Shown: positions 1 to 47,159 of the stretch, in pieces
How the letters are laid out: each line of letters begins with the position of its first letter
How positions within the stretch are numbered: position 1 is the stretch's first letter
Source: Acidobacteriota bacterium
GTDB taxonomy: Bacteria; Zixibacteria; MSB-5A5; GN15; FEB-12
NCBI GenBank assembly: GCA_035529075.1
Contig: DATKXK010000008.1
Span: 1 to 47,159 of the forward strand
Direction: 5' to 3'
Length of the DNA: 47,159 bases
The notes under the pieces: generated by a model
Seen by the model: only the letters and a program-made list of their open reading frames with translations
What the model was told of the DNA's origin: nothing
The model's database searches: none
Program-made: the position numbers and the translations under genes

Positions 1-1
1 T

Positions 2-391
2 CCTGATACGCTGTTCACTATAGAAATATTCTACATGCACAGGGACAGCCTTCAACACATGGGCCGGGATTTGAGATACGACAGCGGGGCAGTTCTGTTT
101 GCCGGCGACACGACGCCGCAGAAGCTTGAGGTGTGGAGCGACGGTTGGAAGGGGGAAGTGCGCTGGAAGTACAGGTCTATAGAGGTGGGCCAGGTGAGAG
201 TTACGGGCGACTATTCGGGAACGCACCGCAAGCGCTGGGGTTCCTCTCTGCCGGCGTTCATGCTTGTATCGTTACAATGGACAGTGTTCGACATGGAGAC
301 CGGCGAGGAGAAGGGTCAGTTCGTTGTCACCAAAGAACTTGAACTGATCAAGGAACGCCGGTCTTTCCTTCAGGACCTGTGGGAGATGTAG
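2..391 (+). CDS. Hypothetical protein, 3' part only (N-terminus outside window)
   Basis: The frame is open from base 2 to the TAG at 389-391, so this is most likely the C-terminal 129 residues of a gene that begins before the window. An internal ATG at 35 is possible but has no clear ribosome-binding site. The visible part is soluble, rich in aromatic and charged residues, and alternates short beta-like stretches (AVLFAG, VWSDGWKGEVRWKY, SLQWTVFDME) before a charged helical tail (KELELIKERRSFLQDLWEM). This would suit a small beta-rich or assembly protein, but I do not recognise a family. It is followed within 20 bases by a REP-like palindrome. Confidence 0.55.
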   Translation, partial: PDTLFTIEIFYMHRDSLQHMGRDLRYDSGAVLFAGDTTPQKLEVWSDGWKGEVRWKYRSIEVGQVRVTGDYSGTHRKRWGSSLPAFMLVSLQWTVFDMETGEEKGQFVVTKELELIKERRSFLQDLWEM

Positions 392-407
392 GTTGATATA
401 GTGACTG

Positions 408-455
408 GTGTCGGGTTTGTCGCGGCCGGGGCCGCTCCGAACCCAACCTACGACA
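408..455 (-). repeat. REP-like palindrome 1 (GTAG head on minus strand)
   Basis: Read on the minus strand it begins GTGTCGTAGGTTGGGTTCGG and closes with the complementary AAACCCGACAC arm, giving a hairpin with an inner GCGGCC/GGCCGC stem. The GTAG preceding the hairpin is the tetranucleotide typical of REP sequences served by RAYT transposases. It pairs head-to-head with the inverted copy at 478-524, forming a BIME-like unit, and lies upstream of the RAYT gene. Confidence 0.8.
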
Positions 456-477
456 CATGAAGAGATTAACGCAAATA

Positions 478-524
478 CGTAGGTCGGGTTCCGAGGCCGT
501 TGAAAGCGGGTGAGAAACCCGACA
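478..524 (+). repeat. REP-like palindrome 2 (GTAG head on plus strand)
   Basis: An inverted copy of the first palindrome: CGTAGGTCGGGTTCCGAGGC at the left and GAGAAACCCGACAC at the right, with a less perfect centre. Only 22 bases separate it from copy 1, and it ends 12 bases before the RAYT start codon, so it may also affect translation or transcription of that gene. Confidence 0.78.
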
Positions 525-536
525 CCCCGATGAATA

Positions 537-1016
537 ATGAAGACCCTTCGACGCTATCACCGACCGGACACACCTTGCTTTGTGACCGTCGTCACACACA
601 ACCGGGCACCGATCCTGACTGACGATCTTGGACTCTTTCTTTCATCATGGGGCGACGTTCTCCCTTCCGCCTGGGTTATACTGCCGAACCATTTCCATGC
701 CATTGTGCCGGTGGCCAACGAGCCGATATCAACGATCATGCATCGAATGAAGATCACCTACGCCCGGCAGGTTCGGGAATCCGAAAGATCGGGCCGCGTC
801 TGGCAGCACCGGTTCTGGGACCATATCATAAGAGACGACGCGGATTACCGTCGTCACGTCGATTACGTTCATTACAATCCGGTTAAACACGGCTTGGTCC
901 GGGACCCCTTTCTCTGGCGGTTTTCGTCGTTGGCCACATGGGCCGCCCGGGGGATCTATGCGCGTGATTGGGGAACGCGAGAGCGGCCCCGTTTCGACGG
1001 GGAGTATGGCGAGTGA
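537..1016 (+). CDS. REP-associated tyrosine transposase (RAYT, Y1_Tnp family)
   Basis: This 159-residue protein belongs to the single-strand HUH nucleases related to IS200/IS605 transposases that are thought to mobilise REP palindromes. The HUH metal site is NHFHAIV (His52 and His54), and the probable catalytic tyrosine is Tyr110 in DYVHYNPVKHGLV, the usual Y-(I/V)-H-x-NPV context of this family. The short N-terminus (RRYHRPDTPCFVTVVTHNR) is also typical. There is no partner gene, as expected for domesticated RAYTs. One GTAG palindrome lies 3 bases after the stop codon and an inverted pair lies just upstream, so transposase and cognate repeats are together. The ribosome-binding site is weak, suggesting low expression. 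Confidence 0.92.
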   Translation: MKTLRRYHRPDTPCFVTVVTHNRAPILTDDLGLFLSSWGDVLPSAWVILPNHFHAIVPVANEPISTIMHRMKITYARQVRESERSGRVWQHRFWDHIIRDDADYRRHVDYVHYNPVKHGLVRDPFLWRFSSLATWAARGIYARDWGTRERPRFDGEYGE

Positions 1017-1019
1017 GAA

Positions 1020-1065
1020 GTGTCGGGTTTCTCGCGGCCTGCGGCCGCTCCGAACCCGACCTACG
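1020..1065 (-). repeat. REP-like palindrome 3 (GTAG head on minus strand)
   Basis: Same orientation as copy 1. The minus strand reads CGTAGGTCGGGTTCGGAGCG, followed by the GCGGCCGC/GCGGCC centre, and ends GAGAAACCCGACAC. It starts four bases after the RAYT stop codon. It is the most regular of the three copies and best defines the repeat. Confidence 0.82.
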
Positions 1066-1120
1066 CCCTAGATTTGCTGTTTTTGTTGATTTGCTCGGCT
1101 TGGCCGTGTATAGCTGACCC

Positions 1121-1678
1121 ATGGCTCGTATACAGATACCGCCGCCGGGACGGCTGGTCATTTCGATAATCTACTCGCATATCGACGCCGTCGCCGACTC
1201 CCTGGTGCAGCTCGAGAAACAGTTCGGGCGCATCCAGTGCGAGACTGTCGATATCCCGTACACGCACAACGACAAGTACTCCGAGGAGATGGGCGAAGGC
1301 CTGATGCGGCGGTTTTTCTCGTTCGAGAAACCGGTGGCGCGCGACGCCCTGCCGGAGATCAAGGCCGCCTGCCGCAAAATCGAGCGGCAACTCGGCGACC
1401 GCGTCGACGACTACACCTTTCGAACAGTCAACATCGACCCCGGCATCCTCTCCCCGGACAATCTCGTCATGGCCTCGCACCGCGAGTACAACCACCGGAT
1501 ATACCTGGCCCGGGGGGTCTTTGCGGAAACCCAGCTTATATGGGCGCGCGGGAAATTCACCCGCCTGCCGTGGACCAGCCCGGATTTCTGCCACGATGAG
1601 GCCGTGGATTTCTTCCTGAGAGTCCGCCAGACGTTCGACGTCATCGACGAAGAACAGGCCAAATCCCCCGTGGCCTGA
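1121..1678 (+). CDS. DUF4416 family protein
   Basis: A 185-residue cytoplasmic protein with the full DUF4416 pattern: an N-terminal strand VISIIYSHIDAV, a LEKQFGRIQCETVDIPYTH segment, the EMGEGLMRRFFSFEKPV motif, RTVNIDPGILSPDNLVMAS, the HREYNHRIYLARGVFAE block and LPWTSPDF near the end. Length fits the family. Its biochemical function is unknown; it is frequent in deep-branching Gram-negative bacteria. The ATG is 56 bases after the third REP palindrome, and murA follows in the same direction after a 108-base gap that holds two competing hairpins. Confidence 0.85.
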   Translation: MARIQIPPPGRLVISIIYSHIDAVADSLVQLEKQFGRIQCETVDIPYTHNDKYSEEMGEGLMRRFFSFEKPVARDALPEIKAACRKIERQLGDRVDDYTFRTVNIDPGILSPDNLVMASHREYNHRIYLARGVFAETQLIWARGKFTRLPWTSPDFCHDEAVDFFLRVRQTFDVIDEEQAKSPVA

Positions 1679-1731
1679 TTTCACTTTCTTTTTACGGGTC
1701 CATTACCGACATTAAAGTGAAAGGTCGGTAA
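1679..1731 (+). promoter_or_regulatory. Two interleaved inverted repeats in the DUF4416-murA gap
   Basis: TTTCACTTT (1679-1687) is the exact complement of AAAGTGAAA (1714-1722), and TTACCGAC (1703-1710) is the exact complement of GTCGGTAA (1724-1731). The arms alternate (A, B, A', B'). Only one base separates A' and B', so both stems can hardly form together. This looks like a two-state leader or overlapping operators 56 bases before the murA start codon. Function is inferred. Confidence 0.55.
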
Positions 1732-1786
1732 CCTCCGAAATCCGTCCGGGAACGCCCAAAATGCCCCCGGATACGAAGAAACAGAG

Positions 1787-3049
1787 ATGGATAAATTCGT
1801 CATCCAGGGCCCGTCGACACTGAACGGCAAAATCAGGGTCGATGGCTCAAAAAACGCCGCTTTGCCGATACTGGCCGCTGCGCTGCTCATCGACAAGGGC
1901 GAATCGGTCATCAGCAACGTCCCGCCGTTGAGGGATATTTTCACGATTATCCGCGTGCTCGAACATCTCGGGGCCAGAGTGACCTACGATGAGAAGGCCC
2001 GAGTGGTGACGGTGAGCGCGGAGAATATCGACAAGAACACCGCTCCGTATGACCTGATGCGGCAGATGCGGGCCTCGTTTCTGGTGCTGGGTCCGCTGCT
2101 GTCGCGCCTGGGCGAGGCGCGGGTATCGCTGCCGGGGGGCTGTTCTCTCGGCGCCCGTCCGGTTGACTACCATATCAGCGGGTTCGCCGCCCTGGGCGCC
2201 CGTATCAGCGAGAAGGGCGGCTACGTAATCGCGCAGGGCAAACCGCTGACCGGGGGAACGGTCATATTCGACCGGCCCTCACACACCGGCACCGAGAACA
2301 TTCTTTTCGGCGCCGTGCTCGCGGCGGGACAAACGACTATCATCAACGCCGCCTGCGACCCGGAGATATCCGACGTGGCCGCGTTTCTCGGCAAGGCAGG
2401 CGCGAAAATACACGGCGTCGGCACGCCCACTATCACCGTCGAACCCGTCAAACGGCTGAGCGCGGTTGAACACGCAGTGTCGGGCGACCGTCTGGTAGCC
2501 GGAACGTACATGATCGCCGCCGCCATGACCGGGGGGACGGTGGAAGTCTCCGGCATCGAGACGGAACCGCTGAGAGTCGTGGCGCACAAACTCCAGGATA
2601 TGGGTTGTCAGATCGAAACGAAGAAAACCGGCGTGAGTGTTCGCGGGCCGAAACGGCTGGCAGCCATCAGCGTCACGACCTTTCCGTACCCGGGATTTCC
2701 CACCGATTTACAGGCAGCCATCATGGCGGCTTGTACGATTGCCTCGGGAACATCTCATATCAAAGAAACTGTTTTTGTAGATAGGTTCAATCATACGATG
2801 GAATTGCGCCGGCTGGGCGCAGAAATCACGGTTTCCAGCGCCGAAGCGATTGTAACCGGCGTGGACGCTCTCGTCGGCGCGCAGGTCATGGCCTCGGATA
2901 TCCGTGCCGGGGCAGGGATTACGCTGGCCTGCCTGGCCGCGAGAGGAGAATCAGAGGTCCTGCGGGTCTATCACGTTGATCGCGGGTATCACAGATTGGA
3001 AGAAAAGTTAGCCTCCCTCGGGGCCGATATCAAAAGAGTACCCGTATAA
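1787..3049 (+). CDS. murA: UDP-N-acetylglucosamine 1-carboxyvinyltransferase (MurA)
   Basis: MurA transfers enolpyruvate from PEP to UDP-GlcNAc, the first committed cytoplasmic step of peptidoglycan synthesis. The 420-residue protein has the usual length and landmarks: the N-terminal G-S-K-N-A-A-L-P motif with Lys22, the PEP-contact segment QMRASFLVLGPLL, and the catalytic loop GGCSLGARPVDYH with Cys119 (a Cys here usually predicts fosfomycin sensitivity). The repeated inside-out alpha/beta architecture continues through GFPTDLQAAIMA and DIRAGAGITLACLAARG near the end. It has an ATG start with a modest purine-rich site upstream. It sits between DUF4416 and a large envelope protein. Confidence 0.98.
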   Translation: MDKFVIQGPSTLNGKIRVDGSKNAALPILAAALLIDKGESVISNVPPLRDIFTIIRVLEHLGARVTYDEKARVVTVSAENIDKNTAPYDLMRQMRASFLVLGPLLSRLGEARVSLPGGCSLGARPVDYHISGFAALGARISEKGGYVIAQGKPLTGGTVIFDRPSHTGTENILFGAVLAAGQTTIINAACDPEISDVAAFLGKAGAKIHGVGTPTITVEPVKRLSAVEHAVSGDRLVAGTYMIAAAMTGGTVEVSGIETEPLRVVAHKLQDMGCQIETKKTGVSVRGPKRLAAISVTTFPYPGFPTDLQAAIMAACTIASGTSHIKETVFVDRFNHTMELRRLGAEITVSSAEAIVTGVDALVGAQVMASDIRAGAGITLACLAARGESEVLRVYHVDRGYHRLEEKLASLGADIKRVPV

Positions 3050-3165
3050 TAAAGGGAGCCCGTGATTCGGCGCCTTCTGCGGCTGCGGCCGGGAGGCCGA
3101 CGGCGGACCTGGTCGGGCAGGATGCCCGTCACGATCCGGTGCCGGGACGAAGAAACGAAGTAAGG

Positions 3166-6100
3166 ATGCGTTATCTGATGAGAAAGGTTTTTGGACTCAG
3201 CCTGCTGCTTCTCGCCTGCTGGGCGGGTGGAAGCATAGCCCAGGAGGCCCAGTTCGGCAAAAATAAGGTCCGGTACAAGGATTTCGACTGGAAGTACCTT
3301 CAAACCCGGCATTTCGACATCTACTTTTATGAAAACGCATACCCGACGGCCAAGTTTGCGGCTACCGTGGCGGAATCGTCGTATGTCGAAATTACGGAAG
3401 AGCTCAATTACCGCATCAAGCGGCGCGTTCCGGTGTTTGTTTACAACTCGCACAACGACTTCCAGCAAACCAACATCATCTCAGCCCTGCTTCCGGAGGG
3501 CGTCGGCGGTTTTACCGAAGCCTTCAAGAACCGGATCGCCATTCCGTTCACCGGCTCCTATGAAGATTTCCGGCATGTCCTGCACCACGAACTGACGCAC
3601 GCCGTCATCTACGACATGCTCTTCGGCAACTCGTTCGCATCGCTGCTGGCGCGCCAGAGACTGTTCCAGTTACCGCTGTGGTTCGCCGAAGGGTTCGCCG
3701 AGTATTCCTCGCGGCACGGCTGGGACTACTGGTCGGACATGTACGTACGAGACGCCACTATCAACAACTACCTGATACCGCCGGACCGCCTCGGCGGATA
3801 CCTGGCTTACAAGCAGGGCCAGGCGATGGTCAAATACATCGTCGACAAGTACGGCGAGAAGAAACTCGGGGAGATCCTCCAGAAGGGGAAAATCCACCTG
3901 ACTATGGGCAAGGCGCTCAAATCGGCCATCGACATCACCGAGAAGGAGTTCTGGGAAGAGTTTTCCAAGGAGATGAAACGCCGTTACTGGCCCGAGATCG
4001 CCGAGCGACGGGAAGCCGACGAGATCGGAACCCGGCTGACGCGCGCCCCGGACGACGGCTCGTACTTCAACGAGAAACCGACCTTCTCCCCTGAAGGCGA
4101 CAAGATCGCGATTTTCACCGATCGCTCCGATTACACCGAGATCGTCCTCATATCGGCGTCCGACGGCAAGGTGCTGAACCGACTGGTCAAATCCGAGCGG
4201 TCGGCCGACCTGGAGTCCCTGCACTCCTACGTGTCGGGCATGTCGTTTTCCCCCGACGGCAGCCGGATGGTCTTCGTGGCCAAGTCAAAGGGAAAGGAAG
4301 TGATCTGTTTTCTCGACGTGTACCGGCAGAAGGTTTACGAAAAGGTTCGGCTCGACTTCTACAACATTCAGTCTCCATCATGGTCACCGGACGGCGACAA
4401 GATCGCCTTTTCAGCACTACGTGACCACAAGCGGGACCTGTACATCTATCATATCGAGACGGGCGAGATCGAGCAGCTCACCGACGACCGCTTTGACGAC
4501 GTCAGCCCGAGTTGGATGCCCAATTCCGCCGAGATCGTCTTCTCGTCCGACCGGCCGCATCCCCGGAATCCTGCCATTGATCACCTGGGTCATCCCTACG
4601 CAGGACCCGGCGCCCTTCGCCCGGGCGATCTGGAGTACGGCACGTACAATATTTTCAGCCTCGAGACCGCCGGTCTGCGAATCACACCGATCGACGTCGG
4701 GCCCGGTTCCAGCACGGCGCCGACCGTGTCCCCGGACGGCAGCAAGATCGCGTTCGTGTCCAACCGCAACGGCATCGACAACATTTACGTCGGCTATGTC
4801 GACACCGTCAGATACTATGCCGTAACGGACGTTCTCACGGGCATTCGCGAGGTATCATGGTCGCCCGACGGCACGCAACTGGCATACTCGGCCCTCTATC
4901 GCGGTGCCTGGGACGTTTTCCTGCTGAAGGATCTCGTCCCGGTCGGCGACAGCGGCCGCTTGAAACCTACCGACTACGTTCTGGGCAAATACGACCTGCT
5001 GGAGTGGGAAAAGCGCAGCACTCTCGCCCAGAGCAGGATGGTCGGAGATACAGTGGATACGTCCGCAACGGCCGAGCAAGGCCGGCCCGCCGACAGCACA
5101 CAGGCACCCGCGGACACCACCAGTGCCGTCCTGGCAGACCTGGATACGGTTTTAACGACGGGACCTCGCCAGGTCGACTCAGCCGTCACCTCGGCTGTCA
5201 ACGACTCCGCCCTGACCGACAGCGCGGGGGCGACACCGTCGGCGCCGACGGAAGATTCCACCGTTACCCGGTCCGGCGTTTACGACGATGAGTACGTATA
5301 CGTCTCAGAGGGCGACGAGAGCCGCCTGGACTCGCTGTTTGTGAATATCGCCGGCGGCGACAGCGCGTACATGGCGATGCCGCGCGAGGAACCGGCGGAG
5401 TTTGACTCCATCGCGAGCCTGCTTCCCGGCGGTGAGTACAGGGTTCATGAATACAAAGTCCGGTTCACGCCTGATTTCGTCGGCGGCGGTTTTGCCTATG
5501 ACACGTTTTTCGGCCTGCGCGGTCAGTCCGTATTTGTGTTCTCGGACTACCTGGGCAACCACCAGATCTACCTGGCCACGGACCTGGTCAACACCATTGA
5601 CCAGTCGTACATCCAGGCATTCTACCTTAACAACCAGCGCCGGATCGCCATGGGCGGCGGCGTTTTCCATACCAAGAATTATTACATTGACAGCTACAAT
5701 TTCCTGTTCTCCGATCGCTTTTACGGCCTGCAGGGATTTGTGAGCCGTCCCTTTTCCACGTTCAGCCGGATCGAGCTTATTGCCTCGCAGCACTTCATCG
5801 ATCGTGACTACATCGATTTCCTCGATCCTCGTTCTGACAGGAATTCCAAGGCGACCACGGCCACCGTGGCATGGGTGTTCGACAACGTCCTCTGGGGATA
5901 CACCGGACCGATAAACGGCCGGCGCGCCAAGGTCACTCTTAACTCCGTCGTGAATCTCTTTGACACCGGTGACATCGAGTTCTACTCGGCCGAGCTTGAC
6001 TTTCGCAAGTACTGGCACTTTACCAAGACGTTCTCCATGGCGCTGCGGCTGTCAGGCGGAGCGTCGGTGGGCAATACGCCCAAACAGTATTTCCTCGGCG

Positions 6101-6546
6101 GCACCACCAACTGGATCGGCAACCGTACTCTCGACGCCAAAGTGTACGACGTGGAGAACCTGTACTTCGCCGACATCGTGACGCCGCTTCGAGGCGAGGA
6201 CTACTACGGCCTCTCGGGCGACCGCTACGGCCTCGTGAACTGGGAGTTTCGCTTTCCCTTGATCCAGTACTTCGCCATGCGATTCCCCCTCCCCCTGGTT
6301 CTCAGTAACGTCATCGGCGCCCTGTACACCGATATTGGCGCCGCGTGGACCGGAAGCAACTTCAAGGGCGGCACGTCGGAAGGCGGACACAGGCGCCTTC
6401 GGGACATAAAGTCCGGATTCGGAACGGGGATGCGGCTGAACCTGTTCGGATTCGCGCTCCTTCGCTATGACATCGCGTGGTCGACTGATTTCAACACGGT
6501 GTCGGACAAACCCCGCCACTACTTTTCATTCGGCGCCGATTTCTAG
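3166..6546 (+). CDS. Outer-membrane barrel protein with MA-like metallopeptidase and TolB-like propeller
   Basis: A 1,126-residue envelope protein. I chose the ATG at 3166 because AAGTAAGG lies just before it and a signal peptide follows directly (RKVFGLSLLLLACWAGGSIAQ). Domains in order: a peptidase MA-like gluzincin domain (about 30-270) with HELTH at 141-145 and the distal ligand segment WFAEGFAEY; six TolB/PD40 propeller blades (about 295-600) with motifs such as FSPDGSRMVFVA, WSPDGDKIAFSA and VSPDGSKIAFVS; a Thr/Ser/Asp-rich linker (about 640-730); and a C-terminal beta-barrel ending YFSFGADF, the terminal aromatic signature of outer-membrane proteins. It probably acts in the outer membrane with peptidase and propeller on the periplasmic side. 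The substrate is unknown. An upstream GTG at 3139 is less likely. Confidence 0.88.
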   Translation: MRYLMRKVFGLSLLLLACWAGGSIAQEAQFGKNKVRYKDFDWKYLQTRHFDIYFYENAYPTAKFAATVAESSYVEITEELNYRIKRRVPVFVYNSHNDFQQTNIISALLPEGVGGFTEAFKNRIAIPFTGSYEDFRHVLHHELTHAVIYDMLFGNSFASLLARQRLFQLPLWFAEGFAEYSSRHGWDYWSDMYVRDATINNYLIPPDRLGGYLAYKQGQAMVKYIVDKYGEKKLGEILQKGKIHLTMGKALKSAIDITEKEFWEEFSKEMKRRYWPEIAERREADEIGTRLTRAPDDGSYFNEKPTFSPEGDKIAIFTDRSDYTEIVLISASDGKVLNRLVKSERSADLESLHSYVSGMSFSPDGSRMVFVAKSKGKEVICFLDVYRQKVYEKVRLDFYNIQSPSWSPDGDKIAFSALRDHKRDLYIYHIETGEIEQLTDDRFDDVSPSWMPNSAEIVFSSDRPHPRNPAIDHLGHPYAGPGALRPGDLEYGTYNIFSLETAGLRITPIDVGPGSSTAPTVSPDGSKIAFVSNRNGIDNIYVGYVDTVRYYAVTDVLTGIREVSWSPDGTQLAYSALYRGAWDVFLLKDLVPVGDSGRLKPTDYVLGKYDLLEWEKRSTLAQSRMVGDTVDTSATAEQGRPADSTQAPADTTSAVLADLDTVLTTGPRQVDSAVTSAVNDSALTDSAGATPSAPTEDSTVTRSGVYDDEYVYVSEGDESRLDSLFVNIAGGDSAYMAMPREEPAEFDSIASLLPGGEYRVHEYKVRFTPDFVGGGFAYDTFFGLRGQSVFVFSDYLGNHQIYLATDLVNTIDQSYIQAFYLNNQRRIAMGGGVFHTKNYYIDSYNFLFSDRFYGLQGFVSRPFSTFSRIELIASQHFIDRDYIDFLDPRSDRNSKATTATVAWVFDNVLWGYTGPINGRRAKVTLNSVVNLFDTGDIEFYSAELDFRKYWHFTKTFSMALRLSGGASVGNTPKQYFLGGTTNWIGNRTLDAKVYDVENLYFADIVTPLRGEDYYGLSGDRYGLVNWEFRFPLIQYFAMRFPLPLVLSNVIGALYTDIGAAWTGSNFKGGTSEGGHRRLRDIKSGFGTGMRLNLFGFALLRYDIAWSTDFNTVSDKPRHYFSFGADF

Positions 6547-6623
6547 ACCGCCGGAATGGAGCCAGTGGCTCGGCGGGGCCAAAACCCGTCGTCTTTCTCC
6601 CACGTGTAGGGCGCCTCCCCACC

Positions 6624-6656
6624 AAAAAAAAACGCGGCCGGATGACCGACCGCGTT
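6624..6656 (-). terminator. Rho-independent terminator of the lysine-rich protein gene
   Basis: On the minus strand an AACGCGG.../...CCGCGTT hairpin (arms 6631-6640 and 6646-6656) is followed by a run of T (A run at 6624-6632 on the plus strand). It lies 20 bases past the stop codon at 6676. Confidence 0.85.
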
Positions 6657-6675
6657 ATACAACGAACAAGAAGGT

Positions 6676-6918
6676 TCAGCGATGCAAGGCACAGTGCTTC
6701 GACTTGCCGTCGGTGTAACGTCGGCAGCGCTTTCCTGCTTTGGTCTTACCCGAGCAGCGCACCTTTGCTGATTTGCGCTTCGGAGCAGCTTTCCTCTTGA
6801 CTACCTTCCTCTTGACCGCTACCTTCTTCTTGCTGGCGGTTTTCTTCTTGGCAGTCACTTTCCTCTTGGTTGCTTTTTTCTTCACAACCTTCTTCTTGGC
6901 TCTTTTAGCCTTGCGCAT
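6676..6918 (-). CDS. Histone H1-like lysine-rich protein with C-terminal Cys/His motif
   Basis: An 80-residue, extremely basic protein. The ATG at 6918 has a perfect GGAGG seven bases upstream (6926-6930), so longer upstream starts are unlikely. Residues 2-53 are Lys/Arg/Ala/Val repeats (AKKKVVKKK, KRKVTAKKK, KRKVVKRKAAPKRK) resembling the disordered tail of histone H1 and bacterial nucleoid proteins such as Hc1. Residues 54-80 form RCSGKTKAGKRCRRYT...HCALHR, a C-x9-C-x10-C-x2-H arrangement likely to bind zinc and seen in small DUF5763-like proteins. The inferred role is nucleic-acid binding or compaction. It lies 172 bases downstream of the LonB-like gene on the same strand and has its own terminator. 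Confidence 0.85.
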   Translation of the reverse strand: MRKAKRAKKKVVKKKATKRKVTAKKKTASKKKVAVKRKVVKRKAAPKRKSAKVRCSGKTKAGKRCRRYTDGKSKHCALHR

Positions 6919-7089
6919 TGAACATCCTCCATATGAAACGTTCGCCCGGAAACAAATCATCAGCGAAAACCATGTCAAGAAAAAAATAAACAAACTTGGA
7001 ATTTTTTTTGCGTTCATCACAACGGCACCGGCATGGCTCGTGCGATGCAGGCGTCTTCCGTCGTACCGACATCGCATCGGCGTTCATCG

Positions 7090-9633
7090 TCATGAACGCT
7101 GCATCCCGTGCCGCCCCGATTTCGAACGCTTCGTCCTCGTTCGCTTCGAACGACCGGCTTCGTTGCCGTCGTTGCCCTTGTCACTACGACCCGCCGTACG
7201 ACCGAAACGTTCCAGCTCGACGGCCATGTCGCACAGTCGTTCATCCGCCCTGGCCAGCACCGAACCGGCGGTGAAACGACCGCTCGCCGTGCGCCGCCCC
7301 CCGGGCACGCCGGTCAGTATCTCAAGCCCTTCGCTGATCCTCCTGACGGGATAGATGCTGAACTTGCCCGATTTGACGGCGTCCATCACGTCGGGCCGCA
7401 GCAGGAGGTCCTGTACGTTCTGACGAGGCATGAGCACGCCCTGGTTTCCCGTCAGACCGCGCGCTTTGCAGACGTCGAAGAAACCCTCGATTTTCTCATT
7501 GATGCCGCCGATCGGTTGAATCTCACCTTTCTGGTTGACCGATCCCGTCACCGCCAGACCTTGATTGATGGGTATTCGGCTCAAAGACGAGATTATGCCG
7601 TAGATCTCCGTGGACGACGCCGAATCGCCGTCAACGCCGCTGTAGGACTGTTCGAAGGAGATTGACGCCGACATCACCAGCGGTTTGTCCTGGGCAAACA
7701 TGCTGCGCAGGTAGCCGGACAGAATCAACACGCCCTTGTTGTGCACGGGACCGGAAAGCTCGGCCTCACGTTCAATGTTGATAACTCCGGCCTTGCCAAG
7801 CGCCGTTGTCACCGTTATCCGGGTCGGGCGTCCGAACCTGTAGTCCCCGATGTCGTACACCGACAGCCCGTTGATCTGGCCCACCTCGGATCCCGTCGTG
7901 GAAACCATGAGCGTGTTGGTGTCGAACATCTCCTGTATCTTGTCCTCGACGAGATTGACCCGGCTGCGCCGCCCGCTCACCGCACCGTGCACGTCCTGCC
8001 GGGTAACTTTCTTGGCTCCCCGAAGGCGAGCGCAGAACGCCGCCTCGCGAACGATGTCGGCCACGGCCGTAAACCGGACGCTCAGCTTCTCCCGATGCCC
8101 GGCCAGTCTTCGACCGTATTCGGCCACGGCCTGCAGGCCACTGACGTGAAACGGCATGAGGTGCTCCTCATCGACAATCCGACGGACGAACTGAAAGTAC
8201 TCAGTGACGTTCGCCCGGTTGTACGGCATTACGGAGTCGAACTCCGCCTTGATTTTGAACACCTTCTTGAAATCCTCGTCGAAATTCCACAGCAACCGGT
8301 AAATACGGTCCTCTCCGATCAGCACCACCTTGACCTCAAGCGGGATCGGCTCCGGCGTGATCCCGGAACCGGCCATCATGGAAAGCGGATCGTAACCGGT
8401 GATCTCAGTTTCGCCGTTCCGGAGCGCCCGCTTGAGACCTATCCATGCGCCCGGCTCGCCGAAGAGATCCAGGGCGTTGACGACGAGAAACCCGCCGGAC
8501 GCCTTCAGGATCGAGCCGGAAAAAATGCGCGTGAAATCGGTCCGCCAGTAACCGAATCGATCCACCACCCGTTCCAGAGAGCCGAAGAGGTTCTTGTACG
8601 AAGGCGACTTTTCGATCACGATCGGGACGGTTGCGGTTTCCGAGTTGTCCAGGAGGAGGTTGACCGAGAACTCCTCAAACGGTTCGCGCTTGCGAAACGG
8701 CGGCGCCTCTTCCTCGCCGCGACGCGGCTGGGCCTCGCGGTAACGATCAAGATCGCTCACCATGGCGTCCTCCACCCCTTCGAGGTAGCCCTGAACCTTC
8801 TCATTCGGATACCGTTTCTTCAGCAAGTTCACCTTGTCGGCCACCAGCGGCGCGACCATGGAGTAGTTCAGCTTCTCGACGGCTTCTTCGAGCTTGCTGG
8901 TCAGCTTCTTCGACTCAGTGGTGGTAACGTCGAATTCTCTTCTCAGCGAATCCCAGGCGCGGCGTCTCTCGTCCAGCTCGGACAACGCGTACTTGCCTTC
9001 CTTGGAAAGCCGTTCGAGTTGCTCCATCGATGTCGGCTCATTCTCGATAAGGGGCTGGATTTCGTTGCGAACGCCGAGCCCCGACTGAATCTGCACCATG
9101 ACAAACCCGGCCTTGGTCAGCTTTTCCTCGAAGCCGCTTACGAGCTGCTTCTGTCGGCCCTCGAACTCGCGGACCAGCCGGCTGTACCGGTCCTTGTAAT
9201 CGTCGGAGAGGAATATCTTGGGAACAACCTTGCGGATGGAACTGATCAGGTACCCCATGTCCTTCCTGAACCGCCTGCCCTCACCGGCTTTGAACGTCAG
9301 CACCTTGGGGTGGTCAACGTTCTTGAAGTTGTTGACGTAGACGACGTCGGTAAGGTCCGGCGGTCCGTGCTCGAGTTGTTCTAACAGGTGCTTGATGGTA
9401 GTCGTTCGACCGGTGCCGGAAAGCCCCGTCACGAAAACGTTATACCCCCGACTCCTGACGTCCAGACCCAGCCTGATGGCGTCAACGGCGCGCTGCTGGC
9501 CGATAATGCTGCTGCAGGGCGGAACGTCGTCTGAGGACGCTACACCGACCGGCTTGTAGGAAACTCGATAATCTAAGGACTTGTATGTCAACCCACGCCG
9601 CTTTTTCGATTTCCTGGGCTTACTGGTCGCCAT
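7090..9633 (-). CDS. LonB-like ATP-dependent protease (AAA_32 / Lon S16)
   Basis: An 847-residue cytoplasmic ATP-dependent serine protease of the Lon-related family with an N-terminal AAA_32-type module. The P-loop GLSGTGRTT (residues 70-78) has Arg in place of the usual Lys. A coiled middle region (about 150-330) is followed by the ATPase/lid region. The C-terminal Lon domain has the Ser-Lys dyad at Ser671 (GDSASS) and Lys714 (NEKIEG); the 43-residue spacing equals that of classical Lon. A basic, low-complexity tail (KRTRTKRSKSGRHG) ends the protein. The start codon has GGAGGG in front of it, and minus-strand -10-like TATACT and TATAAT sequences lie just upstream. Likely role: turnover of damaged or regulatory proteins. 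Confidence 0.93.
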   Translation of the reverse strand: MATSKPRKSKKRRGLTYKSLDYRVSYKPVGVASSDDVPPCSSIIGQQRAVDAIRLGLDVRSRGYNVFVTGLSGTGRTTTIKHLLEQLEHGPPDLTDVVYVNNFKNVDHPKVLTFKAGEGRRFRKDMGYLISSIRKVVPKIFLSDDYKDRYSRLVREFEGRQKQLVSGFEEKLTKAGFVMVQIQSGLGVRNEIQPLIENEPTSMEQLERLSKEGKYALSELDERRRAWDSLRREFDVTTTESKKLTSKLEEAVEKLNYSMVAPLVADKVNLLKKRYPNEKVQGYLEGVEDAMVSDLDRYREAQPRRGEEEAPPFRKREPFEEFSVNLLLDNSETATVPIVIEKSPSYKNLFGSLERVVDRFGYWRTDFTRIFSGSILKASGGFLVVNALDLFGEPGAWIGLKRALRNGETEITGYDPLSMMAGSGITPEPIPLEVKVVLIGEDRIYRLLWNFDEDFKKVFKIKAEFDSVMPYNRANVTEYFQFVRRIVDEEHLMPFHVSGLQAVAEYGRRLAGHREKLSVRFTAVADIVREAAFCARLRGAKKVTRQDVHGAVSGRRSRVNLVEDKIQEMFDTNTLMVSTTGSEVGQINGLSVYDIGDYRFGRPTRITVTTALGKAGVINIEREAELSGPVHNKGVLILSGYLRSMFAQDKPLVMSASISFEQSYSGVDGDSASSTEIYGIISSLSRIPINQGLAVTGSVNQKGEIQPIGGINEKIEGFFDVCKARGLTGNQGVLMPRQNVQDLLLRPDVMDAVKSGKFSIYPVRRISEGLEILTGVPGGRRTASGRFTAGSVLARADERLCDMAVELERFGRTAGRSDKGNDGNEAGRSKRTRTKRSKSGRHGMQRS

Positions 9634-9765
9634 TGCGTCCCTCCATTATACACTGATGTTACGCCGGTAGTATAGGCTCGCACGTGCTCGGAATCCAACC
9701 CAAAAACAGCGGCGCACGCACCTTTTGTTGTAGCTCCGGCAGCACAGCCGTGTTATTATAGCCGC

Positions 9766-10173
9766 ATGCCGGATAGTATTACATCGTTGCTTGATGCACC
9801 CGCCACAGTGATCTGGTTGCCGATTATCACCGTCGCAGTCCTCCTGTGCGTCGTGATTGTACACTTCAGGACCCGCGGCCAGCTCCGCCTGCTCAAGAGC
9901 GTGCTGGGATCTTTCGACCAGCCCCTGCTTTTCTATGACGAGCACGACCGTCTCGCCTTCCACACCTCGGGACTGGTTCTATTTGACAGACAGGCACTCA
10001 GGAAAATCAGGAGGCTTTCGCGACGGCCACAGCCGGACAGAGAACTTCAGGGCGAGATCGAAATCGACCACAACACGTATCGCTATCAGAGTCGCCTTCT
10101 GGAGTATCGGCCCGGCAGATACGGCACTATCGTTCTCTTAGAATACCATCGCCCAACGCGTTCCGTAGTGTAA
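9766..10173 (+). CDS. Small membrane-anchored protein, possible PAS-like domain
   Basis: A 135-residue protein with one N-terminal membrane segment (residues about 16-34, VIWLPIITVAVLLCVVIVHF). A cytosolic part follows whose pattern (LGSFDQPLLFYDEHDRLAFHTSGLVLF ... YRYQSRLLEY ... YGTIVLLEYH) resembles a reduced PAS fold, as in sensor proteins, but no kinase or output domain follows. This resemblance is only suggestive. A TATTAT hexamer at 9754-9759 is six bases before the ATG and no ribosome-binding site is visible, so the message could be leaderless. It is divergent from the LonB-like gene. Confidence 0.65.
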   Translation: MPDSITSLLDAPATVIWLPIITVAVLLCVVIVHFRTRGQLRLLKSVLGSFDQPLLFYDEHDRLAFHTSGLVLFDRQALRKIRRLSRRPQPDRELQGEIEIDHNTYRYQSRLLEYRPGRYGTIVLLEYHRPTRSVV

Positions 10174-10331
10174 GCGCCAAAATGGCAGTGTCGGCAGACC
10201 CGATGTCATGCCCCGACACGAGCCTTGGCGAAAAAAATCAAAGATTGTTGAGGAGTACTAACCCGTTCCCGGTCAGTCCCTTAACGGAGCAGCCCGCCGT
10301 AAGTAGCTGTCAATCAACAAAATTGCTTCGC

Positions 10332-10361
10332 TTGACAGCCCCTAAACTCGATGTGTATATA
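10332..10361 (+). promoter_or_regulatory. Sigma-70 promoter of tRNA-Glu
   Basis: A perfect TTGACA (10332-10337) is followed after 17-18 bases by GTATAT/TATATA (10355-10361), about 35 bases before the tRNA. GCTGTCAA at 10306-10313 is an exact inverted copy of TTGACAGC at 10332-10339, so the -35 box is half of an 8-bp inverted repeat. Confidence 0.75.
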
Positions 10362-10395
10362 TGCCGTGTTGCTTCTTTAGCGTTGCGCATTGAAC

Positions 10396-10467
10396 GGCGG
10401 TATCGTCTAGTGGTTAGGACGGGTGGTTCTCAGCCACCAAACCGGGGTTCGATCCCCCGTACCGCTA
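10396..10467 (+). tRNA. tRNA-Glu (anticodon CTC)
   Basis: The cloverleaf can be drawn fully: acceptor GGCGGTA/TACCGCT (one G-U at the end), D arm GTCT...GGAC with the AGTGGTTA loop, anticodon stem GGTGG/CCACC with loop TTCTCAG (anticodon CTC, 10429-10431), and T arm CGGGG-TTCGATC-CCCCG. The discriminator is A and no CCA is encoded. Confidence 0.96.
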
Positions 10468-10474
10468 AAGACCG

Positions 10475-10532
10475 CTGGGTGGTCCGAGCTACTTTTCCCT
10501 GTGGGTTAGTTCGGACTACCCAGACTTTTTTT
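10475..10532 (+). terminator. Rho-independent terminator after tRNA-Glu
   Basis: CTGGGTGGTCCGA (10475-10487) pairs with TCGGACTACCCAG (10511-10523) with a single G-U, followed by T7 at 10526-10532. It ends the tRNA transcript and faces the convergent M6 protease gene. Confidence 0.9.
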
Positions 10533-10622
10533 GCCCGCGCTGTCTGATCGAGCAGCAACTTACATCAATGCCAAAAAGAACGCCCGCTGCCCCATTCCCT
10601 GAAGCCCGCGCCCGACGGCGTT

Positions 10623-13600
10623 TCACTCGGGCAGGGCCGTCATCCCGGCCCGGCGCGCTGCCGCCGTGGCACCGGCGGTCACACAACCACACCGGGGTTC
10701 CTCGCCTTGCGCAAAAAGATAACGTATGAGAGCCGTAAGATCGCCGATGTCCGGCCCTTCGCAGTCACCGTTTAAGTCCGCCGCGTTAGCGACGCACGCC
10801 CCGGCTCCGTCCAGGAACAGGTAGCCAACAAGGTACGTGACGTCACCGATATCTACGGCCGGCTGACCATCAACTTCGCCCGGAATGTACGGCAAAACCA
10901 CTGTTTCATTCAGACCGGCGTCGAATTCCGGCCCGAACGTCTCCATGGTGTCCGTGAAACTCAACACCTCCGCGGGCACAGCGTACCGCGCCGTGTCCCA
11001 GACCAGAGAGAGACCCGTCCGACACGGTACCGCAACCGTGAAAGAGATCTCAACAAGCACCGTCGGGGTGTCAAGATCCAACTCGTAGCCAAGGCTGTTA
11101 TCAAGCCTTACCAGAAGAAGGCCTGATTCCGGTTCCAACACGACCGAGTTCAAATCCCAGGGTTCGGCAGGCAGACCGTCGAAGGAGACCTCGAGGATCT
11201 CGATGTTCCCCGGTATCTGCAGGGGGATTGTGGCCTTCGTCAGCGGCTTGGATATCTCCACCACGACCGGCTGGATCATGCTGGAAGTGTCGCAAGGTGC
11301 CACCGTGACTGAGGGCAGAACCAGTCTGCCCCACGGCGGTTCGTAGGCCGAGTTGACCAAGAAAGTGCCGGAATCGGACCAGGCCGAGTACTCGGCGCCG
11401 TCGTGCGTTCGTGCCCGCCACCAGTACGGAGTCAACTCATCCAGGACCGCGTCGACCAGCCACCCCGTCGAGTCCGGAGTCTCCTCGACGTTCGGAGAGG
11501 ATGTGACGACGCTGGCAAGCTCTTCGTCGGCGTACACTTCGAACTGGTAGTACAGTTGGTTGCTTTCTTCGTCAGAGCCGCCGGAGACATACAGAATCGG
11601 CGGGTTACCGACAAACCGGCCGTCCGACGGACTGCGCAACTGCGGCGCCAGCGGCAGCGTGTTCACGTGAAAAGAAGTCGAGAGCCACTCCGACCAGATG
11701 GTGCCGTTGCTTGACCGCAGCCGGACCCAGTATCTCTCACTATCAAGCAGCGGCGCTCCGGCATAGGTTACGGAGGAGTCAGGCGAACCGGTGACGCCGG
11801 GCACCCACATCTCCGCCGCGGTCCAGTCGTTATCGCTGCCGACTTCGATCTCATACTCGGCCTGCACAGACGCACCGGTATCAACAACCGACCACAGGAT
11901 CGTCGGAGTATGATCCGCAACCTGGTCCGCGTCCTGCACCTCCAGCAAGAGGCTGCGCACGTACGGATAACTGTGGGTGAAGAAGTCCAGGACCCGGACC
12001 AGCAGCGTGTCGCGGTGCTGGAATCCGAGGTAGTCGTTTCCTTCACTGATGAACTCTGCTCCGAAAGTGGCAAAGACGGTACGGTGGTCGCCCAGGTACG
12101 TGACCGCGCAATCGCCGAAGTTGCCGCTGCCGAATTCGTCGGCCAGATAAAATGCCGTCTGACCGTCGGCATACGCATTCAGCCCATCATGCATCGGGTT
12201 GATCGGCGCGTTGCCGTAGTACGTGAAGGCCGTCCCGTCGGCGACCACGTTGCCGTCAATACCCATGAAACCGAGGGTGAACCCGCTGGGGCCGGCGAGC
12301 GTAGCGTGCAGGTAGTCGGCCATGAAGGCGGAATCCAGCGAGTGCAGCTGTGACGCCGCCGTCAGGCTCGAAAGGAACAGGCTGCCCCCGCCCTCGAGAA
12401 ACTGCGTCAGCGCCGCGATATCGTCGACCGTGATGGTCCCCCCGCCGCCGTCGTTCTTGCCCGTATGCCAGATAACCGTTTTGTACGCCTGGAGATCACT
12501 GCCGAGCGGTGATGATACACTCTTGTCCCACGTCTCGCTGGGAAGGCGCAGATCCGTAAGGCTGGTCGAGAACCGCTGCTCGAAAGTCTGCCCGTTGTCA
12601 TCGTCAACAATCAGCACCTGTGGAGCGCCGAGAGTATGGTCAAACTCAAGGCTGGCCGTGAACGCGCGGTCACCCGACCCGGGGACGGAATCCGCCACGA
12701 TCGTCAGGGTGAAACGGGCGATAATCGACTCAAAGTCGACCGGAAGCGAAAACCTGACCGGTAGTGCTATCCAGACGTCGGAGTAAGTGATGAAATCACC
12801 GACGAAGGGGACGTCATTCTGAAGGAACTGAACTCCCTCGGCGTCGACGGTCAGGCTTGCCGTCGCCGCATAGGCAGAACGCATCTTGTTCACGACGCGA
12901 CAGTGAAACTCGATGGTTTCGCCGGCTTCCAGGACCTCGTCCCCGTCGCCACCGGGGGGCGGATCGATAAACACGGGCGGGGTGTCGGCCGAGAACTCGA
13001 TCCAGGGGCGCGAGAAGTACACGTCAAGATCCGCGTGCATGACCGAGCCGTTACTTGATATGCTCTGAACGCCCACTTCCGAGGTTACGCCGAAGTTGTT
13101 CTTCGAATCGGGCACCGACAGATCGTGGAAGTTACGGTTGTTTGTTGCGCCGGGCCAGGGATCACCGTTGTCACTGACCCCCCTCAAGGCCAGGTCGTTG
13201 CGGCCGTCGGCCTGCTCGAAAGCCACCATGTACCGGAACCGGTCATGCTGCCCGGGGACGTCCTCGTCGACGTGATAGATACACAGGCCCGCCCCTGGCA
13301 GCTCTACGTCGAAGCCGACTTGCTGGCGGTTCTCGATGAGCCAGTACTGGGGCGATTCCCCCAGCGGATTATCCTTCATGCCGTAGACGACGGGACTCTC
13401 TTCAACCTGCGGCAACTCGACCTGGTGCAGGTTGCTGTCCAGCCACGATATCTCCACGAGACCCATTTGCTCTCTGGTAAACGCGTCGGGATGCGCCGGT
13501 GTCAGCCCGTACCCGTTCCAGCTCCCCGAGCCCATCAACGACCAGTCACCCAGGCCGCAGCCCGGACTGGTCAGATCCTGATCGTACATATCGTAGGCCC

Positions 13601-14393
13601 CGAGGATATGCCCCCATTCGTGGCAGATGACGCCGATGGGGGCCAGTTCGTCTCCCTGTTCCTCCGGACACATGATGTACATACGAATGCCGACACCGTC
13701 GTAGGTAAGCGGCGTTATAGCCGAGGCGTGAGACCAGATGCCCCATTCGTTGGCCTCCGCCCCCGGGCCGGCATGAATGACTATGACGCCGTCAACCCAG
13801 GAGTCGCCGTTGGCATAGAGCGAAAAGTCCACCCCGTTGGCCTCCGCGGAATCTACCGCCGCCCCAATAATCTCATGGCCATGTTGCAGGCCGTCGTCAT
13901 CGTCAACATAATAGGCGTACGTCTCGGGCATCATGTACCAGCCGTATATGTCGCCCTTGATGTACACGCTGCCGTACGATATCTCGAGGTAGTAGTCGGT
14001 CATGGACCCGGTGGGATTGTGTATCGGGTCGGTGTCGCGATTGGAAAACAGCAGGGAATCGAACGCCTCCGGCGTGCCGTAGGCACTCTGGTCCGCCGCC
14101 CGCCAGTCGGTAAATTCGGCCAGAAGAACAACGACGTGAATAGTATCAACCACGGGGCCGGCCTGCGCTGCGTCGCGCACCGACCGTAGCGTTTTCAATG
14201 GCGAGTACTCATTGGGGGCACAGCCGCCCGCGGCTTTGAACGCCGCCCAGTTCCGCGCCTTCTCCTCGAGAACGCCCTGTGCGAGCCATTCCTGAACCGC
14301 CTCCCTGGTCGGCGCCACCGACGACGACGTGCCGGTCAGTACCAGAACGACAAGCGCGGAAAAAGCGGCGGTTCGGATCACGGACTGTCCCAT
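10623..14393 (-). CDS. Secreted M6-family (immune inhibitor A-like) metalloprotease with dockerin-like C-terminus
   Basis: A 1,256-residue exported zinc protease. A signal peptide covers residues 1-26, followed by a propeptide-like helix and the M6 catalytic domain with HEWGHILGAYDMYD (His258, Glu259, His262) and the Met-turn-like GDWSLMGSGSWNG. Further on are a ThuA/flavodoxin-like segment (APQVLIVDDDNGQTFEQRF, about 620-790), fibronectin-like modules (two WSEW/YWWRARTHDGAEYSAWSDSG repeats), a cohesin-like beta segment and two dockerin-like helices (VDIGDVTYLVGYLF and PDIGDLTALIRYLF) interrupted by the Ca-binding type DLNGDCEG. It ends just after these, without the C-terminal sorting domain of its neighbour. 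The paralogue lies directly upstream on the same strand. Confidence 0.93.
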   Translation of the reverse strand: MGQSVIRTAAFSALVVLVLTGTSSSVAPTREAVQEWLAQGVLEEKARNWAAFKAAGGCAPNEYSPLKTLRSVRDAAQAGPVVDTIHVVVLLAEFTDWRAADQSAYGTPEAFDSLLFSNRDTDPIHNPTGSMTDYYLEISYGSVYIKGDIYGWYMMPETYAYYVDDDDGLQHGHEIIGAAVDSAEANGVDFSLYANGDSWVDGVIVIHAGPGAEANEWGIWSHASAITPLTYDGVGIRMYIMCPEEQGDELAPIGVICHEWGHILGAYDMYDQDLTSPGCGLGDWSLMGSGSWNGYGLTPAHPDAFTREQMGLVEISWLDSNLHQVELPQVEESPVVYGMKDNPLGESPQYWLIENRQQVGFDVELPGAGLCIYHVDEDVPGQHDRFRYMVAFEQADGRNDLALRGVSDNGDPWPGATNNRNFHDLSVPDSKNNFGVTSEVGVQSISSNGSVMHADLDVYFSRPWIEFSADTPPVFIDPPPGGDGDEVLEAGETIEFHCRVVNKMRSAYAATASLTVDAEGVQFLQNDVPFVGDFITYSDVWIALPVRFSLPVDFESIIARFTLTIVADSVPGSGDRAFTASLEFDHTLGAPQVLIVDDDNGQTFEQRFSTSLTDLRLPSETWDKSVSSPLGSDLQAYKTVIWHTGKNDGGGGTITVDDIAALTQFLEGGGSLFLSSLTAASQLHSLDSAFMADYLHATLAGPSGFTLGFMGIDGNVVADGTAFTYYGNAPINPMHDGLNAYADGQTAFYLADEFGSGNFGDCAVTYLGDHRTVFATFGAEFISEGNDYLGFQHRDTLLVRVLDFFTHSYPYVRSLLLEVQDADQVADHTPTILWSVVDTGASVQAEYEIEVGSDNDWTAAEMWVPGVTGSPDSSVTYAGAPLLDSERYWVRLRSSNGTIWSEWLSTSFHVNTLPLAPQLRSPSDGRFVGNPPILYVSGGSDEESNQLYYQFEVYADEELASVVTSSPNVEETPDSTGWLVDAVLDELTPYWWRARTHDGAEYSAWSDSGTFLVNSAYEPPWGRLVLPSVTVAPCDTSSMIQPVVVEISKPLTKATIPLQIPGNIEILEVSFDGLPAEPWDLNSVVLEPESGLLLVRLDNSLGYELDLDTPTVLVEISFTVAVPCRTGLSLVWDTARYAVPAEVLSFTDTMETFGPEFDAGLNETVVLPYIPGEVDGQPAVDIGDVTYLVGYLFLDGAGACVANAADLNGDCEGPDIGDLTALIRYLFAQGEEPRCGCVTAGATAAARRAGMTALPE

Positions 14394-14405
14394 TGCGGCA
14401 CCGAA

Positions 14406-14426
14406 GGCAGTTGTATTTCAACTGCC
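14406..14426 (-). promoter_or_regulatory. Hairpin in 5' leader of the first M6 protease
   Basis: GGCAGTTG (14406-14413) and CAACTGCC (14419-14426) form a perfect 8-bp stem with a 5-base loop, 12 bases before the start codon. It is placed where it could hide the weak ribosome-binding region or stabilise the mRNA. Confidence 0.5.
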
Positions 14427-14463
14427 GGAGTGATGAGTAAGGTCGAATTCTCCCTGCCCTCTA

Positions 14464-14491
14464 AACATACAAAATTAGACACCGGAGTCAA
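14464..14491 (-). promoter_or_regulatory. Sigma-70 promoter of the first M6 protease
   Basis: On the minus strand TTGACT (14486-14491), a 16-base spacer and TATGTT (14464-14469) lie about 70 bases before the start codon at 14393. Confidence 0.7.
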
Positions 14492-14569
14492 CTATTTTCT
14501 GGCTGGCGGTAACAAGGCCCTGTCTTGGCGCAGGTCGGCATCTTCGGCCGTCGCGCATGCCGCGATGCC

Positions 14570-14600
14570 AAAAAAAAGGAGCAGCCTTCTCGGCTGCTCC
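14570..14600 (-). terminator. Rho-independent terminator of the second M6 protease
   Basis: On the minus strand GGAGCAGCC/GGCTGCTCC (14578-14586 and 14592-14600) is followed by eight T (A run 14570-14577), 24 bases past the stop codon. It separates the two paralogues into two transcription units. Confidence 0.92.
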
Positions 14601-14623
14601 CTGAAATTCTCTCGCAGGCACAC

Positions 14624-17600
14624 TTACTTCAGCAGAATCATCTTCTTCGTCTGCGAGAATTCGTCCGTCACCAGACGATAGAAGTAGACACCGCTGGCCA
14701 CCTGGTGTCCCTGCCCGGAGGCGCCGTCCCATGTGATCGTATGATAGCCGGCCTGACGGGCCTCGTCGACCAGGGTGACCACCTCCTGACCCAGGATGTT
14801 GAAGACCTCCAGCTTGACTCGGCTGGGAACGGGCAGGGCGAAGGTGATATCCGTCGACGGGTTGAACGGATTCGGATAGTTCTGTGAAAGTCCATAGGTA
14901 TCGGGGAGGTCGGGTCCATCCGCCGCGGTGGCAATCGACGGCGTGAGCACCCTGTGGGCAAGATCGGAGACCAGGCCGGAGACAATTTCGTAGTCTCCTT
15001 CAAGACGCAGCAGCCTGACCGAACCGGCTTTGATTACGTGCGGGCCGTCGAGGTCGAGGACCGCCAGATTCAGCGGATTGCCCGGCCGGCCGGCCACGAG
15101 ATCAAGCGTGCCCGGCTGCAGGTTCACGGGAACATCGCCGCCCGAGCCTGACAACTCGAGCTGAACCCCGCGTAACTCGACGGACGAATTGAGGACTACC
15201 TCCGTGTACCCGCCTTCCTGCACGGCCTGAACGGTAATGTCGGGGCTGATCTGCGGTGCAGCCGGAGCGCCCGCGACCACGCACCCGCACAACGGGTCCG
15301 CGCCTTCAACGAAAAGGTACTGAATCAGGTACGTCAGGTCGCCGATGTCCGGTCCTACACAATCGCTGTTCATGTCGGCCGCGTCAAAATTGCACGGCGC
15401 CTCTCCATCTATGAACAGGTACGCAATCATGAACGTCAGGTCACCGATATCAACGCTTGCCTCCTTGTCCACCTCACCCGGGGTGTACCCGACAATCTCG
15501 GTAGAGTCCTGCCCGACGTCGAACTCCGGACCGAACGTCTCCATCGTGTCCGTAAAACTCAGCACGTCAGTCGACACGTCGTACCGCGCCGTATCCCACG
15601 ACACGAACTCACTTGTCATACATGGTATCGGCGCCGTGAAGTGCACCTCGAACAACACCGCCGGCGTGTCCAGATCCAACTGGTAGCCGAGACTGTTGTC
15701 CAGCCTGACCACGAGAAAAGCGGAGTCAGACTCGATCACGGCCGTGCTGAGATCCCACGATTCGGTGATCAGACCGTCGAACGACACCTCACAGATCTCG
15801 ACATCGTCCGGTATCCGCAGCGGGATCGTCGCCTTCGTCAGCGGTTTGGACGCCTGGACCACGAACGGCTGCACCAGGCACGACGTGTCGCACGGCGCCT
15901 CCGACATGGACGGCACTATGAGCGTGCCGGTCGGAGGCTCGTAGGCCGAGTTGACCACGAACGTGCCCGAATCCGACCAGGCGGAGTATTCTGCGCCGTC
16001 GCTCGTTCGTGCCCGCCACCAGTACCGGGCCAACTCATCCAGGGTCACGTCCACCAGCCATGCCGTCGAATCCGCGGTTTCCCCGACGTCCGGCGAGGTC
16101 GTCACCACACTGCCGAGGCCTTCGTCGCTGTATACTTCGAACTGGTACCACAGGGAGGTGCTCTCCGCGTCCGAACCGCCCCACACAAAAAGCGGCGGCG
16201 GGTTACCGGTAAACCGGCCGTCCGACGGGCTTGCCAGTTGCGGTGCCAGCGGCAGCGTATTCATGTGCAGCGAGGTTGATGACCATTCGGACCACAGGGT
16301 GCCGTTGCTCGCCCGCAAACGCGCGTAGTACGTCTCGCCGTCCAGGAGCGGTGCTCCTGCGTAAGCGACAAAAGTGTCGGCCGATGCGGTCACGCCCGGC
16401 GCCCACATCTCCGCCGTCGTCCATTCGTTATCGCTGCCGACCTCAAGCTCGTACTCAGTCTGTGCCAGGGAACCGGTATCTATGACCGACCACCCGAACG
16501 TCGGAGTGTGATCCACAATCTGGCTGACGTCGTCTCCCTCCACAAAGACAGTGCTCACGTACGGGTAGGTGCGATTGAAGAAGTCCAGGACCCGGCTGAG
16601 CAGCGTATCGCGGTGCTGAAATCCGAGGTACTCGTTTCCTTCACTGATGAATTCTGCTCCGAAAGTGGCAAAGACGGTACGGTAGGCGCCCGAATACGTG
16701 ACGGCACAATCGCCGAAGTTGCCGCTTCCGTATTCATCGGCCAGATAAAACGCCTCCTGGCCGCCGGTGTACGCGTCCAGGACGTCGTGCATCGGGTTGA
16801 TCGGTGCGTTACCGTAATATGTGAAGGCCGAACCGTCGGTAACCTCATTGCCGTCGATACCCATGAAACCCAGGCCGAACTTGTTGGTGCCGGCCAGCGT
16901 GGCGTGAAGGTAGTCGGCCATAAAGGCGGAATCGAGTGTATGCAACTGCGAGGCCGCCGTCAGGCTCGAAAGGAACAGGCTGCCCCCGCCGTCAAGGAAC
17001 TCGGTCAGGGCGGCGACGTCGCCGGCCGTGATGGATCCCCCGCTGCCGTCGTTCTTACCGGTATGCCAGATGACGGACCTGTATGCCAGCAGGTCACCGC
17101 CGGTGGGGGACGAAATGCTCTTGTCCCACGTTTCACTGGGCAGGCGCAGATCCGTAAGGCCGGTGGAGAATCGTTGATCGAGCGTCTGCCCGTTGTCGTC
17201 GTCGACGATCAGCACTTGCGGAGCACCGAGCGATTGATCGAACTCAAAGCCGGTGACAAACGTGCTGTCGTGTTCCCCCATAACGGAATCCGCCGTGACC
17301 GTCAGGGTAAACCGCGCGATGATCGACTCAAAATCCACCGGCAGGGAGAACGTGATCGGAGTTATGTTCCCGACGTCCACGCCGGTCAGGAGAGAACCGC
17401 CGAGCGGAACGTCATTCTCAATGAAGGCAACCCCATCGACGTCGACGGCCAGATGGATCAGGGGCGTGTATGCTTCGCGCATCCTGTTTATGACGCTGCC
17501 GTAGAACTCGACGGTCTCGCCGGCCTCGAGGACGCCGTTACCGTCGCCGCCCGGGACAGGGTCCAGAAAGACCAGCGAATCCCCCGCTGACAGCTCCACC

Positions 17601-18991
17601 CAGGTGCGGGAGAAGTACACGTCCAGATCGGCGTACATGAGCGAATCGGAATTGGATATCATCTGGACGCCGACTTCCGTAGTCACACCGAAATTGTTTT
17701 TCGAGTCGGGCACGGACTGATCGTGGAAGTCCCGATTATTCGTTGAGCCGGGCCAGGAGTCACCGGCGTCGCTGCCGCCGGTGTAGGTCAGGTCATTGCG
17801 ACCATCCGCCTGCTCCAGCGCCACCCGGTAACGGAAGCGATTATTCTGAACCGGAACCGCTTCATCCACGTGGTAGATGCACAGGCCCGCCCCGGGCAGT
17901 TCCGCGTCAAAACCCACTCGCTGCCGGTTCTCGACCAGCCAGTACTGGGGGGACGGCCCCAGAGGATCATCCTTCATACCGTATACAACCCGATTATGCT
18001 CAACCTGAGGCAGCTCTACCTGATAGAGGTTACTCTCGAGCCACACGATGTCAACAAACCCCGCCTGCGCCCTGGTGAAGGCATCGGGATGTGCCGGCGT
18101 CTGGCCGTTGCCGTTCCAGCTCCCGCCCGCCATGAGCGACCAGTCACCAAGACCGTCACCCGGGCTGTCCGAATTCAAGTCGTAAAGATCAGCAAGCCCC
18201 AGAATGTGGCCCCATTCGTGACAGAAGACACCCATCGAGGTCAGGCCGATCCCCTGTTCTTCCGGGTTCATCGTATACAGGTTTATTGCAACCCCGTCGT
18301 AGTAGCGCTGCGGCATAGACGACATATGCGACCAGATGCCGTAAGCTCCGGTCTCGGCCCCCGCCCCGGAATGAACCACGATCACTCCGTCAACCCACTG
18401 ATCACCGTTGGCATACGGTGAGAAATCCACCCCGGCCGCTTCCGCGGCGTCAACCGCCGCCCCGGCAAGTTCGCCGCTCCGGCTAAGGCCGTCATCGGTG
18501 CCGACATAGTACTCGTACGTCTTCGGCATCATGTACCAACCGAAGACGTCCCCCCGGATATAAACCGTGCCGTATGAGATTTCAAAGTAGTAGTCCGTCA
18601 TCGAACCGGTCGGGTTAAAGACCGGGTCTGTGTCGCGGTCAGAAAACAGCAGCGAGTCGAAACCTGAAAGCGTGCCCGCAACGTTCTGATCGGACGCCAG
18701 CCAGTCAGTGAACTCGGCCAGAATCACGATGACGTTTATCGTGTCGACCGCGCTTGTGCCACGAGCCGCACCGGGAAGAGCCCGAAGTGTCTCGAGAGGC
18801 GAATGTTCATTCGGCGCACAGCCGCCCGCCGCCTTGAACGCGGCCCAGTTACTCAGCTTCTCATGGTAAACGCCCTCTGCAATCCATTGCCGGATTGCTT
18901 CCTTAGTGGGCGCTACGGCCCGGGAGGTCTGGGCCGACACCAGCAGGGCAAGCGCAGACAAAATGGCTACCTTGATCATATGTCTTTTCAT
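14624..18991 (-). CDS. Secreted M6-family metalloprotease with dockerin-like pair and C-terminal sorting domain
   Basis: A 1,455-residue paralogue of the downstream protease. I chose the ATG at 18991 (MKRHMIKVAILSALALLVSA) because GGAGC lies six bases before it and a signal peptide begins there. The catalytic HEWGHILGLADLYD starts at residue 258, the same number as in the paralogue. The same ThuA-like, fibronectin-like and dockerin-like modules follow (VDIGDLTFMIAYLF; PDIGDLTYLIQYLF). Unlike the paralogue, about 200 more residues follow: a beta domain and then a type-A C-terminal sorting/anchoring domain (YPNPFNPSTDITFALP, VKLEVFNILGQEVVTLVD, VASGVYFYRL, KKMILLK) of the kind used by FCB-group export systems. 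Confidence 0.95.
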   Translation of the reverse strand: MKRHMIKVAILSALALLVSAQTSRAVAPTKEAIRQWIAEGVYHEKLSNWAAFKAAGGCAPNEHSPLETLRALPGAARGTSAVDTINVIVILAEFTDWLASDQNVAGTLSGFDSLLFSDRDTDPVFNPTGSMTDYYFEISYGTVYIRGDVFGWYMMPKTYEYYVGTDDGLSRSGELAGAAVDAAEAAGVDFSPYANGDQWVDGVIVVHSGAGAETGAYGIWSHMSSMPQRYYDGVAINLYTMNPEEQGIGLTSMGVFCHEWGHILGLADLYDLNSDSPGDGLGDWSLMAGGSWNGNGQTPAHPDAFTRAQAGFVDIVWLESNLYQVELPQVEHNRVVYGMKDDPLGPSPQYWLVENRQRVGFDAELPGAGLCIYHVDEAVPVQNNRFRYRVALEQADGRNDLTYTGGSDAGDSWPGSTNNRDFHDQSVPDSKNNFGVTTEVGVQMISNSDSLMYADLDVYFSRTWVELSAGDSLVFLDPVPGGDGNGVLEAGETVEFYGSVINRMREAYTPLIHLAVDVDGVAFIENDVPLGGSLLTGVDVGNITPITFSLPVDFESIIARFTLTVTADSVMGEHDSTFVTGFEFDQSLGAPQVLIVDDDNGQTLDQRFSTGLTDLRLPSETWDKSISSPTGGDLLAYRSVIWHTGKNDGSGGSITAGDVAALTEFLDGGGSLFLSSLTAASQLHTLDSAFMADYLHATLAGTNKFGLGFMGIDGNEVTDGSAFTYYGNAPINPMHDVLDAYTGGQEAFYLADEYGSGNFGDCAVTYSGAYRTVFATFGAEFISEGNEYLGFQHRDTLLSRVLDFFNRTYPYVSTVFVEGDDVSQIVDHTPTFGWSVIDTGSLAQTEYELEVGSDNEWTTAEMWAPGVTASADTFVAYAGAPLLDGETYYARLRASNGTLWSEWSSTSLHMNTLPLAPQLASPSDGRFTGNPPPLFVWGGSDAESTSLWYQFEVYSDEGLGSVVTTSPDVGETADSTAWLVDVTLDELARYWWRARTSDGAEYSAWSDSGTFVVNSAYEPPTGTLIVPSMSEAPCDTSCLVQPFVVQASKPLTKATIPLRIPDDVEICEVSFDGLITESWDLSTAVIESDSAFLVVRLDNSLGYQLDLDTPAVLFEVHFTAPIPCMTSEFVSWDTARYDVSTDVLSFTDTMETFGPEFDVGQDSTEIVGYTPGEVDKEASVDIGDLTFMIAYLFIDGEAPCNFDAADMNSDCVGPDIGDLTYLIQYLFVEGADPLCGCVVAGAPAAPQISPDITVQAVQEGGYTEVVLNSSVELRGVQLELSGSGGDVPVNLQPGTLDLVAGRPGNPLNLAVLDLDGPHVIKAGSVRLLRLEGDYEIVSGLVSDLAHRVLTPSIATAADGPDLPDTYGLSQNYPNPFNPSTDITFALPVPSRVKLEVFNILGQEVVTLVDEARQAGYHTITWDGASGQGHQVASGVYFYRLVTDEFSQTKKMILLK

Positions 18992-19060
18992 AACAGCTCC
19001 AAGAATGGTTATACTTGGGGTATTCGTGTACGGGTAAAGTCGCAGTCGCTTCTCCACTGA

Positions 19061-19088
19061 AATATACGATTTTCGCACCGTATGTCAA
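19061..19088 (-). promoter_or_regulatory. Sigma-70 promoter of the second M6 protease
   Basis: Minus-strand TTGACA (19083-19088), a 16-base spacer and TATATT (19061-19066). The predicted start near 19054 gives a leader of about 60 bases before the ATG at 18991. Confidence 0.82.
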
Positions 19089-19187
19089 TCATTCCCTTAC
19101 GGGCAAACCGCTTCTCAGGCCCGGAATGTCCGCGAGCGGCCACCCGGGTCCATTGTGCAAAATATGAGCACCGCCGTCTCATCGATT

Positions 19188-19218
19188 CTGCGACGCCGGA
19201 AGTCGCAGACTCTGCGAC
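19188..19218. promoter_or_regulatory. Alternating inverted repeat CTGCGAC / GTCGCAG / CTGCGAC
   Basis: CTGCGAC at 19188-19194, its complement GTCGCAG at 19202-19208, and CTGCGAC again at 19212-19218. The middle arm can pair with either neighbour. It lies between the divergent M6 protease promoter and the phosphatidyltransferase gene (19349), so it may be an operator or alternative RNA stems. No regulator can be named. Nothing else is recognisable in the rest of the 18992-19348 gap apart from the promoter. Confidence 0.45.
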
Positions 19219-19348
19219 GGGGCCCGTCATAGTGTCAACCAGACGCAAGGCACATCTGTTCCCGGCGGACAACCACGGACTTGATTAGAGCAACCATTTT
19301 GCCTACCGTTGAGAAAACTCCGGGAGCCATCGGGACGGGGTCGAGGAC

Positions 19349-19996
19349 ATGTTGCCAGCAGAGATTTTCAGGATACCGAACCTTCTGAGCCTGTCGCGCA
19401 TAGGGCTGGCGCCGTTTATCTGCTACGGTCTCAGCCGCGATGACGGCACCGGCACGGCCATAGCCGTTGCCTTGCTGATCCTCGCCGGCATTACCGACGG
19501 CCTCGACGGATACTTCGCCCGACGATACGGTCAGGTAACCAGCCTGGGAATTGCGCTTGACCCGGTTGCCGACAAGATATTGGCCGCCTGGCTGGTCGTC
19601 TGTCTGATACTCTACCGCGGCCTGCCCGTCTGGCTGGCCGGTATTGTGGTCGGGCGAGACCTGCTGATTCTCATCTTTGGATTGCTCCTGCTCAGGAGAC
19701 GACACCTACCGCTTCCCTCCAACATAGCCGGGAAATATGCCTTCGGCGCCGTGGTGGTCCTCATCGGAAGCTACGTTATTCGGTTTGAATTCGGAATCCT
19801 GCTAAGCACTGCCGTGGCCCTTGCCCTGATCGCGCTCTCCCTGATCGGCTACGCTTTCGTGTTCGTGCGCGCCTGTCGCGGAGAGTCGATGCCGTCCGGT
19901 CGGGATCGCCGGTCACTGAGAATCCTCCGCATTGCTCTCTCCCTGACCCTCGGAGCGGTTTACGTAGTCAAGCTGTTCCTGGAAGTGATTTCATAG
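19349..19996 (+). CDS. CDP-alcohol phosphatidyltransferase family protein
   Basis: A 215-residue integral membrane enzyme of phospholipid synthesis. The full family motif D-G-x2-A-R-x8-G-x3-D-x3-D is present (D50, D53-G, A-R, G, D71, D75 in TDGLDGYFARRYG...LGIALDPVADK). About six hydrophobic segments surround it. The N-terminus IPNLLSLSRIGLAPFICY is typical of PgsA (phosphatidylglycerophosphate synthase) and related cardiolipin synthases, so glycerol-3-phosphate is the likeliest acceptor. The exact substrate cannot be told from sequence. The last 35 residues add an extra hydrophobic helix. It is convergent with the TolC-fusion gene. Confidence 0.9.
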   Translation: MLPAEIFRIPNLLSLSRIGLAPFICYGLSRDDGTGTAIAVALLILAGITDGLDGYFARRYGQVTSLGIALDPVADKILAAWLVVCLILYRGLPVWLAGIVVGRDLLILIFGLLLLRRRHLPLPSNIAGKYAFGAVVVLIGSYVIRFEFGILLSTAVALALIALSLIGYAFVFVRACRGESMPSGRDRRSLRILRIALSLTLGAVYVVKLFLEVIS

Positions 19997-20049
19997 GCGC
20001 GCCGCGCTGAATCGCTCGGTGAGGCCGGTGGCAGGTGAACGTGTCGGGC

Positions 20050-22434
20050 CTAACGGCCGGAGTCGGGAGCAGCCAGGCGCTTGGCCAGTTCCTGCCCGGG
20101 CGTCCGGCCATGCGCGTGCGCCGACCAGCCAACGGCCCTGACCAGCCGTGCGGCCGACTCGCAGTAATCGTGCCGTGTCTCCAGCATCGTCAACCGGGCA
20201 TCCAGATAGCTCCGCTGGGCTTCGAGCACCTCGATGTACGTTCGGCGGCCGGAGGCATAACCGTCCGCCGCCTGGCGGGAGTGGTCCGCTGCAAGTCTCC
20301 ATGACTCATCGGCGAACGGCAGTCTCGCCAACAGCCCGCCAAACCGCAGCATCTCCGTCCGGACCCGGCTGATCACGTTCAAGATGGCCTCATCCTTCTC
20401 ATTCTCGACCCGGCCCAGTTCCGCGGTCAGCATGCGCCGTTCGTGCCACCGGTCAGCGCCCTCGAACAAAGGCAGATCGAAAAACGCACCTACCGACCAT
20501 TGGCTGGATTCTTCCTGAAAAGAGGGCGATTCGGCCAGCTCGTCCGCGTACTGCAGAGTTGCCCGGAAACCGACGCGCGGGTACCACCTGGCCCGGTTGC
20601 GCGAGACCCGGACATGCTGAATGTCGATGTTGACACCGAGCCGGCGTAAGGCCGGATTCTCTGCCAGCGCCTGCCGGACAAGGAAATCCTGGCTGCGTTC
20701 TTCGGCCGACCTGGTGCCCATGGGCAGGAGCAGTTGCACGTATTCGGCCACCAGACGCTCCTGAGAAAACAGCGCGCTGTCCGGAACGATAGGCGTGTTC
20801 CCCGGCTGGTTGAGTAAGATGTTCAGCACCACACGGGCTATACCCAGGTCGGCCTCGGCCCCAATCAGGGCCTGGGTTGCCCTGAGGTGTTCATCCTGCC
20901 AGCGGAGAACCTCGAAATGGTCCTGGATGCCGAGAAACTCACGCGTGCGGGCCAATTGCAGTATCTCGTCGATCCGATCCCGGTATTCCTGCCGCGCGGC
21001 CAGCACTCCCCAGGCACGGAGAAAACCGACGTAGGCCGTCGTCACGGCGAATTCCAGGTCGAGCCCCGCCTGATCGCGGGAAATCTCGCTCAGCTTTCTT
21101 TCTTCGGCGGCCAGTTCGATTGTCCTGATCGTCTCAAGCGACAGCAGAGACTGCTCAAGCGTCAGCCCGAGCCGGTAGCTCTCGTTGTCGATCTCCCCGA
21201 AACGATTGTGCACGGCGTTATCATCGAAATATGTAATCGATCCGGTAAGGCCGACTTGCGGAAGATACTCTGAGTATGCGCGCCGCGCCCGGGCCGCCGC
21301 AGCCTGGAGGGCTTCATGCCTGGCCAGGTATCCGGGGTACAGTGTGAGCGCCTGGTCAATAGCCGAGGGAAGATCGATGGCGAGAGAATCTTCCCCCTGC
21401 GGAATCTCCACGCGCACGGCATCGAACCTCAGACCGGCGGGCAGTTCCAGGCCGTACAATCGGGCCGTGGATCCATTCACGACGATCCCTGTCTGCTCGG
21501 GGAACACCACGGGCAAGTCGGCCGGCGTCTCTCCCTGCATAATCCTGACCGTCTTCCAGGCATGGAAGTATGCGTTGGCGCGAATGGATTCGCCGTTACC
21601 CGATACCAGGGCTCCCCGTTCGACGTGCAGTCGCCCCGACGCGGACATGACCGGAACTCGCTCGCGGTTCGTCCTGGCATAAAACTGATTGATCTTGACC
21701 GGCGTGAATCCCCACAGCGGCGGGACGTAAAGCGCATCGACCCTCTCGGCCAGGGCACCGTACGCCTTGAAGTATGCAAAGGTGCCGTAATTGTCGTACC
21801 CCTCGGCAGTGACCACGCTGAAGCCGAGGTCGGCCGCCAGCCTTCGAACCTCGGCCAGCACGCGCTCGGTCTCGTCGCCGGACGGGAAGTACAGGAATGC
21901 CAGCTCTTTGACGGGCAGAAGACCGGCCAGGAGAGCAAGGTCATTCTTCAACTTGTCGGGGCGGACTCGCAGGGTAAGGTTATCGACTATGGGCCGGCCG
22001 CGCGCATCGACAAGTCCTTCCAGAACGGGATCGAAGCGGTACGCGGCAATGATCGGCTTCTGACAGCCCGCCGCCAGAAGGTCTTCCACCACCCACGGAC
22101 CCAGGGCCACCACCATGTGAACAGAGGTATCACCGGCGATTTCGGCGGCCATGGAGCGGCACGTGTCGCGCCTCCATCCGGCCGACTTGAATCCCTGCGG
22201 CACTGTCACCGCCTTCAATCCCTCAGGGACCAGCCGCTGCAACTCAGCGGTAAACAGATCGCGAAATACGGCGTGATCGGGATACTCGCCCCCTTCGATA
22301 AAGCCCACCGTTACGACCTTCTCCGGCGGTTTGTCCTGCGAGCAGGTCGAGCCCGCCAGAGAACTGAGCGTTGCGAGGAAAAGCACCAGTGACCATTTCA
22401 CAGCAAGCAGACTCCTTGTCCCCAGAAACGCCAA
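20050..22434 (-). CDS. ABC-type substrate-binding domain fused to TolC-family outer membrane protein
   Basis: A 794-residue exported protein joining two normally separate modules. After a signal peptide (about 1-28; a Cys follows, but the preceding GST is not a canonical lipobox), residues about 37-330 resemble the ABC_sub_bind periplasmic family (VVTVGFIEGGEYPDH, VVALGPWVVEDLL, PIIAAYRFDP, LAFLYFPSGDETERV, DALYVPPLWGF, GALVSGNGESIRANAYFHAW). Residues about 350-770 are a TolC/OEP repeat pair: helices such as AIDQALTLYPGYLARHEALQAAAARARRAYSEYLPQVGLTGS and ESWRLAADHSRQAADGYASGRRTYIEVLEAQRSYLDARL, split for readability here. It probably traffics a small molecule across the outer membrane. A receiver-domain gene lies 75 bases upstream on the same strand. 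Confidence 0.87.
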   Translation of the reverse strand: MAFLGTRSLLAVKWSLVLFLATLSSLAGSTCSQDKPPEKVVTVGFIEGGEYPDHAVFRDLFTAELQRLVPEGLKAVTVPQGFKSAGWRRDTCRSMAAEIAGDTSVHMVVALGPWVVEDLLAAGCQKPIIAAYRFDPVLEGLVDARGRPIVDNLTLRVRPDKLKNDLALLAGLLPVKELAFLYFPSGDETERVLAEVRRLAADLGFSVVTAEGYDNYGTFAYFKAYGALAERVDALYVPPLWGFTPVKINQFYARTNRERVPVMSASGRLHVERGALVSGNGESIRANAYFHAWKTVRIMQGETPADLPVVFPEQTGIVVNGSTARLYGLELPAGLRFDAVRVEIPQGEDSLAIDLPSAIDQALTLYPGYLARHEALQAAAARARRAYSEYLPQVGLTGSITYFDDNAVHNRFGEIDNESYRLGLTLEQSLLSLETIRTIELAAEERKLSEISRDQAGLDLEFAVTTAYVGFLRAWGVLAARQEYRDRIDEILQLARTREFLGIQDHFEVLRWQDEHLRATQALIGAEADLGIARVVLNILLNQPGNTPIVPDSALFSQERLVAEYVQLLLPMGTRSAEERSQDFLVRQALAENPALRRLGVNIDIQHVRVSRNRARWYPRVGFRATLQYADELAESPSFQEESSQWSVGAFFDLPLFEGADRWHERRMLTAELGRVENEKDEAILNVISRVRTEMLRFGGLLARLPFADESWRLAADHSRQAADGYASGRRTYIEVLEAQRSYLDARLTMLETRHDYCESAARLVRAVGWSAHAHGRTPGQELAKRLAAPDSGR

Positions 22435-22509
22435 CGGGACGAATGATATGCAACGAACCGGGGATTAAAAAGAGAATTCTTCGGCAGGAACGGCCGGAGT
22501 GAGTTTGAA

Positions 22510-22887
22510 TCAGGAAACGTCGCGCACGCAGCCCGTGGCCGCCTGCACACGCCGGATCAGTTCCTGCGGCCGGTACGGCTTTTGCAGAAACAACGTGTTC
22601 GGCACCAGATCTTCAGGCAGCTTCAGTTCCTCCACCCGTCGCCCGGATGAAATGATGGCTCGCAGGTCCGGCCGCATCCTGCGCATTTCACGCAGCAAGT
22701 CGGTCCCCGAGAGATCCGCCATGCTCATATCCACAACGACGAGATCGATGGCTGCGGGATCGCGGTGCAAAGCCTGCAAGCCGGCCTTGCCGGATTCCGC
22801 CAGAAGCACCTCGTGACCGGCCCGCACGAGGATCCGCTGTGAAAGCGTGCGGATCAGCTCTTCATCGTCCACGACCAGTATCGTCAT
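22510..22887 (-). CDS. Stand-alone response-regulator receiver protein (CheY-like)
   Basis: A 125-residue single receiver domain. The acidic pocket is Asp7/Asp8 (VVDDEELIR), the phospho-acceptor is Asp53 (VVVDMSMADLSG), the switch Ser is 80 or 81 (IISSGR) and the conserved Lys is 103 (LQKPYRPQEL). No output domain follows, so it acts by protein contact or in a phosphorelay with a kinase elsewhere. It is directly upstream of the TolC-fusion gene on the same strand, probably co-transcribed. It diverges from the structured RNA that starts near 23063. Confidence 0.93.
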   Translation of the reverse strand: MTILVVDDEELIRTLSQRILVRAGHEVLLAESGKAGLQALHRDPAAIDLVVVDMSMADLSGTDLLREMRRMRPDLRAIISSGRRVEELKLPEDLVPNTLFLQKPYRPQELIRRVQAATGCVRDVS

Positions 22888-23027
22888 TTCGTCCTCAGCA
22901 TGGTGTCTCTCATCTCAGCCTCCTGGCGGGTGACAGTCCGATACGGTCAGGCAGACCCGTACCCGAATAATTCGGCGGCAATCCCGGTTGCTTTACCCGT
23001 CTTTGGCCCGGCCCGGCAAATAAATAG

Positions 23028-23056
23028 TTGACATTTAGCCCGGAATTGCCGATACT
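23028..23056 (+). promoter_or_regulatory. Sigma-70 promoter of the structured RNA / ABC exporter
   Basis: TTGACA (23028-23033), a 17-base spacer and GATACT (23051-23056). The predicted start is near 23063, about 270 bases before the first ABC gene and 32 bases before the closing stem of the RNA below. Confidence 0.72.
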
Positions 23057-23062
23057 TTTTGC

Positions 23063-23277
23063 AACCCAAGACTTCGATTGACGTATGCTGCACTAAGATA
23101 CGCACAAACCGTAAGCGGAAAACCGGGAGGACTTGATGTTCATGATCGGCAGACTCAGATGGGCAATTGTGCAGCCTATCAATCTGTTCCGCGGCGGGGT
23201 GGGAATGCGTATCTTGTGATTTTTTTCACGATACCGGTTTTCACCCGCTGCGCTCACAAGGCCCGGCGGGTTTTTTT
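23063..23277 (+). ncRNA. Structured leader RNA or small RNA, family not recognised
   Basis: Exact complementary arms AAGATACGCA (23095-23104) and TGCGTATCTT (23206-23215) close an enclosed domain of about 120 bases. Inside, GCGGAA (23115-23120) pairs with TTCCGC (23187-23192), and CAGAT (23156-23160) pairs with ATCTG (23182-23186). The two 3' arms are contiguous, and the 36-base 5' insert between the stems could be a further branch. A small CCG-TAAG-CGG hairpin competes with the second stem. A T7 run at 23220-23226 and a terminator at 23244-23277 follow, and the ABC exporter begins at 23334. The layout is that of a riboswitch or attenuator; a stand-alone RNA of about 165 bases (6S-like size) is the alternative. 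It matches no riboswitch consensus I know. Confidence 0.6.
23244..23277 (+). terminator. Rho-independent terminator ahead of the ABC exporter genes
   Basis: CCCGCTG (23244-23250) pairs with CGGCGGG (23264-23270, one G-U) and T7 follows (23271-23277). The upstream GGCGGGGTG near 23193-23201 could pair with CACCCGC (23242-23248) with one bulge, giving a plausible anti-terminator. Confidence 0.82.
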
Positions 23278-23333
23278 ACACCTGCGCCGGTCAAACCGGA
23301 ACCAACTACTGGAATTAAGGAATAGACAAGACC

Positions 23334-25154
23334 ATGGTTAGCGCGTTTTACGAAGACGAAAAACCGGGGCAATCGGAAAAAGAGGTAAGTTCCAGGCAGG
23401 CGTTCAGCGGGCTGATCCCATATCTACGTAAGCACGTGTCGCGCCTCGCCTTCTGCCTGGCCTTGCTGATAGGCGTGATCGTTCTGTCCATCGCCTGGCC
23501 CCTGCTGATACAGCGGGCTATCGACGGACCCATCACGGGCCAGTTGGAGTTACCGGCCGCCGAGCGGGAATTCACCGGACTGTTGCTGCTCGGCCTGGCC
23601 ATATTCGCGATGCAACTGGTCTCCGTTGTCCTGCAGTACTTCCAGTACGTCAAGCTGGAGATTATCGGACAGGACATCATGCTCGACCTCAAGCGGCGAC
23701 TCTTTGACCATATCCTGTCGCTGGATATTTCGTTTTTTGACAGCAACCCGGTTGGCCGGCTGATGGCGCGCGTCGAATCAGACACCGAGGCGCTGCGCCT
23801 GTTATTCACCAATACCGTGGTCCTGGTCGCGGGAGACGTGTTGCTGATGATCGGCATCTATGGGGTCATGTTCGTCACCGAATGGCGGCTGGCCGCGGTT
23901 CTTCTGCTCACGTTGCCTTCCCTGGCTTTCCTGGTGTGGGTGTTTCACCGGGTGACGACACACCGCTTTCTCGAGGTGCGCAAGAAGATGGCCGAGGTCA
24001 CGGCAACGCTGACCGAGTTCATCCACGGAATGTCGATAGTGCAGATTTTTCATCGCGGCCGCTGGGCCCGGCAGAAGGTATGGCGGGCCAACGAGGCCAA
24101 GTTCTCAGAGGACGCCTACGCAAACATCGCGGTCTGCGTATTTTTCAACCTTCTCTCTTTCCTTAATTACGTCAAGATCGGCGCCGTTCTCTTTCTGGGC
24201 GTGCTCTGGGGCGTGAGCCCCGGCACCATCGTATTCTTCGTCCTGATGGTATGGAAAGAGTTCGACCCCATCGCGCGGACCGCCGAACAACTGGGCAACT
24301 TTCAGAAGGGAATCGCGGGAGGCCGGCGCATCTTCGGTCTGCTGCAAATCAGACCCAAACTAACCGACCCGGCCGGGCCCGAAACGTGGGACGGCCTTAA
24401 GGAAGCCATTCGCTTCGAAAACGTCTGGTTTTCATACACCGGCGATGATAACTGGATTCTCCGGGACGTCAGTTTCGAAATACAGGTCGGTCAGCGGGTG
24501 GCGCTGGCCGGTGTCACGGGCGGCGGCAAGAGCACTATCATCTCGTTGCTGCTGCGCCTGTACGACCCGCAGCAGGGGCGCATAACGGTGGACGGCATCG
24601 ACATCCGCAACATCAGGATCGCCGATTTGCGCCGCCGCTTTGCCCTGGTGCTGCAGGACATCATCCTGTTCCCGGGCGACGTGATTTCGAACATCGGCCT
24701 GGAAGCCGACGACATCACGCTTGAGGACATCGAGCAAGCTGCGAAAACGGTCGAGGCCGACGCCGTGATACGACGCCTGCCGGATGGATACCGTAGCGAG
24801 GTGTCCGAAAAGGGCGCCAATTTCAGCCGGGGCGAGCGACAGCTGCTTTCGTTCGCCCGGGCGCTGGCCTTCGATCCGGACCTGCTGATCCTCGACGAGG
24901 CCACAAGTTCGGTCGATCCGGAAACGGAGCGGACCATTCAGTCGTCGCTCAGAAGGCTGATGTCGGACCGCACGTCTCTGATAATCGCTCACCGGCTGTC
25001 GACGATACTCGATGTTGACCAGATCCTGGTCATCCGGCACGGTGAGATTGTGGAGCGCGGAACACACACGGAGTTGATACTCCAGGACGGGTACTACTCG
25101 AAACTGTTCCATCTCCAGTTCAAGAATAAACGGGGAGTAAGTGCGAATGCGTGA
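23334..25154 (+). CDS. ABC exporter half-transporter, subunit 1 (catalytic Walker B, degenerate signature)
   Basis: A 606-residue type IV ABC exporter half: an N-terminal cytosolic stretch, a six-helix ABC_membrane domain (about 30-330) and an ATPase domain (about 360-600). Walker A is GVTGGGKST; Walker B is LLILDEATSSVD with the catalytic Glu522; the H-loop is AHRLST. The signature motif is FSRGERQ rather than LSGGQ. The partner gene overlaps its 3' end, so the two should form a heterodimer resembling TM287/288 or BmrCD. The exported substrate (drug, lipid or peptide) is unknown. It is the first gene after the structured RNA and terminator. Confidence 0.95.
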   Translation: MVSAFYEDEKPGQSEKEVSSRQAFSGLIPYLRKHVSRLAFCLALLIGVIVLSIAWPLLIQRAIDGPITGQLELPAAEREFTGLLLLGLAIFAMQLVSVVLQYFQYVKLEIIGQDIMLDLKRRLFDHILSLDISFFDSNPVGRLMARVESDTEALRLLFTNTVVLVAGDVLLMIGIYGVMFVTEWRLAAVLLLTLPSLAFLVWVFHRVTTHRFLEVRKKMAEVTATLTEFIHGMSIVQIFHRGRWARQKVWRANEAKFSEDAYANIAVCVFFNLLSFLNYVKIGAVLFLGVLWGVSPGTIVFFVLMVWKEFDPIARTAEQLGNFQKGIAGGRRIFGLLQIRPKLTDPAGPETWDGLKEAIRFENVWFSYTGDDNWILRDVSFEIQVGQRVALAGVTGGGKSTIISLLLRLYDPQQGRITVDGIDIRNIRIADLRRRFALVLQDIILFPGDVISNIGLEADDITLEDIEQAAKTVEADAVIRRLPDGYRSEVSEKGANFSRGERQLLSFARALAFDPDLLILDEATSSVDPETERTIQSSLRRLMSDRTSLIIAHRLSTILDVDQILVIRHGEIVERGTHTELILQDGYYSKLFHLQFKNKRGVSANA

Positions 25155-26943
25155 GAAAACTAAATGGTTGTGGCGATACTACCGGCATCATCCCGGCATC
25201 ATCACCGTGCTGATCCTGTTCACCCCCATACAGGCGGCCATCACCGTGACGATCCCCAGGATGTTCGGGTTTACCATCGACTACCTCAAAACCGGTGCGA
25301 TCCCGGACCACTGGCTGGCCCAGTTGCTCGGCCGGCTGGGCGAAAGGTTCGGCGTCTCCGCCAGCGCCGCCTTTGCCATCGGATTTGTTGCCCTGGGTCT
25401 GGCCTCGTGCGTGCTGTACGTCTACTTCCAGTCCTGCCGGGCCTGGATGAACCTCAGGCTGGAATGGCGCTTCCGGCAGGACGCCTTTGATCGCGTCACC
25501 CACAAGGGACCGGATTTCTTCAACCGGTTCCGCACCGGCGACCTCGTGACCAGGATGACCGACGACGTTGCCGAGAAGCTCTCCTGGTTCGCCTGTTCCG
25601 GCATTTTCAGAACCTACGAAGCCCTCCTGTACATCGGCTTCGTCGTCGCCGCGATGATCACTATCGATCCGGACCTGACGCTGTGGACGACCGGCCCCCT
25701 GCCGGTCCTCATTGTCGTCTTCTTCGTCAGCTCGTCGCTGCTGGACAGAAGATACGATCACCTCCAGAAGCGGATATCGAAGTTCAACGACATCATGGAG
25801 GCCTGCTTCTCAGGCATCAGGGTCGTAAAGGCGTACGTTCGGGAAGCTGCCCAGAAGCTCAAGTATGAAGGAGCGGCCCGAGATCGTCGACAGGCGGAAA
25901 TCGACGCCGTCAAGGTGACGCGGGTCGTGGACACTCTGTACAACTACATCTGGCAGTTCGGCGTGGTGATCGTGCTGATCGCTGGCGGCTACCGGGTGTT
26001 GCTCGCTGACCTATCGGTCGGTGACCTGGCCACCTTCATTTACTACATCGTGTGGCTCATATTCCCGATGTTCGATATCGGCCAGTTCCTGGTCAAGTCA
26101 CGGCAGTCGGCGGTGTCAATCAACCGCCTGATAGAACTGGAAAAGGTCCCGCCGATGGTGACCGACACCGACAACGGAGACGGTCACGGCCCCGTCAAGG
26201 GAGACCTTGTCTTGAACGACGTCTCGTTCTCGTTCCCGGGTTCGCCGCGCACTATCCTCGCCGACGTATCCCTGGCCGTACAGGCGGGCAGCACCGTCGC
26301 CCTCGTGGGCAAGATCGGTTCGGGCAAGACCTGGCTGGTCAACCTCATTCCCCGGCTGGTCGACTGCACGGGCGGCGGCGTGAGGCTTGACGGGCGCGAC
26401 CTGCGGGAGTACCGGCTTGACGAGCTTCGCCGGAACATCGGGTTTGTGCCGCAGGAACCGATCCTGTTCAGCGACACTATCCGGAACAACATCGTCTTCG
26501 GCCGCAAGGAAATATCCGATGCCGTGATCGAGTGGGCCCTCGACGTCGTGCAGTTGAAGGCCGAGCTCGCGGAGTTCCCGAAAGGTATCGAGACGGAAAT
26601 CGGCGTGCGCGGGATGTCGATTTCGGGCGGACAAAAACAGCGTCTGGCCCTCGCCCGGGCCCTGGTGGGCAAGCCGAGAATCCTCATCCTTGATGACTGC
26701 ACTTCGGCGCTCGACTCGCGCACCGAGGCCGCCCTCTGGGACAGGCTGCACGAGGTGATGCCCGGCCTGACCGCCGTGCTGATTACCCACCGCCCGGACA
26801 CGCTGCAACGGGCCGACAGGATTTTCGTGCTCGAGGGCGGCCGCCTGGCCGAAGCGGGCACCCACGACGAGCTGATCACCGCCAATGGGCCGTACACTTC
26901 CATGTACAGACGGTACGTGCTCGAAGAAGAGGTGGTCAGCTGA
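25147..26943 (+). CDS. ABC exporter half-transporter, subunit 2 (intact signature, Asp in place of catalytic Glu)
   Basis: A 598-residue ABC exporter half. I chose the ATG at 25147 with GGGGAG nine bases upstream (a GTG at 25141 is too close to it); either start overlaps the end of subunit 1. Six membrane helices (about 15-310) precede the ATPase domain, with Walker A GKIGSGKTW, intact signature MSISGGQKQR and H-loop ITHRPDT. Walker B reads LILDDCTSALD, so the catalytic Glu is Asp517. The weak Walker B here and the weak signature in subunit 1 would sit in the same ATP site of the heterodimer, as in known asymmetric exporters. A 16-bp hairpin follows the gene. Confidence 0.95.
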   Translation: MREKTKWLWRYYRHHPGIITVLILFTPIQAAITVTIPRMFGFTIDYLKTGAIPDHWLAQLLGRLGERFGVSASAAFAIGFVALGLASCVLYVYFQSCRAWMNLRLEWRFRQDAFDRVTHKGPDFFNRFRTGDLVTRMTDDVAEKLSWFACSGIFRTYEALLYIGFVVAAMITIDPDLTLWTTGPLPVLIVVFFVSSSLLDRRYDHLQKRISKFNDIMEACFSGIRVVKAYVREAAQKLKYEGAARDRRQAEIDAVKVTRVVDTLYNYIWQFGVVIVLIAGGYRVLLADLSVGDLATFIYYIVWLIFPMFDIGQFLVKSRQSAVSINRLIELEKVPPMVTDTDNGDGHGPVKGDLVLNDVSFSFPGSPRTILADVSLAVQAGSTVALVGKIGSGKTWLVNLIPRLVDCTGGGVRLDGRDLREYRLDELRRNIGFVPQEPILFSDTIRNNIVFGRKEISDAVIEWALDVVQLKAELAEFPKGIETEIGVRGMSISGGQKQRLALARALVGKPRILILDDCTSALDSRTEAALWDRLHEVMPGLTAVLITHRPDTLQRADRIFVLEGGRLAEAGTHDELITANGPYTSMYRRYVLEEEVVS

Positions 26944-26953
26944 TCGCAGTCTC

Positions 26954-26992
26954 GGACCGATCCCGGGCGAACCATGCGCCCGGGATCGGTCC
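26954..26992 (+). terminator. Long perfect hairpin after the ABC operon, no T tract
   Basis: GGACCGATCCCGGGCG (26954-26969) and its exact complement (26977-26992) form a 16-bp stem with a 7-base loop, 10 bases after the stop codon. Without a T run it may act as an mRNA 3'-end stabiliser or a pause site for another termination mechanism. Confidence 0.55.
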
Positions 26993-27052
26993 CCGCCTGT
27001 CATCACACGGGATGTCTCGGTTTGCCGTCCGCATCGGCGGCTCCGAAACCGC

Positions 27053-27348
27053 TTGACAGAGCGCGGGCAATTACGCTTATTCTCAGCCAGCAGACCCCGG
27101 TGGCATCCAGGTAAGACTTCGGGAACAGGGGTCACCGTCTGCAGCAACCTTGAAGATTTCGAGCCGGTAGTGTCCCAGGACATCGCCGTCAGACAATCCA
27201 AACGGGGAACGACCGTTTTGGTGCCGTATTCCAGAGGTGACCTCCCGGGTCACCTTCTGGATTCATCCACCCACCGGTCTTTGGCGTATAGAATTCGATG
27301 AAGCAGATTGAACATGAGCATATCACTCAGCTAAGAGAGGAAGATCAC
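27053..27348 (+). promoter_or_regulatory. Putative promoter and structured leader of the lipoprotein gene
   Basis: TTGACA at 27053-27058 with only a weak -10 (TTATTC or CTTATT near 27076-27082). Downstream a bulged stem is formed by GCAGAC+GGTGGC (27090-27104, CCC bulge) and GTCACC+GTCTGC (27131-27142), and another by CCAGAGGTGACC / GGTCACCTTCTGG (27231-27260). The leader would be about 260 bases long. No known riboswitch was recognised. The rest of the 26944-27348 gap contains no gene that I can support. Confidence 0.4.
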
Positions 27349-28302
27349 ATGAACTCAAAACTGCTCTATCTCGCGGCACCCTTGCTTCTGGTTCTGATGG
27401 TTGCCGGCGGCTGCAACATTTTCAGCTGGACGGACAAGGAGAGTGCTGAGTCGCTTATTGAAGAGGGCCGGGAGCATATGCGCGACGCCGAGTATGATCT
27501 TGCGGCATCCAAGTTCGCGCAGGCGCTCGAGGAGGAACCGGACAACTCGGAGGCGCGCTACTACCACGCCAAGGCGACCATCCACGCATCCGGATTCAAC
27601 TCCCTTAACCTCGGCGAAACGATGTCCGAGAGCGATTTCGGCAACGATGACCTGCTTCCCTTCACCGGTTCCGGCTGGCCGGAAGGCGACGCCAGCCGGT
27701 TGTTAGGGGCGGTCACTACCGTCTACGACGATCTGAAACCCATTCACAAAGGCCAGACGACCGGGCCGTTTTCCGGTGATGACATTGACCTGGACCTGGC
27801 CGTGGCAGCGGGAATCAGGGGCATCCTGTTTTTCCGGGACACGAACGGGGACGGCAAAATCGACGCCGACGATTTCAACCTGCGCATCGAATACCGGAGC
27901 AATCACGGCTTTATGATATTGAATCTGCCCGAGTATTCCGCCGGCGCCTCGGCGTCCCCAAGACCGAACCTGAACCCGCCGGCCGGGATGATGCCGCAGG
28001 ACCCGCTGCCTATCGACCCGGACCTGATAACGGCCTTCAACACCCTGGTCGACAGCGCCGCCATCATCATCGCTGAGTCCAGAGACATTATTACGGACAT
28101 CCTGACGAAGGATTTTGGACTGGACCCTGCCGAAATCGATGATTTGCTCGAGGAAGTAGTCCTCACCGCCCACTGGTACAGGGTGGCCGACGGCATCGAC
28201 AACGACGCTGACACCCGCATCGATGAAGAAGTCGTCGACGGCGTGGACAACGACCTCGACGGCCGGATTGACGAAGACAGCAACGGCTGGTATATATTTT
28301 AG
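27349..28302 (+). CDS. Lipoprotein with TPR-like N-terminus and Ca-binding-type Asp repeats
   Basis: A 317-residue exported lipoprotein. I chose the ATG at 27349 because AGAGAGGA lies eight bases upstream and a lipoprotein signal follows immediately (LLYLAAPLLLVLMVAGGC, lipidated Cys22). Residues about 30-75 form a tetratricopeptide-like helical pair (AEYDLAASKFAQALEEEPDNSEARYYHAK). Further on are an EF-hand/dockerin-type loop DTNGDGKIDADD and, at the C-terminus, two DGIDNDADTRIDEE / DGVDNDLDGRIDED repeats like those of MopE and thrombospondin-3-type Ca-binding proteins. A beta-barrel protein gene starts 29 bases later, so the two probably work together at the outer membrane. Confidence 0.82.
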   Translation: MNSKLLYLAAPLLLVLMVAGGCNIFSWTDKESAESLIEEGREHMRDAEYDLAASKFAQALEEEPDNSEARYYHAKATIHASGFNSLNLGETMSESDFGNDDLLPFTGSGWPEGDASRLLGAVTTVYDDLKPIHKGQTTGPFSGDDIDLDLAVAAGIRGILFFRDTNGDGKIDADDFNLRIEYRSNHGFMILNLPEYSAGASASPRPNLNPPAGMMPQDPLPIDPDLITAFNTLVDSAAIIIAESRDIITDILTKDFGLDPAEIDDLLEEVVLTAHWYRVADGIDNDADTRIDEEVVDGVDNDLDGRIDEDSNGWYIF

Positions 28303-28331
28303 GCCCCGGTTGGATTATAGGAGATAATGCT

Positions 28332-29429
28332 ATGCCATGGAAACGAATTGCTGTTGCGACCTTTTTGGTCCTGGTAGTGGTTACGGGAGCTGTTTATGCC
28401 GGGTCCGCACGCAATGTGCATTTCATTGACGTGCGCGCCCTGGGAATGGGTGGCGCCGGCGTCACGACCTTCGAGGACTTCAGCGCCGTCATGTACAACC
28501 CGGCCATGCTGGCCAGGGCCAAGTTCCGACTTGACATTGTCAACGTCCAGCTCCGCCTCGGTAAAGACGTTACCGACATGCTCAAGTTCTACAGCGACAA
28601 CCAGGAAGTGTTTGACAACTTCCTCGATACCACCAAGGAGGAGCAGGACAAGCTGCTCGACGGCCTCGCACCGTACGATGACAACTGGATGGGGTTCGGC
28701 GCCTACCCGCTGCTCGGCCTGACCGTCCCGAACTACGCCGTCGGTATCTACGGCGCCTCCGATGTTGAGTTCAAGGCCGACAAAGGAATCTTCGAACCGC
28801 GCATTTACATCGACGGCGTCGCCGATTTCGTGCTCACCGGCGGGGCGGCTATCAACCTGTCCAGGCTGCTCTCGCTCGGCATGATCCCCAACAACCTTTA
28901 CGGGGGGGCCGCGCTTAAGATCATCAAGCGGTATGAGATACAGGAACTCAGGCTGTCGGCTTCCGACGCCGACCTGGGAACGACCCTGGACACCCTGATC
29001 GAGGACTCCAAGGCCGGTTTCGGCCTGGACATCGGGCTCCTGTACGAACTGATCCCCGGCCAGGTCGATCTCGGCGCCAAAGTGGTCGACCTGCTGGCGG
29101 ATATTGACGGCGAAAAACCCCCCATGCTTGTCAACATCGGCGCCTCGTGGAGAGTCATGAAACGAATTCTCCTGGCCGCGGATTGGAACGACTTCTTTTT
29201 CCACAAAGGTGAGAACGTGTTAAACAAGCTCAACTTCGGCGGGCAGGTGGATATCGGGTCGGTGCTGGCCGCACGCGCTGGCATGGGTCAGGGATACCCG
29301 TCAATCGGGGCCGGTCTCAACCTCGGCTCCTTTGCTCTCGACGGCGCCATCTACGGCATCGAACGCGGCGACGCCCCCGGCCGCGACGGCGACTACAATT
29401 ATGCCGTAAGGCTCAAACTGGGCTGGTAA
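28332..29429 (+). CDS. Outer-membrane beta-barrel protein, FadL/TraF-like
   Basis: A 365-residue exported protein with a signal peptide (WKRIAVATFLVLVVVTGAVYA) and the N-terminal motif ALGMGGAGVTTFEDFSAVMYNPAML. That motif marks FadL-like, PorV-like and TraF_2-type barrels, whose conserved glycine loop and NPA segment form the plug. Alternating amphipathic strands follow to an aromatic terminus (NYAVRLKLGW). Likely location: outer membrane; cargo unknown. It is the last gene of the unit with the lipoprotein and is followed by a strong terminator. Confidence 0.8.
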   Translation: MPWKRIAVATFLVLVVVTGAVYAGSARNVHFIDVRALGMGGAGVTTFEDFSAVMYNPAMLARAKFRLDIVNVQLRLGKDVTDMLKFYSDNQEVFDNFLDTTKEEQDKLLDGLAPYDDNWMGFGAYPLLGLTVPNYAVGIYGASDVEFKADKGIFEPRIYIDGVADFVLTGGAAINLSRLLSLGMIPNNLYGGAALKIIKRYEIQELRLSASDADLGTTLDTLIEDSKAGFGLDIGLLYELIPGQVDLGAKVVDLLADIDGEKPPMLVNIGASWRVMKRILLAADWNDFFFHKGENVLNKLNFGGQVDIGSVLAARAGMGQGYPSIGAGLNLGSFALDGAIYGIERGDAPGRDGDYNYAVRLKLGW

Positions 29430-29462
29430 CGGCCGGTCCGGGTGACATAACTTCGACCATGC

Positions 29463-29495
29463 GGCGGGCGGAGATCAGTCTCCGCCCGCCTTTTT
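29463..29495 (+). terminator. Rho-independent terminator of the lipoprotein/barrel operon
   Basis: GGCGGGCGGAGA (29463-29474) pairs perfectly with TCTCCGCCCGCC (29479-29490) around a TCAG loop, followed by T5 (29491-29495). Confidence 0.95.
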
Positions 29496-29613
29496 ACGGC
29501 CCCTGACCGCCGCATCACACAGGAAAGGTTTTGCCTTCAGAGAGACAGTCACGTAGCTTTGGATGTTGCACGCACAGATCGGTCGCGTGAACACACAGGA
29601 GCGAGGTACCGCA

Positions 29614-30141
29614 ATGGATGGGATTGGAAACGACAGGCGCGATCTTGTTCGCGCCATCTACGAACAGCACTGCTCACAGGCCAGGCACGCGGACAACCTG
29701 AGGGTGTATTTTGCGATCGTCTTTGTCTTCCTGTGCGCCGGTGCCCTGGCTGTAAACGGCGGTGCTCTCTTCAATGCCGCCAACCGGCCTCTTGTCGGTT
29801 TCCTCGCGGTCATCGCCCTGTTCGGGTTCTTCCTCTGCCTCGGGCTCGAGAGTGTCGCCAGGGGACACTTGGGCGCTGCCGAACTGATCCTGTCGAGGTA
29901 TGGTTTAGAGCATTATTCAGCCGCGCAGAAGTCTGGCGCCTCGGGCAGGCTTTTCGGTCTTTCAAGACTGGTCCCGCTTCTCTTCCTTTTCTGTTTCAGT
30001 TTCCTGCTGTTCATCCTGATTCAGATCGGGCTTCACAACGTCTGGAAAAGCGCCCCCGTTCCGGTGCTGGTTTTGATCATCGGCGCCGCCTTCACGATCC
30101 GCGGCAGGGACGGCAGGACCGAACAGGTTCAGCAATCGTAA
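29614..30141 (+). CDS. Hypothetical membrane protein, about four membrane segments
   Basis: A 175-residue protein. I chose the ATG at 29614 because GAGG lies seven bases before it; an ATG at 29563 would add 17 residues without a clear ribosome-binding site. A short charged cytosolic N-terminus (RRDLVRAIYEQHCSQARHADNL) is followed by paired helices (VYFAIVFVFLCAGALAV, LVGFLAVIALFGFFLCL) and, after a soluble loop, two more (PLLFLFCFSFLLFILIQIG, PVPVLVLIIGAAFTI). The pattern resembles small uncharacterised SLATT-like two-by-two membrane proteins, but I cannot assign a family. It stands alone between a terminator and a convergent gene. Confidence 0.7.
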   Translation: MDGIGNDRRDLVRAIYEQHCSQARHADNLRVYFAIVFVFLCAGALAVNGGALFNAANRPLVGFLAVIALFGFFLCLGLESVARGHLGAAELILSRYGLEHYSAAQKSGASGRLFGLSRLVPLLFLFCFSFLLFILIQIGLHNVWKSAPVPVLVLIIGAAFTIRGRDGRTEQVQQS

Positions 30142-30177
30142 CCCGGCACGATTGTGAAAGTCTGACCGCCTTCTGGA

Positions 30178-31836
30178 TTATTGACACGCCGCCGGCGGCG
30201 TGGCGCTGATGAACAGGTAATCGATCAACGCCGTCAGGTCACCGACGTCGATGACGCCGCCCGGGTCACCGTCAACGTTCGCTTCTTCCATACAGGCCGG
30301 TGGTGTCGGGGGCGGGATGAGAAGGTAGCGGATCAGGTACGTCAGATCACCGATATCCACAGCGTCATCGTGCGAACCGTCGACGTTGCCCGCCACCCTC
30401 ACACAGCAACCAGCCTGGTTGAACAGAACAGAGATCTTGTCGCCCCCATCGCTTCCAGACGCGAGATCCAGATCTCCGTCACTGTCGAGATCAGCTGCAC
30501 AGATCGAGTGATTCGCAACGTATTCGCCAACCGGATAGAACGACGCCGGACCCAGTGTGCCATCCCCGTTATTCAATAGAACAGACACACTCCGGTCCCA
30601 ACTATTCGGCGCGACCACATCAAGGTCACCATCGCCGTCAAGATCCCCTGCCTGGCATTGCCAGCCACTACAATCTGCGAGATAAGTCAACGGCGACCCA
30701 AAGGTCCCAGATCCGCTGTTCAAAATAACAGACACACCTGCGGCACTCACTGTGGCCAGGTCCACGTCTCCGTCACCATCGAGATCCCCCGCCAGACCCC
30801 AATACGGATAAGCCATGCTTTCAACTGGATAAACGGTATGGGGTGCAAAGGTAGCGTCGCCCTGGTTCAGCAGAACCGACACATTGCGGGAGTTCGAATT
30901 GGCCGTCGCCAGATCCACGTCACCGTCATTATCAAGATCAGCTGCCACCACGGATATCGGATGATCACCAACCGCATATTCGAACGGTCCATTGAAAACC
31001 GCACCGCCCGCGTTCAGCAGTACCGACACCGTGTTCGAATCAATGGCGCACGTCGCCAGGTCGAGATGCCCGTCGCCATTAAGATCGGCCGCTAACACGC
31101 TTGCAGGCGCATAATCCACAGTACAAGACCAGTGGAATGAGAAATCTCCACTCCCGTCGTTCAGCAACACCGCAATCTGATCGGGGTGACCACCAACCGC
31201 CAGATCGAGATCCCCATCATGGTCGAGATCGGCCGCACTCAACGACACCGGCCAAAACAGAGGTAGATAGAGCGAATCAGAAGTGAACACTCCATCGCCA
31301 CGGTTCCAGAGAACCGCAATCGTCGAGAAGTTCATATTGGCGGTGACCAAATCCAGATCACCATCAGCATCAAGATCCGCCGCCAGTACTGAGTAGTGAT
31401 CTCCATGGCTAGCGGCATAATCGACATAGGGGGCAAAGGTGCCGGCACCACCAGCCACCGCCACTGTGAATGACCAGATATAGGAGCGCTCCGGCGGCTC
31501 TCCTGCCAGCGACCTGATACCGGCCGTCAACACCACCGTCATCACCTCACCCACCGCAAAGCCTGCAAACGGCTCAAACAGGACTGTCCTGCTCGAACCC
31601 TCGTAGCTTAACACTCCCATATGCAATCCCGTACAGCGGCCGTGCACCACAAAGGTCGTGTCGGTCATCGTCGACTCGTCCATGTCCACATCAAAGGTCA
31701 CCGAGATAGCAGTCCCGGCTGGCACGTTCAACTCGTTCTGACCCGGCGAGGTGGCCACAACCACGGGCGCCTCAGCCGAAAATGACAGATTGCCAACAGG
31801 AATCAGAAAAAGTACCAGTACGAAGTATCGCAACAT
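30178..31836 (-). CDS. Secreted FG-GAP/VCBS repeat protein with Ig-like domain and dockerin-like C-terminus
   Basis: A 552-residue exported protein. A signal peptide (1-20) is followed by a Big_5-type Ig-like domain (about 22-125, VVATSPGQNELNVPAGTAI ... WSFTV). Some seven FG-GAP/VCBS repeats follow (about 130-470, with repeated AADLDADGDLDLVTAN and AADLDNDGDVDLATAN motifs that bind Ca and build an integrin-like propeller). The C-terminus carries dockerin-like helices VDIGDLTYLIRYLL and VDVGDLTALIDYLF. GGGGGAG precedes the start codon. A strong promoter at 31884-31911, inside repeat copy A, lies just upstream. The likely role is extracellular or surface binding. Its C-terminal DNA strongly resembles the partial gene at 47054-47159. 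Confidence 0.92.
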   Translation of the reverse strand: MLRYFVLVLFLIPVGNLSFSAEAPVVVATSPGQNELNVPAGTAISVTFDVDMDESTMTDTTFVVHGRCTGLHMGVLSYEGSSRTVLFEPFAGFAVGEVMTVVLTAGIRSLAGEPPERSYIWSFTVAVAGGAGTFAPYVDYAASHGDHYSVLAADLDADGDLDLVTANMNFSTIAVLWNRGDGVFTSDSLYLPLFWPVSLSAADLDHDGDLDLAVGGHPDQIAVLLNDGSGDFSFHWSCTVDYAPASVLAADLNGDGHLDLATCAIDSNTVSVLLNAGGAVFNGPFEYAVGDHPISVVAADLDNDGDVDLATANSNSRNVSVLLNQGDATFAPHTVYPVESMAYPYWGLAGDLDGDGDVDLATVSAAGVSVILNSGSGTFGSPLTYLADCSGWQCQAGDLDGDGDLDVVAPNSWDRSVSVLLNNGDGTLGPASFYPVGEYVANHSICAADLDSDGDLDLASGSDGGDKISVLFNQAGCCVRVAGNVDGSHDDAVDIGDLTYLIRYLLIPPPTPPACMEEANVDGDPGGVIDVGDLTALIDYLFISATPPAACQ

Positions 31837-31883
31837 AACTCCCCCGCTCGCTTAGCCCGGAGCGTCAACCCCTCTACCCATAC

Positions 31884-31911
31884 ATAATATACCAACCGCG
31901 AGATTTGTCAA
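31884..31911 (-). promoter_or_regulatory. Sigma-70 promoter (copy A) of the FG-GAP protein gene
   Basis: Minus-strand TTGACA (31906-31911), a 16-base spacer and TATTAT (31884-31889). The start near 31877 gives a leader of about 40 bases to the ATG at 31836. The same box arrangement with the same spacing recurs in copy B. Confidence 0.85.
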
Positions 31912-31974
31912 GCAGCCGGTCAGGCCGCACGGACAGGTCGGCTTTTAAGTCGTTGGGATAAAACGGGCTATAAA

Positions 31975-31998
31975 TGCCGAAGGGGGGACTCGAACCCC
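31975..31998 (-). pseudogene. tRNA-Leu 3' fragment (24 bases)
   Basis: Identical to the last 24 bases of the intact tRNA-Leu at 34636-34719 (acceptor 3' strand, T stem and T loop, discriminator A). No D arm or usable anticodon arm can be built from the adjoining bases. Confidence 0.88.
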
Positions 31999-32030
31999 GG
32001 ACTCGCCTTGTGGCACAAGGGCTTACACCC

Positions 32031-32051
32031 TGTTGTGACCATGTTGTGACC
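32031..32051. repeat. Tandem 10-mer TGTTGTGACC next to the tRNA-Leu fragment
   Basis: TGTTGTGACC occurs at 32031-32040 and again at 32042-32051, separated by one A (11-base period), 33 bases from the tRNA fragment. Arm-type integrase sites beside tRNA attachment sites can look like this. No integrase gene is present in the window. The rest of 32052-32319 shows no gene; it is the leader region of the RRM gene. Confidence 0.45.
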
Positions 32052-32319
32052 GTTTTCCCTGATCTCAGTGAGAGGCAGCCGAAAAATAAACTGTGTTCTG
32101 CATAAATAATCGTAGGTTTTTGTCGAATGAAAGGGTATAGTGTTTTGTTAGCATTCATTTGAGTTCGACCTTTATCGTAGTCTTGTCCTAATCTACAACT
32201 CTCCGCTAAAGCGTAATCTCGAACGGATCGCGCAATTACGCGCAAGATGTCATTTATCTTGAAGTACCTGATCTTTCGGATCGCAGTTCACTTCGGGATA
32301 AGCAACAATGGAGTGTAGA

Positions 32320-32610
32320 GTGAATATCTACATCGGAAACATGTCGTTTGACACGACAGAAGCTCAGTTACGCCAGGCCTTCGAGGGTTATGGTGAAGTC
32401 TCAACGATCAACATCATTACGGACAAGTACAGCGGCGAGCCGAGAGGCTTCGCGTTTGTCGAGATGTCTGCTAAGAGCGAGGCTATCGCTGCCATCAGCG
32501 GCCTGAACGGCCAGGATCTGAATGGACGCGCGTTGAATGTCAACGAAGCAAAGCCACGCGCCCAAGGCGGCAACCGCAGCGGTGGCAATGGCTACCGCAA
32601 GTCGTACTAA
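32320..32610 (+). CDS. Small RRM-domain RNA-binding protein
   Basis: A 96-residue protein with one complete RNA recognition motif. RNP2 is IYIGNM (3-8) and RNP1 is RGFAFVEM (42-49), with the family context FEGYGEVSTINIITDKYSGEPRGFAF. A short Gly/Arg/Asn-rich tail follows (AQGGNRSGGNGYRKSY), as in cyanobacterial and delta-proteobacterial Rbp proteins, which are often cold-induced. I chose the GTG at 32320 because GGAG lies six bases before it and the protein then starts MNIYIGNMSF, the family norm; the ATG at 32308 would add four residues. Two hairpins follow the stop codon. It probably acts as an RNA chaperone. It lies between the two tRNA-Leu-end repeats. Confidence 0.95.
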   Translation: MNIYIGNMSFDTTEAQLRQAFEGYGEVSTINIITDKYSGEPRGFAFVEMSAKSEAIAAISGLNGQDLNGRALNVNEAKPRAQGGNRSGGNGYRKSY

Positions 32611-32660
32611 CGGCGACGCAATGAGACCCGTGAGAACTCTTTCACGGGCTTGATTTTGAA

Positions 32661-32689
32661 GGAGACCGGCCTCTGGACGGTCTCCTTTT
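32661..32689 (+). terminator. Rho-independent terminator after the RRM gene
   Basis: GGAGACCG (32661-32668) pairs with CGGTCTCC (32678-32685), followed by T4. A first hairpin, CCCGTGA/TCACGGG, lies at about 32623-32647. The convergent radical SAM gene ends at 32751. Confidence 0.85.
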
Positions 32690-32750
32690 CATATTCTGTG
32701 GTTCTCGACACGGCTGTCAGCGTGCGAAAAGCCGAACGCCGTCTCAAGCA

Positions 32751-34316
32751 TCAGGCAACGCCGGTACGTGGAATGCTGAGGGAGGAACAGGCCTTCTCCA
32801 CCGACAAGAGATAGGCGTTGGGATCGTGGTGTATTGCTCCCTCCGGCAGCCAATCCCAAAACTCGCCGAGATCCGTGCGTATCCTCTCCACAAAGAATCC
32901 AGGGATCTCCGTTGTCTCTTGTTCGAAGAAACGCCGGAACTGCCGGTCGGAGTTCAGTTGCCGCCGTATCTGGGTAAAGTACTTGACTCGGCCATAGCGT
33001 TCTGATGAGAACCCGCGAACGACATTCAGCCACCTTGGAATTGTCTCTCCGTTTGCCAGGAACCGTCGAAATATCAGGCGGGGGGAATACGAGTACTTCG
33101 TGACATCAATGAGAAGATCATAAAACTCCAGCCACGAGTAGTTTTTCGGCTTGATGTTCATCTGGATGTTGCTGAGAAAGTGAAATGGGAACGGCAGCAC
33201 CCGATTAGCTCGCTGAAATTCCAGATTCAGTGGCGCCGCCTGTCCAAACGCCGAGAGCATAGAATAGGCCGGAAAAGCCCCCGGACTAAGGTCCAGGAAC
33301 CGCTTGGTGAGTTCGAACGGCGCCGATCCTTCGTCGCTGTCGAGTCCAAATATATGATTGGTTTGCACATACGGGATATGTCGCAGGATCATGTTGACAT
33401 GATCGGAAACCTTTATAACCTTATCCATCCCCGTCGTCTTCCCGGTCTTTGACTTCTTGCCCATCTCAAACCACGACTCTATGCCCGGCAGCAGCGCCTT
33501 GAAACCATTGCGCTTCAGTCGCTTCACACGGGACTCCGAAAGCAGAGACAGCGTAGATTCGGCAATGAAATCGATACGACCCGGTGGTACCGCTTCCTCA
33601 ATGGCATCCATGCAAAGATCGAAGCGGACCCCGAAGTTAGGGTCGTGCCACGCCACCCGGGGGCGCTTCAACCTGCCCAGCAGAAAACGCAGGTCTTCTT
33701 TCATCGCATCAGGATCCAATGGCTGATAGGGCACAGTGGAATCGATACAGAAGTCACAGGAATACGGACAACCCAGGCTGCTCAAGAGGGGCACTATCTT
33801 AATGAAAGGCGCCTTGCTGATACTCTGCTCTATGAATTTCCAGCGCTCGCTCACGCCCGGCAGCCGGGTCGGATGATGATCGGCTGAAAGGTGCAAACCA
33901 ACGGGTCGGTGGCGGGCGCAATCCCCCAGGACATCCAGAATCATGGCTTTATCTGTGAACCCGAGCACATAGTCAAAGTACTTCTGAGCGTCCTGCGGGT
34001 AGCAACGGGCATGCGGTCCGCCAATGGCAGTGACCGCACCTCGCGATCGGAACAAGTTACTGAGGGCGTAGGACAGCAAAGCCGCTTCGGTGAATGAACT
34101 GACAAAAACGAGGTCAACCTTGCCCGGCAGTTCCTCGACCAGATTCTCCCGACCCGTATATGTGACCAACGTGACTTCATGGCCCTGTTCTTCGCACCAC
34201 GTGGCAATGACCTGAGGCATGATACTGACGAAGTTCGCACCCATGACACGCATCCACATGGTCCGCGTCGGGGCTTTGGCAATGAGATCGATAATACCGA
34301 TGGAGAGCTTTCTCAC
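32751..34316 (-). CDS. B12-binding-domain radical SAM protein
   Basis: A 521-residue cytoplasmic enzyme. The N-terminal 150 residues form a cobalamin-binding-type Rossmann domain (VIATWCEEQGHEVTLVTY, VDLVFVSSFTEAALLSYALSN, AIGGPHARCYPQDAQKYFDYVL), though the B12 axial-ligand DxHxxG motif is not evident. The radical SAM core follows with the [4Fe-4S] motif CPYSCDFC (Cx3Cx2C, about residue 185). The C-terminal 200 residues are unassigned. The substrate is unknown; relatives often modify lipids, hopanoids or natural products. AGGAG precedes the ATG at 34316, and a promoter in repeat copy B (34546-34573) can drive it with a leader of about 220 bases. Base composition looks less G+C-rich than the neighbours. 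Confidence 0.9.
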   Translation of the reverse strand: MRKLSIGIIDLIAKAPTRTMWMRVMGANFVSIMPQVIATWCEEQGHEVTLVTYTGRENLVEELPGKVDLVFVSSFTEAALLSYALSNLFRSRGAVTAIGGPHARCYPQDAQKYFDYVLGFTDKAMILDVLGDCARHRPVGLHLSADHHPTRLPGVSERWKFIEQSISKAPFIKIVPLLSSLGCPYSCDFCIDSTVPYQPLDPDAMKEDLRFLLGRLKRPRVAWHDPNFGVRFDLCMDAIEEAVPPGRIDFIAESTLSLLSESRVKRLKRNGFKALLPGIESWFEMGKKSKTGKTTGMDKVIKVSDHVNMILRHIPYVQTNHIFGLDSDEGSAPFELTKRFLDLSPGAFPAYSMLSAFGQAAPLNLEFQRANRVLPFPFHFLSNIQMNIKPKNYSWLEFYDLLIDVTKYSYSPRLIFRRFLANGETIPRWLNVVRGFSSERYGRVKYFTQIRRQLNSDRQFRRFFEQETTEIPGFFVERIRTDLGEFWDWLPEGAIHHDPNAYLLSVEKACSSLSIPRTGVA

Positions 34317-34527
34317 ATTACTTGGCTCCTACGTTGACTACTACTGGCACGACCATGTGGACCACGCCACGGTCGCAAGATGCTTCTGCAATTAAAACCA
34401 CCTTAACTTAACCGAGGAGATGCCCTAGAGTCAGCCTGCAGTTCCGACTGAATCGATCGACGACGCCCACAGGACCCGAGATGCCCAATGCCGAACTACG
34501 GGGACTGAGTGATTGTACTTGCATCGC

Positions 34528-34659
34528 CAACCCATCTATCCATAGAAAATACACCCGCTGTAAGGTTTGTCAAGGAGCCGGTTGGGCCGCAGGGACGAAT
34601 CAGCGTTAAGTCGTTGCGATAAAACAGGCTATAAATGCCGAAGGGGGGACTCGAACCCC
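34528..34659 (-). repeat. Direct repeat copy B: tRNA-Leu 3' end plus promoter flank
   Basis: The partner of copy A, here attached to the complete tRNA-Leu gene. It comprises the T arm and acceptor 3' end of the tRNA (34636-34659) and about 108 bases of downstream flank with the promoter at 34546-34573. Together with copy A it brackets 31999-34527. Confidence 0.85.
34546..34573 (-). promoter_or_regulatory. Sigma-70 promoter (copy B) reading toward the radical SAM gene
   Basis: Minus-strand TTGACA (34568-34573), a 16-base spacer and TATTTT (34546-34551). It is homologous to the copy A promoter but with a weaker -10. The stretch 34317-34527 holds no other feature that I can support. Confidence 0.7.
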
Positions 34660-34719
34660 CACTCCCTTGCGAGAACTGCGCCCTGAACGCAGCGCGTCTA
34701 CCAGTTTCACCACTTCGGC
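34636..34719 (-). tRNA. tRNA-Leu (anticodon CAG)
   Basis: Read on the minus strand: acceptor GCCGAAG/CTTCGGC with discriminator A, anticodon stem CTGCG/CGCAG with loop TTCAGGG (anticodon CAG), a long class II variable arm (CTC-GCAA-GGGAG region) as expected for Leu, and T arm GGGGG-TTCGAGT-CCCCC. 84 bases, no encoded CCA. Confidence 0.96.
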
Positions 34720-34737
34720 ATCTCAATGACGTTATCT

Positions 34738-34765
34738 AAGATAATCGGTTTGGCTGCACGGGCAA
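34738..34765 (-). promoter_or_regulatory. Promoter of tRNA-Leu
   Basis: Minus-strand TTGCCC (34760-34765), a 16-base spacer and TATCTT (34738-34743), about 19 bases before the tRNA 5' end. Confidence 0.65.
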
Positions 34766-34833
34766 GCAGATTTTCACGGTTGGTCCAAAGTCATGGCGGC
34801 GGAGTTGCGGCGGCCGGATTCACCGGATCGCAG

Positions 34834-37119
34834 TCAGAGCGTATCGGCCGCGCTGCGGCCGTCAAAAGCTTCTCCGAGCCGGTTTTCACCGCGGAAAAAG
34901 CCGGTCGAGAAAGTGAACTCATCACCCAATCGAGGTACCGCACGGACACACAAGGCGCTCTCCAGCTTCTTCCACGTGGAGGTGGGTCGCTCCGGCCAGA
35001 AATCGCGGTTGCTCCTCTGACCGCCTTCAAACAGGTGCAGGAACACCCGATACGTCGTCGCCACGTCCTCCCGGGCGAGGAAATTCATCACGAAGTACGT
35101 CGAGTCGCCGACGCTGGTATAGACGCACGAGCGCAACTCTATCTGCTTCTGGTAGGCGTGAGCACCGCCCGGTATGGGGACCTCGTGCCAACCGGCCCGG
35201 TCGACGTTCACATACCCGCCCAGCAGGCGCTGCCCGACCGAATCAAGAAACGGCGTGACTGCCCTCACCCGGGCCAGAAACAGCAGACTGTCGGCGACAC
35301 TCATGCCGGTGAAGTTGTATTGCCTGTCCGCCGGCGGCCCGCCCGGATCGACAACTTCATAGAGGTTCATCCCGGGCCGGTTGACAAACAGGGCGGTGTC
35401 GGACACGACCATCGTATCGTACTGAAGGTACCTTGTGGTAAAGCGGTCGGGATAATTGCTCCAGTTGATCTGGACCAGGAACAGGGAATCCTTCCTGCGA
35501 GGCATGTAGTAGTTAACAGGATCAAAAATATTATGCCTCAGCACAGTGTGGAAGATATACGGGTCGCTGAACCCCTGGAGGATGCCCAGCAGTTCGTAGC
35601 GCTGCGCGAACCGCGCGGCCGGATGAGAATACAGCTCACTGGTGGCGATAAAGGTGTAGACCGGGTAAAACGAGGTGAACTCGTAATGGCCCGTCAGGAA
35701 GACCGTCCCGGCCCGTGCAGCCATTTCAGACGCATCAGTGCCCCACGTCGGCACGACCGATTCCCTGGCTACACGAACCATCTTCTCGTTTCCCAACCCA
35801 TTGATATTGTGGAGGAATACAAGCAACACCAGCGACAGCAGCACGGGCACCACGATGCGGGCTTTTGAGAAGAGCCGTGCGCGTCGAATCACGCCGGCCG
35901 CGGCCAGGCCGACAAACGGCCCCCAGAGAAGGTGGACGAAGTCCTTGGCCTTGATGAGATTGACGGGCAGGGTGAGGGCTCCAAGGACAGATCCTACAAG
36001 CAGGAAAAACACAACCGAACCCAGCAGGAGCAGAAGCCCGCGCCAAAGAGGCGCGGTGTACCGTCGCAATGCATAGACAATCGCTCCCAGAAACAGCAGG
36101 CCGGGCACTGAAAACTCCATGTATTTCACGATCACGCCGGTACAGCCGAGATGGTGCCAGCCGCCCCGCGAACGATCTATCCCGTACTGCGCTATGGACA
36201 CGACCACCGGAAGCCAGTACGGCATAGAGAGGATTGCGGCTACGACCAGGACGCCGAGAGCCGACTTCCATCTGAATCCGCGCCCGCCGTTCACGTACTT
36301 CCAGAATGGACCCAGCACAAGCCGGGCAAGCAGCAGGAAACCGCCGATGAAGAACGGATAGAAGTAAGTCGAGAAGATGACCGCGCCGATTATCCCCCCC
36401 GTGAGATAGAATTGCCACGATGTCCTGGTGTTTTTCACCCGCTCGATATAGAACAGCCACCAGGGGATAAACAAACTGTTGGCCAGAAACGCATGCGGCA
36501 CCGACTGGACATAGGGAATGCCGAACGAACAGACAAGAAAGTTGCCGAGCGTGATCAGAAACGCCTGGAGAGGGCCGACCAGCTTGCGCCAGAACCAATA
36601 GAGAAGAAACGGGCCGACGAAGTAGATCAGCATACTGCCGATCTTGAGCATCTTGTAGGCCTCGACCGAGAAGAGACGCGCGTACAGGGACAGCAGGTAA
36701 TAGTAGACGGGCGGATAGAAAACCGGCAGGCTCTTATAGTAGTAGTCACCGGGTATGATAAACCGCACGAACTTGACAATCATGGCGTGCCGGAACAATT
36801 GATCCCCGAGGAAGCCGTACAGGTTGTATGGCGTACCGGCATACATGAGAGCCATTTCGATAACGCCGTACACTGACAAGCAGCCAAGAAGGATCAGGAC
36901 CCTGGCCCGCCAGCGCAACCGGGCCACCCAGACGGCAATGACAGCCGCAAAGAACATCACCGCCCAGGCATCCATCCAGATCAGGTCGTAAATCAAGCCG
37001 TTTTCGGTGAACCGCCTGGCCGGAAACGAACGAGCAAAGAGAAAGACCGCGAAGACGGCAAACAGCACCAGAATGCCGGCAGCCGGCAGGAGTGATCTTG
37101 TTCGCGCTGAGAGTTTCAT
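34834..37119 (-). CDS. Polytopic GT-C-type glycosyltransferase, AftA-like
   Basis: A 761-residue membrane protein with about twelve membrane helices in the first 460 residues and a soluble, probably periplasmic, C-terminal domain of about 290. The first long loop reads GDQLFRHAMIVKFVRF (Asp106) then PGDYYYKSLPVFYPPVYYY (Asp125, FYPP 134-137). This is the pattern of the N-terminal domain of AftA-type arabinofuranosyltransferases, GT-C enzymes that use polyprenyl-phosphate sugars and carry the catalytic Asp in this loop. AftA itself is best known from mycobacterial arabinogalactan synthesis, so a related lipid-linked-sugar transferase is the safest call. It is divergent from a YfhO-like gene, so the pair may serve one surface glycan. 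Confidence 0.7.
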   Translation of the reverse strand: MKLSARTRSLLPAAGILVLFAVFAVFLFARSFPARRFTENGLIYDLIWMDAWAVMFFAAVIAVWVARLRWRARVLILLGCLSVYGVIEMALMYAGTPYNLYGFLGDQLFRHAMIVKFVRFIIPGDYYYKSLPVFYPPVYYYLLSLYARLFSVEAYKMLKIGSMLIYFVGPFLLYWFWRKLVGPLQAFLITLGNFLVCSFGIPYVQSVPHAFLANSLFIPWWLFYIERVKNTRTSWQFYLTGGIIGAVIFSTYFYPFFIGGFLLLARLVLGPFWKYVNGGRGFRWKSALGVLVVAAILSMPYWLPVVVSIAQYGIDRSRGGWHHLGCTGVIVKYMEFSVPGLLFLGAIVYALRRYTAPLWRGLLLLLGSVVFFLLVGSVLGALTLPVNLIKAKDFVHLLWGPFVGLAAAGVIRRARLFSKARIVVPVLLSLVLLVFLHNINGLGNEKMVRVARESVVPTWGTDASEMAARAGTVFLTGHYEFTSFYPVYTFIATSELYSHPAARFAQRYELLGILQGFSDPYIFHTVLRHNIFDPVNYYMPRRKDSLFLVQINWSNYPDRFTTRYLQYDTMVVSDTALFVNRPGMNLYEVVDPGGPPADRQYNFTGMSVADSLLFLARVRAVTPFLDSVGQRLLGGYVNVDRAGWHEVPIPGGAHAYQKQIELRSCVYTSVGDSTYFVMNFLAREDVATTYRVFLHLFEGGQRSNRDFWPERPTSTWKKLESALCVRAVPRLGDEFTFSTGFFRGENRLGEAFDGRSAADTL

Positions 37120-37216
37120 CTGAGTGCACGCCTCTATGACCAGCTATAATAACCCGTCTCAGCGCACGGAGTCAAACCAAAACTTCCGCCGAATGGCGGC
37201 AACGGCGTGGATAATG

Positions 37217-37245
37217 TTGACATGGGGGCCCGCCGTGTATATCCT
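37217..37245 (+). promoter_or_regulatory. Sigma-70 promoter of the YfhO-like gene
   Basis: TTGACA (37217-37222), a 17-base spacer and TATCCT (37240-37245), about 155 bases before the start codon at 37403. Nothing else is recognisable in the 37120-37402 intergenic stretch. Confidence 0.7.
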
Positions 37246-37402
37246 TGTGCATCTCAGCAACCGGGATTGACACATCCTCTGCACCTGCCTTACACAGGTC
37301 GCAGGAGACGACGGGTGCATGAGCTTCGTCGGGTGACGGACCGATCCGTGCCCGATGAAAACCGGGCGGGGGCGCCTGACCGGCAGGAAGGGACTGAGAA
37401 CA

Positions 37403-39802
37403 ATGTGGCGTTTCGATCCTGAAGAGTCCAGGCACTTTTTTCTTCTCTATTGCGCAGGTCTGGCCGTCACGCTGGTTGTCCTTTTCTGGAAATTTATCAT
37501 CTCGGACCGGATGCTGTTTGGCAATGACATCCTGAGTTACGGCATATTCCACAGAACACTGCTGAGGGACTACTTCGTGGCGCACGGGGGCATACCGCCG
37601 TGGAATCCCTACATCCTCTGCGGTCTGCCCTTTGTCGACGCCATCCACGGCGGCGCGCTTTACCCGCTCACGATTATCGACTTCTGCGGCAACATGTTCC
37701 GCATGATCGGGTACAATTTCATACTTCATTATTTCCTCGCCGGCGTTTTCACGTACCTTGCCGCCCGCCAACTCCGCCTGTCCAAACTGGGAGCGGCCAT
37801 GGCCGGACTATCGTACGCCCTTGCTCCCTGCCTGATAAGCTGGGTTGCGGCCGGTCACGATGGCAAGCTGTATTCGGCCGCCTTTTTTCCCCTCGTGGTG
37901 CTGTTTCTTGACCGTTTGTTCGAGCGTCGGCGCATCCTGGACGCCGCCATGCTCGGGCTGGTGTATGGTATCATCATCCTTACCCCGCACCTTCAGATGG
38001 CTTATTATGTCCTCTGGTTCATCGTCATCTACTCGGTCTATAAACTGGTTGGATTGTACCTCCGGTCGCGGTCGATTCGGGCGTCGGCGGCCGGCACGGC
38101 ACTGGTGGTGGCAGCCGTGGCCCTGGGGCTATGCGTCTCCGCGGTCCAGTTTCTGCCCAGCTACACCTACATCCCGAACCACACACCCCGCGCCACGTCG
38201 TCCAAAGGATACAAGTACGCCAGCCTGTTCTCGCTGCGCGCCGAGGAGGCGTTTTCGCAAATCGTACCCGAATTCTGCGGCCTTGACGATAGAAACGGTC
38301 CCCGCCGCTACTGGGGCAAGGCCGCGTTCAAGGACAACTCCGAGAGCGTCGGGACGGTGACCCTGTTTGTCGCCCTGCTTGCCTTTCTCACCAGGGGCCG
38401 CAGGCGCAAGTACTTCTGGGGAGGACTGGCAGTGGCGACGTTCCTGTATGCGATGGGGCCCGCCACTCCCCTGCTGAGACTGGTGATAGCAGTTGTCCCG
38501 TATGCGGACGCCATGGAAGCCCCCTCGACAAGCGCCTTCATCTTCGTCTTCAGTGTCGCCGTGCTGTCAGGTTTGGCAGTACAATCCGTCCGCGAAGGGC
38601 GCTCACCCGAGCGCCGCCGCATCGGCAGGGCCTTCCCGATAGTCCTCTGGGGTGTACCCGTGATCCTCCTGGCGGCAACGGTGCTCTTCAGCCTGTTCGG
38701 CGAAGACATGCTCATGGGCTACAGCAAGGTTTTCCATCCCTCCATCATCCCGACCGACGAGGCAACGCCGGCGAAATGGTCGAAGGCCGTCGCCAACCTG
38801 CCGAATCTCAAACACGGCCTGTGGCTGGCGACATTCTTCGTGGGGCTGGGCGCTCTGCTCATCCATGCTTCGCTGAAGGGCAGCCGTCTGAAACACCTCC
38901 TCTGGCTCATACCCGTTGTCGTCATCGTTGCCGATAGCAGTTTCGACCGACGATTCATTCGCCTTTTTAACCAGGACAGGTTTTCTGTTGGTCTGCCGCT
39001 CGCGGAGATCATCGCCGATCAGGATGTCTGGGGGCGCACGACCGGGTTCGGCAGTTGTCACCATGCCTTCCAACTGGGTTACTATGGAATCGAAAGTCAC
39101 ATCGGCGTTCATGGGAAGGAACCCGTCTGGTACCACGGTTTCATTGGTGAATACAGCGGCTGGAACTACTTTCATCCACGGGTGATTAACCTCACCGGAA
39201 CACGCTATATCGTCTGTCGAGCCTCTGATATCCTGCCGCCAGACACGATGGGGCCTGTTCCGCTTGACACGATAGGCAGGTTCGAAAGGTACGTAGTGCT
39301 TGAAAACAGGAACGCCTTTCCTCTGGCCTATCTGGTCAGCCGGTACGAAGTGATGCCCACCAGGAAGCACGTCTACCATGAAGTTATCCTGGGACAGGAG
39401 AATCTTCGCGAAATCGTGTACCTCGAAGAGGAACCGGAGCTGGCCGTGTCACCGCAGCCGGACGACACCTCGTGGGCACGGGTCACGCACCGGGGGATTG
39501 ATTCCGTCGAAGTCAGCGTAAGTTGCACCACCAACAAACTGCTGGTTCTCACCGATACGTATTACGACGCCTGGCACGCGTTTGTCGACGGCGTCGAGCG
39601 CAGGATCTACATGGCCTACGGCGCCTTTCGGGCCGTAGAAGTGCCCGCCGGCAGCCGAAAGGTGGTCTTCACGTACTACTCGTCCATGTACGAACTCGGC
39701 AAGGCGCTGACCCTGGCCGGTTTGCTGATTGTCCTTGCCGTCCTGGTCCTGAATGGCCTTCAGTCGCTCCGGCGCAAAGCCCGGCCGGGCCACAGTCTCT
39801 GA
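37403..39802 (+). CDS. YfhO-family polytopic membrane protein
   Basis: A 799-residue protein. I chose the ATG at 37403 (MWRFDPEESRHFF), with AGGAAGGG upstream; an upstream start at 37355 would add 16 residues. About twelve or more membrane helices are followed by a periplasmic C-terminal domain (about 530-760) and a final membrane helix (LTLAGLLIVLAVLVL). Family marks include the first periplasmic loop FGNDILSYGIFHRTLLRDYF (acidic residue of the GT-C active-site loop) and IPPWNPYILCGLPF, the P-WNP-x4-G-P motif of YfhO proteins. Bacillus YfhO takes part in glycosylation of lipoteichoic acid; here transfer of a lipid-linked sugar to an envelope glycan is inferred. Confidence 0.85.
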   Translation: MWRFDPEESRHFFLLYCAGLAVTLVVLFWKFIISDRMLFGNDILSYGIFHRTLLRDYFVAHGGIPPWNPYILCGLPFVDAIHGGALYPLTIIDFCGNMFRMIGYNFILHYFLAGVFTYLAARQLRLSKLGAAMAGLSYALAPCLISWVAAGHDGKLYSAAFFPLVVLFLDRLFERRRILDAAMLGLVYGIIILTPHLQMAYYVLWFIVIYSVYKLVGLYLRSRSIRASAAGTALVVAAVALGLCVSAVQFLPSYTYIPNHTPRATSSKGYKYASLFSLRAEEAFSQIVPEFCGLDDRNGPRRYWGKAAFKDNSESVGTVTLFVALLAFLTRGRRRKYFWGGLAVATFLYAMGPATPLLRLVIAVVPYADAMEAPSTSAFIFVFSVAVLSGLAVQSVREGRSPERRRIGRAFPIVLWGVPVILLAATVLFSLFGEDMLMGYSKVFHPSIIPTDEATPAKWSKAVANLPNLKHGLWLATFFVGLGALLIHASLKGSRLKHLLWLIPVVVIVADSSFDRRFIRLFNQDRFSVGLPLAEIIADQDVWGRTTGFGSCHHAFQLGYYGIESHIGVHGKEPVWYHGFIGEYSGWNYFHPRVINLTGTRYIVCRASDILPPDTMGPVPLDTIGRFERYVVLENRNAFPLAYLVSRYEVMPTRKHVYHEVILGQENLREIVYLEEEPELAVSPQPDDTSWARVTHRGIDSVEVSVSCTTNKLLVLTDTYYDAWHAFVDGVERRIYMAYGAFRAVEVPAGSRKVVFTYYSSMYELGKALTLAGLLIVLAVLVLNGLQSLRRKARPGHSL

Positions 39803-39824
39803 ACGCTCCGGTCAAAAGGGGAAT

Positions 39825-39852
39825 AAAAAAAAGCCGCTCCGGCTGGAGCGGC
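39825..39852 (-). terminator. Rho-independent terminator of rpoD
   Basis: On the minus strand GCCGCTCC/GGAGCGGC (arms 39833-39840 and 39845-39852) is followed by eight T. It lies between the convergent YfhO-like gene and the sigma factor gene. Confidence 0.92.
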
Positions 39853-39876
39853 GTGCTGTCATTTATCAATAAGGGG

Positions 39877-40731
39877 TCAGTTCAGGTACGCCCGAAGCGA
39901 CCGGCTTCGGGAAGCGTGTCTGAGACGGCGGATCGCCTTCTCCTTGATCTGGCGGACGCGCTCCCGGGTGAGCGAGAACCGGGCTCCGATCTCCTCAAGC
40001 GTGAGCGCCTTCTCATGATTCAGCCCGAAATACAGATTGATCACCTCCGCCTCGCGCGGGGTCAGCGTATCCAGGGCTTTTTCGATTTCGACGCGAAGTG
40101 AACTGTCCAGGAGCGCTTCGTACGGTGACGGCTGGAATTCATCCTCAAGGATATCGATCAGCGAATTGTCCTCGGACTGCGTGAACGGTGCGTCGAGCGA
40201 CAGGTGCGAATTCGATATCTTGAGAGTGTCCGATACCTCACCCTCCGATAACTCCAGTTCCTTGGCGATTTCAACCGGCGACGGCAGCCTTCCCAGATTC
40301 TGCTCCAGGCGACTGGCCACCTTGCCGATTTTGTGCAGCGTCCCGACCCGGTTGAGCGGGAGGCGGACAATCCGGCTCTGTTCGGCCAGCGCCTGAAGAA
40401 TCGCCTGACGAATCCACCAGACCGCGTAACTGATGAACTTGAACCCCCGGGTCTCATCGAACCGTTTGGCCGCTTTGATCAGCCCGATGTTTCCTTCGTT
40501 GATCAAATCGGCGAGCGACAGACCCTGGTTCTGATATTGTTTCGCTACCGAGACGACGAAGCGCAGATTGGCCTTTGTCAGTTTCTCCAGAGCTCTCTTA
40601 TCGCCCTGCTTTATCCTTCGTGCCAGGCGCACTTCCTCTTCCGCGTTGATGAGCGGTGTCTCTCCAATCTCGCGAAGATACAGATCGAGCGAGCGATCCT
40701 CATCACGATATTTCAGAGACTGTTTGGCCAC
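39877..40731 (-). CDS. rpoD: Primary sigma factor, short RpoD/SigA type
   Basis: A 284-residue sigma-70 factor that lacks the long N-terminal region 1.1 and non-conserved region of proteobacterial RpoD, as in Bacteroidetes and related phyla. Region 1.2/2 begins [25 protein letters not shown]. Region 2.3-2.4 is [23 protein letters not shown], the -10-binding helix. Region 4 is [29 protein letters not shown] for -35 recognition. The start is a GTG at 40731 (protein [14 protein letters not shown]) with a purine-rich leader. The promoters found in this window (TTGACA, 16-18 bp, TATxxT) suit such a factor. It follows the HtrA gene by 99 bases on the same strand. Confidence 0.95.
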
Positions 40732-40830
40732 GTCTCTCTCTCAGCTCCTGTTTCGCAAAAGGTTGCCAGTAGCTACTGCCGGTCCGGGGAAGCCACGCCT
40801 CACAAAACGCCAAGGCCGGCCTTATATTCA

Positions 40831-42324
40831 CTAAAGCCGGCAAATCTTGCGCGCAATTGTCCCGTCCGGTTCCTGTACGATAAACGCAATCTTATTCTTA
40901 GAGTTCCCGATAGCTTCGGCTATCCGCCTGATGTCAGCGACCGATGAGACCGGCTCATTGTTGGCCTCCATGATAACCGTGCCCTCGGCGATGGAGGCGC
41001 GGTCGGCCGCCGTGCCCGCGTATACGCGAGCGACGTACACACCGTTGACGTGCCTGGCGCCTATATCCCGGGCCAGCTCGGGCGTGAACGTAACCAACTC
41101 CATCCCCAGCCAGCTTGCGTAGAAGACCTCCTGAGGTTGCTGACTCTCGCGCAGGGCCGTCAGTGAGGCATCGCGGTCGGCGATCGCGGCGGTCAGGTCG
41201 AGTGGCTCACCGTCACGGATAATCTTCACCGGCACGATCTCGCCGCGCTCCACGGTCGATACGAGCACCGAAAACTGGCTGGTATTGAGTACGTCCTGGT
41301 CGTTGAAGCTCACCACGACGTCTCCGCGACGGATACCGGCACGCTCGGCAGGTGAATTGGAAAAGACCGAGTCGATATGCACCCCGCGCACGGCCGGAAG
41401 ACCCTGCCGCTTGGCTTCCCGCTCGGTCACGTCGGAAAGCTGCACTCCCAGCCAGCCGCGCTCCACTTCACCGGTCGCGATCAGGTCAGGCACGATTGCC
41501 TTGGCCATGTCGATCGGGATGGCGAAGCCGATTCCCACTGAAGAACCGGTCGGACTGGATATGGCCGCGTTGATCCCGATGCACTCACCTTTGAGGTTCA
41601 GAAGCGGACCGCCGGAGTTGCCGGGGTTTATCGAGGCATCAGTCTGTATATAGTCCTGGTATGCGGGAGAGCCCTCACCAAACCGGAGGTTGCTCCTACC
41701 CTTGGCCGAAATCACGCCCACCGTGACCGAGCGGTCAAGCCCCTGCTGGGGAAACGGGTTGCCGATAGCGATGGCCCAGTCTCCCACCTTGATCTTCTCG
41801 GAGCTACCCAGCGGAATAACGGTTATCTCTTCCTCCGGATCCACCTTCACGACGGCTATGTCCGTCTGGGGATCGGAGCCGACCAGTTCGGCCGGATACT
41901 CGTAGCCGGCGGATGTCCGCACCGTTAACTCAAGGGCGTTCGCCACGACGTGAGCATTCGTCAGAATGTAACCATCCTCACGAAAGAAGAACCCGGAACC
42001 AAGCGAGGTCGAATACAGTCCGCCCTGGAACCACCACGGCAGCTCCTGGCTGCGCGTTCGGGCCGAGATGTTCACCACCGCATCGGTCGCTTGTTCCACG
42101 ACCGCTACGAACGGAGACTCCATCTCGCCGCCCCGGTCGACCACCGGGAAGGCACTGGTTTGGGCCATGCTCGCCGGCGCATCCGCGACGGAACGCGGCG
42201 AGAAATCGAGATTGGATGCTACGAGAATCCCAATCAGGGTAAAGGCCAGTGCCACCAGGACGAGCGTTACTGCCCCGTGCCCCCTTCGGTTCTTACCCTT
42301 GGGGAAGAAAATAGACTCCGCCAA
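40831..42324 (-). CDS. htrA: HtrA/DegP-type periplasmic serine protease with two PDZ domains
   Basis: A 497-residue protein anchored by an N-terminal membrane segment (about 18-37). The trypsin-like domain has the triad His125 (LTNAHVV), Asp155 (TDIAVVKV) and Ser237 (NPGNSGGPL). Two PDZ domains follow (about 295-385, GWLGVQLSDVTE...GIRRGDVVVSFND; and about 405-490, including TPELARDIGA). The family degrades or refolds misfolded envelope proteins. The start codon is TTG at 42324; no ATG occurs before residue 53, and an AAAGG site precedes the TTG. A promoter lies 35 bases upstream. Confidence 0.94.
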   Translation of the reverse strand: MAESIFFPKGKNRRGHGAVTLVLVALAFTLIGILVASNLDFSPRSVADAPASMAQTSAFPVVDRGGEMESPFVAVVEQATDAVVNISARTRSQELPWWFQGGLYSTSLGSGFFFREDGYILTNAHVVANALELTVRTSAGYEYPAELVGSDPQTDIAVVKVDPEEEITVIPLGSSEKIKVGDWAIAIGNPFPQQGLDRSVTVGVISAKGRSNLRFGEGSPAYQDYIQTDASINPGNSGGPLLNLKGECIGINAAISSPTGSSVGIGFAIPIDMAKAIVPDLIATGEVERGWLGVQLSDVTEREAKRQGLPAVRGVHIDSVFSNSPAERAGIRRGDVVVSFNDQDVLNTSQFSVLVSTVERGEIVPVKIIRDGEPLDLTAAIADRDASLTALRESQQPQEVFYASWLGMELVTFTPELARDIGARHVNGVYVARVYAGTAADRASIAEGTVIMEANNEPVSSVADIRRIAEAIGNSKNKIAFIVQEPDGTIARKICRL

Positions 42325-42358
42325 GCTACCTTTCTACCTCCAATCGGCCAAGCTAATT

Positions 42359-42387
42359 AATATACTAACCACTCTCCAGCCGGTCAA
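42359..42387 (-). promoter_or_regulatory. Sigma-70 promoter of the HtrA gene
   Basis: Minus-strand TTGACC (42382-42387), a 17-base spacer and TATATT (42359-42364). The rest of the gap between the divergent HtrA and aldolase genes (42388-42651) shows no gene. Confidence 0.8.
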
Positions 42388-42651
42388 GCGATATTTGATC
42401 ACTGCCCGGCCTCTTGTCTTTCTCCCACCCAAAGACTTAAACGAACAAATCCCTCCCGATGATGCAAATTTCTTGCCCCACACCCTTCAGCCGGACGGCC
42501 AACTGCCGGCCTGAACCGCACTTCAGGCCGAACATCGCTCTTGCCGCCGCGGTCGGGCAGGTTCGGCCACCTGCTGCCGACCGCCGGGATCACTTTATAT
42601 TCTTGTAGGCCATTGACTTTTGGCCCCGGCCGCAATACCTTTGGCCCTGAA

Positions 42652-43308
42652 ATGGCGTCGCTATCCGTTGCAAGAGAGGCAATTGCGGAAGTGGGGCGCC
42701 GGCTGAGCGACCGGGGTTTGCTGGCAGGGACCCAGGGCAATATCTCCGTCCGCCTGGATTCCGAGCGGATTGTCGTAACGCCCGGCGGCGTATCCAAGGG
42801 CCGCCTCTCACCGCGAGACATGATCACCGTCAACCTGACGACCGGAGCCAAGCTTCAGGGACCGGGCCGGGCCTCATCGGAGTTGCCGATGCATCTGTTT
42901 GTGTACAGAAACCGACCTGACATTCTCGCCTGCGTTCACGCTCACCCGCCGTATGCCACCGCCTTCGCGGTCGCAGGTGTTCAATTGGCCGAGGATTTCC
43001 TGCCCGAGGTCGTTCTGTCTGTCGGCAGGGTTCCCCTGACCGACTATGCTCCCCCCGGCACCCAGGCCGTCCCGCAAGCCCTCGCACCGTTCATAGCGGA
43101 CTGTAACGCCTTCCTGCTTCGCAACCACGGCCTGCTGACAATCGGCCGGACTCTCGAAGAAGCGTACAACCGACATGAGACGGTCGAGCACTGCGCTCGC
43201 ATCGCGCATCTGTCGTCGCAAATAGGAGACCCTCACGGCATTCCGGCCGACGACTACGAGCGGCTCAGCAAAATCCGCCGCGAGGGAGAAAAGACGCAAG
43301 ATAACTGA
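42652..43308 (+). CDS. Class II aldolase/adducin family protein (FucA/AraD-like)
   Basis: A 218-residue zinc-dependent sugar-phosphate aldolase or epimerase. The zinc ligands are His96 and His98 (CVHAHPP) and His159 (LLRNHGLLTIG), and the acid/base residue is Glu77 (ASSELPMH). Phosphate-binding segments TQGNISVR and TPGGVSKG are intact. I chose the ATG at 42652; an upstream in-frame extension to 42541 has no ribosome-binding site and unlike composition. The substrate (fuculose-, ribulose- or methylthioribulose-phosphate type) cannot be fixed. It heads a run of same-strand genes reaching panB, starting 13 bases before the aminotransferase homologue. Confidence 0.9.
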   Translation: MASLSVAREAIAEVGRRLSDRGLLAGTQGNISVRLDSERIVVTPGGVSKGRLSPRDMITVNLTTGAKLQGPGRASSELPMHLFVYRNRPDILACVHAHPPYATAFAVAGVQLAEDFLPEVVLSVGRVPLTDYAPPGTQAVPQALAPFIADCNAFLLRNHGLLTIGRTLEEAYNRHETVEHCARIAHLSSQIGDPHGIPADDYERLSKIRREGEKTQDN

Positions 43309-43321
43309 TACCGAGTCATCG

Positions 43322-44506
43322 ATGGCAATCAAAAGGATTTTGATCGACAAGGCCAATCGGCTCTACCAGATGCCGCCGCACATTCTTGCCTTCGTGCAAT
43401 CCGAGAAGAAGCGCAAACTGATCAAGCGGCCTGAACTGATTGACCTGGCGTCCTTCACCTGGCCGGTCCCTTATGAATCCGACTCGATCCCTGATCCTGA
43501 CGATCTCCGACCGGCTTCCCGGGAACGCCTGAATAATCTCAAAGAGGAACTGGCCGCCTGGATGACTTCGTGCCACCGGGTACGCCTCTCCCCTGAGCCC
43601 GAAATCTTCATCGGGGGATCGGTCACCTGGCTGACGCACTGCCTGGCGCAGGCCTACATCAATTACGGCGATATCGCCTTCGTGCCCGACCCGGCCGTAC
43701 CGCTGTATCGTCAGGCCGTCACGGCCTCGGGCGGCGAGCCGATTGGCTATACCATGGCCGAGGCCGGCGGCTGGCTTCCCTCCTTTGACCGGGTTCAGAC
43801 GCACCTGGGCCGGGTCGCCCGCCTCCTATTTCTCAATTCACCACACAACCCGACGGGCGCCGTCCTTGGCGAGAAAGAGCTGGCGGATCTGGTCTGGATT
43901 GCGGCGCGAGAGAATATCCCTGTCATCAATGACGCCGCTTACCAGGGCATCTCCGATCGCGTTCCCACGTCACTCCTGGCCGTCGACGGCGGCAAGAAGG
44001 TGGGAGTCGAGGTGTACTCCTTTGCCTATCGCTTCGGCCTGCCCCCCATTCCGTTCGGGTTCGCCGCCGGAAACCGGGAGATCATTCGAGGTCTGAAGGC
44101 CGCAGCCGGCCTGGTGCCGCCGCACATTCCGGATTATTACGTCACCTGGGCGCTCAGGGCGATTCGCCAGTTCCCCTCGGGCAGCCTGAAAACCTGCCGC
44201 AGTGAACTTCACCGGGCACTGGCTGATTCCGCCAAGCTCCTTGACCAGCTATCCCTCGAAGGATGTGGTTTTGACACTGTCCCGTTCATTTGGACGCGAG
44301 TTGAGCGCCGGAGCAGCGCCGTCACGGCGGCACGAATCCTTTACCGACGCTATCGCATCCTCGCCGCACCCGGCACCGGCTTTGGCGAGAACGGTCAGGG
44401 ATACCTTCGCTTCTCCCTGACTGCCGGCCGCAAGGCATACCTTGACGCCGCTGCCCGCGTAAGGCGAAGAACAAAACTGCTGCATCCCCGGGAGCCTGAG
44501 CTATGA
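43322..44506 (+). CDS. Fold-type I aminotransferase homologue with Tyr in place of the PLP lysine
   Basis: A 394-residue member of aminotransferase class I/II. Cofactor-pocket motifs are present: FLNSPHNPTG (Asn172/Asn176) and VINDAAYQG (Asp204, Tyr207), and the C-terminal substrate-carboxylate Arg is in GYLRFSL. The segment that should read SFSKxxxxxGWRIGF reads SFAYRFGLPPIPFGF, aligned without gaps, so the Schiff-base lysine is Tyr236 (codon 44027-44029) and the GWR arginine is Pro. The reading frame is intact and the gene overlaps folB by four bases (ATGA), which argues against decay. It may bind PLP or a substrate without transaminating, or catalyse different chemistry. Confidence 0.9.
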   Translation: MAIKRILIDKANRLYQMPPHILAFVQSEKKRKLIKRPELIDLASFTWPVPYESDSIPDPDDLRPASRERLNNLKEELAAWMTSCHRVRLSPEPEIFIGGSVTWLTHCLAQAYINYGDIAFVPDPAVPLYRQAVTASGGEPIGYTMAEAGGWLPSFDRVQTHLGRVARLLFLNSPHNPTGAVLGEKELADLVWIAARENIPVINDAAYQGISDRVPTSLLAVDGGKKVGVEVYSFAYRFGLPPIPFGFAAGNREIIRGLKAAAGLVPPHIPDYYVTWALRAIRQFPSGSLKTCRSELHRALADSAKLLDQLSLEGCGFDTVPFIWTRVERRSSAVTAARILYRRYRILAAPGTGFGENGQGYLRFSLTAGRKAYLDAAARVRRRTKLLHPREPEL

Positions 44507-44904
44507 AGGATCTGCTGCGCCTGTGCGGGCTTTCCTTTTACGGCTATCACGGCGTCAGCACAGCCGAAAAGGAGACGGGACGCGTCTTCGAGGTCGACTG
44601 CGAGCTGGAAATGGACCTGGCCGAAGCCGGGCATTCCGACCGGCTGGCCGACACCGTCGATTACGGTCGCGTCTATGGCCTGATACGAGACACTGTGGAA
44701 GGAAAAGCATACTCCCTCATGGAGACATTGGCCGGAGAACTGGCGGCGAAGTTGCTTGACAGCTTCCCCGTATACCGAGTAACTTTGAAGGTCCGCAAGT
44801 TGCACCCGCCGCTTGCCGGACAGGTCAGGTACATTGAAGTGGAGGTTACGCGACACCAGGGAGATACGGCCAAGCTGACCGGGTGGGATGCCTCGGAGCC
44901 GTAA
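44503..44904 (+). CDS. folB: Dihydroneopterin aldolase (FolB)
   Basis: A 133-residue folate-pathway enzyme that cleaves 7,8-dihydroneopterin to 6-hydroxymethyl-7,8-dihydropterin and glycolaldehyde. Family motifs: N-terminal LCGLSFYGYHGVSTAEKETGR (substrate-loop Tyr and Glu), DTVDYGRVYGLI and YSLMETLAGELAAKLL with the conserved Glu, then VTLKVRKLHPPL with the catalytic Lys. Length is slightly above the usual 120. Its ATG overlaps the stop of the preceding gene, indicating translational coupling, and folK follows after nine bases. Confidence 0.96.
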   Translation: MKDLLRLCGLSFYGYHGVSTAEKETGRVFEVDCELEMDLAEAGHSDRLADTVDYGRVYGLIRDTVEGKAYSLMETLAGELAAKLLDSFPVYRVTLKVRKLHPPLAGQVRYIEVEVTRHQGDTAKLTGWDASEP

Positions 44905-44913
44905 GGAATCACC

Positions 44914-45423
44914 ATGGCAGAAACCGTTTACATTCTTCTGGGATCCAACGTCGGCGATCGCGAAAAATGTCTCCGGACAGCGCTTAAGCGCCTGGAGTCG
45001 CTTGAAGGTATGGAGGTCGTCGCCGTCTCGGCCGTGTACGTCTCTCCCGCCGAGGATATGGAGGAGGGCACCCCGGCCTTTCTCAATCAGGTGATCAAAG
45101 GCGAATACAGTTACTCGCCGTACGAACTGCTGCGCGCCGTGGAGAAGATCGAGCACGACCTCGGGCGAACCGAAAAGGGAGAAAACCTTCCGCGGACCAT
45201 CGACCTGGACATCCTGCTGTTCGGTGAGCAGTTGATCGACTCGGAATCATTGTGTATACCTTACCTGCAACTGCTCAGCCGCGCGTTTGCCATGGTTCCG
45301 CTGCTGGAGATCGACCCCCACCTGCGGCATCCGGCCAGCAAGCGGCCGATCGCCGAATTCCTCACCGACGAGGATCGCCGCAAAGTCATGCTGTACAAGG
45401 ACCATGTCGCCCGAAACGTTTGA
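44914..45423 (+). CDS. folK: 2-amino-4-hydroxy-6-hydroxymethyldihydropteridine pyrophosphokinase (FolK)
   Basis: A 169-residue HPPK, which pyrophosphorylates the FolB product with ATP. Family motifs in order: YILLGSNVGDREKCLRTAL, VSAVYVSPAE, FLNQVIKGEYSYSPYELLRAVEKIEHDLGR (given here in two adjoining parts of the same helix), ENLPRTIDLDILLFG with the Mg-binding D-x-D, and PYLQLLSRAFAMVPLLEI. An AAGGA site precedes the ATG. Its 3' end overlaps the kinase gene by 20 bases. No folP is visible in the window. Confidence 0.96.
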   Translation: MAETVYILLGSNVGDREKCLRTALKRLESLEGMEVVAVSAVYVSPAEDMEEGTPAFLNQVIKGEYSYSPYELLRAVEKIEHDLGRTEKGENLPRTIDLDILLFGEQLIDSESLCIPYLQLLSRAFAMVPLLEIDPHLRHPASKRPIAEFLTDEDRRKVMLYKDHVARNV

Positions 45424-46066
45424 GCCCAACTACATCGCGGTCGAAGGCGTCATCGGGGCGGGCAAGACGTCGTTCGCCCGCATGCTGGCCGAACGGGTCA
45501 ACGCCGAACTGATTAACGAGGAAGTATTCGAGAACCCGTTCCTTGTCGACTTCTACAGGAACCGAAAGCGATACGCGCTCCCCTGCCAGTTGTACTTTCT
45601 TATCTCCCGCTTTCACCAGCAGCAGCAGTTGACGGTGCGGGACCTGTTCGCCCAGCGCGTTGTCTCCGACTACCTTTTTGCCAAGGACGCCATCTTCGCG
45701 TCCGTAAACCTGTCCGAACGGGAACTGATTCTCTACAACAAGATTGCCCCGGCTCTGCTTCAGGACATTCCGCGCCCCGACCTGGTCATCTATCTCCAGG
45801 CCGGCACGCCCGTCCTGCTCGAACGCGTGCGCAAACGCAACGCACCGTTCGAGAGAACGATCGATCTCGAGTACCTTGAGATGCTCAATAACGCGTACGA
45901 TTATTTCTTTTTCCACTATGCCGAAACGCCCCTGCTGGTCGTCAAGACGGATGAGATCGACTTCGTAAACACGCCGGAACATTTTGACGACCTCATCGAC
46001 CAGATACGCAAACCGATCTCCGGAAAGAAGTACTACGTTCCGGCCGGGGATTTCGCACCACGGTGA
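45404..46066 (+). CDS. Deoxynucleoside kinase (dNK family)
   Basis: A 220-residue P-loop kinase of the deoxyadenosine/deoxyguanosine/thymidine kinase type that salvages deoxynucleosides. The P-loop is EGVIGAGKTSF (Lys21). The substrate-site segment is NEEVFENPFLVDFYRNRKRYALPCQ, and the LID/Arg segment is VRKRNAPFERTIDLEYL. I chose the ATG at 45404, inside the end of folK; the protein then starts MSPETFEPNYIAVEG, matching family N-termini. In several bacterial phyla this gene is found beside folK and panB, as here. Confidence 0.93.
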   Translation: MSPETFEPNYIAVEGVIGAGKTSFARMLAERVNAELINEEVFENPFLVDFYRNRKRYALPCQLYFLISRFHQQQQLTVRDLFAQRVVSDYLFAKDAIFASVNLSERELILYNKIAPALLQDIPRPDLVIYLQAGTPVLLERVRKRNAPFERTIDLEYLEMLNNAYDYFFFHYAETPLLVVKTDEIDFVNTPEHFDDLIDQIRKPISGKKYYVPAGDFAPR

Positions 46067-46072
46067 CCGCCA

Positions 46073-46903
46073 ATGTCAGTTGTCAAAAAGACGAAGAAGA
46101 TAACCGTTCACACGTTCGCGGACAAAAAGGCCCGGGGCAAGAAGATCGCCGTCCTGACGGCTTATGATTGCATCACGGCCCGCCTGCTTGACCAGGCCGG
46201 TATCGACTCGATCCTGGTCGGCGATTCGGCCGGCAACGTCATTCACGGCTTTCGCTCCACCCTTCCCGTCACCATGGACATCATGGTCGCCCACACCGCC
46301 GCCGTGGCCCGCGGCACTGAAACGGCCCTTGTCGTTGCCGATATGCCCTTCCTATCGTATCAACCGTCGGAGGAAACGGCCATCCGCAACGCCGGCCGTT
46401 TTCTCAAGGAGGGAGGGGCGGAGGCGGTCAAGATGGAGGGCGGTCTGGAGATGGTGCCGACGGTTCGACGGCTCGTGGAATGCGGCATTCCCGTCATGGG
46501 ACACATCGGCATGACGCCGCAGTCGATTCACCGCCTGGGCGGACCCAGGGTACAGGGACGCGGCGAGGAATCACGCGCCTACCTGCTTGAGTCGGCGCTG
46601 GCCCTGGAAGAGGCCGGCTGCTTTTCGATGGTGCTCGAACTGATCGAAAAAACCACGGCCGCCCGGATCACAGCCGAATTGAAGACCGCCGCCACCATCG
46701 GTATCGGCGCCGGACCGGACTGCGACGGTCAGGTGCTGGTGATAAACGACATCCTCGGCCTCCGCGAACCCGGATTCAAACCGAAGTTCCTGCGCGAGTA
46801 TGCGGACCTGTCCACCGCCATCACCGACGCCGTGGAACGCTATATCAGCGACGTCGAAAGCGGCGGCTACCCGGGTGACGATGAATCGTACAGTGACAAC
46901 TAG
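46073..46903 (+). CDS. panB: 3-methyl-2-oxobutanoate hydroxymethyltransferase (PanB)
   Basis: A 276-residue enzyme that makes ketopantoate from alpha-ketoisovalerate and 5,10-methylene-tetrahydrofolate, the first step of pantothenate synthesis. Motifs: AVLTAYDCITARLLDQAGID, LVGDSAGNVIHGF (Mg-binding Asp), VVADMPFLSYQ (second metal Asp), AVKMEGGLEM, VMGHIGMTPQS and the catalytic Glu segment MVLELIEK. It needs a folate cofactor, which links it to folB and folK upstream. It starts six bases after the kinase stop codon. Confidence 0.98.
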   Translation: MSVVKKTKKITVHTFADKKARGKKIAVLTAYDCITARLLDQAGIDSILVGDSAGNVIHGFRSTLPVTMDIMVAHTAAVARGTETALVVADMPFLSYQPSEETAIRNAGRFLKEGGAEAVKMEGGLEMVPTVRRLVECGIPVMGHIGMTPQSIHRLGGPRVQGRGEESRAYLLESALALEEAGCFSMVLELIEKTTAARITAELKTAATIGIGAGPDCDGQVLVINDILGLREPGFKPKFLREYADLSTAITDAVERYISDVESGGYPGDDESYSDN

Positions 46904-46981
46904 CTCCGCTGACTGACCGGCCGCGGCGATCCCTCGCCCGCACACGCCGACATTATACACGCACCGGATGAACAAATCGAA

Positions 46982-47007
46982 AGGGCCGCCCGTGGGGGCG
47001 GCCCTTG
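46982..47007 (+). terminator. Strong hairpin after panB, weak T tract
   Basis: AAGGGCCGCCC (46982-46992) pairs perfectly with GGGCGGCCCTT (46997-47007) around GTGG. Few T residues follow on the plus strand. Read from the minus strand TTTCGAT follows, so it may serve both panB and the convergent gene. Confidence 0.7.
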
Positions 47008-47053
47008 AAGTCAAGGCGAAAGCAGAACACTCAGGCTCTGCTCTTTCTATCCT

Positions 47054-47159
47054 TTACGGACAAGCGTTCAGTGGCGGAGCCGGCTTGGTAATGAACAGGT
47101 AGTCAATCAGCGCCGTCAGGTCGCCAATGTCGATGACTCCCTCCGTATCACCGTCAATG
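47054..47159 (-). CDS. Dockerin-like secreted protein, C-terminal end only
   Basis: The last 34 residues of a gene entering from beyond the window: DGDTEGVIDIGDLTALIDYLF then ITKPAPPLNACP and a TAA stop. The motif and its DNA are very close to the end of the FG-GAP protein at 30178, so it is probably another exported protein of the same sorting class. Nothing can be said of its N-terminal domains. Confidence 0.85.
   Translation of the reverse strand, partial: IDGDTEGVIDIGDLTALIDYLFITKPAPPLNACP

Follow-up and report, generated by a model that had tools for sequence, protein, structure and literature searches.

A descendant of LL-diaminopimelate aminotransferase without the PLP lysine, retained in a folate–pantothenate gene cluster

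What might a protein with an aminotransferase fold do without the lysine that binds pyridoxal phosphate (PLP)? This question is raised by a gene in the window, i.e. the whole stretch of 47,159 nucleotides analysed here. To our knowledge, few natural fold-type I proteins lack the PLP lysine; the known examples cited below comprise single enzymes and one eukaryotic subunit. In the following, AT stands for the aminotransferase homologue at 43322-44506 and its orthologues, and the window protein is the AT of this stretch. The gene and its neighbours are as follows.

42661..43308, plus strand: class II aldolase/adducin family protein (ALD); metal triad H93, H95, H156 plus E74 conserved
43322..44506, plus strand: AT, Lys-less, DapL-derived aminotransferase homologue, 394 aa; open frame, Pfam PF00155, AlphaFold2
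44027..44029, plus strand: Tyr236 (TAT), position of the PLP lysine; alignment with BacF and DapL
44051..44053, plus strand: Pro244 (CCG), position of the GWR phosphate arginine; alignment
44408..44410, plus strand: Arg363 (CGC), substrate-carboxylate arginine; invariant across the Lys-less set
44503..44904, plus strand: folB, dihydroneopterin aldolase; TIGR00525, 108.5 bits, cut-off 72
44914..45423, plus strand: folK, HPPK; TIGR01498, 103.8 bits, cut-off 54
45404..46066, plus strand: deoxynucleoside kinase (dNK); PF01712, E 4e-42; ATG start picked by eye
46073..46903, plus strand: panB, ketopantoate hydroxymethyltransferase; TIGR00222, 313.9 bits, cut-off 207

The AT frame runs uninterrupted from the ATG at 43322 to the TGA ending at 44506, and its stop region overlaps the folB start by an ATGA (44503-44506), as the first-pass annotation had read them. 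The window protein is matched by Pfam Aminotran_1_2 (PF00155; E 3.5e-30, 105.8 bits versus a gathering cut-off of 19.7). In a structure search with its AlphaFold2 model (pLDDT 93.4, pTM 0.91) class I aminotransferases matched over nearly the full length, with BacF (6l1n, Z 42.9) as the best hit; by this model, the aminotransferase fold is retained. Alignment to solved aminotransferases places Tyr236 at the site of the Schiff-base lysine and Pro244 at that of the GWR arginine, while Asn172, Asn176, Asp204, Tyr207 and the C-terminal Arg363 are present. These residue assignments agree with the first-pass annotation, whose inventory of losses was, however, incomplete: Val126 replaces the ring-stacking aromatic residue (Tyr or Phe in 80 of 80 lysine-bearing relatives), and both the partner-subunit tyrosine (Y70* of AspAT) and the DapL lysine at position 102 are gone.

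A sequencing error at 44024-44029, which would have undermined the reading of the lysine codon, is ruled out by the Lys-less orthologues. Near orthologues with 43-66% identity were found in nearly all genomes of the window's family, every one with a readable site is Lys-less, and at least two base changes would be needed to turn TAT into AAA or AAG. In the 107 operon copies of the phylum the site holds Tyr (56), Phe (20), Thr (10), Leu (6), His (4), a gap (3) or single other residues, the range including V, A, D, P, I and S; lysine occurs in one copy only. Outside this set, the same alignment shows Lys in each of the 55 lysine-bearing relatives. Of the two features whose conservation was in question, the operon context is kept and the tyrosine is not; the residue differs by family. 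With the site varying so freely, Tyr236 is unlikely to be a new catalytic residue. The one lysine copy (G110, L217:5352 region, ELHSLSKGTGLSGIDCGFI) is without the GWR arginine and nests beside a Thr copy in the tree, with branch lengths of about 0.04-0.05. It is therefore unlikely to be a surviving ancestor, and its lysine looks like a late chance change. Two relatives beyond the window's set that occupy the same operon place (L270, L273) have a wholly rewritten lysine region (EIGA..PPGDLLSPQ). A contig scan with two general motifs yielded, among the matches listed, mostly ordinary DapL and is not a census of Lys-less copies in other phyla.

The origin of AT can be read from gene order and phylogeny. 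In other phyla a lysine-bearing LL-diaminopimelate aminotransferase (DapL) is encoded directly upstream of folK, often together with folB, dNK or panB, and at four such loci (L140, L160, L163, L168) dapF is located just upstream of the operon dapL. Two lysine-bearing operon copies were scored with the DapL equivalog profile TIGR03540 (curated cut-off 593): L260 reached 612 bits, and L256 stayed just under the equivalog cut-off with 586 while exceeding the subfamily cut-off of 507 with 590. From 612 for L260 the TIGR03540 score falls to 434 in a lineage with methionine at the lysine site (Met lineage; L298) and to 174 (174.5 bits, below the cut-off) in the window protein. A single branch, with a support of 100, has every Lys-less copy on the same side; the Met lineage (L165, L254) is closest to the lysine group, and a second tree agrees. 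The tree and the shared operon place demonstrate, at the level of sequence, that AT descends from DapL.

Because a lysine-bearing DapL precedes folB, folK and panB elsewhere, the folate neighbourhood was inherited and predates the loss of the lysine. Recruitment into a folate operon is thereby ruled out as the origin of AT. Homologues with the same neighbours and an intact lysine, which the first-pass annotation had thought incompatible with its reading, do exist in other phyla; the loss in the present lineage stands, and they reveal the former identity of the gene. The idea that the protein regulates C1 or pantothenate metabolism fares less well, as it was derived from the operon, and a neighbourhood older than the lysine loss says little in favour of a C1 role. 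More generally, caution is advisable in naming a function from a folate operon when the neighbourhood came from DapL. The order aldolase-AT-folB-folK-dNK-panB is maintained across families, orders and the class, with an AT/folB overlap in 58 of 106 copies (starts estimated). A Met-lineage cluster (L298:7303-15995) extends to panC-like and glmU-like genes and is preceded by genes resembling coaX and groES-groEL, all read by eye.

The sequence of losses is evident from the surviving lineages. With methionine at the lysine site, the Met lineage (L165, L254) has the GWR arginine, stacking tyrosine, partner tyrosine, Asn, Asp, Tyr and substrate arginine intact; later families are without the phosphate arginine, partner tyrosine and stacking aromatic, and in family f7 Asp204 is changed to Arg. 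D204, N176 and Y207 persist in most lineages, and R363 is invariant in the Lys-less set. The lysine was lost once, at the base of the phylum plus a sister lineage, with methionine in its place in those copies that are most DapL-like. What remained of the PLP site then degenerated separately in the individual lineages, whereas the fold, N176, D204 and chiefly R363 stayed. The surviving lineages form an ordered record of cofactor loss, in which the lysine went first and the phosphate cup and stacking residue followed. Four newly conserved and widely kept positions (R130, P321, R330, R/K343) can already be seen in the Met lineage, which dates their origin to about when the lysine was lost; Y143 and H175 are further new conserved polar positions in the Lys-less set.

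Degenerate catalytic sites might simply indicate a decaying pseudogene held by drift or operon structure, and some copies are indeed damaged. The AT genes of G042 (L043:3086-4267, one TAA) and G079 contain an in-frame stop, several lineages have deleted the gene, and the G128 gene (L318:5161-6329), which shares about 94% identity with its relative L227, is short of about 34 residues and out of frame, so that either the copy is broken or the assembly is in error. Yet nearly all copies are open, the new positions are well conserved, and pairwise dN/dS, computed for 14 close pairs, lies between 0.03 and 0.11, on a par with folK and the aldolase and in most cases above folB or panB. These ratios rule out a pseudogene as the general explanation, and we regard decay as most improbable. 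They establish strong purifying selection on what is, judged by its codons, a functional protein, in line with the earlier suggestion of a re-purposed enzyme, which a conserved Lys-less lineage on an intact fold supports.

Functional does not mean indispensable. Clean deletions of AT with the folate genes remaining were found in three lineages: G122 and G095 have aldolase-dNK-folB-folK-panB, G071 has aldolase-folB-folK up to the end of its contig, and G094 has folB-folK-panB with neither AT nor aldolase. AT is therefore not an obligatory pathway step in those lineages. This bears on the proposal that the aminotransferase scaffold acquired a new PLP-independent catalysis, e.g. with a pterin, pantoate or folate intermediate as the substrate. 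The conserved polar residues R130, Y143, H175, R330 and R343 and the tight operon with its ATGA overlap would fit such an enzyme; the survival of folB, folK and panB after AT deletion, as far as the contigs reach, and an operon older than the lysine loss argue against it, and we consider it improbable.

The genomic record of the neighbouring aldolase is relevant to a further proposal, namely that AT is an inactive partner subunit, as SPT1/LCB1 is for SPT2, or a scaffold for the aldolase. SPT1 is a fold-type I protein that likewise kept its fold and lost catalysis (PMC6148460). The aldolase adjoins AT in most copies, its metal ligands are all conserved in 95 copies, and it is probably an active enzyme; it scores under every NCBIfam cut-off. 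However, each gene has been lost independently of the other: AT has no aldolase neighbour in f7, f12 and f17, where the latter is lost or moved, or in the Met lineage, and the aldolase occurs without AT in G122, G095 and G071, which rules out a strict pairing. Moreover, the paralogue search of the window genome gave one match at E<=1e-45, the next best having 23% identity over part of the sequence, and no lysine-bearing close paralogue comparable to SPT2 was found there. A partner or scaffold role thus appears rather unlikely.

If the former DapL no longer transaminates, how do these bacteria make diaminopimelate for the cell wall? The window genome has a DapF match over the cut-off, and a lysine-bearing aminotransferase (SFSKVIAPGLRVGW), LysN-like by eye, is encoded directly upstream of dapF:

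L287:8531-10694 (G000:C10:411031-413194): LysN-type aminotransferase (L287:8531-9745) plus dapF; the aminotransferase gene immediately precedes dapF and the trp operon

No NCBIfam profile matched this aminotransferase at 1e-75. The LysN-type gene was present in 14 of 14 genomes searched, and of the 11 dapF loci inspected across the phylum, eight have it as the neighbour of dapF. Neither dapD nor ddh was found in the 17 genomes searched for each, dapH gave no match over its cut-off in the genomes searched, and DapF had no match in G131 or G135, both Met-lineage genomes. Families f6, f11, f16 and f17 possess an additional, separate lysine-bearing DapL-like gene elsewhere in the genome. The location beside dapF and the failure to find dapD and ddh make the LysN-type gene a candidate for a non-orthologous replacement of DapL, and gene neighbourhood suggests that it probably took over LL-DAP formation. 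Such a handover of DAP amination would have released the ancestral DapL from its role.

The freed protein would neither transaminate nor hold PLP as an internal aldimine. We propose, with moderate confidence, that AT is a dapL descendant in an inherited dapL-folB-folK-dNK-panB cluster and now serves as a PLP-independent, carboxylate-binding pseudo-aminotransferase with an accessory, regulatory or sensor role, in which a small carboxylate may be bound via the old substrate arginine R363 at the domain interface. The conservation of R363 may instead reflect a structural need, and the lysine copy of G110 counts against our proposal, though it is without the GWR arginine. The retained D204, N176 and Y207 also count against it, as they would suit non-covalent PLP or PMP. 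Together with R363 they persist in most lineages, and with the GWR arginine and both tyrosines retained in the Met lineage (L165, L254) they lend some weight to a Lys-independent PLP/PMP enzyme that performs dehydration, racemisation or half-transamination with PMP or an external aldimine. There is a precedent in ColD/E1, a fold-type I enzyme with His in place of the Schiff-base lysine (PMC8987622). Still, no single acid-base residue has taken the place of the lysine in AT, f7 has exchanged Asp204 for Arg, and in the window protein the phosphate arginine, partner tyrosine, stacking aromatic and lysine are all gone. The PLP binding that had been suggested for the window protein is hence unlikely, and an enzyme of this kind is quite improbable.

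Returning to the proposed accessory or sensor protein, its preservation is what gives the case its wider meaning: almost the whole phylum has kept a Lys-less DapL descendant intact for very long, as would be expected if the protein had taken on a new job, probably not transamination. The literature search yielded no paper on a Lys-less DapL-derived lineage or on a phylum-wide example with graded intermediates. The full scenario, a phylum-wide Lys-less DapL lineage with a new PLP-independent catalytic or ligand-sensing role and the LysN-type enzyme as replacement of DapL, is put forward tentatively. Automatic annotation would probably label AT an aminotransferase.

Compared with DapL (TIGR03540, NF006756), the window protein shares the fold, whole-length similarity, the N-terminal A-x-R-L start, NPTG and the PG..FG..GEG.(L/I/V)R motif, and AT has the same place before folB, folK and panB; by contrast, the PLP lysine, GWR arginine, GSKEG lysine, GDPD motif and stacking tyrosine are missing, and 174 bits contrast with the cut-off of 593. 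Among solved structures BacF (PDB 6l1l, 6l1n, 6l1o) comes closest in fold, with Z 42.9 at 24% identity, but has the lysine (SFSK) where the window protein has Tyr236. Lys-less members of fold-type I are already known (ColD/E1, PMC8987622; SPT1, PMC6148460). The sugar 3-dehydratases ColD/E1/SpnQ similarly combine an aminotransferase fold with the absence of the Schiff-base lysine; they use a catalytic His and PMP, whereas the AT residue varies (Tyr in the window protein, His in only four of 107 copies), the cofactor site is dismantled and there is no sugar-operon context. SPT1/LCB1 resembles AT as a conserved fold-type I protein without the lysine and other catalytic residues, but it pairs with SPT2, a lysine-bearing close paralogue for which AT has no counterpart in the window genome.
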